Origin: Tridacna crocea
Taxonomy: Eukaryota > Mollusca > Bivalvia > Cardiida > Cardiidae
NCBI GenBank assembly: GCA_943736015.1
Contig: OX031071.1
Span: 12,868,119 to 12,932,118 of the forward strand
Direction: 5' to 3'
Length of the DNA: 64,000 nucleotides
Shown: positions 1-64,000 of the stretch, in pieces
Layout of the letters: every line of letters begins with the position of its first letter
How positions within the stretch are numbered: position 1 is the stretch's first letter
Position numbers and translations under genes: made by a program
Notes under the pieces: generated by a model
The model's input: the letters and a program-made list of their open reading frames with translations, nothing else
The model's database searches: none
Told to the model about the DNA's origin: nothing

Positions 1-192
1 GAGTATTTAATTGGTAAAGACTTTACCATTGAGACTGATCATTTTCCCTTACAATGGCTCCACAAAATGAAATCTCAAAACATGCGTCTACTTAGATGGA
101 GCTTGATCCTGCAAGAGTACAGATTTACGGTTAAACATATACCTGGAAAAAGTAATGTGTTAGCGGACATGTTGTCAAGAGCACATCAATAA
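1..192 (+). CDS. LTR retrotransposon Pol, RNase H C-terminus (fossil, cut by window edge)
   Basis: The frame is open from the first base to a stop at 190-192. It reads like the end of a Ty3/gypsy-type RNase H, with TDHFPLQWL, then RLLRWSLILQEY, VKHIPGKSNVLADMLSR and a short tail. RNase H removes the RNA strand during reverse transcription. The polyprotein ends here, and a polypurine tract follows within 50 bases, so no integrase lies downstream of RNase H. Only this end of the element is in the window, so its overall state cannot be judged; the visible part looks whole. Confidence 0.85.
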   Translation, partial: EYLIGKDFTIETDHFPLQWLHKMKSQNMRLLRWSLILQEYRFTVKHIPGKSNVLADMLSRAHQ

Positions 193-238
193 ATTTGCTT
201 TTTTCATTTACGAGATAAAATTCTATGATTTTATCTTT

Positions 239-249
239 GAAAGGGGGGA
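239..249 (+). other. polypurine tract of the LTR element
   Basis: GAAAGGGGGGA lies just after the RNase H stop and just before a TG-starting sequence. This is the normal position of the plus-strand priming tract that marks the upstream edge of the 3' LTR. Confidence 0.7.
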
Positions 250-253
250 CATA

Positions 254-1348
254 TGTCGCAAATTTATACAGTGCAAAGGGTTAATGTGTATACTCAATCA
301 GCAAGGTGTACTGATGAGCGGTCGTTCACTATATACATTGCTGTATTGTGTAAACTTGTGGTCAGTAGATATGTAGATTTTGGAGTGTGTAGATACTTTT
401 TGGCTTGCTCAGCCAATTTAATTGTTTTATAGTGCAAATAAGGGATAAGAAGTTGTCTCTTGTTTCTGCAATGATTATGTGAGAGGTGAGTGTCGCACAT
501 TGTTAAATGCCTGTTTTTGCAATATTGTGTGTGTGAGATTTTCATTCTGTCTGTCTGTCTGTATATTTCATTTTTGCATGCAAGAATTTTGCTATTTCTT
601 AAATTGTAAAGTCCGTCTGTTCCAAGTCGTGTCTTCTGTTAATACATGATATGAGTGGCTTTAACAGTTTGCTGCATGTATTCAATTATTGCATGTTATG
701 AGTTAGCTTGGCTTTAACGTTTTGTCATAAATTTTCAGTTGTCCTCGCCTCTTATGACCAGCTTATTTGTGATGTGCTGAATGTTGTATGCTGTCATACT
801 GTACCACGGTCTGTCTTATGTTGTGTGTTGTGTGAAGTACATACATGTAGAATAATGCCAATACTGTCGACATGCTAGTAACAAGCTCGAATCACTGACC
901 ATAAAGAAACGCTTAGAGAAAAGCCAATCAGTGTGCAAAAACTTTTGTGTTGTATGGAGCATGCAAGGAGATTTATAAGTGGGTATACTGGTATTATTAC
1001 ATGTAACGTTTTGTGTGGTTTGGCCAACAGACAGATACTGTGTTTTGGGTCCTCTCAAGATTTGTCGCATGTACCAAAAAGCTGGACTTGTGGGAAAGAA
1101 TTAAATAACTGTGTAACTCTGTGTAACAGAACTTTGAGTGTTAAAAATCACTTTACTGTGCTATTGTGAACGTCACATGCTATTTTCTATCTTTTCCTCT
1201 TCTTTTCTTTTTTTTTCCTTTGTCTTTGCACAATGTCTTGTATGTTTAGCATAGTTTTTCATCATTAAACTTTGCTATTGTTTGTTTTCACAGTCTGTCG
1301 TTCTAGGAGTTGACTTTTCCATCTTTCAAAAAAAATCACGTCTTCACA
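254..1348 (+). mobile_element. candidate 3' LTR (fossil)
   Basis: Sequence starting TGTCGC follows the polypurine tract. It is non-coding, contains a short CTGT microsatellite (546-563) and has an ATTAAA-type polyadenylation signal near 1265. The likely right end is CTTCACA near 1341-1348. With no 5' LTR in view the end is a guess, and age cannot be estimated from LTR divergence. Confidence 0.45.
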
Positions 1349-1382
1349 CACACCTTTAACGTAAGATTTTATAATCACATTG

Positions 1383-1428
1383 GGTGCCATTAGGGGGGCA
1401 TACATGTTTTACAAACATCTCTTGTTTT
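1383..1428 (+). repeat. 3'-end fragment of TATGCC-type repeat
   Basis: GCCATTAGGGGGGCATACAT and the following TTTTACAAACATCTCTTGTT are almost identical to the sequence at about 9360-9405. That is the 3' end of the long repeat that starts at 1741, so this is a separate terminal fragment. Confidence 0.6.
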
Positions 1429-1740
1429 ACTAGATGTGGGAGGAGCCAGTAGAATTCGTATGTGCGGAACGGCTGTCTTTATTTCAAGCAGACAAAATTT
1501 TATGGACTTTTGAAAGGTAGAAAATTTCCACAAATACTCCTGTCTGATTGGACAAAAAATTAGGTCGATCACTAAATGCAGGTAAATCATCATTATTTAA
1601 AATAGACTCTTTCAATGAGAAGTTTTTTACTATAGCACTGTTCTTGTTTCGCGCTAAGCCACCCTTGTGTGACCACGATAAATACAATTTCAAATACACA
1701 ATCACTCAATATGTATGCTCTACCATACAACGCTAGTTAT
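1429..1740. other. short unassigned stretch resembling the 2.5-kb inverted repeat
   Basis: No gene is seen. Bases about 1475-1565 share a scattered pattern (TTTGAAAGGTA, CTACAAATAC-like, TGATTGG) with the inverted-repeat arm at about 2535-2650. This suggests a diverged relative of that arm. Confidence 0.3.
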
Positions 1741-2423
1741 GCCCCCTTTCGAAGAAAGGGGGGTATATTGCTTTGCACTTGTCGGTCAGTCCGTCGGTCG
1801 GTCGGTCCGTAGACCACATTTTTGTCCGGAATATAACTCTAAAAGTATTTCAGGTATCATCTTGAAACTACATAGGTGGATAGATCTCATTTGGAAAAAG
1901 TGCAGTGCACAGGAATCATAACTCTGCCCATCATATTTTTGGAGTTACTGCCCTTTGTTGATTTTCGTACTTAATTTTTTCTGGAGAATAACTCTAAAAG
2001 TATATCAGGTATCATCTTCAAACTTCATAGGTAGATAGATCTCATTAAGGAGAAATGCAGTGCACAAGTACCATAACTCTGCCCATCATATTTTTCGGGT
2101 TATTGCCCTTTGTTGATTTTCATACTTAATTTTTGTCTGGAGCATAATTCTAAAAGTATTTCAGGTATAACCTTGAAACCTCATAGGTATATAGATCTTA
2201 TTAAGAAAAAGTGCAGTGCACAAGAACCATAACTCTGTCCATCATATTTATGGAGTTATTGCCCTTTGTTGATTTTCATACTTAATTTTTGTCCGGAGCT
2301 TAACTCTAAAAGTATATCAGGTACCATCTTGAAACTTGATAGGTAGATAGATCTCATTAAGGAGAAGTGCAGTGCACAAGAACCATAACTCTGCCTATGA
2401 ATTCTTTGGAGTTATTGCCCTTT
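1741..2423 (+). repeat. TATGCC-type interspersed repeat, 5' part (interrupted)
   Basis: It begins GCCCCCTTTCGAAGAAAGGG, followed by a GTCGGTCGGTCGG run. It then has about four diverged tandem units of roughly 155 bases, each with 'TTTTTGTCCGGAGCATAACT'-like, 'AGTGCAGTGCACAAG'-like and 'GTTATTGCCCTTTG'-like segments. The repeat is split at 2423 by the element at 2424-8828 and resumes at 8829. No coding capacity is seen. I recognise this class as common in bivalve genomes. Confidence 0.7.
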
Positions 2424-2862
2424 CACTATGGACCAACGTACAGTGTCGCAAATCGGAAGCTGCAGCTACTGTACGCCCCAAATCAGTTAGCTGCAGTAAA
2501 CAAGTTTAACAAAACAGGCTGGCACGCGTAATCTAGCAAACAGAAAATGATCGGGTGTTTTGCATTTGAAAGGTAAGAAGTTTTTCTACAAATACATACT
2601 GCGATTGGGTTAATAAACCGAGCGAGTTTTGTATAGGAAAGCTGCATCACCAAATTTCGTCGTTGGCGGCTGCCATGATCGCTAAACATTTGCTTTCTAT
2701 TCCTTCGGGAAGATCGGAAACCATTTTCTGATACTGCATACAGATAAAGAAATCATTCAGCTTGGCGTATACATGTCTATGGTTGTATTCAGTGCCATAT
2801 CCATTGAAATATTTCACTTTTTATCAAGGTACCATCAAAACGTTCACTGTACGGCTAGCTGC
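2424..2862 (+). repeat. left terminal inverted repeat
   Basis: This pairs with 8391-8828 over about 439 bases with few mismatches. It runs from CACTATGGACC through TGCAGTAAACAAGTTTAAC and CTGATACTGCATACAG to GTACGGCTAGCTGC. The right arm reads the same sequence on the other strand. Confidence 0.9.
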
Positions 2863-2992
2863 ATCTGTACGCAACGATTAGCTGCATTTCACAATAAAAA
2901 ATGTGTACGCCTAGCTGCATTAATGCATCATAATACTGAACAAAAAGGTTCAGCCCATATGGTAAAACACGTTTTTTTAGCTCGAAATTATA

Positions 2993-3454
2993 TATGTCGT
3001 ATGCCGGATCGGAATCTAGGCATATCCCGGGAATCTGCCTAGACCAAATTAGAATAATACTTTAGTGTAGACCAAAATAGATCTAGATTCTTTTCCAAAT
3101 TTTTAATCATATTAATTCTCATGTGCTTACAATTGAAACGTATTTTTAATTGAAGCAATTTATTTGTTTTTCCCTTGATTGCTCCGTTTTCCTCGTTGCA
3201 TTTTTTCCTCGAAAGTGCTAAACACTCAAAATTTAATCTTACTCAGAATTTCTAATTAAACTTCTTTTATGTTGGAGTTTAAGTTGACTAAGATGGTTAA
3301 TATGTAGTCGCATTATATAAAACGACAAAATATTCCGATTTGGTCTAGGCAGATTGTGCTGTCTAGCCAAACTGTTAAACTATTTTGGTATAGGCAAAAT
3401 TCCAGTTTGGTCTAGATTTCGGATCTGCCTAGATTCCAGTTTGGACAGCGACAT
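2993..3454. mobile_element. MITE-like inverted repeat with CTAGACCAAA motifs
   Basis: The left end (TATGTCGTATGCC...GGAATCTAGGCAT) and right end (ATCTGCCTAGATTCC...GACAGCGACATA) are inverted copies. The motif TCTGCCTAGACCAAA or its complement recurs near 3016, 3031, 3065, 3341, 3405 and 3425. The middle is AT-rich and non-coding. It lies inside the Transib-like element, so it may be either part of it or a later insertion. Family unknown. Confidence 0.5.
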
Positions 3455-4189
3455 ACATAAATATATAAATTCAAACAATAGCAGGTAAGATTATCTTGTT
3501 TCTTCAAGGCATTTCATGAATTACACAAATCCGGCTCCATTGATAAATCCTTTTATTACATGGAAAACATCGCTGATATCATTTCTTGATTTAGGTCTAA
3601 TTCCTGTACAACAGATAGGTACAAAGTTTGCCATTTTTTGCAACCCCTAATCATTGATTTTAATTCACTGATAAACATCAATGAATTATACAGTAATTTA
3701 TTTTTTTTAGGTTTTCAACAAAATAAAGAATTCAGTTCGGGTTAAACGTAAAGTTTTCAGGTTTTCGTTCTTCACCTGAATTCACGATATTATCTCGCAC
3801 ATCCATCCTCAAGTCTCAAGTCTTTACCAAAGCATTTGCAGACGTTCAGTTGGTAGCGTTTTCCTTTGAATTTATAAATCTCAGTTTTACAGAAGTACTA
3901 GCTTAAAGGCAGCCGATTCTTTTAATACATCAACCTCTAAACGTGCTCAATACTGACTATGGATCGTTTATAGACGATGGAAGACCTATTCACGACCGCT
4001 TGATTCACCCATGGATTCTTTAAAGGGTGGAAATGGAACCTAGAAAAGTCGAATACGAACTTTATACATTCACCACTGCCAACCTCACATCTTCAGAGCT
4101 AGATCTATATGTCATTTATTGCAACACTCTTAACCAAAATGTACACAATTTTCATTATAAGCTTTCAAAGCCTGTCTAAATCGCAGGAC
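3455..4189. other. non-coding interior, nothing recognised
   Basis: AT-rich sequence with no convincing reading frame, repeat or RNA. It lies between the MITE and the CG-rich motif cluster of the Transib-like element. Confidence 0.5.
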
Positions 4190-4560
4190 TTCGCGCGGTT
4201 TCCGCAAGACTGTCTTACGAATTTGCAACGCCGTAGACGTCGCAATTAAGCTGGTTTTTCAACATGCTCATTTTCCTAGCGATTTCTTTGCGATTTTTTG
4301 AGTTTGCACGGCAACTGAACGGTTGCCACACGGGAGCCATACGGCTACCTTGAGACCATAGCACATCAATCATACGGTTTTATAACTTGCGTTTGTCCTG
4401 CGAAGGCCGAAAGACGATCGTACGAACATCTTGCGGCTGCCCTGCGAATGCCTTGCGTTTGGTGAAAGTCTGTCTGAAGACTACTGCGGAACGTAGGAAC
4501 AACGTAGAGATTCGCACAGCTGCCTCGCAAATGCCTTGCGAAAAGTTAGTGTCATCCGTC
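4190..4560. repeat. subterminal CG-rich motif cluster (left)
   Basis: A dense run of short degenerate motifs (TTGCGA/TGCGAA, CTTGCG, CGCAAG, GTACGAAC, GGCTGCC) stands out against the AT-rich surroundings. The same motif types recur at 6165-6350 and 8160-8390. Subterminal repeat clusters like this often serve as transposase-binding regions; that role is inferred. Confidence 0.45.
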
Positions 4561-4858
4561 CTCTTTTAAAAAGTTTGTATGTCTTGTTCGTCATCAGTCG
4601 CTATCGAGATTTCAGGACGAGAAGGTCATGCAGAAATGAAGATCTCAGAATGGAAAGGGGTATGTTCCGATTGCTGAACCCCCATTGAACCCGAGACATT
4701 CAAGGTACCACCAACCCAGGATTTAGATGAAGAAAGCACGTGCTTGTACAAGAATGACAAAATGCCCATAGCATAAAATATTGTCGTCCCGGTCTTTATC
4801 TGCGAGTATCCTGTCCATTGTTTCAATATGCAACCTATGTGCCGGGGTAGCATTGTGA
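4561..4858. other. unassigned interior between motif cluster and Penelope element
   Basis: No family was recognised. The minus strand is open in two overlapping frames of 66-75 codons, with no known domain. It ends at the TA microsatellite where the Penelope-like element begins. Confidence 0.4.
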
Positions 4859-6010
4859 ATATATATATATATAGTTTTAGGATATTTAGAAGAGATACTA
4901 TATGAAAATGTAAAAGAACTCAAAGACGAAAACTTTTCAGATTATATATGCAAACAATGGAAAAGATATCTTGATGATTGTTTTATTTTTTGGACAAAAT
5001 CAGTTAATGATTTATCTGTCTTTAATGACATACTTAACTCGTTACATAAAGATATAAAATTTAAGATGGAGATGAATTCAAATAAAATGCCTTTTCTAGA
5101 CGTGTTAGTGGTAAAAATGGGTTGTACAATTGTCACTGATATTCATTTCAAAATTACAGATTCTAAGCAATATTTGAATTTCAGGTCATGTCACCCAAAA
5201 CATAACAAGGTCAACATTCCGTTCTCCCTAGCCCGAAGGATCTGCACAATTGTATCTGACAGAAAAATTCTACAGTTAAGATTACGTGAACTTGAAAACA
5301 TTTTAATTGAAAGAAAATACCCTAAAGCAGTAATCTTAGCAGGTATCAATAAAGCTCTTAATATTCCAAGACATACTCTCTTACAGGTAAAGGTTAAACA
5401 TGATGACAATATAATGGCATATATTTCGACATTTAATCCTAAAAACAGAGAGTTATTTGGAATTATTAAGAATAATTTTGAAATTTTGGAAAATGATCGA
5501 ACAATGTCACAAATACTAAGTAATACCAAATTAATTAAAGGTAAGAGACAACTTCCAAATCTTAAACAGATTTTGATTAAATCAGAATTCAAAGACAGAA
5601 CTTCAAAATCTTCAGTGAAAAAATGCAATGAGTCCCGCTGTGGACTCTGTAAGCATATTATCGAAGGCAATGAATTCAAAATCAAGGATAAAACTTTTAC
5701 TGTTAAAGAAGATATGGATTGCAAAGTTTCTAACTGTTTGTACCTTTTAGTATGCAATGGCTGCCAAGAGTTTTATATTGGTCAAACAGGCGATAAACTT
5801 AGAAATAGAATTACAATACATAATCAACAGATTAGGGACCCTTCAACAAGACAAATACCATTGAGTTCTCATTTAGATAGTTGTTGTAAAACAGATCCAA
5901 AATTTTCAATTTTTCCATTTTTTAAATGCAAATCAACCGACGTTTCAGCTAGAGTATCAAAGGAAAAATATTTCATAAACATTTTTCGTCCAAAATTGAA
6001 CTGTATTTAA
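4859..6010 (+). CDS. Penelope-like RT (C-terminal part) plus GIY-YIG endonuclease
   Basis: The frame is open from the microsatellite at 4859 to the stop ending at 6010, about 383 codons with no internal stop. The order is RT catalytic motif RYLDDCFIFW (4964-4993), NKMPFLDVLV (RT thumb entry), then LNFRSCHPKHNK and SLARRICTIVSD, typical of Penelope RT ends. A linker zinc-type motif CNESRCGLCKH follows near 5625, then the GIY-YIG nuclease (YLLVCNGCQEFYIGQTGDKL...R...H, near 5740-5825) and a closing KEKYFINIFRPKLN. The nuclease nicks target DNA and the RT primes on it. The methionine at 5066 is internal and is not a real start. The intact frame suggests a fairly recent insertion. Confidence 0.88.
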   Translation: MYIYIVLGYLEEILYENVKELKDENFSDYICKQWKRYLDDCFIFWTKSVNDLSVFNDILNSLHKDIKFKMEMNSNKMPFLDVLVVKMGCTIVTDIHFKITDSKQYLNFRSCHPKHNKVNIPFSLARRICTIVSDRKILQLRLRELENILIERKYPKAVILAGINKALNIPRHTLLQVKVKHDDNIMAYISTFNPKNRELFGIIKNNFEILENDRTMSQILSNTKLIKGKRQLPNLKQILIKSEFKDRTSKSSVKKCNESRCGLCKHIIEGNEFKIKDKTFTVKEDMDCKVSNCLYLLVCNGCQEFYIGQTGDKLRNRITIHNQQIRDPSTRQIPLSSHLDSCCKTDPKFSIFPFFKCKSTDVSARVSKEKYFINIFRPKLNCI

Positions 6011-6059
6011 CCGTTGTTCTATGACGTCAAAATGACGTTAGTTACAATGTTTCATTAAA

Positions 6060-6100
6060 GCGTTGCCCTGATGAGCGAAAGCGAAACCGGTTGGCACGTT
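6060..6100 (+). ncRNA. hammerhead ribozyme (type I-like, short stem III)
   Basis: The layout matches a hammerhead core. Stem I 5' strand is GCGTTGCC (6060-6067), core CTGATGA (6068-6074), stem II GC-GAAA-GC (6075-6082), core GAA (6083-6085), stem III ACCGGT (6086-6091), residue T as the cleavage position (6092), and stem I 3' strand GGCACGTT (6093-6100), which pairs back with one bulge. The six-base self-complementary stem III is typical of hammerheads in Penelope-like elements, which often cut as dimers. It lies 50 bases after the nuclease stop, where such motifs are known in the pseudo-LTR. Confidence 0.75.
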
Positions 6101-6164
6101 AAAAACTATTTGTAGTGTCATTTCTCTTTTATTATATATATATATATATATATGCAATCGGACA

Positions 6165-6350
6165 AGAGGAGATAATTCCTCCTCCTTATGGCGATCGCAC
6201 GAACACCGTACAGCTGTCTTGCAAAATCGTGCTTGCCGTGCGGTGGTCGTAAGAAACTTTGAAAATTCTTACGGCAGTCAGATTGCGGGTGCCTTGAGAA
6301 TTTGTGCGGCAGCCTTAAGCTAACCGCACGACAGCCGTGCGAACTCGTCG
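6165..6350. repeat. subterminal CG-rich motif cluster (middle)
   Basis: Motifs GATCGCACGAAC, CGTACAGCTG, TCTTGCAAAATCGTGC, CTTACGGCAGTC and CCGCACGACAGCCGTGCG resemble those at 4190-4560 and 8160-8390. The Penelope element separates this part from the left cluster. The two were probably one continuous region before that insertion. Confidence 0.45.
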
Positions 6351-6360
6351 CTTTGTTTTT

Positions 6361-8156
6361 AGCTCACCTTAGCACAAAGTGCTACAGGTGAGCTATTGTG
6401 ATCGCCCTATGTCCTTCGTCCGTAGTCTGTCGTCCGTCAACAATTTCTTTAAAAATCTTCTCCTCCTAAACACTGGGTTAATCTTCATGAAACTTGGCAG
6501 GAATGTTCCTTGGGTGAAGCTCTACCAAAATTGTTCAAAGAATGTAATTCCACCTATAACTCTGGTTGCCATGGCAACAAAAAGAAAAAAAAAACGAAAT
6601 CTTTGAAAATCTTCTTCTCTGAAACTATAAGGCGTAGAGCTTTGATATTTGGTATGTAGTATCTCCTAATGGACCTCTATCAAGTTTGTTCAAATCATGC
6701 CCCTAGGGTCAGAACTGGCCCCGCCCCGGGGGATAACGAGTTTGAGCATAGGAACAAAGGAGGAAAACTTTAAAAATCTTCTCCTCTGAAACTTGAAGGC
6801 GTAAAGCTTTGATATTTGTTATGTAGCATCTCCTAGTTGACATCTACCAAGTTTGTTCAAATTATATCCCTGGGGTCAAAACTGGCTCCATCCCAAGGGT
6901 CACAAGTTTGAGCAAAGGAACGAAGAAGGAAAAATTTAAAAATCTTCTCCTCTGAAACTTGAAGGCGTAGAGCTTTGACATTTAGTATGTGACATCTCCT
7001 AGCGGACCTCTGCCAAGTTTGTTCAAATTATGCCCCTGGGGTCAAAACTGGCCCCATCCCGGGGGTCACAAGTTTGAGCATAGGAACAAAGAAGGAAAAC
7101 TTTAAAAATCTTCTCCTCTGAAACTAGAAAGCGTAGAGCTTTGATATTTGGTCTGTTGGATCTCCTAGTGGACCTCCACCAATTTTATTCAAATGATGTC
7201 CCTGGGGTCAAAACTGGCCCCACCCTGGGGGTCACTAGTTTGAACATAGGAACAAAGGAGGAAAACTTTTAAACTCTTCTTCTCTGAAACTAGATGGCGT
7301 AGTGCTTTGATAATTGGTATGTGGCATCTTCCAGCGGACCTCTACCAAGTTTCTTTAAATCATGCCCGTGGGATCAAAACTGGCCCCGCCCCGGGGGTCA
7401 CAAGTTCGAACATAGGAACAAAGAAAGAAAATTTTAAAATTCTTCTTCTCTAAAACTAGAAGGCATAGAGCTATGATATTTGGCATGTAGCATTGAATCT
7501 CTACCAAGTTTGTTCCTGTTATGCCCTTGGGGACAAAACTGGCCCTGCCCCGGGGGGGGGGGGGTGTCACAGGTTCGAACATAGCAACAAAGAAGGAAAA
7601 CTTTAGAAATCTTCTCTGAAACTTGAAGGTACAGAGCTTTGACATTTGGTTTGCAGAATCTTCTAGTGGAACTCTACCAAGTTTGGTAATATGATGTCCC
7701 TGGCGTCAAAACTGGCCATGCCCCGGAGGTCACAGGTTGGAACATAATTATGAACAAAGAAGGAAATTTTTGAATTTATTTTTCTCTTAAACGGGAAGCA
7801 GTAGAGCTTTGATATTTGGGATGTAGCATATTTGAGTGGACCTCTATCAAGTTTGTTCCAAGGATGCTGCTTTGGTTAAAACTGACCCAGCCCGAGGACC
7901 ACAAGTTCGAACATAGGGCAAAGAAGGAAATTTAAAACTCTTCTTTGAAACTGGCAGGTGTATAGCTTTGATATTTGATTGCCCTATGTCCGGCGTCTGT
8001 CGCCCATCAACAATTTCTTAAAACATCTTCTTCTCCTAACCCACTGGGCCAATCTTGATGAAACTTGGCAGGGATGTTCCTTGGGTGAAGCTTTACCAAA
8101 GTTGCTCAAAGAATTGAATTTCAATCATAAGCTATAGTCTAAGGTGAGCGTTCCAG
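6361..8156 (+). repeat. AGCTCACC-class interspersed repeat with internal ~165-bp tandem units
   Basis: It starts TTTAGCTCACCTTAGCACAA, a small hairpin around GTGCTACAGGTGAGC, and ends CTAAGGTGAGCGTTCCAGGG. About eight tandem units of roughly 165 bases fill 6600-7970, each with 'TCTTCTCCTCTGAAACT', 'GGCGTAGAGCTTTGATATTT' and 'CCTCTACCAAGTTTGTTCAA'. The opening block (CAACAATTTCTT...AAACTTGGCAGG) repeats at 7978-8115. I know this class as abundant in bivalves. It has no coding sequence, and how it moves is unclear to me. Confidence 0.75.
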
Positions 8157-8159
8157 GGC

Positions 8160-8390
8160 CAAGTTGTTTTTTCGTACGTTCAACCTGCGGACACCGTACA
8201 GTTCGTGAGTCAACTGTACGAACAACGTACGGAGATCGCTTTGAAAATTTGCAATATGTGCGAAGGGTACGAATAAATAACGATCGTGTTTGCAGCGAAA
8301 ATCGTAAGACGAAAAAATCGCACGGCTGATGTGAAAGAGACGTTACCAAGAAAATCGCAGCTAACCGAGCAGTACAAAAAGTCGGGTTAG
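8160..8390. repeat. subterminal CG-rich motif cluster (right)
   Basis: Motifs TTCGTACGTTC, CACCGTACAG, CTGTACGAACAACGTACGGA, GCGAAGGGTACGAA, AAAATCGTAAGACG and AAAATCGCAG sit directly inside the right inverted repeat. They mirror the cluster inside the left half. Confidence 0.5.
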
Positions 8391-8828
8391 CAGCTAGCCG
8401 TACAGTGAACGTTTTGATGGTACCTTGATAAAAAGTGAAATATTTCAATGGATATGGCACTAAATACAACCATAGAAATGTATACGCCAAGCTGAATGAT
8501 TTCTTTATCTGTATGCAGTATCAGAAAATGGTTTCCGATCTTCCCGAAGGAGTAGAAAACAAAAGTTTAGCGATCATGGCAGCCGCCAACGACAAAATTT
8601 GGTGATGCAGCTTTCCTATACAAAAATCGCACGGTTTATGAACCCAATCGCAGTATGTATTTGTAGAAAAACTTCTTACCTTTCAAATGCAAAACACCAA
8701 ATCATTTTCTGTTTGCTAGATTACGCATGCCAGCCTGTTTTGTTAAACTTGTTTACTGCAGCTAACTGATTTGGGGCGTACAGTAGCAGCAGCTTCCGAT
8801 TTGCGACACTGTACGTTGGTCCATACTG
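8391..8828 (-). repeat. right terminal inverted repeat
   Basis: Reverse complement of 2424-2862. It ends GTACGTTGGTCCATACTG, followed by the duplicated CCTTT. The third base of the terminal heptamer differs between ends (CAC on the left, CAG on the right), which would be expected to weaken recognition if this is a Transib. Confidence 0.9.
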
Positions 8829-9405
8829 CCTTTGTTGATTTTCATAATTAATTTTTGTCCGGAGCATAACTCTAAAAGTATTTCAGATATCACCTTGAAA
8901 CCTCAGAGGTGGATAGATCTCATTAAGGAGAACTGCAGTGTACAAGTAGCATAATTCTGCCCATCATATTTTTGGAGTTATTGCCATTTGTTAATTTTCA
9001 TACTTAATTTTTGTCCAGAGCATAACTCAAAAGATTTTTCAGGTATCATCTTGAAACTTTATATGTCTATAGATCTTATTCAGGAGAAGTGCATTGCACA
9101 AGAACCATAACTCTGCCCATTATATTTTTGCAGTTATTGCCCTTTGTTGATTTTTATACTTAATTTTTTTCCGCAGCATAACTTTTAAAGTATGTGAGGT
9201 AAAATCATAAAACTTTAAAAGTTGATAGTTCACATAAATGGGAAGTGCAGTGCCCAAGAATTGTTAATTTATCATTAATAATTTTTTAGTAATTACACTT
9301 TGTTCGTTTTTACACTTTGAACTTAACAGTTTATAATCGCATGTTATATTTAGAATTGGATGCCATTAGGGGGGCATACATGTTTTACAAACATCTCTTG
9401 TTACA
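8829..9405 (+). repeat. TATGCC-type interspersed repeat, 3' part
   Basis: Continuation of the repeat that starts at 1741, after the CCTTT duplication. About three further tandem units follow and it closes with CCATTAGGGGGGCATACATG and ACATCTCTTGTT. The first bases of the repeat (TATGCCCCC) and the last (GGGGGGCATA) are inverted, so the whole unit may have short inverted ends. Confidence 0.7.
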
Positions 9406-9587
9406 ATTAAATGTCATTTTCTTTTTTACTAAACTTTCGTACATAGATCTTGAAAAGCTTTGGTCGGGTTCTTGTAAAAATTCTCTAGCTTCAATCAATT
9501 TGTCGATCAAATATTATGCCTGTCCGTCTGTTTTTCCCTGTCTGATTTTTTTTTGTCAGTCCTAGATACCTGTCTCTTCTTATCTTA

Positions 9588-9815
9588 GTCCTGTGTGGAT
9601 CGGTGGTAAAGTGTAGGCCTCGCAAGCGGGAGGCATCGGTTCCGAGCCTCAATGAAAACGCTGGGATTTTCGTGAGTGTGGCCTTGGGCAATACACTTCA
9701 GAGCCACAGCCTAATGCTGGTGTAACCCTAGATATACGGCATGAATAAGGGAGCTGTTACCTTGATATGACCTAAATCATGATGAAAGCGGGTAACACGC
9801 TGTATAAGTTCTCAG
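9588..9815 (+). mobile_element. tRNA-derived SINE
   Basis: The head has pol III promoter elements: an A-box-like GTGGTAAAGTGTAGGCC and a B box GGTTCCGAGCC spaced about 40 bases apart, as in a tRNA, with the anticodon-arm remnant CTCGCAAGCGGGAGGC between. An unrelated body follows, ending near CGGGTAACACGCTGTATAAG. I saw no clear flanking duplication. Confidence 0.65.
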
Positions 9816-9960
9816 TCAGTCGTGTAGTTTATATTTTGTTTCTCTGTCTGTATGTCGCTTCTACCTTTTGATCTGTCCATTTATCCCTCCGTCTTTCTGA
9901 TTTCATTGTTCCGAAATGGTAAAATGGTACAATGTGATAATGCATGGAGTAATTTCTTCT

Positions 9961-10278
9961 GAATGTAGTGGTCCCTTAATCTAGTGCAACGTGGAATAAA
10001 GTTTAATGACAGTTGACAAAGACAGATTTATATAGATATAGTACTTTTGCACATATTCAACTGACAAGAAATTCCTTTGATGTCTATCTTAAAATTATTT
10101 GTTGATCATATCCCTTTGTAATGAGAACATAGTGGTTTTAGATCTATAAATGATAATTCTAGGAAGGACGAAAAGGAAAAAGTGGCTCGGTGAAAGTAGT
10201 ACAATAATTATACTCATTTTTAATCCTGGCAAATTTTGTAGGATAATATGAAACAGTGGTTTTCTATTACAAGTCCAC
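9961..10278. mobile_element. MITE, TIR GTAGTGGACCCGTAA (copy 1)
   Basis: Left end GTAGTGGTCCCTTAAT and right end ACAAGTCCACTAC are diverged inverted copies of GTAGTGGACCCGTAA. The interior (AAAGACAGATT, CAAGAAATTCCTTTGATGTC, TGATAATTCTAGGAAGGAC, GTGAAAGTAGTACAATAA) matches 28889-29250 and 45335-45702. Non-coding. Confidence 0.65.
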
Positions 10279-10473
10279 TACGTTATTTGAATTTTAGCAC
10301 CAGAAATGAAGGTAAAAACAAACCATCGTAACCCATATATGCCTGATTATTATTATTATTTTTTTTTGTTGGAAACCTATTTTTACATGAAGAGAATACA
10401 TAATCTTAATAGAATCAAACCTTTTTGATCTTCTGCAGCAATGTTTTTTACTGAACAAGCATATTTTATATAT

Positions 10474-10489
10474 GTCCTGAAAACAGGAC
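10474..10489. promoter_or_regulatory. GTCCTGAAAACAGGAC palindrome, piggyBac left interior
   Basis: A 6-bp stem (GTCCTG/CAGGAC) around AAAA. The context GGACGCTAGGCACATGTG looks like the right end of the element (GGACTCCGGGCATATATG) but sits about 140 bases inside the left end. Confidence 0.6.
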
Positions 10490-10667
10490 GCTAGGCACAT
10501 GTGTTGTCAAAATTTCAAATTTGATCATTATGTACTGGATATTCACAGACAGTCACACAACACTGTTCTCTTCCTATAAAGTCACTAAAATCTATTGGTA
10601 TATTGTTTAGATACATAGCAGTTACACAACACCTATAATATTCACTGTTTATCCCTGGCTTGTTTTC

Positions 10668-12115
10668 AGACACTATGATACTGCTCAAAACACTTACGAT
10701 GCAGTCCCACAGAACATTTTGTACAAACCGTGTTGCAAGGCTTTTCGCACAATGCACATCTTTTTGTTTAGAAGGTGCTGCATAATGATTCTTACGGTCA
10801 TATCGAATGCCTTCTGGAACATGCTTAGCATGAGCAAGAGGACGCCCTCTTGGTCGACCAATAATAGCACGCCGTTTTCCCCGTGCAAGCAGCACTTCAA
10901 CAATATGTCGGCGCACTCCAAGCAGATCTAGAGGCAATTCTTTTCCAGCTTTTGTCAAACGATATATGTGCCTGGTTTGCTGTACTGCTAAGTCAATGCA
11001 ATACATAGAAATGGGCCACCACCACTTCTTTGGCCTTATTGTCACCCTGTACTTTTCCACATTCTGATCCATAGAACCACTCCACCCATCGTCCTATTGT
11101 AATGCTTGACTGCATATGGTTGCTCAATGCGTTTTCTTCGTCTCTCTGAACTGGACCATCTTGAAGCTGTTTGCAATGGTGACAGCCGTATTTGTTAGAA
11201 ACCACAGTGAAAATACTGTTGTCGTTCCATCTAACGACAACTAATTCGTTGTTGGCATCATACACCTGATCATAGGTACCATGTGGTTCCTTTTGCATAT
11301 CATTGACGAATCTTAGTGGACAGTCCTCTACACGATTGGACCTTATTGTGCCTGTGCAAGCAATACCCAAACTGCTGAGTTTGTCCACAGAGCGCAATGA
11401 ACTAAATAGGTTGTCAAATGTAAGGTTATAGCCGTTGTCTTTTCTCAGCTCAGCTAATAAATCCATGACTGTGGCACAACCCATGCCAAGTTGATGGCTG
11501 TCAGAAGCTTGTCGTCCACGTGCTCCTTGGTAGGGTTCAAACTGAAGCACATTCCCTAATGGTGTGGTCCACATTTTGTATCCAAACCTTATAGGTTTTC
11601 CATGTATGAACTGCTTCGCGCCATGCTTGCCGTAATAGGGTATCATGCTTTCATCAGTTGATAAATTCTTTTCTTTTTGAAAGTAAAGCAAGAACCTTTC
11701 ATTCAGCATTGCCAGCAAAGGCATTACTTTACTGAATTTATCCTCTTGATCAAGCTTGTTGTTGTTACTAACATGCATGTATCGCATAATTTCATCAAAC
11801 CTATCTCTTGTCATTGCAGTTGCAATGCCTTCATTTCTAACATCTGAACTCAAAGTCCAATTTGTCAATGACTCTCACCAAGGCTGGTTGTGACAGTTGT
11901 CGACTTGGGAGGTTGTTGATTTCAACATTTCCATTCCCATCCCCGCTATCCTCGCCTGTGACATTATCCATGGGTGGGGAATCTATATGGATATCAGCCC
12001 TTTGAAAAGTTTCTTCATCCTCCAGCATACATAGAACTTCGTGTAAGTTAAATCTCCTGCAAAGAAATATAGAAGTAACTATAATGTATAGAATAGGTGA
12101 AAAATGCCAATGCAC
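10668..12115 (-). pseudogene. piggyBac transposase (PGBD-like), frameshifted
   Basis: Reading leftward. An acidic N-terminal piece spans 12115-11837 (RRFNLHEVLCMLEDEE..., after an AG acceptor-like TTTGCAG near 12058). The catalytic core spans 11868-10993, with TDESMIPYYGKHGAKQFIHG holding the first Asp and LTFDNLFSS the second. The next frame, from 11072, starts MDQNVEKYRVTIRPKKWWWP. A third frame carries the C-terminal cysteine-rich zinc domain (RCALCEKPC, VCTKC, VGLHRKC) and stops at 10668 after QYHSV. At least three frame changes are present. The GGVD motif with the third Asp is lost at the junction near 11075, and part of the N-terminal half is deleted. Known piggyBac enzymes cut and paste at TTAA; this one cannot. 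Confidence 0.88.
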
Positions 12116-12130
12116 CCATTTACGCCTACT

Positions 12131-12146
12131 GTCCTGTTTTCAGGAC
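12131..12146. promoter_or_regulatory. GTCCTGTTTTCAGGAC palindrome, piggyBac right interior
   Basis: Opposite-orientation copy of the motif at 10474. It is preceded by CACCCATTTACGCCTACT, which resembles the element's left end (ACCCATATATGCC). It lies just upstream of the transposase remnant. Confidence 0.6.
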
Positions 12147-12483
12147 ACTTCTGTAAAGTAAAAAATGACAAGGAAAAAATTACTAACTATTGTGTTATAC
12201 TGTTGTATTTAATAAAACATTCACTAAGTAAAGTTTTTTCTTCAATATATGTCATTTGAAATATTGATAAATAAAAAGTTATAAACATACCTTTGGTTTG
12301 CAGCCAATACAAAAATCAGTTTCACCAAAAAACGCGTCTTTTTCCTTACAGAAAATGTAGAAATGTGAGGCAGTTATCACTTGCCACATTCTAATGGGTC
12401 AAGTCCTGGCTTATCAGGGGATTTCTGCGATAAAATTAACAATATTTGTTAGTTAGTGGAAACAGGTAGGGGCGTATGGTACT

Positions 12484-12499
12484 GTCCTGAAAACAGGAC
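12484..12499. promoter_or_regulatory. GTCCTGAAAACAGGAC palindrome next to piggyBac right end
   Basis: Sits four bases inside the right 12-bp terminal repeat. As a subterminal palindrome it is a likely transposase-contact site. Confidence 0.6.
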
Positions 12500-12589
12500 T
12501 CCGGGCATATATGGGTTAAATTTTCGTGTAAAGTTCGGGCGGATTTCAAAGAGCTAGAATCTAAATACTGTCATTCGGTCGGTCCGTCA

Positions 12590-13434
12590 TTCTGCACCCC
12601 TTCCCAACGTCCAGACAAACATTCCGATCAATCATAATGCGTAATGACATTGGACTGAAAATGTGGCCTCTTCAGTGTATAATATCTTTCTTAAATTTGA
12701 CCTGGTGACTTAATCTTTCACTCGACATGATTCATTTTCATTCTTATATATGAGATATCATCAAGAAAAATATTCCGACCAACTTCCCTGAGTAATGGAC
12801 GGAAAATATGGCCTATAAAGCGGACACAGATTTTGTTTTCATTGATTTCACGCAGTGACCTAGTTTTCTATCCGACGTGACAAATTTTGGAATTTTTCTT
12901 AATTGTTTTTTCAAAGTTTTTCAAAGATGACCTGGTGACCTAGTTTTTTCCAGCGGACGTTATTCGTGACTGAGATATTACGAAGCCAAATATTCTAAGT
13001 GTCATGAGTATTGGACATAAAATGTGGCCACTAGACCGTGCACAGGGTTTTCTCATTTCAGCTGATCTGGGTTAGCTAGTTTTTGAGTTTTTGATCTGAC
13101 AAACCTGATTTTCCATCTTCTCCCAGATAAGATCTAGACAAACATTTTGAGCAAGTTTCACGAGAATTACATCGAAAATGTGGCCTCTAGGGTGTACATA
13201 AAATTTGATCTGTAGACCTTGTTTTTAAATCTATGTAACCCATTTTGAAATTCGTCCGAGATATCATGAAGGCAAAGTTTCTGACCAAGTTTCATCAGTT
13301 TCGGTCTGAAACTGTGGTCTCTAGAGAGTACTCAGGCTAAAAGTTGATGAAGCACGACAGACAACGGACGGCATACGACTGACGATGCACGATCACATAA
13401 GCTTACCGTGAGCACATCGTGCTCATGTGAGTGA
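12590..13434 (-). repeat. AGCTCACC-class repeat, CTCTAGAGG type
   Basis: Its 5' end is at the right (TCACATGAGCACGATGTGCT read on the minus strand), followed by a GTCCGTCGT-type run. It has tandem blocks of about 140-150 bases with 'TGTGGCCTCTAGAG' and 'GACCTGGTGACCTAGTTTT'. The left end is not clear and is probably truncated. No coding sequence. Confidence 0.6.
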
Positions 13435-13789
13435 AAATAATACGTGTACGTTATTTCTGAGTGTTTCTGTGTTTGGAAATATAGAAATGTCTCCCCATGA
13501 AAGGCCGTATGTCCTCTACTGAAATTCTACGAAGGGCTTAACGTCTGCCATAGTAGATTCTTGAAGGGGCTTTGACTACTCTGCCCTTTTAAGGGGTAGG
13601 GGTAAATGCCCGGATTGGCTCATGTCTGTCATACAAAGGGTTGTCTAAAAGGATGTAAGGGAGTTTGTCCTTTGTTTGATAGAATTGATCTTATAACTTA
13701 TGACCTAATCAATCTACAGACACTCTTTTCTTTGTAACCAAACTTGATATTTTCTCTTCAGAGCCATGGGCTCCGAAAATATGAAGTTT
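13435..13789. other. non-coding stretch, nothing recognised
   Basis: No open frame, repeat or RNA motif that I can support. Confidence 0.5.
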
Positions 13790-14345
13790 CCTATCCGTGC
13801 ATATCCATGATATATGATTATGTAATGAAATTTCATTTTTAGTATTAGAGATTTTATGTTCATATGAAGCTCTTTTACCTTCATATCAACAAATTTTACC
13901 TATATATAATGAAATTATATCTTTATGTAATATAATTTTATCTAAAGCATAGACAGTTATATCTATAATAATTTTTTATCTTTATATATTTCAATTTTAT
14001 ATTCATATATCATTGTTTTACAGTTATATAATGGAGTTTTATATTCATATATTGACATTTCATCTATATATAAAGCAAATATATATCTATATCCTAATGT
14101 TTTATCTACATATTGTGCAGTCGTATATCCATACCTTATTTTTTATATTTGTATAAGGAAGGTATATGTTTATACATAATTGTTTTACCTTTATATACAG
14201 AAGTTTTATATTCATATGTTAATGTTTTTTCTATATATAAAGGAGCTATATATTTATATATTAATGGTTTATCTGCATATATGGAGTTATATATCCATAT
14301 GTTCATGCTTTATCTGTGTAAAATTATTGATCGGCTTAATATAAA
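13790..14345. repeat. decayed AT-rich minisatellite
   Basis: Degenerate units of roughly 30-35 bases alternate 'TTTTATATTCATATAT', 'TAATGTTTTATCTATATATA' and 'AAGGAGTTATATATC'. The open frame across 14113-14349 is a by-product of the repeat and not a gene. Confidence 0.65.
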
Positions 14346-15109
14346 TTAATTTAATTATGTCAGACAGTGTAGGCGTTCCATACAAATCTCTCTTTATATT
14401 TGTAGTTCAGTTTCAAATGTGTACATACACAAGTAGATAGTGCCATGACATTTACACTGGAAGTAGAATAAAACAGTGTCTAGAGGTGGTTAGTGCAACT
14501 TATTCAGCAGTTTTGTTGTTTTGAAAAAAAAACTTCCCCTACATTTCCTGCTTTTATCCAACTTGAAAATGAAAACCTGCCCACGTGTTATTCGCCTTAG
14601 CAACACTTTTTTTTTAAATTCCGTCATTGTTGCAAGACGTAGAGAGTTTTTGAATTTCATATTTAATTAAAATCAAGAAATGCAGCGAAATTCTCTTACA
14701 ATCAATATTTTTACGGAAATAGGTTGACTTAAGCTTTCTATGAACTATATGATTCTTTGTTTGGTGTAAATGTCAAAGAACTATTTATTTGTGTGTGTAC
14801 ACATTGGAAACCAAACTACAACTGTAAGCATGTTTCTGTGTATGGTATGGAGGATAAGGTGATGATGCAGGATATTTTTCTGTTTATCATTCTTTTTGTA
14901 TGATAAATAGAATCTAAAATTTGTGTTTATGTACAGTATTACCATTTTTATCAAACTCTTTGACTAAAATATCAAACTTGTTGACTAAAATGTATTTGAA
15001 ACTCGCCAAAGCTCGCATCGTACAATTATAGTCAATTCGTTTGATAATGAAAGCGTTGAGAACGCTGATGTGGCATTTGTCAAGGAAGCCACTGTGTGGA
15101 ATTAATAAT
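14346..15109. other. non-coding stretch, nothing recognised
   Basis: AT-rich unique-looking DNA; no coding or RNA features that I can support. Confidence 0.5.
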
Positions 15110-17055
15110 TTGAAAACAAAAGGGCCAGGATCGCTCACCTTAGTCAATAGGCAAAATTCACTCCTCTTGCGTAATTCAATTTCTGACCAATTGTCCGGCC
15201 AATTTAGCATAAAATAGGGCCTCTAGAGCGTCCACCAGGAATTTCCTGAAGTTGACCTTATTCATCACCCGACCGACCAAATTTAAAACTAATAAAAATT
15301 GTCAATACAAACATTCTGAGCAATTAATGTGGCCTCTAGAGTGCCAAAGAGGTATTTCTTAAATATAATCAAGTGACCTAGTTCATGACCCTAGGTGACC
15401 CAATTCCAGAGCCATTTAACATTTTACCAAGACAAACATTCTGATCAATTTCCTAATTTCCTAAAGTTGACCTTATTTATCATGCGACAGACACTTTAGA
15501 ACTCATTAAAAAAAATAACATTCTGAAAAGTTTTCAAATCGATTGAGCAAGAAATGTAGCCTCTAGACTGACCACAAGGAATTTATTTAATTTAACCTAG
15601 TAACCTAGATTATGATCCCAGGTTACCCAATTTTGAACTCATCCTAGATTTTATCAAGGCATTCTAATTAATTTTCATGTCAAGTGAGTAAAATATGTGA
15701 CCTCTAGAGTGCCCACAGGATATTACTTTAATTCGACCTTGAGACCTAGTTTATGACCCCAGGTGACCCAATTTTAAACTGAGTAAACATGTTGTGTTCA
15801 GGTGGGCTAACAAGATTTGAACAGGTTCACTACATACCAAATAACAAAGCTTTATGCTTTCCAACTTTAGAAAAGAAGAACTTAAAAGTTTTCCTTCTTT
15901 GTTCGAACTTGTGATTCCTGGGACGGGGCCAGTTTTGACGACAGGACATCATTTGAACGTACTTGGTTGAGGTCCACTAGGAGATGCTACATACCAAATA
16001 TAAAAGCTCAACACCTTCCAGTTTAAGAGAAGGGGAATTTCAAAGATTTCCTTCTTTGTTCCAATTTTTGAACTTGTGAACCCTGGGCCGGGCTAGTTTT
16101 GACCCCAGAAGCATCACATGAACTAAATTGGTAGAGGTCCTCTAAGAGATGCTAGATGCCAAATATCAAAGCGCTCTGCCTTCAATTTTCAGAGAAGAAG
16201 AATTTTAAAGTTTTCCTTTTTCGTTCCTTTGTTCGAACTTGTGATCCCCGGGCGGTGGACAACTTTGACCCCAGGTGCATCATATGAACAAACTTGGTAG
16301 AGGTCCACCAGGAGATGCTACCTAACAAATATCAAAGCTCTACGCCTTCTAGTTTCAGCAAAGATCTTTTTTTCCTTTCTGTGTGTGTGTGTGTTTTTCT
16401 TTTTTTTTTTTCCTTTCTGTTTGAACAAACTTGGTAGAGGTCCACTAGGAGATGCTACATACCAAATATAAAAGCTCAACACCTTCCAGTTTAAGAGAAG
16501 GAGAATTTCAACGTTTTCCTTCTTTGTTCCTAAATTTGAACTTGTGAACCCTGGGCCGGGGCTAGTTTTGACTCCAGAAACATCACATGAACAAAATTGA
16601 TAGGGGTCCTCTAGGAGATGCTCGATACCAAATATCAAAGCTCTACGCCTTCAATTTTCAGAGAAGAAGAATTTTAAAGTTTTACCTTTTTCATTCCTTT
16701 GTTCGAACTTACAATCCCCGGGCGGTGGCCAGCTTTGACCCCAGGGGCATCATATGAACAAACTTGGTAGAGGTTTACTAAGAGATGCTACATAACAAAT
16801 ATCAAAGCTCTATGCCTTCTAGTTTCAGCAAAGATTTTCAAAGATTTTGCTTTTTTTCCTTTCTGTTGCTATGACAAACAGAGTTAAGGGTGGAATTCAA
16901 TTTCTTGAACAAGTTTGGTAGAACTTCACCAAAGGAACATCCCTACCAAGTTTCATCAAGATTGGCCCAGGAGTAAAGGAAGAGAAGATGTTTAAAGGAA
17001 TTTTGGACAGACGGACAGATGTACACCAGCCAATGACCGATCACGATTAAAAAAG
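15110..17055 (-). repeat. AGCTCACC-class repeat, composite copy
   Basis: Minus-strand copy. Its 3' end is at the left (AAGGGCCAGGATCGCTCACC) and its 5' end near 17050 is eroded (GACCGATCACGA). The left part (15210-15790) has 'GTGGCCTCTAGAGTG' units. The right part (15830-16990) has about six 'GGTCCACTAGGAGATGCTAC' units, the same as at 6600-7970. A GT/T run lies at 16380-16412. One copy thus joins two unit types that occur separately elsewhere in the window. Confidence 0.7.
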
Positions 17056-17698
17056 AAGGGAGAAATATTGTTTAAATATTAACTTGAAAATCAACCTCCT
17101 AAGCAAATCAATACGTCTCTTTGGTTAAATGCAGATTATTGGTGCTTAAGTTTGCATCATTTGTGTATTGATGGTCTCCCTTTGATCTTTCGAGAGGAAT
17201 CAGGAGTAACGTCCCTTAACGGAAGGATTCATGATGGGTAGATAGAGAAGCCATCTAAATACATTGAATTCAATTAATTTTATACCTGGATAATATGATT
17301 TTGAGATGTCTTTGGCCGTCAGGGTCTAATTCCCAACTTTTCAATGAAGATTTCTACCTGTAAATATTCATGCACAATCAAATGAGAAGCGTGCAATCAT
17401 GGGACGAATAAGCCCAGGAACGAACTGGTTTTGAAACGAAAACCCCGGAAACAAAGTGGATAGAAGACAAATTTTGTGCATATCCTTGCGCCACTAGATG
17501 GCTATGAAGAGATGATGCTATTTTCAATCAGAAAGAAGTATTTCAACGATTGATGGCCTTTTGCTGTTTATTTCAATACGCCATTTCCAATTATATATCT
17601 GAGTGCTTTTGAAAAAACCTATTTGTCTAGAAAAAATGAGTTTAATTGGGTTTATTTCCTTCGGTTTTCAACAAATTACCATACATGATCTTCAGAAT
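17056..17698. other. non-coding stretch, nothing recognised
   Basis: No supported feature. A minus-strand AATAAA (near 17650) is noted only because an open frame ends 50 bases upstream of it. Confidence 0.4.
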
Positions 17699-17911
17699 TC
17701 AATTGTGAACATTTATTATTGATCTCATAGTGGCATTGTCTTCGACAAATGCCACAAAAATGATAATACATAAACACTCATGACCCTCTATATCTGCAGG
17801 GTAATCTACTAATCCTACAAATCTACAATTTTTTAAACGCACATTTGAATCGGGATTCTTATATGAGCCATGTTCTGGGAAAAGAGAGTTTAATTCATCT
17901 ACGTACTGCAT
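17699..17911 (-). CDS. possible coding exon or open frame, unknown
   Basis: A 70-codon minus-strand frame from MQYVDELNSLFPEHG to a stop at 17699, of normal amino-acid mix and not low complexity. It has DYPADIEGHE and a short hydrophobic stretch CLCIIIFVAFV. An AATAAA polyadenylation signal lies about 50 bases past the stop, as in a last exon. I do not recognise the protein and cannot show a splice acceptor that decides the start. It could equally be chance. Confidence 0.25.
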   Translation of the reverse strand: MQYVDELNSLFPEHGSYKNPDSNVRLKNCRFVGLVDYPADIEGHECLCIIIFVAFVEDNATMRSIINVHN

Positions 17912-18991
17912 GTGTCTAATAAGTTATTACACTATTACGGATCTATAAAATCTACTGTAAAAAATATACCGAATAAATCAGGACGTAGATCGGTCCTGGA
18001 CTTACAGAAAGATTACTAAAAGCGAAAAGTTTCGACTCATGTCAGCCTGCTCGAACGGCGAATACTATTTGCCGGTGCATGAAGCTTCCGTTTCATATGG
18101 TAGTGCTCTTGAAAATCATTCCTACTTTTTTACAACTAGCTTTTATCACGCTCGGGAAAATCCAATTTTTGTCATGGTATTCATAGAACAAGGAAGATTT
18201 AAACATGATTACCCATACCCCTGACCAACTAATCAAGGCCCGGGCTCGTATTCACCAACCATTATGAAGAACGTTCTTTGTCTTATTCTCAAGAATTTTC
18301 TAGCTTTGAAAGTAACACAACTTCTGACTGGCTAAACCGGCTCGGGGGCGACATGATTCACCACGGCCGTGAACAAGTTTCCAAGTCCCCTGACATCTGA
18401 CCGTACAAGTAATAAAGTCTCTTACTTTGTTTCAGTCCACTAACAGACGTACTTTTCGATTTCAAATGACTTCATTATTTCGGACGCATTTCACTAATAT
18501 TTACAGTCTTAAGAAACATTCTCAAATTCTATGTTGGTGCAACGTTTCGCACTGATTCCGGCAAGTTAATGGACTTACTTGGGGGTATATATTGAAGCCT
18601 TGAGCCCATTAAGTCAGAATAAGTAGGCATGGTGAATTGAACAGACACTAAAAAAGAAATGAAGTGCAAATTCTCAAAATGAAATCTTTGGAATTCAGCC
18701 AAACTTGAGAGGATTTCAGTACGCTTTGTATTAAACAATCCTAGCAAATTAAAAAAAAAAGTGACTTATAATGTAGACTTTGTTGAGTTAGCAATATTTA
18801 GTCACCAAATGACTGCTTTTCTTGAACGGTTTACTAGATTTTTTTTTTTTACTTTAAATAGAGTTCAATCCATTGATGAACCAAACAAACTTTGCAAGTT
18901 TCGAATGAATTGGTTCAACTCAGTCATTGACTATAAAAGAAATGGAAATTTTCTTGAATGGCTACTTTTTCCATGATAAATGTCAGTGGGT
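17912..18991. other. non-coding stretch with repeat fragments
   Basis: No genes. At 18240-18355 there is half of the fold-back element seen whole at 48418-48617 (CTCGTATTCACCAACCATTA...TTCTGACTGGCTAAACCGG). At 18025-18060 is a fragment like the core of the double-hairpin MITE (GACTCATGTCAGCCTG). Confidence 0.5.
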
Positions 18992-20459
18992 TTTTAGCTC
19001 ACCTAAACACATAGTGCTCGGGTTGAGCTATTGTGGTCGGTCATTGTCCGTCATCTGTCTGTCCTTCTGTCCGTCTGTCTGTTCGTCCGTAAACAATTAC
19101 TAAAAAATATTCTCTGAAACCGCCGATCAGATTTCAATGAAACTTCACAGAAATGATTCTTAGGTAATGCCCTTTCAGAATACTTCAAAGATTTGAATTC
19201 CACGAAGAATTTTGGTTGCCATGGCAACCGAAAGAAAAAAACTTTGAAAATCTTCTGGTCCCAAACTGTAAGGGCTAGAGCTTTCATATATTATGGCATG
19301 TAGCATCATCTAGTGGCCCTCTACCAAAATACTTCAAATTATGGCCATAGTGATGAAAATGTCTCTATGTTGTGGGTTATCGGATTTCACAAAGAGATAA
19401 AGAAGGAAGTTTTTAAATATTTTCCTGTCCAAAACCATAAGGGCTAGAGCTTTCATATTTGGCATGTAGCATCATTTAGTGGCCCTCTACCAAAATACTT
19501 GAAATTATGTCCTAAAACGGCCCTATGTTGTGGGTTATCGGATTTCACATAGAGATTTTGCCCTTGAATGAGAAAAATTGCTATATTTGACTTCGTTTAC
19601 ACTCTTGCATCTACAAGTATCAACCAATCAACACCAAACATGGTCAAAATATATATGACTATAAGATCTCGGATGAGTTTGATAATGGGTATAATCCGAC
19701 TAGAGTGACTGAGTTATTTGTCCTTGAATTATAAAAATTACTATATTTGACATTGTTTAAAATCTAGCACCTTAAATATCAACCAATCAGCACCAAACTT
19801 GGTCAAAATATATATGACCATAAGATCTCGAATGAATTCGTTTATGGGTCTAATTAGATCACAACGACAAGAGTTATTTGCACTTGAATGAGAAAGTTAT
19901 ATAGAACAGTTCCTTGTCCGGAGCATAACTTTGTCATCTCCAGTCCAATTGATTTAAAACTTAGCGTTTTGTGTTTGTTGCAATAATAAAGAGTGCAGTG
20001 TGAAAGAACCATAACTCTACTTCGTACTGTCTTTGAGTTCATTCCCTCTAACCATCATTTTTACAGCATTTCTGCTTGTCCGGAATGTAACTTTGTCATC
20101 TCTGTCCTGAACATCTTCAAATTTGGTATGCATGATTTAAAAATTACGGCGTGCATTGCACAAGAACCATAACTCTTCCTATCATGAATTTTGAGTTATT
20201 CCCCCTTTGATCTTTATTTTTATAGCATTTCTGGCTTGTACGGAGCAAAACTTTGTCATCTTAAGATGGAATGACTTGAAATATGGTATGCATATTTGTT
20301 GCAATATTTGGAAGTGCACTACACAACAATTTTAACTTTACCTCGTGTTGTCTTTGATTTATTATCCTTTGATTGTCAGTTTTACAATGTTTAGTGCTTG
20401 TCATCTTGAGTCAGAAGGAGTTCAAACTTGGTATGCATGTTTGTTGCAATATTACCCAA

Positions 20460-20876
20460 TTCAATTCAATTCAATTTAATAGTTTATTCCGTATGTAGGT
20501 CACCGGCCCATGTACAATAAATATCAAATTGTACAATACAAAAGGTAGCATAGGATTAACTAATTCTACATTAATGTAAATAATATACCTTGTTGGATGA
20601 TACAGTTGAAGGAAAATAAGGGGTATATACAATTCTTGAGATTATATCAAAGGTAATCATTCTACTCTCTACCAATTAGAAAGTCGTTCCTCTTTTCGAA
20701 TGCAAAGTATAGATACATAGACAACTGTTTTATTGTTTCAGCATTTTTACAAGACATCAAAGTTACAAAACTATTATGCGTTCTATTGCGTAGGTGAAAA
20801 TTTGATATATATTCAATACGAATGTTCTCATACAAAGGGCATAATAAAACAAAATGATATTCATCTTCTTTGATAG
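20460..20876 (-). mobile_element. LINE 3' end, 5'-truncated insertion
   Basis: It inserted into the repeat at 18992-21232 with the duplication TTACCCA at 20453-20459 and 20877-20883. On the minus strand it has the last 70 codons of the pol frame, a 3' UTR and a tail of short ATTGA repeats (20460-20478). Microsatellite-like tails rather than poly(A) are typical of CR1, L2 and RTE-type LINEs. Confidence 0.8.
20662..20871 (-). CDS. LINE pol C-terminus (cysteine/histidine region)
   Basis: The minus-strand frame reads EDEYHFVLLCPLYENIR, then ISNFHLRNRTHNSF, LMSCKNAETIKQLSMYLYFA and a terminal GRE stop at 20662. The DEYHFxxxCPLY pattern is the conserved tail after the RT thumb in many invertebrate LINE polyproteins. 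Everything upstream is missing through 5' truncation, and the visible part has no stop. Confidence 0.8.
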   Translation of the reverse strand, partial: KEDEYHFVLLCPLYENIRIEYISNFHLRNRTHNSFVTLMSCKNAETIKQLSMYLYFAFEKRNDFLIGRE

Positions 20877-21239
20877 TTACCCAGTACTGTATCCAAGAAC
20901 AATAACTCTACCTAGGGTGGTTTTTTAGTAAATCCCCTTTGATGTTCAGTTTTACTGAATTTTTTGCTTGTCCGGAATGGAACTATGAAGTCTCAAGTCA
21001 AATTAATTAGAGACGATAAACATTTTTGTTGCTTTACCTTTCCATTGCCCTTTGCAATTATCATACCTCCTCGACAACTGGCGGTGGGATGGACATATCT
21101 TGCGACAATGCGCCACTCTTGTTTCGTTATCATTTGGCCTTGAACCTCAATATTTGGTATTTATCTTCATCGTAGACTTTTTTGTTTAGTACTCAGGTGA
21201 GCGATATAGGACCATCATGGTCCTCTTGTAATTTATTGT

Positions 21240-21893
21240 TCAAGCTGTTGATGATACAAAGCTGCAAATGCGAGTTCATCATGTATGCAAGAAATGGAAA
21301 TGTTAAACTTAAAATGACGACTTTTCCCATCCTGATTGTTGTATTTTTTTTTTTTTAAATCAATAAGGTTCACACTGTTGATAAGACAAAGCAACTGTGC
21401 GTTTTTTCATAAAAACCGACCTCAAATGTAGAGTTTATCGCCTGAACAAGAAATGGAAATTTTCAACTTGAAATGGCTTATTTCCTATACTGATTGTTGG
21501 ATTTTTTTTAAAACCAGTAGGATACAAGCCTTTGATAAGACAATGCAAATGTGCGTGTTTCATGGAAAAATCCGACCACAAATGCTTACTTCATCTTGTA
21601 AATATGAAATGAAAATTTTAAATGGCCACTTTTCCCATACGGAATGTTGATTTTTTTTATTTTTTTTCTTTTCAAAATCAATACAGTTCAAACTATTCAT
21701 GAGATAACAAACTGTGTAAGTTTCACTGAAAGCTGACTATCTCTGATGAGTTTAACAAACTGTGCTAGTCTCACGAAAATCTGACAACAGATGCAGACTT
21801 TATCGCGTAAACAAGAAAAAGACATACGGATGGACGGACGGACACCCCGCCTTGACATAAGGTCTGCTGGCTTTCAGCCAGTACAGCTTAAAA
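21240..21893 (-). repeat. AGCT-class repeat (GGCTTTCAGCC type), minus strand
   Basis: Read on the minus strand it starts TTTTAAGCTGTACTGGCTGA, then CTTATGTCAAGGCG and a GTCCGTCCGTCC-like run. Three blocks of about 180 bases follow, with 'AAATGGCCACTTTTCCCATAC' and 'TTTGATAAGACAATGCAA' on the plus strand. The plus-strand relative is at 49889-50586. Confidence 0.65.
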
Positions 21894-22128
21894 TTCGTCT
21901 CAGGTAACAAGCTCATCTTGGGTAGGAAACTTGGTTCATCAGCAGACTTAAGCAAAATAAAAGACATTAGGTTGTTCGTGAATCTAGGCCCTAGTGTTTT
22001 ATCAACCTTGTGGGTGAAGGTTTTTTTGTAAACATTGTGAAGAAGGAGATGCCGTCGGTTTACTTCAAATACCTCGTAACTACAGCTTGCTTCATAATAA
22101 AGGTAACTGAAAAAATGAAATTTGTTTC

Positions 22129-22260
22129 CAGCAGGGTAGGAAAGATTGTGGGAAAAGGAGAAAATGCTGGTTAGCAGCGTTTTCTCCTTTTCCCACGATG
22201 TTTTCAAAAGGCTGCTATCTCAGGCTCGAAAAAGCCAGGGACTGTTTGGTAAAGGGTTAA
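22129..22260. mobile_element. TTAA hairpin MITE, partial copy
   Basis: It has the central palindrome (TGTGGGAAAAGGAGAAAATG / GCGTTTTCTCCTTTTCCCAC) and the right end GTTTGGTAAAGGGTTAA. The left half is missing or too diverged. Confidence 0.65.
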
Positions 22261-22738
22261 TATTTGAACAAAATTTGATCAAATCCTGTTGTTCATTTCA
22301 GCAGCATTTTTCCAGAAATGATGCCATCTTTACCTTTGTAAAATTTCTAGGCCACTTCTTACCTTATCGCGCATGTGATCAAAGCTTTGTTACACTGGTG
22401 AGCAATCAATTATTTGTAGCATAATATGATGTTCACTTATTCCAACTATAAAATAAAAACGCTTCATTCATGCAGGACTACCCTTATAATAGGGCCTTAT
22501 TCATGTTGTAATTCCATTTTAGACAGAGAAAAAAAAGTTATTGCTTGAAACATCTTTTTTTCAACTGTTTTGCTCACAAGTGTAAATTTTGCATTTGTCA
22601 TATAAATCACGATATCGGTTCAGACACTGTAACCGAAACATTTTGCAAAAAATCACCTGTTTTAATACCTGTATAGAAGACATATCATTGCACGGTAATT
22701 GAGATATGCACGATAACTGAGATTTGACGATATATATT

Positions 22739-22968
22739 TTAACCCTTTACTCCATAGATACTCATTTTGACGTATCAACAACAGACAGCTTTTGAAAACA
22801 TCGTGGGAAAAGAAGAAATTGCTCGTAAAGAGCAATTTCTCCTTTTCCCTCAATGTTTTCCACTCAATCAGATAGTTGTAACTTCATTCATCCGCATTTT
22901 TGACATCATATCTTTATTTGCTGCCGAAATGGAAGAGCCTCGAATTGGCATATCTGGTAAAGGGTTAA
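22739..22968. mobile_element. TTAA hairpin MITE, full copy (CTCCATAG subtype)
   Basis: TTAACCCTTTACTCCATAGA at the left, GGTAAAGGGTTAA at the right, 230 bases. The central hairpin is GTGGGAAAAGAAGAAATTGC / GCAATTTCTCCTTTTCCCTC. The TTAA ends are at 22739-22742 and 22965-22968. Confidence 0.75.
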
Positions 22969-23333
22969 AGGAGTCTCTTTAGACGGCAAGATTTTATAGA
23001 AGGCGGATATGTGACGCTGAAGGAGTAAAGAAAAAGAGTAATGATGTACGAGTCATTTCCTTTAAAGAACAGTGGTTTGACAAATCTTCAACAGATATCG
23101 ATTCTGGTCAGCCTGTTTCAGATTCTAAACAGCCTGATTGGTTTAAACTTTTTGTTAGTCCTAAATTTTCTACATGTCAAAGGACTTTTTAGCTGTAAAT
23201 TCTTCCAAACTGACCGATTAGGAGGTATTTTCCACTAAAAATGTTAGAGATAGAAAATATCCTTTTAATTTCAACTACATGTATCTAGTTAGTCAATAGT
23301 TACCTTCCCCTTTTCTTAGTGGGCGACGCTTAA

Positions 23334-23572
23334 ATGGCAAGCAATACGGAAAAAAAGGGATATTTGCGTGATGTGTAGTCCTTTATCAACCTGCCCAGTC
23401 AACGCAGGCTGATCCGAGACGACACTTTCCGATCGTGCGTGATTTTTTGTTTCACGAAAGTCTACTGTAGGACAAAATAAAATATTGAGGTAAAGTTCTG
23501 TCTCGGTTAGCCTACGCGGAGTGTGCGACGACACTTTGTCCGAAAGTCCCCTTTCGCATGTTACAGACCATA
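23334..23572. mobile_element. double-hairpin MITE (GCCTGCGCAG type), diverged copy
   Basis: Outer ends are TGGCAAGCAATACGG and CATGTTACAGACCA. Inner segments resemble TGCGTAAAGTGTCGTCTCGG (degenerate) and GAGACGACACTTTCCG. Compare the better copies at 34897-35164 and 45822-46082. Confidence 0.6.
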
Positions 23573-25890
23573 TACATATGTATTACGCAGAACATTTACA
23601 AACAGATTTACAAAACAAGAAGGGAAGAAGATGATATTTCATGTTGTAATCCTAAGAATGACATATAATGCAGGATATTATCTTGCATCAAAGAAGATCG
23701 CTCATCCTTCAAATCTATTTACGTGTACAAAAGCAATTTTTTTTTCTCTCTTAATCCAGTTTACCTATATTTTATGATATCATGTTCCAAACTTGTATAA
23801 TCTTACCTAAATTTGCCCCTGACGGCTGCAAGGTGACATAAATTACTACAGATAAAAAATGCATTTCATTCTCTTGGGGACCACCAAACGGAGCACTTTT
23901 GTCATTTCCGGTTTTGTGCCCTTAATCCAGTTTTATTGTTTCATGTGATTCCCCGTTGAGTACCCTTCACCACAAAAGAACGCAATTACAATATTATGTA
24001 ATGTAAGAGAAATGTAGAGTACATTCATAGCCAACTTTCACGGACATGCCTTATCAGCAGTCTCGCATATCAACAAATCGATACGTAAAGGTCCGGGAGT
24101 TTCCGGAATTTGGCGAACTTACATCGTGTATATAAGTAATCGCCTGCAGCGATAAAAGATAAGAGAAACGTAACATTACGTAACAGTAGCCTGCTTCAAA
24201 TTCACAATCCTTGCCTAGACGGTATATCTGCCCTGGCATTTTTTCTGATTTTAACCTAAACCCTTTGTCTGGTACAGCCAGTGTGGCTCTTGAATATCAG
24301 TATCAGACTGCACATAATGCGCACCCTTATCAGACTCGACAGCATGTTGGAATTTCACCTCCAGATAAAGCGAGATTTTTCTTGAGAAAAGAACGTTGAA
24401 ATTGTTATATTTCAGCTTTATTTGTCGGTTTGTAATTCATTTATCCTCGGAAATTTTGGACACCACCAAGTTAAAAACATTTGCAGACAACAAATTAAAT
24501 GCAATTCAAATCATACGGTCTGTCTTTGAAAAGGTAGTCTGATCCTGAAATCTAATCCGTCCAAATGCACTTTTGCTGACATTTTAGATTTATAACAGGC
24601 TGCACAAAACAAGCTGTCTGATCTTGGACCTGATTGATTCTGTATGTCGAAAATTATTTTGGTTGAAAAAAAATCTTTGATAATTATGGCAAAATCAACA
24701 TGTTGAATTCAGCAGAAAATTCTGCGTTTTGAGAGTTCCAGTTTAACACTACAGCAATCATACCCTCCCGAGTCTAACAGACCTGAGAGAAAAGGCTTTT
24801 GTAAACTTTGCTGGAAAGGGAGAAAATTTTCTACTGTTTCTAAAATGTTTTCTACTTTAGAGTACATGTACATGGTTTTATGCGCACGAAAAGCTACAGA
24901 TTCGACATATAAGAAAGCATTCATTCAAAGTTGGTTTTCATCGAACAAATAAAAGAAAATGGTTCGTTCCGAACACTCCATGAGCTGTATGGCGCCGATG
25001 TGTTTTGGCATAATGAGGGATGTTGCATCTGCTTACAATGTCTACTACTATATATCAATAGTTGTATTTAAAATTTTTCCATTTTGAGCGAGTCTAAAGG
25101 CTGTTTAAATATAAGTTTTTCGGAACAACTTAGGTCTATCTATGCACTAAACTATATCTTTATACATAAAAGTAGGTCCAAGTTATTATTATGACACAAG
25201 TTTAAAAACGCTGCCAATGCAATATATATACCTAAGATTCCTTTTATTGCATCCGAAATGGGAAAAAAATGTGCTCGAGACGCAACTGAAAGTTATAAAA
25301 AAGGTTTGTGTTGAAAGTATCATAACAGATCAGCTCTTGTGAACTGATCCGATGCGGCACTCTAGCGCCGCTTACAGGCATGATAAAGATAAAAAGGTAT
25401 TTCTTTCTCGAAAAAAGTTATGTATGATGCAGACAGTGTCATTTCAACTAATCATCAGTAGAATTCACCAGCAAGCAGTGTTAAAACCGGTTTCAAACCA
25501 AAATACATGTAGATCATTCGTAATAGAAGGTTGATTAAATACTATCTCTTGAAATAATAAATAATAAGTACGCAGCAGGTAACTTTTTCAGTCACTGGTA
25601 AAGGAGAAGTAGCTTGTATTATTCCCTTTTCCATGTATATGCATGGTCTATGTCAATTTTTTTTTTATCTTTTATTTACTCTTAGCGGTAATGCTTATTG
25701 CAGGTTGCGTCGTTTTAAAAATGGAAGAATCTTCCCTCACTGTTTAGGCTAATTCTTCCAATCAACAATTAAGATATTAAAGATGTTAAAGGGGGACATT
25801 TGAAAAAAAAAGTTGTTTCGAAAAGTTGGAGATCAACTGCACGGTCGTCAGAAGTCGTATTTGTACAACCATAGGTTAAATTTGTTCTAC
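23573..25890. other. non-coding stretch, few repeat traces
   Basis: No gene is supported. At 24015-24045 a short segment (CATAGCCAACTTTCACGGAC) is the reverse complement of 27478-27502. Around 24735-24860 is a very degenerate TTAA-MITE-like region. Confidence 0.4.
24182..24239 (-). CDS. possible small exon, metalloprotease-like (weak)
   Basis: On the minus strand MPGQIYRLGKDCEFEAGYCY is preceded by an AG (AAAATCAG, near 24245) and followed by a GTAATG donor-like site near 24181. The pattern recalls the MPGxxYxxxxxC...G..YC segment after the catalytic domain of ADAMTS-type metalloproteases. One short segment is not enough to be sure, and no neighbouring exon was found. Confidence 0.2.
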
Positions 25891-26092
25891 TTAACCCTTT
25901 ACCAGACGACAATATTTTAGACTTGTCCAAATTTTTATCATTTTCGTGACTTAAACGACGAAATTTGTCTCAAAAAGGATCAATTGCGAGAAAAGGTTTA
26001 AGCTCAGGTTACCAAAATTTTCTCCTTTTCTCACAATGTTTTCAAAAGCCCTCTACCTCAGGATCGCTAAAATTCAGGAATTTTGTGGTTTA
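25891..26092. mobile_element. TTAA hairpin MITE, diverged full-length copy
   Basis: The left end TTAACCCTTTACCAGACGAC is intact. The centre AAATTTTCTCCTTTTCTCACAATG lies beside a decayed left arm. The right end is decayed (GTGGTTTAAGG). Confidence 0.6.
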
Positions 26093-26478
26093 AGGTTCAA
26101 TATCACCTTTCCCACAGAGCAATTTCAAAACGATGCCATTTCTTCGGGATATTTCATGAGTCTGTACAGGGGCTTATGATAATTACTAGTATGCAGCAGC
26201 TAAATCATAAAGTCGCCGATAAAGAAGAATTCGCATTTTTTTTAACCTTTTTCCGCTATATTCATAATCTGTGTCAATTTTGATCTAGTGTTGTCATTCT
26301 TTGAACGGTAAATACTCTTTGGAGGAGAAACTGATCGAGTGATGTAGAAAATATTGTTTGAAAAGTAAAAGATAATTTGTAAAAAGATAATGCGCCTGTA
26401 TCCCAAAGAATCAACAGCAGGGTCGTTAGATGTCGCATTTCTACAGTAACAGGTTAAGCTTGTTATTTGAATGTTTAC

Positions 26479-26660
26479 CAAAAGACAACATTTCAGACTT
26501 GTTCAAAATGAAGTAATTTTCTTAAGACAAATATTAAAACATAAAAGAAAATGGAACTTATCTTTTGTAGAATTAAAAATATTGCAAGAAAATAAGAAAA
26601 TGTTGAAATCTTTTTCTTCAGTGTTTTCAAAGGCCTTCTATATGATATGACAGATCAAAG
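26479..26660. mobile_element. TTAA hairpin MITE, degenerate copy
   Basis: TTTACCAAAAGACAACATTT at the left and TCAGTGTTTTCAAAGGCCTT at the right keep the family order, but the hairpin is largely lost. Confidence 0.4.
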
Positions 26661-27059
26661 ACCGATTTGAAAAAAGCAAGGAAGCATGAGTTTGTGAACT
26701 GTCAGCAGAAAAAAAAATTGATACGGCATGAATTTCAAAAAGTTGAAAAGTTGGCTTAATCTTAATGATTGTAAAAGGAAATAATCTCATAAGTATTAAA
26801 TTCTGGTCTTTTAGGTAAAAAAGATACATAATAAAATATCTTAGGGATACTGTCATGATCAAACAACCCGGGTATAAATTCCACTTTATAATCATGTGGA
26901 TACATGTATGTCATAAACATAGCAGGGGGTCCGTTGGTCAATAAAACATTACGTAACACGATAAAGATATCCGGCAGGGTTATCTAACAGTGAGACTCGG
27001 CCAATATCGGCAAAGTCCGGCATACTCCGAACGTTCACGGAAAAAGAAAAAAATAGGAT

Positions 27060-27420
27060 ATTGGCATTAAAAAACTGTAAAAAGGACCAAAAGTTTATTT
27101 TTTTAAATGACTCAAACTTATACCATTTGAAAGAGAAATGAATAAACTAACTGACTCCACTTGAGATAATTTTGACTTTTTAAGTCAAAGAAAGAAAATT
27201 AAACAAATATTACAGTTTTTGACTTCGGAAAATACGTTTTTCCTCTTTATTCTATATAAACCATACCTACAATTTTTAAGTTAAAAAAGGACCAAAAGTT
27301 TCTTTTCCGAAATTTTTACAACTAAGTCCATTTGAAAGAGAATAAATTGAATTTTCTTAACTCACTTGAGATAATTTTCAATTCTGAAAATTGATGAAGT
27401 TATGAGCGTTTATTTACCTA
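27060..27420 (+). repeat. two diverged tandem units (~200 bp)
   Basis: The two units share AAAAGGACCAAAAGTTT, CCATTTGAAAGAGAA and CACTTGAGATAATTTT at 27077-27190 and 27286-27380. No coding. The outer sequence has GGCCAATATCG on both sides (26998 and 27458). Confidence 0.5.
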
Positions 27421-27868
27421 GGCCCTTCATAATTCTATATAAAAAATGCAGGTAAAATTGGCCAATATCGATTTTTCCATGTCCGCGAAAGTTGGCTATG
27501 CATGTAAATTACGTGATATTTCTGTCTAATTAGCACGTGCTGTTTATTCAGATAGGTTGTACTCGGGAAAATACTGTTTCCGCCTTCATTGTCAGAGTTA
27601 CGGCAATATTGATGGTTTCACTTACCGTAACCATCAACTATCAAACCTTTTAGTCCTCCACTATTTCCAATTACTTACCGAAAAGCGTGATCTATGCAAA
27701 AGAGTGATATATTTAGATAATGAGCGGGAGACAGTGTATGAGTATAGTGTCTTCCTCTCACATTAAAAAGTTCCAGGTTTGAGAGAGGTCAACCTATTGA
27801 ACCAATCACATCACGACCCGTGTACTAGTTAGTGTGGTCAGGAAGCGATCATCGACAGTGATAATTAT

Positions 27869-27949
27869 ATCGTCGGTGTACTTCCAAAACTTCGTAACTA
27901 CAACTTGCTACAAGCTGTAGTTACGAGGTTTTGGGAGTACACCGACGAT
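27869..27949. repeat. 81-base near-perfect hairpin
   Basis: Left arm ATCGTCGGTGTACTTCCAAA, right arm TTTTGGGAGTACACCGACGA. The arms are about 39 bases each, with a three-base centre (around 27909) and a few mismatches. A half-copy occurs at 22037-22092 (CCGTCGGTTTACTTCAAATA). Confidence 0.7.
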
Positions 27950-28305
27950 AAGTTGTTTCGAAATAGATGTAAGTTAATAAAAATAAAAAACGTGCTCTAT
28001 AAAGAAAAGGTTTGATGCACCGCAAAAGGTATCGACTCGTTTCGGCCTGCACAGTAAGTGCAGGCTGACATTAGAAGAAAATGGCTATACTACCGGTCAA
28101 TTTTCTGCATATCAAAGTGTAAGTCTACATATTGATACAGTCAGTTGTGAGATAAAATAAATATCATATATCCATAAATTTACAACAACTGGCTTGGTAT
28201 ATATCCCGCATTTTAACAGAAAATACCAAACTTTCGCACGGCGACGCCAACAAGGCAGGGCCAATATATTTCTCGCCTCTTGATACACGCCAGAATCCTA
28301 GGTTA

Positions 28306-28880
28306 TGAGGGGAGGTCAATAAATTCGTAGAACTCGGTAGCCTTTTTCTCTATACAATTTAAAATTTCTTCTTTCATTTTTTGGCAGTATAAACCTTTGT
28401 CAGTTGAATTATAACAGCCATTTAGTCAGCTCTTACTTTTTTTGCTCTTACTTTTTGTTGAAAAACCTATACCCATCGGCAAAAATTGAAAGTCAGAAGC
28501 CACTCTGTAGCAGAATTGAGCCCATTATCGTCCGCAATTCTCGCTCCAAGCACGTGGGATATCAAATTTCAGAATAGACAATAATCACTTGGGGCCAGGT
28601 CTGGACAGTATGGTAGGTGATTTAACTGCTCAAGCTTGCACTCACGAATAGCCGCTTGTGCAACTCTGGACTTGTGCTCTGAACTCAATATTCTGACTTT
28701 TCATTTTTGTATATGGGTATAGGTTTTCCAATAAAAAGTAAGAGCAAAAACTGTAAATAGTTGACTGAATGGCTTTTATCATTCAACTGGCAAAGGTTTT
28801 ATACTGCACAAAAATAAAAGAAAAACATTGGAATTGTAAAAAAAAATACCGAGTTCTACGAACTTATCGACCTCCCCTCG
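28306..28880 (-). mobile_element. mariner deletion derivative with ~195-bp inverted ends
   Basis: Left end TGAGGGGAGGTCAATAAATT and right end, inverted, CGAGGGGAGGTCGATAAGTT, with the TA target on both sides (28304-28305, 28881-28882). The inverted arms cover about 28306-28495 and 28688-28880. Only a small piece of transposase lies between them, so this is a non-autonomous internal-deletion copy. Total length is 575 bases. Confidence 0.85.
28571..28632 (-). pseudogene. mariner transposase fragment (catalytic end)
   Basis: The minus strand reads LNHLPYCPDLAPSDYCLF, matching the mariner signature YSPDLAPSDYxLF that holds the last Asp of the DD34D triad. The following codons, after one stop, continue like the mariner end (NLISHVLGARIADDN). 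The remainder is deleted. Confidence 0.85.
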
Positions 28881-28888
28881 TATGTCCG

Positions 28889-29250
28889 ATTTTAAGGTAG
28901 TAGACCCGTAACACTTGTAGAGCAACATAGAATAAAATATCGTGATAGTTGATAAATACAGATATGTACAGATATACAATTTTTGCACACTTTGGACAGA
29001 CCAGAAATTCATTTATTATCTATCTTGAAATTATATGTAGATACTTTTGTTATTTTCCAGAATAGGGAGGTAATTATTATTTCCCTTTGTAATGAGAATA
29101 TAGCGGTTTTTGATTTATAGATTATAATTTTAAGAAGGAAAAAAAGGAAAAACTGGCTCTGTGAAAGTAGTACTATAATACTCATTTTTATGGAAGCAAA
29201 CTTTTAAGGATAACATTATAGTTGAAATAACTGTTTTCTATCAAGGGTAT
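28889..29250. mobile_element. MITE, TIR GTAGTGGACCCGTAA (copy 2)
   Basis: It starts GGTAGTAGACCCGTAAC eight bases after the mariner derivative and matches the copies at 9961 and 45335 internally (AACTGGCTCTGTGAAAGTAG). The right end is decayed. Confidence 0.6.
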
Positions 29251-29467
29251 GTTACCATTACAGAAAATATCAGAAAATCTAAGAATTTAGCAAGGCGATG
29301 TCAACAAGGCAGAGAAAAAGACAAAAAAAATCGGGTCGAAAAAAGTAGTTTTCTTTGAAAACAGCCAATAATAAATAAATAAAAGAATTGAAACTTTCAA
29401 ATCGATAGCAAAAACCAAAATATTACTATTTAAAAGTAACTGTTGTAGGAAATATGTCTCCTTACCG

Positions 29468-29528
29468 GACAGTGTAGATCAAAGATCAGAATGCACGTTC
29501 TGTGCAGTCTGATTTTGATCTGCACCGT
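29468..29528. repeat. short palindromic repeat (GTGCAGTCTGAT type)
   Basis: GTGTAGATCAAAGATCAGAA, then TGCACGTTCTGTGCAGTCTG and ATTTTGATCTGCACC form an imperfect hairpin. Similar units lie near 36228, 37008, 37845, 40737, 42912, 43838, 57765, 57928, 58495, 59165 and 60668. Confidence 0.6.
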
Positions 29529-29949
29529 TTGCTAAAGGTCAGCCTGAGGGTTAAATCCTTAAAGGTGGCCCTTCAGATTTTGGGACTAAAATTTTACAAG
29601 AATACAAAAAAATTATCCTTATACGCCAAAAGCCTTATAATTTTCATTCATAAAACCCCAGTAGTCGAAAACCATCCGACAACAAGAGAAATTAGAGATT
29701 TACTACAGCCCAGGTCGACACAGACGGGAAACACGGTCTATTTTTACATGAACAACTCGTTCATTTACATACCGAAAATATACAGCTTCAAACATATTGT
29801 CCAAAGGACACATTATGGAAAATAATTACATGTTTGTTAATATGTAATGGAATTTCAGCGTCATTAGCCACGTGCGAGTCACTAAATATTCCCACAATAC
29901 TTTTTTTTATTAGTTTTGCGGGAAATCTAAAAATAGAGGCTACGTAAAC
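29529..29949. other. non-coding stretch, nothing convincing
   Basis: A plus-strand frame of 107 codons (29502-29825) runs through it but shows no known motif and overlaps the palindromic repeat at its start. I do not call it a gene. Confidence 0.4.
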
Positions 29950-30449
29950 CTTTTAGTTTAAACATATTTTATTCATCAGTATTAGATACAAATTTAACAA
30001 AACAAAAGGAAATACAAACGTATGATAAATATACTGAGGAAAAGGATAAGAACGGAAGCTTAGCTTATAAAGTTCTTCTCCACATTCCGGCATACGGTTA
30101 TTACATTAGCATATCCTTACTAATCACTGACAAAGAACGCAAATGAAAGAAAACGTTGTAAAACATACTGAATATCCAAAGGTAGTGGAGTGGTATTGGT
30201 GAAGATTTTAATAGAAGACACCTATTTACTAGCTGTAGAAACCTCCAGCTTGACCAAACAACTGACAGAGCTAGTGATTGCTTTAAACTAACGGAACCGA
30301 AATCGTATAAGGATGTTAGCAAATCGTACTCAAATTGTCCAAACCATTATTTAAGTTTAAAAGAAAAGGTAATTAATAAAATGATTTTAATTCATGCTAC
30401 AGATATGGTATAAAATCAACTGTTACATAGGAAACATAAGAATTACATA

Positions 30450-30993
30450 TCAGTTGATAAATCTTTTACTATCACGGATATAGATGTGCACGGCGGCATA
30501 TAATCTTTGGTTATCAAACAAGTTAAGATTTTCATCCCTATATAAAATGGTTTGAAGTGTTAAGTTTGTTATAGCGTTTACACTGAAACTAAGACTAATT
30601 CTTTGGCTATTATAAAACGGACATTCTAAAAAGAAGTGCTTAGTCGATTCAACCGCACCACATCTACAGAGCGGGGATTCCACTATTTCTTTTTTTTAAG
30701 TACAGATGTTCATTGAGACTGCTGCATCTATTGCGTAATCTGACATGTATAACTTTAATTTTCCTTTCGCCAAAAAAATAAAGCCTCCGTGGACAAGGTT
30801 TATTTATGTTTAAACGATATTTAAATGCTGACAATGATTCTGCATTCTTAGTATCATCTGCTAGTGAATTCCAATCATTAATCGCAGATGGCAAAAATGA
30901 AGCGTTGTAAAAACTCGTTCCCTCCTTTTGGCTGTTTAAATCGTTTAATTTTGACTTCTTAGCATTTAACTGACTTAGTCTTTTTCCGCCCAC
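30450..30993 (-). pseudogene. LINE pol C-terminal region
   Basis: The frame from 30993 reads FYNASFLPSAINDWNSLADD, then LRNRCSSLNEHLYLKKRN. The next frame gives PLCRCGAVESTKHFFLECPF and ends KRFIN-stop at 30450. Together they match the end of APE-type LINE polyproteins: the 'SFxPSAIxDWN' block and the CxC...H...C zinc-like motif. The two frames join at an A-run near 30690, indicating one frameshift. It is separated from the RT by the insertion to its right. Confidence 0.8.
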
Positions 30994-31760
30994 ATTAGAT
31001 CATTGCTAAAATAATGTGCCATATACGGACTCCACTATTCTCAAAGAAACGCACTTTTACCCATATATGGAGTTGGCTGATTCATTCATTGACAAAGAAA
31101 CGTCATCATTGCATCATCGCTAAAAAATGACGTAATTTCCATGTGAATATCGGGACTAAACAACTCGTACACGACCACATGATATTTAACCCTTTACCAA
31201 ACAATCCATTGTTTTAACGACCCTGGGAAGGAAGGATTTTGCAATTATTGTTGGAAAAGGAGAAAATATTGGTAACTAGCATTTTCTCCTTTTCCTACAA
31301 TATTTGCTACCCTTGCAGAAAACTCAACTTCAATTGTTCCACTTTCAAAATGTGACATCTGCAGATGCTTTCAATTCGGAATGGTCTAAAATTTGTCGTT
31401 CGGGAAAGGGCTAATGGACCTTCATTATCAGCATCTTTTCCAGTTCACACTTGACTATAGCCAGGGTTAAACAATGTCAAATATGGCAGAATTTGTGCAA
31501 GATTTTGAGGAAGTAGCTTGTTTGAAGCTGCAGGTGGTATGTTTTAGAGGACAACCGATCATATGGATTGATCGGCTTTTATTACGTAATTTGTGTAGAT
31601 CTGTGTTTTACCATTTTCCTTCTGTCAACAACGTAAGTTCTTGGCATGTGCTAGATCTAATTTAAGTAACTAATGAATATTAATGAGGGGGTAGGGTTTA
31701 TGTACGCATGCGCAGTAAATCCTGATAAACTGCGACGTTTGAATGAATAAATGATCAAAA
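30994..31760. other. foreign DNA inside the LINE
   Basis: This stretch interrupts the LINE between its RT and its C-terminal region. It contains the TTAA hairpin MITE at 31186-31414 and non-repeat-looking sequence on both sides. The exact ends and any duplication could not be fixed by eye. Confidence 0.5.
31186..31414. mobile_element. TTAA hairpin MITE, full copy
   Basis: TTAACCCTTTACCAAACAAT at the left and GTCGTTCGGGAAAGGGCTAA at the right. The central hairpin is TTGGAAAAGGAGAAAATATT / GCATTTTCTCCTTTTCCTAC. Length 229 bases; nested in the LINE. Confidence 0.75.
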
Positions 31761-31796
31761 TAAACCTACGTTGGGTAGTTTATGGAAGATAGACGG

Positions 31797-32930
31797 TCAA
31801 AATGTTTCAAATGTGAGCGTTTTGATTAGATAGTAAAGTAGGACAAAGACTAATTTATAGAAAAGGATGAGTTTGTGCTTACGCCGTCGATGGCTTAAAG
31901 TTTCCCAACCAGACTCTTGGTATAGATCAAAGATAGAAACTAATTTAGTACAGCTGGTAACGATCCGTGCAGCCTCATTTTGTACTTTATCCAATTGATC
32001 TTTCAACCCTTGAGAAAGATTATCCCATGTAACATCACCATATTCAAGAATAGATCGAATAAAAGAAAGGTACATGATTTGGAATGAAAGTCGATCAAGG
32101 CGGGTTTTCAGATGACGCATGACTCCAATTCTTTTCCATGCCTTAATGATAGATTTACTAATATGGGAGTCCCAAGACCCGTCGCTAGAAAGAAATATGC
32201 CTAAATGTTTATGACTAGTGACATATGGAACTTCAGTATTCGACATAAACAGACCAGGGTGGCTAGTCTTAAAACGTTTACGAGATATAACTAAGGATTC
32301 TGATTTTGCTGGATTGAACGTGACCAACCACTCCTGCGCCCAACGAGTAACTGTATCGATATCTGTTCGTAATACAGTTCCAGCGGCAGCTGGATCAGAT
32401 ACAACCATCGATAGACTGGTATCATCTGCAAAGAGATTAATGTTTGCCCGGATATCATCAACAATATCATTAATATATATTAAAAACAATAGAGGTCCTA
32501 ATAAAGATCCCTGGGGCACGCCTGCCTGTCCGTGGCGTAAGTCAGAGATACCACCTGGTATAAGAACTCGTTGAAAACGATTTGAAAGATAATCAGAAAA
32601 CCAGGACAATAAGTTACCTCTAATACCGGCTCTTCGCATCTTGAATAAGAAGCCCTTATGCCAGACTTTATCAAATGCTTTGCTTATGTCAAAGAATACT
32701 GCTCTAAATTCAAACCCATCATCTAAAGTTTTGCATATGGTGGTATAAAGACAAGTTACTTGATTAACAGTAGAATCACCTGGCATAAAACCAGACTGAT
32801 ATGGAGTAAAAAAATCTGTATCCTTCAGATAATAATAGACATGCTTGAATATGATTCGTTCTAAGACTTTTTCTATGTTAATTAATAATGAAACTGGACT
32901 GTAGTTGGAGGGCAGAGAAGGGTCACCCAA
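31797..32930 (-). CDS. LINE reverse transcriptase
   Basis: An uninterrupted 377-codon stretch. The motifs in order are LPSNYSPVSLL, TPYQSGFMPGDST, AVFFDISKAFDKVWH (first catalytic Asp), AGVPQGSLLGPLLFLIYIND, NLFADDTSL (catalytic DD), HKHLGIFLSSDG and then the thumb (IMYLSFIRSILEYGDVTWDN). It copies the element RNA at a nicked target. It is in the same frame as the linker upstream; a TAG at 32961-32963 separates them where TGG (Trp) would be expected. The last codons (after KLILFYKLV) diverge from the family where the foreign DNA approaches. Confidence 0.9.
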   Translation of the reverse strand: MGDPSLPSNYSPVSLLINIEKVLERIIFKHVYYYLKDTDFFTPYQSGFMPGDSTVNQVTCLYTTICKTLDDGFEFRAVFFDISKAFDKVWHKGFLFKMRRAGIRGNLLSWFSDYLSNRFQRVLIPGGISDLRHGQAGVPQGSLLGPLLFLIYINDIVDDIRANINLFADDTSLSMVVSDPAAAGTVLRTDIDTVTRWAQEWLVTFNPAKSESLVISRKRFKTSHPGLFMSNTEVPYVTSHKHLGIFLSSDGSWDSHISKSIIKAWKRIGVMRHLKTRLDRLSFQIMYLSFIRSILEYGDVTWDNLSQGLKDQLDKVQNEAARIVTSCTKLVSIFDLYQESGWETLSHRRRKHKLILFYKLVFVLLYYLIKTLTFETF

Positions 32931-32960
32931 CTTAAATATGGGACATACATCGGATATTTT

Positions 32961-33434
32961 CTACGAAGATGGGACAGTTTTGGTATTCAATGAGTAATTA
33001 AATAGATCGCATAAATGTGTTGGCAGCTGACCAGCTGCTTCAATAAGAATTTTATTATTTATGCCGCCTGGGCCAGAGGCTTTGCCCGTTTTAAATGTTT
33101 TCAGAACATCCAGTACTTCAGATGGCATGACATTGATTGAATCTAAAGAATCATTTATGACATAGAAACGTTCATCGGGTACTTCATTGAATGAATCATC
33201 TATATAAGATTGATTAGCAAAATAATTATTCAATGAATTCGCTTTCTCATATTCGTCGATGATCAAAGAATCTCTAGAAATGTCAAAGAGAGGAGGGATG
33301 GATGTTGAAGACTGTGTAGACATCATTGACTTGAGGGTTTTCCACCAATCACGAGGAGACAGAGAACTAGATTTTAACCTCAAAGACAGTCGTTCATAAT
33401 AGTTTAATTTGCTCTGTCGAATTAAAGAGATCAC
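32961..33434 (-). CDS. LINE linker between endonuclease and RT
   Basis: RQSKLNYYERLSLRLKSSSL, PRDWWKTLKSMM, NSLNNYFANQSYI and GPGGINNKILIEAA are the usual conserved spots of this region in jockey/CR1-type LINEs. The frame is open upstream to a TAA at 33531-33533 (context WMNYSI-stop-KEIRRRK) and downstream to the TAG at 32961. So one polyprotein carries two nonsense changes. Confidence 0.85.
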   Translation of the reverse strand: MISLIRQSKLNYYERLSLRLKSSSLSPRDWWKTLKSMMSTQSSTSIPPLFDISRDSLIIDEYEKANSLNNYFANQSYIDDSFNEVPDERFYVINDSLDSINVMPSEVLDVLKTFKTGKASGPGGINNKILIEAAGQLPTHLCDLFNYSLNTKTVPSS

Positions 33435-33530
33435 ATTGTTTCTGACAGATTTGAATTTTGACCAGTGATTATCTTTGTTGTTTGATAGTTTTGCTTTTTT
33501 ATATAGTCTTTTACGACGGCGAATTTCTTT

Positions 33531-34420
33531 TTAGATTGAATAATTCATCCAGGGTGGTTCTTGTGGATTAAAGATAATTGTCTTACTAGGGATGAACTTG
33601 CTTGCGTTATCAGTAACGACATCTGCAATTCTTTCAGCATATGTGTTAATGTCACTATCATATACAGAGTCCCAGTTAAAATTTGAAAGACTGTTTGTGA
33701 GCCCATTATAATTTCCTTGGTCATAAATCCAAATCGTACGTTGGATATTTCTAAACTTTAGTTTCAGGAAATTAAAAACACCAAAAACAGGACAGTTGTA
33801 ACGCATGGTAAGATCCAGACAGGGTTCCCCAACGCCAGTTGTAAGGATTGTTTTTTTATTAGTAACGAAAGGAAGATCAATCGTAGATGCAGAATTTTCT
33901 GTGAAATGAGTGGGTTCGTCAATACACTGAATCATATTATATTCATTACACAGGGATTCAACTTTACGGAAATGGTGTTGGTTCATTACATTCAGGTTAA
34001 AATCCCCACTAATGATGACATCAGAAATACCAGAATCCATAGCAAGGCCAATAGAATCTTCAATAAGTGAGTAATAATAAGCGGAGTCGGAGTTCGGTGG
34101 TCTATAAAAAATACCGTACAAAATATTCCTATTATTGCTAGACTTGATTTGTATCCAAATACACACAAGTCTATTCGGTTCGAGATCATGTCTACGAATA
34201 TATGACAAGTTGCTTTTAACATATAAGATAACGCCTCCATATCTGTCGTCAGTTCTATCTTTCCGTTCTGGTGGATGAAAAGAAGGAAAAATCAGATCAT
34301 CTGATAAATATTCATGATGCAACCAAGTCTCAGAGAATTCTGCAATCAGAGTATAAAGCTTATTAGCTATACTTTGTACGTTATAATGAATAGTTGACAG
34401 GTGATGGGGAGATTGAGATA
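33531..34420 (-). CDS. LINE AP-like endonuclease
   Basis: It reads HLSTIHYNVQSIANK, EFSETWLHHEYLSDD, RYGGVILYVKSNLSY, GIFYRPPNSD, VIISGDFNLN (catalytic GDFN) and NSASTIDLPFV, the order of exonuclease-endonuclease-phosphatase LINE nucleases. The final SDH-type motif is changed (CLDLTMRY where SDHLxI is usual), so activity is doubtful. This domain nicks the target and primes insertion. The frame differs from the 2A-like region upstream, with a shift somewhere in about 34400-34450. Confidence 0.85.
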
Positions 34421-34471
34421 AATATAAATATCAGATGTAGAAGAAGCACAACCAAAGGACTCATTAAATAG

Positions 34472-34498
34472 CGGACCAGGGCTCGGATGAACATCACC
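34472..34498 (-). other. 2A-like motif GDVHPSPGP in LINE 5' region
   Basis: Within a minus-strand frame (34636-34367) the segment RQSGDVHPSPGP follows a hydrophobic leader (FFILPILNLPLIFSF). The position and form match the DxExNPGP ribosome-skipping motif known from the N-terminal region of some CR1/L2/Rex1-type LINEs. The usual E and N are H and S here, so it may be non-functional. Confidence 0.6.
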
Positions 34499-34896
34499 TG
34501 ACTGACGCACATCAGTAAAACTGAATATGAGTGGAAGGTTAAGTATTGGTAGTATAAAAAAAGATTGACGGTCAAGTGGAAGTGAAGTTCTTGACAATGT
34601 CTTGGCCGGCCACATAAGTACCTGTAAAATGTACAACTCATGTAACCAAATATATTCAGGACAGGAACAGCATATAGCAGCACAACACGATCAAATCTAC
34701 AGCACTCAGAGAATTCTATAGATTTGCTACAGGTCAAGTCAATTAAAATCGGTTTACACTCCACATCAAGGAATAGAATTGAAAATAAGAAACAAAGTAA
34801 CAAAAACAAAAGATAATATAAAGAAAAAAAGATGAATAAGTAACACATGAGTCTCAATAAATATAACTAGAGTGGTCAAAAGAAAAACACATGTAT

Positions 34897-35164
34897 ATAT
34901 GGCTTGCAACACGCAAAAAGGGGCATTCGGACATTTGCGTAAAGTGTCGTCTCGGATCAGCCTGCGCAGTCCGCGCAGGCTAATCCGAGGCGACACTTTA
35001 CGATTACATTGGTTTTGGTGCTACAGTAGACTTTCCTAAAACAGAAAATATCATTAAAACGGAAAGTGTCGTCTCGGATTAGCCTGTGCGGACTGCGCAG
35101 GCTGATCCTAGACGACACTTTACGCAAATGTCCGAATGTCCCTTTTCGCATGTTGCAAGCCATA
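34897..35164. mobile_element. double-hairpin MITE (GCCTGCGCAG type), best copy
   Basis: Outer inverted ends are ATATGGCTTGCAAC and GTTGCAAGCCATAT. Hairpin 1 is 34938-35002 (CGTAAAGTGTCGTCTCGGAT ... CCGAGGCGACACTTTACG around GCCTGCGCAGTCCGCGCAGG). Hairpin 2 is 35060-35124, the same sequence inverted. So the element is a palindrome made of two palindromes, 268 bases, non-coding. Confidence 0.85.
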
Positions 35165-36060
35165 TGTGAATTATCTTTTGCAGTTATATGAAGTAAATGA
35201 ATTAGATAAGGGTATTGGACATTGAAAAAATCAATCACTACTGTTATGACTTCAAACCAATCATAGTGACAGATAAGTGCAAGTAGAATCAAATATGGAT
35301 ACTTCCTAGGGAAATTGTGCAATTTAACTGAAACACATACTAAAGCCAGGCTTTTGTTAAAAGTTTCAAGTGACAACGCTTTGTATAGGTATTTTGAAGA
35401 GTTACATTAAGTGATACAAAAATCAACAGTTCACATTACCAAATGAAGAAGTCCCTTTACCCTGACTATTTTGTTAAATATAGAAATATATTGGTCGAAA
35501 TGGATTAAACACGGTGGAAACACATACAGTGTTATTGATGTCTTCATGGCCAATGCAAACGGTCATCGTGACAGAAATCGTTAATGTCAGCCCATTAGCT
35601 GTATCTTACTACACCAGACAAACTGGCGGACAGGCAGACAGACAGCAGACAGACAGACAGCAGACAGACAGACAGCTAAATGACTGTAGTACGAAGACAA
35701 CCAGACTTTATGACTATATGAAAAATATTGAATATCCAGCAATATTTAGGTACAAAAAGAAAAATAAGGGGCAGACAGGTTCAAGATTCGTCAGGCCGAC
35801 CTATCCACTAAGACAGACAGACAGTCAGCAGCTAGACAAGGCAAAAACTTGCATATAGATTTAAAGAAGAAAAGAAAGGATGCACACGAATTCAAGATTC
35901 GGCATAACGACTGATCCACCAAGACCGACCAACAGCCCTACCGACCGACCGATCGGCAGGCAGACAGACAGAAAGACAGACAGCCAAAACAAAAACAACA
36001 TACACAATTTCTAATATACACTATCAAAATCATTAAATACTACCCGAGCTAACAATACTA
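35165..36060. repeat. CAGACAGA microsatellites in non-coding DNA
   Basis: GACAGACAGCAGACAGACAG-type runs occur at 35620-35675, 35810-35825 and 35955-35985, with CCGACC runs near 35920-35955. The 114-codon frame across 35514-35858 is a by-product. Nothing else is recognised. Confidence 0.55.
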
Positions 36061-37176
36061 ACTGATCTGACAGGCCGGTCACATAAACATTTCACAAATA
36101 ATCCCTTGAAGTTACAAACTCGAGGGAAAAAAATGCTTTAAAATAAAAAAATCATAACCAACTAGAAATTTTTAACAATATACGATTTCACACAAAGAGG
36201 CAAGACTAACGCAAAAGCCTTTACAGACGATGGAGATCAAGATCAGGCCACAGGAAACGTGCAGTCTGATCTCGGTCTAACATTATCTGATAATATATTT
36301 ACCCCAAAAACATTTCAAATGGAAAAAAAAAAGTTTTTACTGTCTGCTTGAAAATTTCATTCAACTTATTTAGCGGGAAAGGGGCCACCAGAAAATAGCT
36401 GTAGTAAACACTGCTGGAAAATGGAGAAAACACTACTGACAGTACATCTTCCTCTCTCCCGTCATACTTTCGAGTGATTCAAAGACGATTCACCCCCATC
36501 AGTCATTTATACCTGTCGTCCTCAACAACTTTAAATATGAACAGGACCAAATTTTATCATTTGTATGAAAATATTGTATAGTTGGACAGCCTGACATAAT
36601 GACAAAGATACATCGTATGAAAAAGAAATGAAAACAACAACGTCGTCTTCTGGGTTTAGAATGATGCGTATCGTATATCAAATACATTCTCATCAACGCA
36701 GAAAGAAAAACTTTTCACAAAATTAACAGACTTGCAAACAAAGAAATAACCGTCCTAGCATTTTCAAGATCGAATTCCGTTTTGTTTTTAAACCATTCTT
36801 AAGATAGATTATAGGTTCTTTTTAGAGAAAGAGATCAAACTATAGTACATCTAATAATGTTTATGAACAGCATATCTCAGTTCAGCAGACAGGGATCAGA
36901 GTACTATTCTAAACCATCCGATTTCAAACCAGCACGCGCTGCGAGATAACGTTAACAGCACATTCGACCCTAACGATCAATTCACAAAATACGACTGTGT
37001 AGATCAAAGATCAGACCGCATTTGTATGCAGTCCGATGCACATCCATAGCCTTCAGTAGACCAACATTAAGTTAAGCACATGGCATAAAGGGTTAGCTGT
37101 CAAAACATTAACATATTCTCCAGCCGAAAAATACATTCCATAACAAAGTTATAATCTAGCTATGTATACTGTCTAA
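36061..37176. other. non-coding stretch with palindromic repeat fragments
   Basis: Short palindromic units lie at 36225-36290 and 37005-37060, and a very degenerate TTAA-MITE at 36370-36480. No gene. Confidence 0.45.
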
Positions 37177-37571
37177 CATCTTCGCAAGCCAAGACCGACG
37201 ATTCACTACGTTACTCCACCCTTGGCGGATCGAGCTTGATTTTTACGATCACCCGATACGCCTTTTCATTGGATGCAGCCAGCTCTGGCTGCAACGAATG
37301 AAATCGCTCGTGGCATTTCATCATTGATAAAAATAGAACAAGGTCTCTACCTTCCGAATAGAAGGTAAAACATGAAACCCACGTGGATGTCTGCTTATCG
37401 CTCCATGTGTATTCGTAAGCGATTTGTAAAACGATATTTCATTTGCTTTTAGAAATATGATGTAAAGGGGGGGGGGGGTTTAATAACCAGCATCCAATAG
37501 AGGGCGCATCGCAGGAATCTCGAAATCGGACTCAATTCATGTAGTGATCGTAACCTTGGCTTGCGAAGATG
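37177..37571. mobile_element. MULE-like MITE with 9-bp target duplication
   Basis: Inverted ends are CATCTTCGCAAGCCAAG (left) and CTTGGCTTGCGAAGATG (right), extending imperfectly to GACGATTCACTACGT / GTAGTGATCGTAACC. Flanks are ACTGTCTAA at 37168-37176 and 37572-37580, a perfect 9-bp duplication. That size points to the Mutator superfamily. Length 395 bases, with a G12 run inside (37467-37479) and no coding. Confidence 0.85.
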
Positions 37572-38045
37572 ACTGTCTAAACACGTTAACATACAACATG
37601 AATTACAGTCAATCTTATGGCAAATATGTTCATTCAGCAGAACGACTAAGAGAACATTAGTTCAACATGGGCTAAAGCTCGTAGTGCTCATGATCATCGT
37701 CTCTCTACATGCCCCAAACAACACTGATAAGAAATGAAATGAGATGAGAAGCTTTCAGCACGCACGAAAAAACGAATTTGTGTTTCTATTAAGATTCTTG
37801 GCAAATGTGTTTCAAACATATATAACAAAAACAAAAGACGGATAGCGCGGATCAAGATCAGGCAGCGTGCGCAGCGCAGCCCGATCAAGACCCACAGTCT
37901 CCGCCGTGAAATAATCATGATTTTTTGTATCGACACTAAGTTGGACCAGAAACAAAGAATAGGTAATAAAATAATAATCCCACATAGTAGTGAACCTTCA
38001 CTGAGTCAACATTTTAACAGTATAACAGAAATGATCTTCAGAAAG
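37572..38045. other. non-coding stretch
   Basis: No gene. One palindromic-repeat unit lies at about 37835-37900 (CAGCGTGCGCAGCGCAGCCC). Confidence 0.4.
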
Positions 38046-38850
38046 TCAAACACGGTCGACGGAGGACTTGAGCCGCTCAAGATCCCTATGTGTCTCCAAG
38101 CGATGCAGTTTTAATCGATTGTCCTTAACAACAATTGTGCCATCAATGGTCCAGGTACCATTGATAAGTCTATCCCTCATGAGCTTTCTTGTCTGAAAGA
38201 TGTTATCTCTGAGTGCGTCAGGTTTTCATACACAAAAACATTATTGTAACCTTTGGATTTTAACTTGGATTTGTTTTTTAGTAATTTCTGTCTTGCCCTA
38301 TAGCTTGTGAACTTTATTATAATGTATCTAGGTTTAACAGCCTGGCTGCTTTGACGAGGCTTTCCCAAACGATGAGTCCGATCAATATCAGTGATTGAAA
38401 TATCACTTTCTACAGCTGTAGCTATCTTTTAACACTGTGTCGTCAACAGACTCACCATCAGTTTCCTGGATTCCAGAAAGCTGGAGACAATTACGCCTAC
38501 TATACTGCTCCGCCCAATCGACCTTTGTTTCTAGCTCTTCCAAGCGCCGCTTAAGTTGAACATTTGCATCAGGGAGTTGTTTAATGTTCTCACTTAAGCT
38601 GTTGACTACACCTTCGACAATACTTGAGACTACAGTCGGAAGCTCGTTCTCAAAAGAACTTCTCAAGAAGACACTGATTTAGGCCAAATTATCCTCGCTG
38701 AGAGTAACCCGTGTCGGAGAAATACCAGCTTCAGCCTCCTCAGGGATGGTAAAACCTGTGTTCTCCTTGTCACTAACAGGCTTGGTTTTCTTCTGTTCAG
38801 CCTGGTCTTCTGGGGATGCTCTGGGGTGTTGTCTTGTTACTGCTCATGGT
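38046..38850 (-). pseudogene. Tx1/L1-type LINE ORF1 (coiled coil plus RRM), broken
   Basis: The minus-strand pieces in order are an N-terminal part near 38850-38670 (MSSNKTTPQ..., with stops), a heptad-rich segment ENIKQLPDANVQLKRRLEEL (coiled coil), EQYSRRNCLQLSGIQETDGE (start of the RRM), GKPRQ...RPRYIIIKFTSYRARQKLL in part, and a C-terminal DRLINGTWTIDGTIVVKDN. The last piece runs into a stop at 38046. This is the L1 ORF1p architecture, an RNA-binding trimer. At least two frameshifts and several stops are present. No ORF2 follows on this strand. Confidence 0.8.
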
Positions 38851-39264
38851 ACCTTATAAACTTTTATTTAACGTGCGCCTTGGCCAATCACAGATTTGAT
38901 AGAAGAGTAAAGGGTTTACTGAAGCGTAACAACCGGTACCAGTACAAATACTAAATGAAAAAATATTCACAAACGCCCAATGAAATTCACATCAAAAAAC
39001 TTCTGCTAACAAAGGTCGAATAACAATCTAATAACTAGTTCATCTGTAACATGGAAATCACAATAGTTCCTCCAAAAAATAACGTTTTAAGCCCACGAAA
39101 CAAAAACAAAAATAAATCTCCATAACGTAGCCTTTTAAGGGAATACCATCAAAAAAGTTTTTTATGTAATTTTATGTATTAATTTTTTTTTTTTTTTTTT
39201 TTTCACATAAATTTCAGTGATTTGTATATTCTTTAATTTGGTGGGATGTGGAAATTCTAGATAC

Positions 39265-39487
39265 GTACCTTTAACAAACGGCAATATTTTAGACTTCTTC
39301 AAAACCATAGCATAAGATGGCAGTTTAACTTTGGCTCAAAAATGGTTGAAATTGAATATGATACGAAAGAAAATATTGTGAGTAAAGGAGAAAATGGTGA
39401 TTATCATCATTTTTCCTTCCCTCAAACTGCTTTCAAAGCCATCTTTTCTAGATTCATTAATAGTCAGGATTGTGCGGTAAACGGATA
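39265..39487. mobile_element. TTAA hairpin MITE, diverged copy
   Basis: TTTAACAAACGGCAATATTTTAGAC at the left, in two parts TTTAACAAACGG and CAATATTTTAGAC. The centre is GTGAGTAAAGGAGAAAATGG / CATCATTTTTCCTTCCCTCA. The right end TGTGCGGTAAACGG is decayed. Confidence 0.55.
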
Positions 39488-39654
39488 GCATTAAAATTCA
39501 GACAAATGTTCGATATTGCGAAACAAAAAGACTTTCAAAATCAGATTTATTTCTTTTAGGATAAAGCGCATCACACTGGTTTTGAATTCCAAGACCTGCT
39601 GTTATGTTATTTTTCCGCCAAAACGCTCTTCTCTGGAAATGTTTTGGAAGAGCC

Positions 39655-39725
39655 CAACAATCCATCCAACGAACCAACCAACCAAACTAATCAACCAACC
39701 AACCAACCAAACTAACCAACCAAGG
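39655..39725 (+). repeat. AACC-type microsatellite
   Basis: Runs of CCAACCAACCAA with CCAACCAAACTAACCAACC. Confidence 0.7.
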
Positions 39726-39753
39726 AACACAAGACGCCGATCGACGCTCTTGT

Positions 39754-39831
39754 CTAACCCTTTATTCCATAGATACTCATTTTGACGAATCAATATCAGA
39801 CAGCTTTTGAAAACATTAGGTATAGGGTTAA
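39754..39831. mobile_element. TTAA hairpin MITE, 78-bp internally deleted copy
   Basis: CTAACCCTTTATTCCATAGA at the left and TATAGGGTTAA at the right. It has the left half of the CTCCATAG subtype (ACTCATTTTGACGAATCAAT), but the hairpin and right half are gone. Confidence 0.65.
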
Positions 39832-39894
39832 TACATCTTTGTTAGTCATTATTCCATAATATCAAACTAGTCATTCCAGAATATGGATCCATCT

Positions 39895-40300
39895 TTTACA
39901 AAACAACAACCTTAATCATCATGCAATACTGTGGTGACAAAAATATACCTGGACTTTCAATGTTGATAAATTTTGAAAAAGCATTTGATTTCAATTTCTT
40001 TCAAGTTCATAGAAAAGACACTAGAGTTGTTTAAACTTTGGCAAAACCTTTAAAAGATGGATTAAATTATTTTTATATAATATTGACGTTTGTGTACAAT
40101 TAAATGGCTTTTTTTTTTTAATATTTCATTGTAAAGAGAGGCTGTCGTCAAGGAGATCTAATTTCCGCATATCTATTTATTCTATGTATGGAAATTCAAA
40201 TTAAAAAATAATGAAAGTATCAAAGGTATAAAAATACGAAATACAAAAACAACAGCCTTAATTACAAAGTAAAATGGTCCTACCACATAAAGCTAATGTA
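39895..40300 (+). pseudogene. L1/Tx1-type LINE reverse transcriptase remnant
   Basis: Plus-strand fragments read CGDKNIPGLSMLINFEKAFD (RT motif with the first Asp), then KDGLNYFYIILTFVYN and VKRGCRQGDLISAYLFILCM (the GCRQGDPxSPYLF motif). Stops and frame shifts lie between. It is on the opposite strand to the ORF1 remnant 1 kb upstream, so the two are separate insertions or were rearranged. Confidence 0.75.
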
Positions 40301-40799
40301 CAAATGGCAAAATGTGTCGACCGTAATTATCTTGCACGGACTGCTCAGGCTGACATGGGTCGATATTGTTTGCAGAAAGAATAAAGAAATAATCAATATC
40401 TGCATGGACCATGGCATAACTTATTAATTCTATTTTTTTTAAATTCTTTTGTAAATGAAAATGGTCAAAATTTTAACTCACCAAAACATTCTCCCCAAAG
40501 AAGAAGGAAAACAGGAAAAATCTTTAAAAAGAAGCTGAACATCTTTGTTCCCTCTTACATAAACGCTGAACTGTTAAATGAGTTGTTGAATCTTAAATGG
40601 GTCGCTACAAGGAAGTTTCATAAAAAGATATAGACCTATAGTATCGTTTTAACTCATGACTCCATATCAAACTTCTAACCCTTTCGGCACGATAGGCTTG
40701 AACACTGGCCTAATTTGCGGACGGCATAGCTTACGATCAGAATACACAGAACGTGCAGTCTGATCTTAGATCTTTGCCTTCCGATCGTTGGGACCAAGT
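40301..40799. other. non-coding stretch with two hairpin fragments
   Basis: At 40315-40365 is a core fragment of the double-hairpin MITE (TGCACGGACTGCTCAGGCTG). At 40737-40770 is the GTGCAGTCTGATCTTAGATC palindrome. No gene. Confidence 0.45.
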
Positions 40800-40811
40800 C
40801 AAGCTTAGATG

Positions 40812-41050
40812 TTGGTTGTATTGGGGTTTAACGCAACTTTAACAGCTAAGGTCATATCATGTCGGTCGGTGACGCACAAGTGTTTCTTGGCTTTTTCACA
40901 CCAGTACTAACACAACTTTCTATCCAAAGCCACCGACAGAGGTGAGAGGCGAAAATACGCTGGAAAGAAAGTTCGCCTCAACCGGGTATCGAACTCACAA
41001 CCACCAGGTCATGGGTCCGACACGCTCACCATTGAGCCACCTGGGCGGGC
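40812..41050 (-). mobile_element. tRNA-derived SINE with perfect 12-bp duplication
   Basis: Flanked by CAAGCTTAGATG at 40800-40811 and 41051-41062. Read on the minus strand, the head has an A box (TGGCTCAATGGTGAGCG) and a B box (GAGTTCGATAC). Then follow AGGCGAACTTTCTTTCCAGC and a tail ending CCCCAATACAACCAA. The 239-base body is related to 55571-55835. The perfect duplication suggests a fairly young insertion. Confidence 0.88.
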
Positions 41051-41062
41051 CAAGCTTAGATG

Positions 41063-41993
41063 ATGAAAATTTTACGATTTATTGCAACTGTATTTTTTAG
41101 TGGTTGAGTATATATTTCCGAACTGAAAAGTCTAAAAGCGTTGACATATCACTGTTCTTTCTTTTTTTCAGAGAAATGAAAATACAAACTGAAATAAAAA
41201 CTTAAGCGGTGAAATTATGTTTAATACACAACAAAAGTTTTCTTGAATTGTCTTTGAAAAACTTTGTTTAACCGCCAGTTTCTTTTGAGAATAAAACAAT
41301 TAAAAGCTTTATGCAATAGTTTCACTTGAGGAAAGGAGATGTTATAGAGGCACTTTTAACTTGATTTTGGAGGAAAAAATCACTGCTATTTCTCGACATC
41401 CTACCGAAAAGCATAGAGTAAACCACAGTCATGTGTGGCTGTCTGGCAAAATAGAGTTTAACTCTTTTCCAAATGGCAACATATTGGGCAGGTCGACAAA
41501 TCAGATATAGCTCAAATGATGAAATTTATCTTTAATTAATTCCCTTGTCAAATCAATCAAATGGCAACTAAATAATAGAATGGCCTTTGTTTACCTGTTT
41601 TTCTTTGATTTTATCAATGACTCCCTCTAAGATAATGCCATAAATATAGTATGATTTATGGTATGTATGGAAGATCACCGTATAATTTCAAAGCGAATTC
41701 TGTTCTCTTTAATGATTAAAATAATACATATTGATTTTCAAAACAATCTAACTAGATTTGGTTGGGATCTTTTTATTTAGAGCATATCTGTGAAGTGCAA
41801 GAAAATGAAGGATAATATCCAAGTCATCCGCTAATCGAGACCAATGTAAAAACTAGAGAGGAATCAAGTAAGTAACTGGCGAATGTTCCTCATTTCGTAC
41901 AGTGTCCTACAGTAAATAATTCTTTAATAATCCTTGTTCCACGGCACATAAATTGTAAGATAGTAGGTGGGTAACTAAGGCTGTCCTGCCCCA
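41063..41993. other. non-coding stretch, possible intron or 3' flank
   Basis: AT-rich, no repeats recognised. On the minus strand an ATTAAA lies at 41922-41927, about 70 bases past the stop of the candidate exon at 42104-41994. Confidence 0.4.
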
Positions 41994-42005
41994 TCAGTCG
42001 ATCAC

Positions 42006-42104
42006 AAAAACGGCAGTTGTGGAGGACAAACAGTTTGTACAACTCCAGTCATTGTGGCATAGACATCGACCATACTGCGAGAAAAAGTCATCAACTGCCG
42101 TAAT
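42006..42104 (-). CDS. candidate exon C, IL-17 receptor-like
   Basis: A strong acceptor (CCCTATTTCCATTTCAG) precedes position 42104. In phase 0, as exon B demands, it reads ITAVDDFFSQYGRCLCHNDW, then SCTNCLSSTTAVF. Joined to exon B this gives GHYKIS-ITAVDD, a natural end of an IL-17R fibronectin D2 domain. The end is open: either a weak donor at 42005 (GTGATC), or read-through to a TGA at 41994-41996 after VID. An ATTAAA lies about 70 bases beyond that stop. With the stop used, the protein would end without a membrane segment. Confidence 0.5.
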
Positions 42105-43079
42105 CTGAAATGGAAATAGGGCATGCGCTGTACAAAGGGAGCCTCGTGCATCTGAAAAAAGTATCGACTGAGGTCAGCCTGCGCAATCTGCGCAGAACAA
42201 CCTGGGTCGGTACTTGTTGCTTTTGATTTTTCTGCGTGTCCAAGGAACATTCTACCTGAAGATTTAATCAATTGTGAGACAAAGTTTTTATGAACCATAG
42301 AAATGTGATGACTTGCTGCGTGCTGTGCATCACGCCCCTCCCCCCTTTCCTCTTTACCAAAGCTCGGCTCAAATAAGTTTCCTTTTTCAACCCCCAACAT
42401 ATATCGACCGAGGAAATTACTCCAATATTACTACTTATAAAAAATATACGGTCCCTATTGGACGCCAGTAGAGTGTGAAATAAGGATCTTTGCAGTTTCG
42501 ACTTAAACATAAATAAGCTAAAGTTTGCGACTTTAAATGAGGGTTGAGTGTAGGATCATCTTTCTATCTCACATTAAGGACCTGTTAACAGAAGGAAATT
42601 TACAACGAATACACATGCTAAACTGGTTTGAAACAGCGTGAGAGTTAATTCAATGGAGGTAACTGTTTCCCCTCATATTGCTACACGTATATTCAAAATT
42701 ATAGCCTTGTCAAGTTGTCTTCTTGCTTCCTTCCTTCTTTCCTCAAACCTGCATTTTCACTTTTATCGAACATTTCCACTGGGTTGTTGACTAGTGAATC
42801 ACACATAATACTTTCGAAAATGACAGGTGATTTCAGCTTCATAAACACTTTGTTGTGATACAACCCTGATGCTCATAAGTGCGACTCACTGACCTTTTGC
42901 GGATGAAATAGATCAATATTAGACTGCACAGAGCATGCACTCTGATCTTGGATCTACACTGTCCGATATGGAGATATATTTTCTCCAAAAAGTAATTTTG
43001 AAGAGAAGAAATCGTGTTTGTAACATCGCCCTGAAAGGTTGATTTAGCTCATTTAGCTGGATAAGAGTTAATTTGTTTC
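42105..43079. other. putative intron with repeat fragments
   Basis: 42150-42240 holds a core fragment of the double-hairpin type (GCCTGCGCAATCTGCGCAG). 42905-42965 holds the GTGCAGTCTGATC palindrome type. No gene is seen. Confidence 0.45.
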
Positions 43080-43307
43080 TTAACCCTTTACTCCATAGAT
43101 ACTCATTTCTACGCATTGCTTGTAGGAGCCTTTTGAAAACATTGTGGCAAAAGGTGAAATTGCTCGTGACCAGCATTTCACCTTTTGTCACAATGTTTTC
43201 TATGCTATCAAAAAGTGTCATATACACATAAGAAACTGCTTCATCCTTTCCGTTATTTAGGGTCAATTACAGATACCATAAAAATGCCTTATGGGGTAAA
43301 GGGTTAA
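43080..43307. mobile_element. TTAA hairpin MITE, full copy (CTCCATAG subtype)
   Basis: TTAACCCTTTACTCCATAGA at the left and GGGGTAAAGGGTTAA at the right, 228 bases. The centre is TGTGGCAAAAGGTGAAATTG / GCATTTCACCTTTTGTCACA. Both arms carry the same changes relative to other copies (CAAAAGGTGAAAT), so the hairpin has been kept self-complementary. Confidence 0.8.
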
Positions 43308-43397
43308 CTATTGGCTAGAAGGTTTCTTTTAACTTATTTTGAAAGTAAAGAGTTAAAGTTAGTACATGTATTTGCATATGTCTTTTTTCTTTTACTT

Positions 43398-43472
43398 ACA
43401 GATATTTTGTAATGACCTGTAGCATGTCTATTCTTTTTTTTTTTACTTACAGATATTTTGTAATGACCTGGA
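43398..43472 (-). repeat. short tandem duplication covering the exon B splice donor
   Basis: The minus-strand segment AGGTCATTACAAAATATCTG plus TAAGTAAA occurs twice, about 51 bases apart (43446-43472 and 43397-43422). Each carries the same exon end and GTAAGT donor. The downstream copy could act as an alternative donor. Confidence 0.75.
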
Positions 43473-43695
43473 GCAACATCAAGAAATTCGTGATAAAACT
43501 CCGTTGTTATGGTTACTCGCACGTGAATGTAATCTTCTACCGGAATTAGAGCGATTTCGAATCGATGGAACCCGTACTGTTGCGGAGGTCTGCTAAAAAT
43601 TATCTGCAAGGACCGGGAACCATTTGACTTTATGACGTCATAGGAGATATGAGCAAACCAATTTGCAGGCTGAGACAGTTTATCGTCAGGGTCCC
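43451..43695 (-). CDS. candidate exon B, IL-17 receptor-like D2 fibronectin domain
   Basis: 245 bases with a strong acceptor (CTGCCTGTTTTGTTTCAG before 43695) and a consensus donor GTAAGT after 43451. Two leading bases, then 81 open codons: DPDDKLSQPANWFAHISYDV, GSRSLQIIFSRPPQQYGFHR, FEIALIPVEDYIHVRVTITT and EFYHEFLDVAPGHYKIS. The pattern (PD.L...W..., a PP..YGF..F segment, a TTE segment, then V.PG.Y.I) follows the second extracellular fibronectin domain of IL-17 receptors such as IL17RD. Such receptors bind IL-17-type cytokines and signal through a cytoplasmic SEFIR domain, which I did not find here. The family is inferred from remembered sequence, not from a search. Confidence 0.6.
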
Positions 43696-43699
43696 CTGA

Positions 43700-44405
43700 A
43701 ACAAAACAGGCAGATAAACATGTAGATCAAAGGCGGTATGGCATCAAGGCAGTTAATATTTTAAAAACACTTCCAGATCTGAATCCTTCCATCTATTGGC
43801 TGCTAAACGCGACTCACTGACCTTTTGCCGACAGTGTACATCAAGATAAGACCACAAGGAACGACAGATCTACACTGTCTGATAGAAAGATAATCTCTCC
43901 TCAATAATACCATAAACAGAGCCAAACACGTGTTGTTTCTATATGCTAGAACTTTTCACCTTAGTTATTTAGCTATATAACGGTTAATCCTTCTCATACT
44001 TATTTTTTGTCATTTGCTAACAACATCGATCAAGATCAGACTGTGAAAGTGATGGTAACAGTGTACCTTAAGAAAGAAAACCCATTTTCTTTTCTAATAT
44101 GGTTAGAATACTCTACCGGTACTCTCCCCTTTCTTACCTTTTTTTTTTTACTTATTTTTCAAACAAGAAGTCCAACATTTGATACCAATAATATTTGTCG
44201 TCTGCATTTGAATCAACTAAAACTTAAACTTACTGTAATAACCTCTGTTAGTTACTAATTGCGTCCGAGTTGATGATTGGTTGACACTGTAAACAGGAAG
44301 TGATGTCACGACAAACCAATAACTCATCATTCCGTGAAGCGGGAAAAACTCTGTTGCAATCTTTTCCTATCAAAAGGGAAAATCTAAGTATCATTATCTC
44401 TCCCT
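43700..44405. other. putative intron, nothing recognised but one palindromic unit
   Basis: GTGCAGTCTGATC-type fragments lie at 43835-43890 and 44020-44050. No coding segment is supported. Confidence 0.4.
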
Positions 44406-44430
44406 CTCTTTCTAATATCTCTCTTACTAA

Positions 44431-44478
<48 letters not shown>

Positions 44479-44511
44479 TACTCTCTCTCTCTCTAATCTC
44501 TCTCTTACTAA

Positions 44512-44555
<44 letters not shown>

Positions 44556-44632
44556 AATCTCTCTCTTGCTACCTGTCTGTCTATCTGTTTGTCTGTCTGT
44601 CTCTCTGTCTGTCTCTCCCTCTCTCCCTTTCT
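44406..44632 (+). repeat. CTGT/CT microsatellite
   Basis: Three alternating blocks of CTGTCTGTCTGTCTGT and CTCTCTCTCTCT separated by 'TAATCTCTCTCTT'. The open frames across it are by-products of the repeat. Confidence 0.85.
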
Positions 44633-44855
44633 TTAGAATAGCCAAAATCCTACAATTTACTGATCAGTAAACATCGACATTTTTGCAAAAGCTGTTTGGC
44701 AGCTTCCTTCTTTTCATATGAGTCAAGGGCCGTAGACTCAAGAATTCATCGGTAAATATCGTGTAACATCGACGTTTCCGTAAAGGCTATTCGGCCAATC
44801 TCGGCAACTTCCGTCTTTTAATATAAGTTAGGGACCGTAGACGTTAACTGACAAG

Positions 44856-45089
44856 TTAACTCATTACCAAACGACGATATTTTAGGTTTGTCCAAATGGA
44901 AAGTATTTGCAGACAACTAAATAAAAGTGACTGAAAATTTGTAACTTGTATTTGTATTTGTATTGGTAGAAAACATGGGGGAAAAGGAGAAAATGCTTGT
45001 TACCAGCATTTTCTCCTTTTCCCACAATGTTTTCTAAAGGCTCTTTTCTCAGGGTCGTCAAAAGTAGGGACTGTGTGGTAATGGGTGAA
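44856..45089. mobile_element. TTAA hairpin MITE, full copy
   Basis: TTAACTCATTACCAAACGAC at the left and GTGTGGTAATGGGTGAA at the right. The central hairpin at 44970-45036 is near perfect: GGGAAAAGGAGAAAATGCTT, then GTTACCAGCATTTTCTCC, then TTTTCCCACAATGTTTTC. Confidence 0.75.
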
Positions 45090-45334
45090 AGTGGTTCTAC
45101 AATACCTGGCGAGCTTCTCCACCGTGGGGGTTCAACACATAAACAAAACAAGCCACGTCAGACTTCCAGGTAACATTTAGTTCGTAACCTCTCACGTTTT
45201 CCTGACCTGACAATGAATTAGATCAAATGAACCACGCTCTAGGAAAAGCAGTTTTGATGCATCTCCATGACACACTGTTGCAAATTATCGCATAATCATG
45301 AATCCTAACAATTGGTTTCGTATGACAAACGACG

Positions 45335-45702
45335 TAAGGTAGTGAACCCGTAATAGGCCTAGTGCAGCATGGCATAAAATTTCTTAAAAATTGATAAAGA
45401 CAGATTAGCACTGATATACTATTTTGCACATCTTTAACTGACCAGAAATTCCTTTGATGTCTTTTTTGAAATTATTTGTTGATATTTTTGTTAGTTTCCA
45501 GAAAAGGGAGGTAATTATCATATCCACTTGTAATGAAAATATAGAGGTTTTAGATTTATAAATGATAATTCTAGGAAAGACAAAAAGGAAAAAGTGGCCC
45601 AGTGAAAGTAGTTCAATAATACTCATTCATATATAATCTAAGAAAATTTTCTAGAATACTGTTAGAGTGGAAATAGCTGTTTTCTGTTACGGGTCCACTA
45701 CA
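45335..45702. mobile_element. MITE, TIR GTAGTGGACCCGTAA (copy 3, best)
   Basis: Left GGTAGTGAACCCGTAATAG, right TTACGGGTCCACTAC; the 15-base ends match except one position. The interior agrees with 9961-10278 and 28889-29250. About 368 bases, non-coding. Confidence 0.75.
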
Positions 45703-45821
45703 TTAATCATGAGGTAAAATGGTCCTTCCAGCGATAAGAAAAATAAAAGTAGCAAAACATTTCGATCCATGTCGTTAAGCCTCGTCTTGCCGAATAAAGT
45801 TTGCTGATAATTACTAAATTT

Positions 45822-46082
45822 GGCCTGCAATATGCCAAAAGCGGCATTGGACATTTGCGTAATGAGTCGCGTAGGATCAGCCTGCGCAGTCCGCGCAGGC
45901 TAATCCTAGACGACACTTTACGACTACATTAGATATAGTACTGCAATAGACTAACGCAAAACAGAAAGTTGCTTAAAAACGGAAAGTGTCGATTCGGATT
46001 GGCCTGCACGGGCTGAGCAGACTGATCCGAGACGACAGTTTACGCAAGTATAGGAATGCTCCTTTTCGTGTCTTTGCAGGCT
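45822..46082. mobile_element. double-hairpin MITE (GCCTGCGCAG type), diverged copy
   Basis: Outer ends are GGCCTGCAATATGCC and GTGTCTTTGCAGGC. The first hairpin holds GCCTGCGCAGTCCGCGCAGG unchanged. The second is more decayed (GGCCTGCACGGGCTGAGCAG). Confidence 0.75.
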
Positions 46083-46237
46083 ATTTAATAAATATTTTGC
46101 TAAATATACGGGCTTTAGGCCAGGTCTATATGACCCAAACTACCAATAAAGCAGCAGAGGTTGTAGAGCAAGATCATGTTTTATGAAGAGAGAGCTTAAT
46201 ACATCTGCGAAAAGAAGAAGTTGTTTTAAACAAGCAG

Positions 46238-46318
46238 CATCTTCGCAAGCGAAAGGTGACGATCCACTACGCTACTCTAATATCCACGTAGTGATCGTAA
46301 CCTTGGCTCGCGAAGATG
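46238..46318. mobile_element. 81-bp mini-copy of the MULE-like MITE
   Basis: CATCTTCGCAAGCGAAAGGT ... GTGATCGTAACCTTGGCTCG, closing CGAAGATG: only the two ends remain. A further right-end fragment with the same flank (AACGACGACTCGAGA) is at 47838-47880. Confidence 0.7.
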
Positions 46319-46589
46319 AAAAAGCGACGACTCGAGAAAGACGAAAGGCCGTTACAAATGAAAAATACCTATCTGTGGTGGGTAAAATTCTACATTCACA
46401 CCAGGAAAAAAATAATAAGGTGAATTGCCAGAAGCTGGTCTTTCAAAATAAGTCATTGAAAAGTTCATTGGCGGACCGACTTCTGCATCAAGGATGGTCT
46501 GGTAGATCTCGGGAAATCGTCCATGTTTTCCATCTTCGGAGCAATCTACAAAGTAAAGTAAAATTTCCCCTTCTTTGCAAAGAACACAT

Positions 46590-47080
46590 TGGTTGTTTTA
46601 GAAAGAAGAGGAAGAAGAAAGAGAATGAAAATAAGAAGAAGAAGAAAAAATAGAAAAGAAGAAGAAGTAGAAGAAGAAGGGAAAAAAAGAAGAAAAAGAT
46701 ATATATAAAAAAAAAAGGAAAAAATGAAGAAGAAAAAAAAGAAGAGAAAAAAAAAGTAAATAAAATGATACGAAGAAACAACTGCTGCTGTTAATGATGA
46801 TGATTCTGTTGCTGCTGAAAAAGATGATGATGACGATGTTGATGATGATGATGATCGCGATGATCCTGATACTGATGCTGCTGATGATAATGGTGATGCT
46901 GATGATGATGGTGATGATATAATGATGATGAATGAGCACGAAGAAAAAGAACAAGACGGGGATAGAAATAATAAAAAAGGGATAAATAACAAGAAGTCAA
47001 GAAGAAGAGAGAAAGACAGAAGAAGAAGAAAAGAAGAAGAAAAGATGAAGAAAAAGAATAAGAAGGAAATTTTGGTACAA
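46590..47080 (+). repeat. purine-rich tract with GAAGAA and GATGAT repeats
   Basis: GAAGAAGAAGAAA runs at 46605-46780 and 46935-47075 flank a GATGATGATGATG block (46795-46925). Almost all plus-strand bases are purines in the outer parts. The long open frames on both strands are low-complexity by-products. Confidence 0.8.
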
Positions 47081-47890
47081 GAGGGTGCAATACTATGCCA
47101 AAGAAAGCAGACTTTCTTACCTTGCTGTCCCCGAGCAAAATATAACTGCCACACGTCGTTCGTCTACAAAAATAGAATGGAACAAAAACTTTGACAATGT
47201 CCAAGGTCATAAAAGAGTCGGATCAGACGATATCTGTTTTAATGCAATTTGCAATTTACGACAATGTTGATCGAGACCAAGGCCCGTAATCACCAACCAT
47301 TCTTGAGAATATTCTTAGTCTTATTCTCCATTTTTTTCTAAATTTGTAAATAACACAAGTTCTGATTTGCTTAACCGGAGTCAGATTGGACAGAACGCAT
47401 CTTTCCATACTTTCAAAGTTTTGTTTACCTGCGCAGGTGTGGTAACACAATATTCTCCAAAAAGTTAATGGCTGTTTTCATACAATACCAATGATCAGTG
47501 ATAAGAAGAGGAAGATGAGGAAAAAGAATAACAAGAAAAAGAAGAAAATGTACAAGAGAAGTAAAAGCAGCAGGAGAAACTAGAGCTGTCACTGAATATG
47601 ACTTATTGCCCCCGCCGGCACTTTGACAGAAAGAAGTGTCAAGTTCAAGGGGGATAATTCCTCAAACAGGAAGAGTTGACGCTGCAAAATTGTTTCTTGC
47701 AAATCTTCAATATGTGATCAATATATGTGCAAAGTTTCAATACACTTGAATGAAAACTGTAGGGGGGAGTATGCGACACAAAATTACTAGTATTTTGTAC
47801 ACAGGCGGATACACAGACGGACACAGAGACACACGAGTGATCGTAACCTTGGCTCGCAAAGATGAAAAAACGACGACTCGAGATGCCCCG
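47081..47890. other. putative intron with repeat fragments
   Basis: 47283-47390 is a half-copy of the fold-back element at 48418 (CCCGTAATCACCAACCATTC). A second purine patch lies at 47503-47580. The MULE-MITE right end lies at 47838-47866. No gene. Confidence 0.5.
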
Positions 47891-47894
47891 TTGG

Positions 47895-48145
47895 TCTTAA
47901 ACTACCAACCATTTTCATTGTTCAGAAAGCTGAATGGGATTTGGTTTCTTGATCTATCAGCCATCTTCAATGTTCAGAAAACTGAAAGGGACTTTGATTC
48001 ATGATTTACTAACCATCTTCAATTTTAAGAAAGCTGAAAGGGACTTTGGTTCTTGATTTTCCACCCATCTTCAATGTTCAGAAAGCTGAAAGGGACTTTG
48101 TTTCTTGATCTACCAACCACCTTCCATGCTTAGAAAGCTGATTCC
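47895..48145 (+). repeat. 52-bp minisatellite, short array
   Basis: About five units of TTCAGAAAGCTGAAAGGGAC plus TTTGTTTCTTGATCTACCAA plus CCATCTTCAATG, the same unit and orientation as the long array at 50600-53100. Confidence 0.85.
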
Positions 48146-48417
48146 AGTATACCCTCAAAAACATTCATTTTGCAGGGGTATAAATAGAAAACGACGGAGA
48201 GAAAGACGAAGAATGACGAACAAATGGACAGGTACACTGACTGACAGAGAGACATACAGAGAGAGATACAGAGAGAAAGATAGAGATACAGAGACAGACG
48301 TTTGTAATACATAATTAAGCTAGCTCCCACAAAACAAAAACAATCGATCGATTGAATGTAGGGCGTTAAACGCCGTTTTAAACATTATTTCAGTTAGTGC
48401 ACCTATCCTTACTTTCC

Positions 48418-48617
48418 AGGGTCCGTATTCACCAACCGTTCTTAAGAACATTCTTAGGCTTATTCTTCAGAAATTTGACAGTGTGAAAGTAACATAGCTT
48501 CTGATTGGCTAAACCAATTGGTTTAGCCAATCAGAAGCTCTGTTACTTTCATAGTCAGAAAATCTTGAAGATTAAGACCAAGAACGTTCTAAAGAAAGTT
48601 GGGTGAATACGGGCCCT
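48418..48617. mobile_element. 200-bp fold-back element (AGGGYCCGTATTCACC ends)
   Basis: Ends AGGGTCCGTATTCACCAACC and TTGGGTGAATACGGGCCCT. The centre CTGATTGGCTAAACCAATTG runs into GTTTAGCCAATCAG. The whole element is one long imperfect hairpin. Half-copies lie at 18243-18355 and 47283-47390. Confidence 0.8.
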
Positions 48618-48710
48618 AGAGGTTTTTTTTTTTTACCAGGACTGAGTACAATACTCTTTTCAAGCCATTTGCTGCTTTCTCACATAACCACAAAACAAAG
48701 AAAATGATAC

Positions 48711-48790
48711 CTGTATTGTACTGAATTCTGCGCCTGCTTTCAATATCCAGGCCCCAGTTATAAACACACACGCCAGCAACATCTCCAGAC
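48711..48790 (-). CDS. candidate exon A, upstream of IL-17R-like exon B
   Basis: Excellent acceptor (CTGTTTTTTACCTTCTGCCATTAG, given as CTGTTTTTTACC then TTCTGCCATTAG) before 48790, and donor ACAG/GTATCA at 48711. It reads one base, then SGDVAGVCVYNWGLDIESRR and RIQYNT, then one base. That last base plus the two leading bases of exon B makes a Gly codon, so A and B can be spliced in frame (NT-G-DPDDK). I do not recognise this piece alone; position and phase link it to the receptor. Confidence 0.5.
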
Positions 48791-49888
48791 CTAATGGCAG
48801 AAGGTAAAAAACAGCACAGACATATAAACAATGTTCAAAGAATTACCTGAGTTTTAAATGTGCTACAGAAAAGCGTATAGTTCGAAGCGTTCCTTAACAC
48901 ATCCAGAGCTTTACAAGGGTTTGTGGAGGATAAAGACCTCGATTAGTCTGCACTCAACGTGCAATCTGGTTTATGGCGGTATAACGTCTGATTGTTTGGC
49001 CAACCGGATACGATTTGGTGGGTGGACTTAAAGAAATATGAGCCAAGTTTCTAATACGCTTCAAGGGGTATGATTATAATTATGGTACAAAAAATGACAT
49101 CTTACCTCAAGCTATCTAATTAAACTAAAGCATCACAAGTCAAAATAAAAATGTATACCAAAAACAGCTTTGTGTTCGTGCACGAGTGTGTCTGTGTGTT
49201 TGTTTTCAAACACGAGTATTACGCTACGGAAACCACAAATTCGAATGTTTCTGTAACCCTTAAGATATCCGTTTGTTGTGATAGATTTGTGTAGTGGGCG
49301 CGCTTTCTGTATTCTGTCTTGTTGGTTGGAGTTATTGTACATCCTTTACTACATTAAGGAGAGTTGAAGTTGCCTACCTGGCCGAGTATATCAAGACTAG
49401 GCTGCACACAAATGTAATCTATTCCTGGACCTACCTCGTACGATATTCCGTCATATATCACGGCCAAAGAGGCAATTAATCAAACCAATATTATGTGCTA
49501 GATGGATTTTATTTATTCCACTCAAAAAGTCAAAGGTTATACGAGTTGAATACTTCCGGTATTCTAAAGTACCTGATTCAGTTATGTCCGGTTTTATCTC
49601 ATCAGCCCTTTTTTTATTCCTAATGCATCGTAAACTATCTGATATTATATATTAGTTTTTTTTTCTACTTAGTTGTGATTAACAATGGCATTTTTTAGAT
49701 TGTGTTTAATTATATTTGGCTTTAAAAGAACGTGTTGACCGCTTTTCAGTCGGGAACTCCGTCTACTTTTATAAGATAAAAATGACGACATAAAAATCTT
49801 ATGAGGCCATCAAACGTCATTAAGAACATATCACTGAATTTTGTCTTTTTTCATAAGTGGTCCTATGCCAATGATCTCCCAATAGGAC
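48791..49888. other. putative intron or flank, nothing recognised
   Basis: Open minus-strand pieces occur (for example SLAVIYDGISYEVGPGIDY at about 49470-49415), but without an AG acceptor or a phase that fits exon A. Not called. Confidence 0.4.
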
Positions 49889-50586
49889 CTTCGTTTTTAG
49901 CTCTACTGGCTTTCAGCCAGCAGAGCTTATGTCATGGCGTGGTTTCCGTCGTCCGTCCGTCCGTCCGTCCGTCCGTCCGTCCGTTAGTCTTTTTCTTGTT
50001 TACACGATAAAGTCTGCATTTGTTGCCCGATTTTCGTGAAACTTGCACAGTTTGTGTATCTTATCAATAGCTTTAACCCTATTGATTTTGAGAAAAATCC
50101 AACTAAAAGTATGGGAAAAGTAGCCATTTCAAGTTGAAAATTTCAAATTCTTATTTACGCGATAAAGTCTGCATTTGTCGCCCAATTTTCGTGAAACTTG
50201 CACAGTTTGTTTATCTCATCAATAGCTTCAACCCTATTGGTTTTGAGAAAAATCCAACAAACAGTATTGGAAAAGTGGCCATTTCAGGTTAAAAATATCA
50301 AATTCTTGTTTACAGGATAAAATGTGCATTTGTAATTAGATTTTTGTGAAACTTGAACAGTTTGTTTATCTCACCAATAGCTTCAACCCTTTCTATTTTG
50401 AAATAAATCCAACAAACAGTATGGGAAAAGAAACTATTTCAAGTTGAAAATTACCAATTCTTGTTTTCGTGACAAAGTATGCATTTCTTGTTTGTCTTTT
50501 TGCGTAATGAATTCCTATGTATGCTTTATTTAAAAGCAAACTCTCTGCCAGTGGAGCATATTCAGGCCCTTCAGGGCCTTCTAGTT
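49889..50586 (+). repeat. AGCT-class repeat (GGCTTTCAGCC type), full copy
   Basis: It begins TTTTAGCTCTACTGGCTTTC (hairpin GGCTTTCAGCC), a GTCCGTCC run (49949-49985), then three units of about 155-180 bases with 'CACGATAAAGTCTGCATTTG' and 'AACTTGCACAGTTTGT'. It ends CAGTGGAGCATATTCAGGCC and TTCAGGGCCTTCTAG. Relative of 21240-21893. Confidence 0.75.
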
Positions 50587-50599
50587 TAATGTACTCGAC

Positions 50600-53100
50600 C
50601 CTTTAAATTGCTCCGGCAGCCTGTGTTTCTCAATCTACAGAAACTTATTCAGCGTTCAGAGAATCGATGGAGCCTTAATCTATAAAGGCTTTAACAGTTT
50701 TCAGAACGCTGAGAGTCTTTTTTATTATCTATAAAACCTTCTCTATTGCTCAGAAATCTGCTAGGGTTTTTGTTCCTTGATCTACCCAACCTTCTTTAGT
50801 GTTTAGAAAGCTGAAAGGGACTTTAATTCTTGATCTTCCAACCATCTTCAATGTTCAGAAAGCTGAAAGGGATTTTCTTTCTTGATCTACCAAACATCTT
50901 CAATGTTCATAAAGCTGACAGGCACTTTGTTTCTTGATCTACCAACCATCTTCAATGTTCATAAAGCTGAAAGGCACTTTGTTTCTTGACCTACCAACCA
51001 TCTCTAATGTTCATAAAGCTGAAAGACACTTTGTTTCTTGATCTACCAACCATCTTCAATGTTCATAAAGCTGAAAGGAACTTTGTTTCTTGATCTTCCA
51101 AACATCTTCAATGTTCAGAGAGCTGAAAGGCACTTTTTTTCTTGTTCTACCAACCATTTTCAATGTTCAGAAAGCTGAAAGGAACTTTCTTTCTTAATCT
51201 ACCAACCATCTCAAATGTTAAGAAAGCTGAAAAAGACTTTGTTTCTTGATCTACCAACCATCTTCAATGTTCAGAAAGCTGAAAGGGACTTTTTTTCTTG
51301 ATTTACCCAACGTTCTTTAGTGTACAGACAGCTGAAAGGGATTTTCTTTCTTGATCTACCAACCATTTTCAATGTTCAGAAAGCTGAAAGGAACTTTGTT
51401 TCTTGATCTTCCCAAAATCTTCAATGTTCAGAAAGATGAGAAGAACTTTGTTTCTTGATCTACCAAACATCTTCAATATTCAGAAAGCTGAAAGGGACTT
51501 TGTTTCTTGATCTACCAATCATCTTCAATGTTCATAAAGCTGAAAGGAACTTTGTTTCATGATCTACCAGCCATCTTCAATGTTCAGAAAGCTGAAAGGA
51601 TCTTTGTTTCTTGATCTACCAACCATCTTCAGTGTTAAGAAAGCTGAAAGAGACTTTGTTTCTTGATCTACCAACCATCATCAGTGTTCAGAGAGCTGAA
51701 AGGCATTTTGTTTCTTGATCTACCAACCATCTTCCATGTTCATAAAGTTGAAAGAGACTTTGTTTCATGATCTACCAACCATCTCTAATGTTCAGAAAGC
51801 TGAAAGAGACTTTGTTTCTTGATCTACCAACCATCTTCAGTGTTAAGAAAGCTGAAAGAGACTTTGTTTCTTGATCTACCAACCATCTTCAGTGTTCATA
51901 AAGCTAAAAGGCACTTTGTTTTTCTTGTTCTACCAACCATCTTCAGTGTTCATAAAGCTGAAATGCACTTTGTTTCTTGATCTACCAACCATCTTCAGTG
52001 TTCAGAAAGCTGAAAGGAACTTTGTTTCTTATTCTACCAACCATCTTCAATGTTCATAAAGCTGAAAAGCACTTTGTTTCTTGATCTACCAACCATCTCT
52101 AATGTTCAGAAAGCTGAAAGGGACTTTGTTTCTTGATCTGCCAATCATCTTCAATGTTCAGAAAGCTGAAAGGCACTTTGTTTCTTGATCTGCCAATCAT
52201 CTTCAATGTTCAGAAAGCTGAAAAGGACTTTGTGTTTTGATCTAGTAACCATCTTCAAAGTTCAGAAAGCTGAAAGGAACTTTCTTTTAGGATCTACCAA
52301 CCACCTTCAAAATTCAGAAAACTTAAAGGGACTTTGTTTCCTATTCTTCCAACCATCTTCAATGTTCAGAAAGCTGAAAGAGACTTTTTTTCTTCCATTA
52401 TCTAGCAACAATCTTCAATTTTAAGAAAGCTGAAAGGATCTTTGTTTCTTGATCTTCCAACCATCTTCCATGTTCCGAAAGCTGAAAGGGACTTTGATTC
52501 TTGATCTACCAAACATCTTTCATGTTCATAAAGCTGAAAGAGACTTTGATTCTTGATCTACCAACCATCTTCAATGTTCAGAAAGCTGAAAGGGACTTTG
52601 ATTCTTGATCTTCCAACCATATTCAATCTTCATTAAGCTGAAAAAGACTTTGATTCTTGATCTACCAGCCATCTTCAATGTTCAGAAAGCTAAAAGGAAC
52701 TTTGTTTCTTGATCTACCAAACATCTTCAATGTTCAGAAAGCTGTAAGGGACTTTCATTCATGATCTACCAGCCATCTTCAATGTTCAGAAAGCTGTAAG
52801 GGACGTTTATTCTTAATCTACCAACCATCTTCAGTGTTCAAAAGCTGAAAGACACTTTGTGTCTTGATCTGCCAAACATTTTCAATGTTCAGAAAGCTGA
52901 AAGGGACTTTGTTGCTTGATTTTTCAACCATCTTCTATGTTCAGAAAGCTGAAAGGGACTTTGTTTCATGATCTATCAACCATCTTCAATGTTCAGAAAG
53001 CTGAAAGGGACTTTGTTGCTTGATTTTTCAACCATCTTCTATGTTCAGAAAGCTGAAAGGGACTTTGTTTCTTGATCTTCCAACCATCTTCAATGTTCAG
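50600..53100 (+). repeat. 52-bp minisatellite, long array (~45-48 units)
   Basis: The unit is TTGATCTACCAACCATCTTC, AATGTTCAGAAAGCTGAAAG, GGACTTTGTTTC. Units are degenerate before about 50790 and regular after, with occasional longer or altered ones. 52 is not a multiple of three, so the reading frames across it (for example repeated 'NHLQCSESxKxxFVS'-like peptides) change frame each unit and are not genes. Confidence 0.92.
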
Positions 53101-53635
53101 TTATTACCTAGGTTTTTTGTAATGTTGTAAGGTATTATTTTTTAGGGTTTTTTTTTCTCTCTTTTTTTCGTGTTCTTTCTGAAAGGGCCAGTTCTAGAAC
53201 TTCTTCGTTGATGAAGCTGAAGCCGCTTGATCAAGAGTTAAGAGGTCGAGTCTGGATGGACACAGATCATACGATCCATACTCTTGCAAAAGGGGGACTT
53301 AATGTATTTCTTTAATCCATTGTACCATGCAAGTAATCGTGTAACTATGAAAAATGAAAATCTATTTATGAAACAACACACTGAATTACGGAGTACACTG
53401 GTCCTTTTTAATGCAGAAAACTGACCAAATAAGAAAGTATTGATCCAGGCCAGCATGCAAAGACTGCGCTACTTTTTTTTCTCAAATGCAATGAGCCCCC
53501 TTTTCACAGAGCATGGACCATGTAGATAAAACAGCGAAAGTTTGTGTTAGTCTAATTATAGTAGTATATAACTCGGAAATAGAGACTCTACTATACGGTC
53601 AAATAATTAACATTTTTTTGGTGTAACTGACTTAC
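53101..53635. other. non-coding stretch, nothing recognised
   Basis: A T-rich start (53120-53170), then unique-looking sequence. Confidence 0.45.
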
Positions 53636-53827
53636 CAGAGCTCAAGATAGAGGGAGTGATTTTGATTTCAAAACTGAAAGTCTTCATTACACTCTATAAA
53701 ACCCTATGATGTAGGTACTCATTAGAATTGTCTCACCGAGACAATTCTAATGAGTACCCACATCATAGGGTTTCGAAGAGAAATAATGACTTTAGAATAC
53801 CCTCACTCCCTCTTAACTAAAGCTCTG
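53636..53827. mobile_element. 192-bp fold-back element
   Basis: CAGAGCTCAAGATAGAGGGA at the left pairs with TCCCTCTTAACTAAAGCTCT at the right. The inner 33-base arms (ACCCTATGATGTAGGTACTC, ATTAGAATTGTCTC) are almost perfect around ACCG at about 53731. Non-coding; I saw no second copy. Confidence 0.7.
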
Positions 53828-54307
53828 ACTACGCTAGATTATGACCTACTTCTCAGTATTGATTACTCCGAAGTGAATGGACAGCTATTTGTGGTCGGTC
53901 AAAAATAAGCAAATGTTTATTTTGCGGGCCCTGAAGGCCTATTTGCGGGTAGGCCTGATTTACGAGACCATTGTACAAGCTTTGTCACCGCTAACTGAAA
54001 ACCATGAGGCACTTATTCACAACGAGCAATGGCTTCTTTTTCAACGATGATTTAGATTTTTATATCATTTTGCAAAAGATATTGGTCGATCGATTGTATT
54101 GTATTTAACGCCGTTTTCATTATCATTTCAGTTAGATCACGGCGGCTAGTGCATGTATTCATGCTTTCCTTGAGTTTATTTTCTTCATATTTTAAGTTAG
54201 ATCTACTCATTCTAATTGAGGTTTGCAAATGACTTAAATTTAGACCGTTCTAAATTTTTGGCATATTGTAATGGGTTAAAGTACTTTTATAAAGAACAAA
54301 CAATTGC
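53828..54307. other. non-coding stretch, nothing recognised
   Basis: No supported feature. 54105-54150 shares 'ACGCCGTTTTCATTATCATT' with 48370-48395 in diverged form. Confidence 0.4.
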
Positions 54308-54534
54308 TTAAGTCTTTCTCAAACAAGCCCTGTTTTTTACGTGTCTGCAGTAAAAGTCTTTTGAAAACACTATGGGAAAAGGAGAAATTGCTCATAACAA
54401 GCAATTTCTGCTTTTCCAACAGTATTTTCTACCGTTTTCGAGCACTTTCTACCATTTCTCCAAATCTAAAATTGTCATCCGCAAACTCTTTCGGTTTTGA
54501 AGAGTCCAAAATTTGTCGTTTGGGAAAGTGCTAA
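54308..54534. mobile_element. TTAA hairpin MITE, full copy
   Basis: TTAAGTCTTTCTCAAACAAG at the left and TTTGTCGTTTGGGAAAGTGC then TAA at the right. The centre is TGGGAAAAGGAGAAATTGCT / AGCAATTTCTGCTTTTCCAA. 227 bases. Confidence 0.65.
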
Positions 54535-54879
54535 ACTACATGAAGATTCCAGTCTCAGTGCCAATAATTACCTACATGACATGGCAATTCGTAAATAACA
54601 TCAGTACAACTAATGTCATTTTGAAGTCTATACTGGTCCCCCTTGTTCATTTAGAGATACATACTATACACTATTTGCTTTATCAGGGAAGGTAACAAAG
54701 AAATTTGAAGTCTACAGGGATAGAGTTTTTTCCCTTGATGTAATAGAAGTAGGAGGCTTTTACTTCTCTCAATTTCCACAAATAGGATCATCTGTCAGAA
54801 CAGCAATATAAAAACGTCCTTACATTACAAAGTATTTAACAATGGGTTATAAATAATCGTTATGTAAAAAAGTTGGGGG

Positions 54880-55050
54880 AGACAGACAGACTGACAGACA
54901 GGCTGGGGTTGGGGGGGGGGGGGGGGGGGAGGCGCAGGCAGACAGGCGGGCTGACAGTTAGACAGGCTTCATGGAGGTAGGCGATGCCCCCATAAGTAGG
55001 CGATGCCCCCACCATTCAAGTAGGCGATGCCCCCATAACGGGACGATGCC
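54880..55050 (+). repeat. G-run and GTAGGCGATGCCCCCA tandem motif
   Basis: A long nearly pure G stretch (54909-54930) is bounded by ACAGACAGACTGACAGACAG-type repeats. Then follow three GTAGGCGATGCCCCCA copies (54975-55035) and an inverted partner GGGACGATGCCTACCT. Confidence 0.7.
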
Positions 55051-55249
55051 TACCTAAAGTGTTACGCTTATCAGAGATGACATTTTAGCGTTTGCTAACT
55101 GACGGGTGATAGTTATTTTGTCATGACACAATTTCTAACCCCTCGTTCGTCCATACATGAGCCATACTGACTATTTGTCCGACTGTCTGTCGGTCGGTCT
55201 GTCTTCTGCGTTTTGTAACTTTTGTTTATTTTTTTCCCAAAGAACTCAA

Positions 55250-55440
55250 GGCTTTACCACACAGTTCCGAGTTTAAACATTCACGAGGAAAATATTAAGT
55301 AAACGGCATTTTCTTTATTTCCCACAATGTTTTCTACTCATATAGAGACAAATCATATTATATAAACCGCATTTAGTCTGTACATCTGCAAATGCTTTCA
55401 ACTAGGCCAAGTCTGAAATTGTCTCGTGTAAGAGATAATA
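55250..55440. mobile_element. TTAA hairpin MITE, degenerate copy
   Basis: The order of family segments is kept (CACACAGTTCCGAG; ATTTCCCACAATGTTTTCTA; TCTGCAAATGCTTTCAACTA; TCTCGTGTAAGAGATAA), but the ends are decayed. Confidence 0.45.
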
Positions 55441-55570
55441 AACACATTTTTGAATCTCTTCCTTCTTTTAATGAAAAACAAGAATTACATGTAGCTTGAG
55501 CAGCAATTAAAATATTGAGGGCTCAAATCACCTTTTCTAACCCGACGAATAGGATCCATTATATTTTGAT

Positions 55571-55835
55571 GCCCGACCGGATAGCTCAATGGCTAGCGCA
55601 TCTAACTCGTGACCTGGTGATTGCAATTTCTATAAACGTTTAAGGCGAACTTTCTTTCCGGGCTTTGTTCGCCTCTTACCTTTGTTTCGAGTGGGAAAAG
55701 TAGTCAGTAGTTTGGAAAGAAAAATGTGTCAAGAGTGATGTCAGAAAACCAGGAAACACATGCCTAGGTGCACTGACCGACATGATGATCTGGAGTTAAA
55801 CTCCGATACAATACAACAGTCGAAATTGCTATAAC
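55571..55835 (+). mobile_element. tRNA-derived SINE, second copy
   Basis: The 10-bp duplication ATATTTTGAT lies at 55561-55570 and 55836-55845. The head has TAGCTCAATGGCTAGCGC (A box), but the B box is degraded. The body AGGCGAACTTTCTTTCCGGG and tail ACTCCGATACAATACAAC match 40812-41050. Confidence 0.8.
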
Positions 55836-55845
55836 ATATTTTGAT

Positions 55846-56500
55846 AGACAAATACATGTATTCAATGAATATAAGAAACTATTTTTTTCCAGCATCGTTG
55901 AAACCTGGTAACAACTTAGTAGAAGATTTATAGAAAAAACACGAGAATGAAATTTAAATATATACATTATCTTTCTAACTAGGTGAACGATTTATGTAAA
56001 TTCTATTGCACAGTTTTAGGAACAGACTGTTACACTCGCTTATTGGCGGTGCAAAAATTCTTTTGACCAATGACAAAACAGGGGCGGAGTTAAAAAATTC
56101 TGGTTGTTATAACCTTGCAATCATAATCATGGATAAGATGTTTGACATCTCCGATCAAGGAATATCTCGCTTCCAACCGTTTAGAATTGTGAATTATTTT
56201 TTTTTTTAATCATTAAACTTTGTATTACTGCCATGTGATGCAATTAAGCTTATTTATTTTTACTTTTCCAAAATTTAAGATTTTGGAAGGAAACTATCTT
56301 GCATTCACGAAAGATTTATTTAGGAAAAAGCAGTTTCGACAAAATTAAAAAAAAAAAAGAAAAAAAAATTATGCTGCAAATGCTTGAAACGTTCAAAATG
56401 ACCTTTTAAATCTGAAAAACAATATTTTCATATGTATTTTACGTTATGCATGTTGCGACATCAAAATACTAGAGTTTGAAAACTACTACAATGTAACCAT
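55846..56500. other. non-coding stretch with CCAAT/GC-box-like cluster
   Basis: At 56041-56095 an ATTGG, a CCAAT and a GGGGCGGAG lie within 55 bases, a promoter-like arrangement. No coding sequence was tied to it, so I leave it unassigned. Confidence 0.3.
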
Positions 56501-59263
56501 TCTGTGTCTCTCATTGTCTCTCTCCGGCTCTCTCTCCCTCATCTCTCTCCAAGATTTTCTTTTCGTTCTTTCCCCCACTGAGTTTCATTGGTCTTTCCTT
56601 CATTCCTTCCTTCCTTGTTACAAATCGCCAATGACTTTATAATGCTAACCGTCCAGAGTCGTTTCTGTCAGGGTAGGCGATGCCTGCCTGTCAGACACAG
56701 ATCCCAAAGAAGAACGATTATAACAGATAACTCTTTCGTCTTGTTGACTTTATTATTCTGACGCTTTCTTTTCTTCTTTCCTTCCTCCCTGATACCATTC
56801 GGCCATGACATTGTAATGTTACCCGTCCAGAGTCGTGTCTGTCAGGGTAGGCGATGCCTGCCTTTCAGATACAGATCCTGGTGAAACAGGCTACATTCTC
56901 GACATGGCACCTATATTCATTGGTAATTCCTTCCTTCCTTCCTTCCTTCCATTTTTTTCTTCTTTCCTTCAGGACGTTCTTTCTTTTTTCCTAACTTCCT
57001 TCCACCCTCCATCCCTTCCTTCGTTCCATCTTTTCTTATTCCCCCATCCCTTCCCTTCTTTCGTCCTTAGCAAAAGTTAATATACTTAAAACTAATCTTT
57101 CCTTCATTCTTTCTTTCCTCCCTTCCTTCCTTCCGTCTTTCCTTCCTCAGCAAAAGTCGGCGATGGCCTTTGTGAAGCTAATCGTCCAGATTCCTGTCTG
57201 TCAGGGTATGCGATGCCTGCCTGTCAAAGATCGCAATAAAAACGATTAAATTACTGTCATCGTATTGTCTATATTGCAAAAAAGATGTTCTTTCTTTCTT
57301 TCTCAAGTGTAAATCGGCCGTGACCTTTTTGATACTTACCGACCAGAATCCTGTCTCTCAGGGTAGGCAATGCCTGCCTGTCAGACATATATTCTGTTGA
57401 AACAGAACATATGCTCATATTATTAAATGTATTTTAAAGTTCGTTCCTTCCTTCCTCTCATCCTTCCTTCTTTCCTCCCATCCTTCTTTCATTCCTTCCT
57501 TCCTTCCTTCCTTCCTACCATGCTTCATTTTTCTTTGAAATTCCCTGTAAGTCCAACAGTCAATACGGCCTGTGCTCTACCGATACCCCATGTAGAGAGA
57601 CAATCAATAATCGATAATTGATCGCAGCGTGATGTCAGCAAACACAATCTTCTCTTTTTCTTCCTCCCTATAACTCTTTCACATATGAAATAATAAATTG
57701 CAGTTTTTCAAAGGCTAAAAATACGCCTCCTTTGTAAGATCAAGAAACAATTCGGTCAGATATCAGACTGCAGCTTCTTTGCAGTCCGATCTTGATCTAC
57801 ATTGTCCACAAAAGCTTCTTGTGTCTACAATAAGGAAAGAGTTCATTCTTTTGTCATGCATTCTTTCTTTCTTATTTTTCTTCCTTTCATTCTCTCTCTC
57901 TCTCTCTCTCTTTCTTTTCTGTCTTTCTGCAGTCTGATCTTGAGCTACATTGTCCATAAAAGCTTATTGTGTCTACAGTAAAGGAGGAATTGATTCTTTA
58001 TTTCTTTCTTGCCTTCTTTCATTCTTGTTTTTTTCTTTCGTTTTTATTTCATTTTTCTTTTTCTCTTTCTCTGTTTCTATGGTGTCTATCTACAGTGTAT
58101 CTATGGTGTCAAAATTCTTACGTTCCAAGAGTCTGTTAGGGTAGGCGATGAACAGACCACATTTTCATTATTTTACCTACATGAAAATTGTCCGTCCTTC
58201 CTTCTTTCCTTCCTTCCTTCCTTCCTTCCTTTGAAATTCCACTGTAAATCCAAGAGCCAATATGGCCTGTGCTCTACCGATACCCCATGTAAAGAGACAA
58301 TCAATAATCGATAATTGATCGCAGCGTGATGCCAGCAAACACAATGTTCCCTTTTTCTCCCTCCCTTAACGCTTCCACTTCTAAAATTATAAATTGCAGT
58401 TTTTCAAAGGCTAAAAATACGCCTCCTTTGTAAGATCAAGAAACAGTTCGGTCATAATCTAGAATATATAAACAGATAGTACAGATCAGATATCAGACTG
58501 CACTTTCTTCGAGGTCTGATCCTGATCCACACTGTCCACAAACCTTCTTGTGTGTACGGTAAAGAACGAGTCATTTCTTTCTTTCTTTCCTTCCTTCCTT
58601 CTTTCCTTCCTTCCTTCTTGTAAATCTGCCATGGCCTTTGTTATACGTACCGTTTAGACTTTTTCCATACTGTTTTCATTACTGTTTTCGTTAGTGCTAA
58701 AAAAGTTTTAACGGTGTTTAAAAAGCCTTTCGTAGCTACACAGTGATGTACAAAACTTTTCGATCGGCCGTAATTTAAGAACTACAGAGCTTGCGAAAGG
58801 TTTCTTCATCAGGTCGAATTTTTTCAATTTTCAGAAATCGGCATATTTTCAGAATAGTTTTTTCGACTTTTCCATACTGTTTTCATTATTGCTAAACACC
58901 TTTTAACGCTGTTTAAAATAGCCTTTCGCAGCCACACAGTAATGAATGAAACTTTTCGATCGGCCTTAATCTAAGAAGTGCTTGGCCTGCAAAAGGTTTT
59001 TTCATCATGTCGAATTTTTGAATTTTCAGAAATCGGCACATTTCAGAAAAGTCTTATTTTGCTTTTTCCCTAATGTTTTCATTAGTGCTAAAAACTTTTA
59101 ACAGTGTTTCACATAGGCTTTCTCAGCTACACAATGGTATATAAATTTTTTCGATCGGCCAAATCAGATCAAATATCAGATTGCACTTTCTTTGCAGCCT
59201 GATCTTGATCTTTACAGTTCCCTACAAGAAGTTTAGTGTAGCTTTCTTAAATGAATAACGTTT

Positions 59264-59303
<40 letters not shown>

Positions 59304-61130
59304 TCCTTCCTTCCTTCCTTCCTATATAACTTACCTCCTTTCATATTAAAATAATTCGGCAATGACTTTATAATGCTAACCCTCCAGAGTCGTGTCTGTC
59401 AGGGTAGGCGATGCCTGCCTTTCAGACACAGATCCCAAAAAGAACGATTATAACAGATATCTCTTTCGTATTGTTGACTATATTATGCTGACGCTTTGTT
59501 TCTTTCCTTCTAACCGTCCAGAGTCGTGTCGGTCAGGGTAGGCGATGCCTGCCTGTCAGACACAGATCCCAAGAAGAATGATTATAACAGATATCTCTTT
59601 TGTCTTCCATTATACTGACGCTTTTTTTCTTTCTCTCCTTCCTTCCTTGTTGCCATTCGGCAATGACATTGTGATGCTAACCGTCCAGAGTCGTGTCTGT
59701 CAGGGTAAGCGATGCCTGCCTGTCAGACACAGATCCCAACAAGAAGTTTCGTGTAGCTTTCTTAAATAGTTTACGTTTTCTTTCTTTCTTTTTTTCTATT
59801 TATTTCTTTCTATCTTTCCTTCTTTACATCTTCTTTCCTTCCTTCCTATATCATTAACTTCCTTTCCTATTAGTATGAATAGGCTATGACATTGTAATGC
59901 TAACCGTCCAGAGTCATGTCTGTCAGGGTAAGCGATGCCTGCCTGTCAGACACAGATCCCAACAAGAACATTCCTGTAGCTTTCTTCAATACATGTTAGT
60001 AACGATTTCTTCTTTCCGTCCTTCCGTCTTCTTTTTTCTTTCCCGAGTCCTTACTTCATTCCCTCCTTTTTTTCTTTTCTTCCTCACTTCCTTCCTAGAG
60101 GAATTGTACCAAATGTAGTACATTTCCGCTAGTTTTGTTTGGCCTGACCATCAATATTTTCATGCTGCATAATTTTGCTACTTTGTCCTTCCTGCTTCCA
60201 TTAGAGTTAAAAAACTTTTAACAGAGTTTCAAAGAGCCTTTCGTAGCTACACAGTGATGTATAAAACTTTTTGATCGGCCTAAATTTAAGAACTACTGAG
60301 CTTGTGAAAGGTTTCTTTATCAGGTCGAATTTTCTGCTTTTCTTTTTCAATTTTCAGAAATCGGCACATTTTCGGAATAGTTTTTTCGACCTTTTTATAC
60401 TGTTTTCATTAGTGCTATTTTTTTAACGTTGATTAAAATAGCCTTTCACAGCTACACAGTAATGTATGAAACTTTTCGATCGGCCTAAATCTAAGAAGTG
60501 CTTGGCCTGCAAAAGGTTTTTTCATCAGGTCGAATTTTTGAATTTTCAGAATAGTTGTTTATACTTTTTGCATAATGTTTTCATAAGTGCTAAAAACTTT
60601 AAACAGTGTTTCACATAGGCTTTCTCGGCTACACAATGGTATATAGATTTTTTCGATCGGCCTAATGAGATCAAATATCAGACTGCACTATCTTTGCAGC
60701 CTGATCTTGATCTTCACTGTTTCCAACAAGAGGTTTCGTGTAGCTTTCTTAAATAGTTAATGTTTTCTTTCTTTCTTTCTTTCTTTCTTTATTTATTTAT
60801 TTATTTATTTATTTCTATCTTTCCTTCTTTACATCTTCTTTCCTTCCTTCCTATATAACTAACTTCCTCTCCTATTAGTATGAATCGGCTATGACATTGT
60901 AATGCTAACCGTCCAGAGTCATGTCTGTCAGGGTAAGCGATGCCTGCCTGTCAGACACAGATCCCAACAAGAACATTCCTGTAGCTTTCTTTAATACATG
61001 TTAGTAACGATTTCTTACTTGCTTCCTTCCGTCTTTTTTTTTTTTTTTTTTCTTTCTTTCCTTCCTCACTTCATTCCCTCCTTTTTTTTCTTTTCTGCCT
61101 CACTTCCTTCCTTCCTAGCGGAATTGTACC
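56501..61130 (+). repeat. CTTT/CCTT microsatellite and hairpin mosaic
   Basis: Pyrimidine runs (CTTTCTTTC, CCTTCCTTCC) recur at more than fifteen places. Between them is a unit with ATGCTAACCGTCCAGAGTCG followed by a hairpin: stem GTGTCTGTCAGG / CCTGTCAGACAC, one mismatch, 14-base loop GTAGGCGATGCCTG. Hairpin copies lie near 56662, 56833, 57191, 57352, 58129 (weak), 59392, 59525, 59693, 59918 and 60924. Blocks are also duplicated: 57541-57760 with 58237-58445, and 59737-60335 with 60724-61353. Confidence 0.8.
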
Positions 61131-61362
61131 AAATGTAGTACATTTCCGCTGGTTTTGTTTGGCCTGACCATCAATATTTTCATGCTGCATAACTTTGCTA
61201 CTTTGTCCATCCTGCTTTCATTAGAGCTAAAAAACTTTTAACAGAGTTTCAAAAAGCCTTTCGCAGTTACACAGTGATGTATAAAACTTTTTGATCGGCC
61301 TAAATTTACGAACTACTGAGCTTGCGAAAGGTTTCTTAATCATGTCGAATTTTCTATTTTTC
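58640..61362 (+). repeat. ~190-bp satellite-like unit, plus orientation copies
   Basis: Units read CATACTGTTTTCATTAGTGC, AACTTTTAACAGTGTTT, TAGCCTTTCGCAGCTACACA, TTTTCGATCGGCCTAA, AAAGGTTTCTTCATCAGGTC and TTTTCAGAAATCGGCA. Copies occur at 58660-59160 (three), 60190-60665 (three) and 61200-61362, separated by the microsatellite mosaic. Non-coding. Confidence 0.75.
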
Positions 61363-62460
61363 TACAGCTCTTAAATTTAAGCCGATCTTAAAGTTTTATG
61401 CATCATTGTGTAGCTTAAAAAGCCTATTTGAAACTCTGTTAAAAAGTTTTTAACACTCCTGAAAACAGTATAGAAAAAGCCGGCATTTAGCAATGTCGAG
61501 TTATTCAAGAGCAAGCCTAACAAATCCTCAGACAAGGACATATTTTTGTATTTTTCCGCACGATTTTTTACCCTTGCCACTCGAAACACTTTTGACCTTA
61601 TTTCCTGTGCTTAGTTTTAGTCCGATCGCAATGTTTTAAATACTATTTTGTTGCCTAGGAAGTCTATTTGAAACTCTTAAAGTTCTAAGCAGTTTTCTGT
61701 GGCTGAGTAGGTCCATTTGAATTGCCGTAAACGGTTTCTTACCACTACAGAAAACAGTGTGGAAAAAGTCGAAAAACCATTCCGAAAACTGGCTAATTTT
61801 TAAAAGTCGAAAAATTGGACCTCATCAAGGAACCTTTTCAGGGCCCTGCAGCTCTTAAATATAAGCCGATCTTAATGTTCTAAGCATCATTCTGTAGCGG
61901 AGTACGTCTATTTAAATCGCCGTAAAAAGTTTTTTGGCACTACTGAAAACAGTGTGAAAAAGTCGAAAGACCATTTCGAAAATGGTCCGATTTCTGAAAA
62001 GTCGAAAAATTTTACCTCTTCAAGAAACCTTTTCAGGGCCCTACAGCTCTTATATATAAGCCGATCTTAAAGATTTATGCACCATTGTGTATATGAGAAA
62101 GCGTAGTTGAAACTGTTAAAAATGTTTTAGCACTACTGAAAACAGTTTATAAAAAGCAGGCGTCAGCAATGGCGAGTTATTCAAGGGCAAGCCTAAAAAT
62201 AATCCTCAGACAAGGACATATTTTTGTTTTTTTCCGCACGATCTTTACGCTTGCCTCTCAAAACCCTTTGACTTTATTTCCTGTGCTTAGTTTTAGTCCG
62301 ATCGCAATGTTTGAAATACTATATTGTAGCCTTGGAAGTCTTTTTGAAACTCTGTTACAACATTTTTAGCAGTACTAAAAACAGTGTGGAAAAAGTCGAA
62401 AAACCATTCCGAAAACGAACCCATTTCTGAAAAGAAGAAAAATTCGACCTCATTAAGGGG
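61363..62460 (-). repeat. ~190-bp satellite-like unit, inverted copies
   Basis: The same unit on the other strand: AAGCCGATCTTAAAGTTTTA, GTGTAGCTTAAAAAGCC, ACTCTGTTAAAAAGTTTTTA and CTGAAAACAGTATAGAAAAA. About five diverged copies are centred near 61430, 61680, 61900, 62090 and 62340. The orientation flips at about 61363, where the last plus copy and the first minus copy meet at TTTTCTACAGCTCTTAAATT. Confidence 0.7.
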
Positions 62461-62469
62461 ACACCCTAA

Positions 62470-62790
62470 AACGCTGAATTTTCTGCTGAATTCAGCAACC
62501 TGCTGATCAGCAGATATACACTAAAACGCTGAACTGCTGAATTGCTGAATAATAATGTATATGATATTTATAAACATTATTATGCATTAATATATCTTTT
62601 ATTGAAAAATATATAAGCATAATATTAAGTATTAGGGCGATTTTTTTTTTTTATTTATTTTTTTTCTTCCTGGAAAGCTGAAAGTAAAATTTGGTATTTC
62701 GTTGCTGAATTGCTGATAAAAATGAATAGATATATATGATTTTAGACGCTTCCTTGAGCAAAAGACGTTGTAATATTTTATATTTGACAT
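62470..62790. repeat. GCTGAATT motif cluster, then AT-rich DNA
   Basis: GCTGAATTTTCTGCTGAATT, CTGCTGATCAGCAG and CTGAACTGCTGAATTGCTGA at 62475-62550, with one more near 62703. The rest is AT-rich with a T run at 62641-62670. Confidence 0.5.
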
Positions 62791-63115
62791 TCTTAAGTCA
62801 CATTCATTTTGTTGTCTGCAAAAGCTTTGAATTTAGCCTGGTCCAAAATTTTGTCGTTTGATGAACGGTTAAAGTAGCACAACTAGTCTATTGTTAGGCA
62901 CACTTACGTTGTTGAATTTTTTTAAGTGTTTTGTTTTGTGTGCTTAATTGTGGGTAAAGGAGAAAATGTTGGTTACAGGCTTATTCTTTTTTTTTGGCAC
63001 AATGTGTCGAACCCTGGCAAAGAGCTTCAGTTTATTTGTATCACTTTGGACATTGTTGTATGCTAGGGTCTTGAATATGACCGAGTCTAGAACTTGTGGT
63101 TCGGTTAAGGGTTAA
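62791..63115. mobile_element. TTAA hairpin MITE, end fragment plus decayed copy
   Basis: A right-half fragment ends TTTGTCGTTTGATGAACGGT (near 62872). A decayed copy at 62945-63115 has GTGGGTAAAGGAGAAAATGT in the centre and ends GTTAAGGGTTAA (TTAA at 63112-63115). Confidence 0.55.
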
Positions 63116-63254
63116 TAGGAAACCTACTGTTGCTGGTTGTGACACTTGGAGAACTTTTTATCTCTTTAAGTTATGTCATGACAGATCTGTTAATTAGTAT
63201 ATTACTGATTGGATTACAGTGTATATTGTTCGAAACATGTTAATGAGTATAATG

Positions 63255-63472
63255 TTAACTCTTTGCTGAACATCAAGATTTAAGACTTGTCAATATTTGA
63301 ATCATTTGCAGACTACCATATATACGTGATTAAAAAATAGAAATTCGACTTTCAAAGAGTAGAAAACATTGTGGGAAAAGCAGTAAATGCTTGTTACCAG
63401 AATACCACACTATTTTCAGAGGGCTTCTTCACCAGGATCGTTAAAACCAGGGAATATTTGGTAAAAGCTTAA
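63255..63472. mobile_element. TTAA hairpin MITE, nearly full copy
   Basis: TTAACTCTTTGCTGAACATC at the left and ATTTGGTAAAAGCTTAA at the right. The left arm of the hairpin (TGTGGGAAAAGCAGTAAATG) is present, but the right arm is partly deleted. Confidence 0.65.
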
Positions 63473-63630
63473 AGAAGGATAGGTATTTTTTAAGGACTAA
63501 AATCATTATGGAACATGGAGAAATATGTTGCAATATTACCAGCATTTTCTCCTTTTTTCACAATGTTTTCAAAATCTGTTTTTAACAGCGTTTTAAACAG
63601 AGTCGTTAAGTGGTAAAGGGTTTTATCTGA
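63473..63630. mobile_element. TTAA hairpin MITE, partial copy
   Basis: CATTTTCTCCTTTTTTCACA, then ATGTTTTCAAAATCTG and AAGTGGTAAAGGGTTTTA. It directly follows the previous copy. Confidence 0.5.
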
Positions 63631-63829
63631 ATATCCAAGTTGTGCTTCTTGGCAAATCTCTTACGTCTATTGTATCATGCGATGACAAGAGTCTGTGAAT
63701 TGACAATGATTGGATTATCTCCTAAATTTGCTTTAAATATGGAAGAAAGTCGGCATACTGTTTCAAAGTAGAACGTGTGCCGAACTGATAATCAAGTAGC
63801 TCTGGTAGCTAGAACATCGAGAGATCCCT

Positions 63830-64000
63830 TTAACCCTTACCAACAGGCGACTTTTTAGCACTCTAACCAACCTGAAAGCATTTTTTGACCACAAGATGAT
63901 TCCTTGCTATTATATTGATTGCTTCAATAATCTGAGAATTTATTTTTCCTGTAGCTCGTTTAATGATTTCTGTCTTTGTTTGACGTATTCAAAATCCTTT
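63830..64000. mobile_element. start of another TTAA hairpin MITE
   Basis: TTTAACCCTTACCAACAGGC and CGACTTTTTAGCACTCTAAC at the window's right edge. The remainder is diverged or cut. Confidence 0.4.

Follow-up and report, generated by a model that had tools for sequence, protein, structure and literature searches.

Long-armed DNA transposons with a variable third terminal base and 4- or 5-bp target-site duplications dispersed in the genome of Tridacna crocea

Subterminal repeats are a trait of CACTA transposons, Chapaev makes 4-bp target-site duplications, and the duplication lengths of Mirage and Chapaev lie within the range of 2-4 bp of the CACTA/Mirage/Chapaev elements. The terminal consensus of hAT transposons is YARNG, and RAG is able to produce some shorter duplications. 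In excerpts of a published classification (PMC12730594), EnSpm, Mirage, Chapaev and Transib are grouped as CMCT (EnSpm with CAC..GTG ends and 3-bp duplications), hAT5 is a group with 5-bp duplications, and the described IS3EU elements end at TAYGG itself and have 6-bp duplications. In excerpts concerning the RAG-type elements, CAC is reported to be essential at both ends of ProtoRAG (PMC8289069), and all of the reported protostome RAGL ends begin with CAC (consensus CACTWMCAAACKTYKBB), with invariably 5-bp duplications (PMC7204232). Ginger tips are given as TGTNR in an excerpt of PMC2836005; Ginger1 targets CCGG or CCGT, and Ginger2 prefers RTATAY.

The window (the whole stretch of DNA that was analysed, 64 kb) contains an element for which the earlier note had claimed a length of 6.4 kb and inverted ends of 439 bp. 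The ends were exact to the base: the left arm (positions 2424-2862, plus strand; tip CACTATGGACC) and the right arm (8390-8828, minus strand; inward-read tip CAGTATGGACC) were 439 bp each, 97% complementary, and separated by 5527 nt. Comparison of the flanks (left, ...TTATTGCCCTTT; right, CCTTTGTTG...) gave the target-site duplication CCTTT at 2419-2423 and 8829-8833. Removal of the element with one CCTTT restored TTATTGCCCTTTGTTG, and the same sequence was present unbroken in the adjacent 156-bp unit of the tandem array, as had been claimed. The boundaries of the 6.4-kb element therefore stood, but not its size: about 1.28 kb (about 4868-6144, plus strand, borders approximate) was a nested Penelope-like fragment foreign to the element, so that the element proper was about 5.1 kb. 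This insert, absent from the 19 other complete copies, was placed between TA repeats and had a stop-to-stop frame with a GIY-YIG domain at its end (PF01541, E = 4.9e-07). An internal tandem array (unit, 166 bp; 8.4 copies) was found at 6589-7977. The Rfam scan of positions 2000-9500 returned only two matches, both below the gathering scores (E = 0.38 and 0.97).

The element in the window is one copy of a large dispersed DNA-transposon family. A 25-base tip pattern with at most 2 mismatches matched the 1.05-Gb genome at 266 sites (132 forward and 134 reverse), while the reversed control gave no match on either strand; 266 tips correspond to up to about 130-133 two-ended copies, plus diverged relatives. 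All of the 40 genome places scored for the arm, from 436 first-look candidates, showed 97-100% identity. In a set of 20 complete elements, chosen by similarity to the left arm of the window copy, the ends were kept and the interiors varied by deletions and inserts. A 390-bp relative (L035) had arms of about 190 bp and a 5-bp duplication, which suggests that the inner part of the arm is dispensable. The inverted arms, the lack of a recognisable transposase and the size variants, including the 390-bp form, resemble those of MITEs and of large non-autonomous TIR elements whose interior contains tandem repeats; however, the arms of the present family are long.

A recognisable transposase was not found in the copies read, which differed by nested LINE or Penelope-like inserts, other inserts and deletions; this bears out the earlier description as a long-TIR cut-and-paste type DNA transposon without a visible transposase. 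The longest open frame outside the nested inserts was 151 aa (21 copies). The Pfam scan of 4 frames of the window and 6 frames of other copies detected two LINE reverse transcriptases, one GIY-YIG domain and no transposase; it took in a part of the open frames, and an intron-split or decayed gene of the interior would escape it. The extra length of two long copies (L018 and L029) was due to nested LINEs, and the extra stretches of three others (L016, L020 and L025) were without long open frames. The 2.4-kb insert of L034 was partly similar (66-74%) to the internal repeat region of the family, and L052 (2983 bp) had no frame of 90 aa or longer. The copies read were a part of the up to 133 two-ended copies; any of the roughly 100 others, the longest of which span 21.6 kb (C6:31837603) and 12.7 kb (C3:5318658), could hold a transposase. 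The element is very probably a copy of a non-autonomous family of the cut-and-paste type, most likely mobilised in trans by a past or present partner enzyme, presumably through a DDE-type mechanism; that no autonomous partner was found speaks against this explanation.

Target-site duplications were determined for 45 independent insertions, of which 38 had a length of 4 or 5 bp: 5 bp was the commonest (25 insertions), followed by 4 bp (13), 3 bp (2), 2 bp (2), 0-1 bp (2) and 6 bp (1). The four insertions with 0-2 bp count against the above explanation. A group of four insertions at C1:61.4-61.6 Mb, all with the same flanks, was entered once, five copies read earlier were not entered again, a flank match of 1 base (L031) was scored as none, and L018 is absent from the count because its right end was beyond the stretch read. 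When 39 of the 45 pairs were used for a control, flanks matched over at least 4 bases in 34 of the 39 true pairs versus 14 of 1482 mismatched pairings (0.9%). Because a duplication was scored only where the last bases of the left flank are the same as the first bases of the right flank, a substitution in a 5-bp duplication cannot mimic 4 bp; in single cases the deletion of a base, or a simple repeat such as AAAA, could do so.

The third terminal base was also variable (C, G or A). With the 100 of 117 tips that were listed, 52 were paired and 48 left out; the resulting 26 pairs were CAG/CAG (13) or CAC/CAG (13), and never CAC/CAC. CAG/CAG became 10 of 23 when the fourfold-duplicated insertion was counted as one. 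One CAC/CAC pair was present among the tip matches (C6:1814404/1818984). The right tips of the 20 copies were CAG in 19 and CCG in one, and the tips of L052 were CAG and CAA. A core of about 38 bp at the tip (in the window, 2424-2461 on the plus strand and 8791-8828 on the minus strand) was common to the family and to diverged sibling ends. Five diverged tips (L037, L038, L040, L042 and L045), of which L038, L040 and L045 start with CAC, had 0-2 differences over bases 15-38; their bases 1-14 were identical because the tips were selected by those bases. As an exception, the right tip of L035 lacked 8 bp inside the core. No second end was found for these five diverged tips within the approximately 5-6.6 kb searched, and they are either relics or elements longer than that stretch. 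The paired motif GTACR...AGCTGC, a candidate binding site for a transposase, occurred at 2438-2918 (plus strand; starts at 2438, 2471, 2849, 2867 and 2905, the last two just inward of the 439-bp arm); over the 20 copies, 158 of 163 matches fell into the terminal bins 0-50 and 400-500. A literature search with three tip strings (one of only 8 bases) matched 741 papers, and the 8 that were listed were, by title and the start of the abstract, on other subjects.

From the CACWATGG ends and the 5-bp duplication, the earlier note had proposed either a Transib element with long TIRs and no transposase of its own (Transib being the lineage related to RAG1 and to the V(D)J signal heptamer) or an unnamed superfamily with the same terminal bases, and had named another duplication length or another terminal base in other copies as refuting results. 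Both occurred: 4-bp duplications in 13/45 insertions, CAG at both ends in 13/26 pairs (10/23 by the stricter count), and CAA at one end of L052. In favour of its Transib option, 5 bp was the commonest length and half of the pairs (13/26) had CAC at one end. Even so, other copies showed the likeness of the tip to the antibody-gene recombination signal to be only partial. A Transib or RAG-like identity, in which a RAG1-like enzyme would move non-autonomous copies with long TIRs, is very unlikely and is disfavoured. The left tip CACTATG, which some copies carry at one end, is the same as the terminal 7 bp of ProtoRAG (excerpt of PMC8289069), the 5-bp class is the largest, and 3 of the 5 diverged tips begin with CAC; however, the ends reported for ProtoRAG and protostome RAGL elements have CAC on both sides, the duplications here were not uniform, the arms are 439 bp long, and the family tip CANTATGGACCAACGTA differs from the protostome RAGL consensus. 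The search for an autonomous relative also gave nothing: the PF12940 profile, the RAG1 core, the Transib C-terminal motif and a 367-aa Transib core (E = 3e-106 against HzTransib) had no match in the own genome, these searches being run without a genome of known match as a positive control. A survey of molluscs, in the excerpt concerned, had one Transib element (PMC10294476). The second option of the earlier note, an unnamed superfamily, is compatible with these results, and the family ends have so far been linked to the transposase of no other family.

A lineage in the neighbourhood of CACTA/Mirage/Chapaev, in which the third base would be less constrained and the stagger longer, is a somewhat doubtful alternative. 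The CA(C) tips, the motifs repeated near the ends and the 4-bp class point toward it, whereas the commonest length is 5 bp, outside the 2-4 bp of those elements, the third base is not fixed as C, and no gene is known that would tie the family to them. Membership in hAT5 is unlikely. The family shares 5-bp duplications and, in part, CAG tips with this group, and the genome is rich in hAT matches (PF05699 at 104 places at least); on the other hand, the 4-bp class and the CAC and CAA tips are foreign to hAT5, the hAT terminal consensus is unmatched by the family tips, and among the matches listed for C1-C7 (55 hAT places versus 100 tips) the hAT gene nearest to a tip was 67 kb away. IS3EU has a TAYGG block near the tip as the family does, but in the family TATGG begins at position 4, and a 6-bp duplication was found in only 1/45. 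Ginger1 and Ginger2 have duplications of 4 or 5 bp, but the family tips begin with CAN (one with CCG) and not with TGTNR. IS481EU, as far as the excerpt describes it, was rejected on termini or duplication lengths.

In our preferred explanation, mobilisation in trans, the enzyme would probably recognise the 38-bp tip core, for which 2424-2461 is the probable end site, and the nearby GTACR...AGCTGC repeats, would act beside the terminal CA, and would insert with a 4- or 5-bp stagger. As a tentative possibility, the family may belong to a eukaryotic lineage of DNA transposases that has not been described before, perhaps close to CACTA-Chapaev-Transib, that recognises CANTATGGACC ends and makes 4/5-bp staggered cuts; the diverged sibling ends may include its autonomous members. 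For assignment, the tip of a single copy that looks like RAG/Transib was insufficient even together with its 5-bp duplication; 45 insertions overturned the lineage call. If the partner is a CACTA-Transib relative that tolerates different third bases and cuts with a stagger of 4 or 5 bp, it would bear on how RAG-type enzymes came to have an invariant CAC and a stagger of 5 bp.

The element at 2424-8828 was confirmed by re-reading of the window sequence exactly as the earlier note had given it, with its 439-bp inverted arms, its tips and the CCTTT duplication. Tandem-repeat analysis placed the insertion within a 156-bp tandem array, split by the element into 1818-2423 and 8829-9260, and the 156-bp unit is made whole again across the insertion once the element is taken out. 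A 166-bp tandem array (6589-7977; tandem-repeat analysis) is part of the interior common to the copies. The window copy has an additional ~1.28 kb at 4868-6144, which reads as a nested Penelope-like fragment, foreign to the element, because of a frame ending in a GIY-YIG domain (PF01541, E 4.9e-07) and the TA-repeat borders. Within this fragment, CTGATGAG...CGAAAC at ~6068-6089 resembles a hammerhead ribozyme core by eye; no hammerhead ribozyme was reported there by Rfam.

The genome searched comprised 1.05 Gb in 31 contigs; its chromosome number and style of repeats suggest a mollusc host. The window arm gave 436 candidates, and all 40 scored places matched at 97-100%; a 25-base tip pattern with at most two mismatches matched 132 times in the forward and 134 times in the reverse orientation, against none in the control. 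Among 100 tips listed, 82 formed 41 inward-facing pairs (counted by eye). Most of these pairs were spaced by 3.5-7.6 kb; five were wider (9-22 kb) and one was much narrower, at 447 bp. Both arms were present in 19 of 20 further places read, and L029-L035 and L052 were later added to the copies read. In 20 copies including that of the window, the left arms were 98.7% and the right arms 97.4% alike on average, and left and right arms were about as alike when taken from different elements (95.9%) as when taken from the same element (96.0%); the two arms are therefore distinct lineages, without homogenisation. Note that four copies at C1:61395656-61624892 (4101, 6652, 4996 and 7565 bp), spaced by ~70-77 kb, share the same 11-base flanks, and are probably a single insertion multiplied by segmental duplication, the interiors diverging afterwards.

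The left tips of the 20-copy set, which was chosen in favour of the window's left arm, were CACTATGG in 19 copies and CAGTATGG in one; the right tips were CAGTATGG in 19 and CCGTATGG in one. The 26 tip pairs parsed among the matches listed were divided equally between CAC/CAG (13) and CAG/CAG (13), the latter being 10 of 23 once a duplicated insertion (four of the CAG/CAG pairs) was counted once; one CAC/CAC pair was found in the tip-pattern listing. From these tallies and the tips of L052 (below), the ends consist of CA and C, G or A (one CC), followed by TATGGACC or GTATGG. Paired motifs GTACR...AGCTGC occupied fixed places near the ends in 158 of 163 matches, and these motifs, together with the 38-bp tip, would be the putative sites of the mobilising enzyme.

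Flanks were taken from the copies read and from the tip pattern with flank positions. The duplications of 45 independent insertions (44 tallied together, and L052) were of 5 bp in 25, 4 bp in 13, 6 bp in one, 3 bp in two, 2 bp in two and 0-1 bp in two. Flanks matched over at least 4 bases in 34 of 39 true pairs versus 14 of 1482 mismatched pairings (control). Since the end of the left flank must equal the start of the right flank, base substitution within a 5-bp duplication does not yield an apparent 4 bp; loss of a base, or a simple repeat, could do so in single cases. The 4/5-bp mixture was taken as a property of the insertion. The target letters were AT-rich, without a strict motif.

The likeness to the RAG lineage, fair in itself but misleading, came from a single left tip together with a single 5-bp duplication. 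The RAG1 core probe was validated on proteins (PDB RAG1 chains, E 0; RAG1L chain 6b40_A, 3.2e-79), as was a 367-aa Transib core probe on 6pqn_A (E 3.1e-106), which we take to be HzTransib. Neither core probe, nor a 53-aa Transib motif, matched the genome with E up to 1, nor did PF12940 with E up to 0.001, which, with no positive-control genome, is evidence and not proof. CAC is reported to be essential in ProtoRAG ends (PMC8289069), protostome RAGL ends start with CAC (consensus CACTWMCAAACKTYKBB) and have duplications of invariably 5 bp (PMC7204232), and the list of a mollusc survey contains one Transib element (PMC10294476).

With L026 (5171 bp) as the reference, six other copies aligned over the full length, and the remainder varied by deletions and inserts, including nested LINEs in L018 and L029 (RVT_1, E 4.9e-32 and 5.4e-32). 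Pfam matched no transposase in the frames scanned, four of them in the window and six in other copies; a Dimerisation match (E 0.099) in one of the four fell below its cut-off. The longest open frame outside nested inserts was 151 aa in the copies whose frames were listed.

Eleven tips without a listed mate were chosen for reading from a separate tip listing. L039, L044 and L046 were full arms (96-97%), and L036, L041 and L043 had no further likeness, fitting chance (14 control matches in the same listing). The other five (L037, L038, L040, L042 and L045) were diverged tips, alike in bases 1-14 by selection and with 0-2 mismatches to the core among the 24 bases 15-38; three of the five start with CAC. 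Past the tip core, likeness to the arm was 68% in L037 and 76% in L042; in L038, L040 and L045 it was recognisable over 49-84 bp only, with 48 bp further in for L040. A strict sibling-type pattern gave four tips genome-wide, all known already. With a 134-bp L040 query, the 40 scored of 384 candidates were 17 main-family arms and 23 others, of which L040 and L042 had been read before, one became L052 and 20 were unread. L052 (2983 bp; arms 78% alike) has the tips CAG and CAATATGG, the duplication AAACA and no open frame of at least 90 aa. Of two short elements, L035 (390 bp) has arms of ~190 bp and the duplication AAACT, and L031 (447 bp; 38 bp inverted), without duplication, looks like a rearranged remnant. 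Beside diverged tips, an alpha-L-fucosidase-like frame was seen by eye at ~2669-3112 of L049 (~2.6 kb from the tip), and a long short-repeat array with several frames open at ~1061-5518 of L047 (both in reverse-complement coordinates).

As for other families, published descriptions give TGTNR for Ginger ends (PMC2836005), TAYGG ends with 6-bp duplications for IS3EU, and 5-bp duplications for hAT5 (both PMC12730594). hAT matches were numerous in the genome (104 places); on C1-C7, none of 55 hAT places lay within 67 kb of 100 tips, among the matches listed. No compared family fits all testable features, and the superfamily was therefore left open; the element belongs to a genuine family of non-autonomous DNA transposons, in which a tip of ~38 bp is conserved and the stagger is of 4/5 bp.
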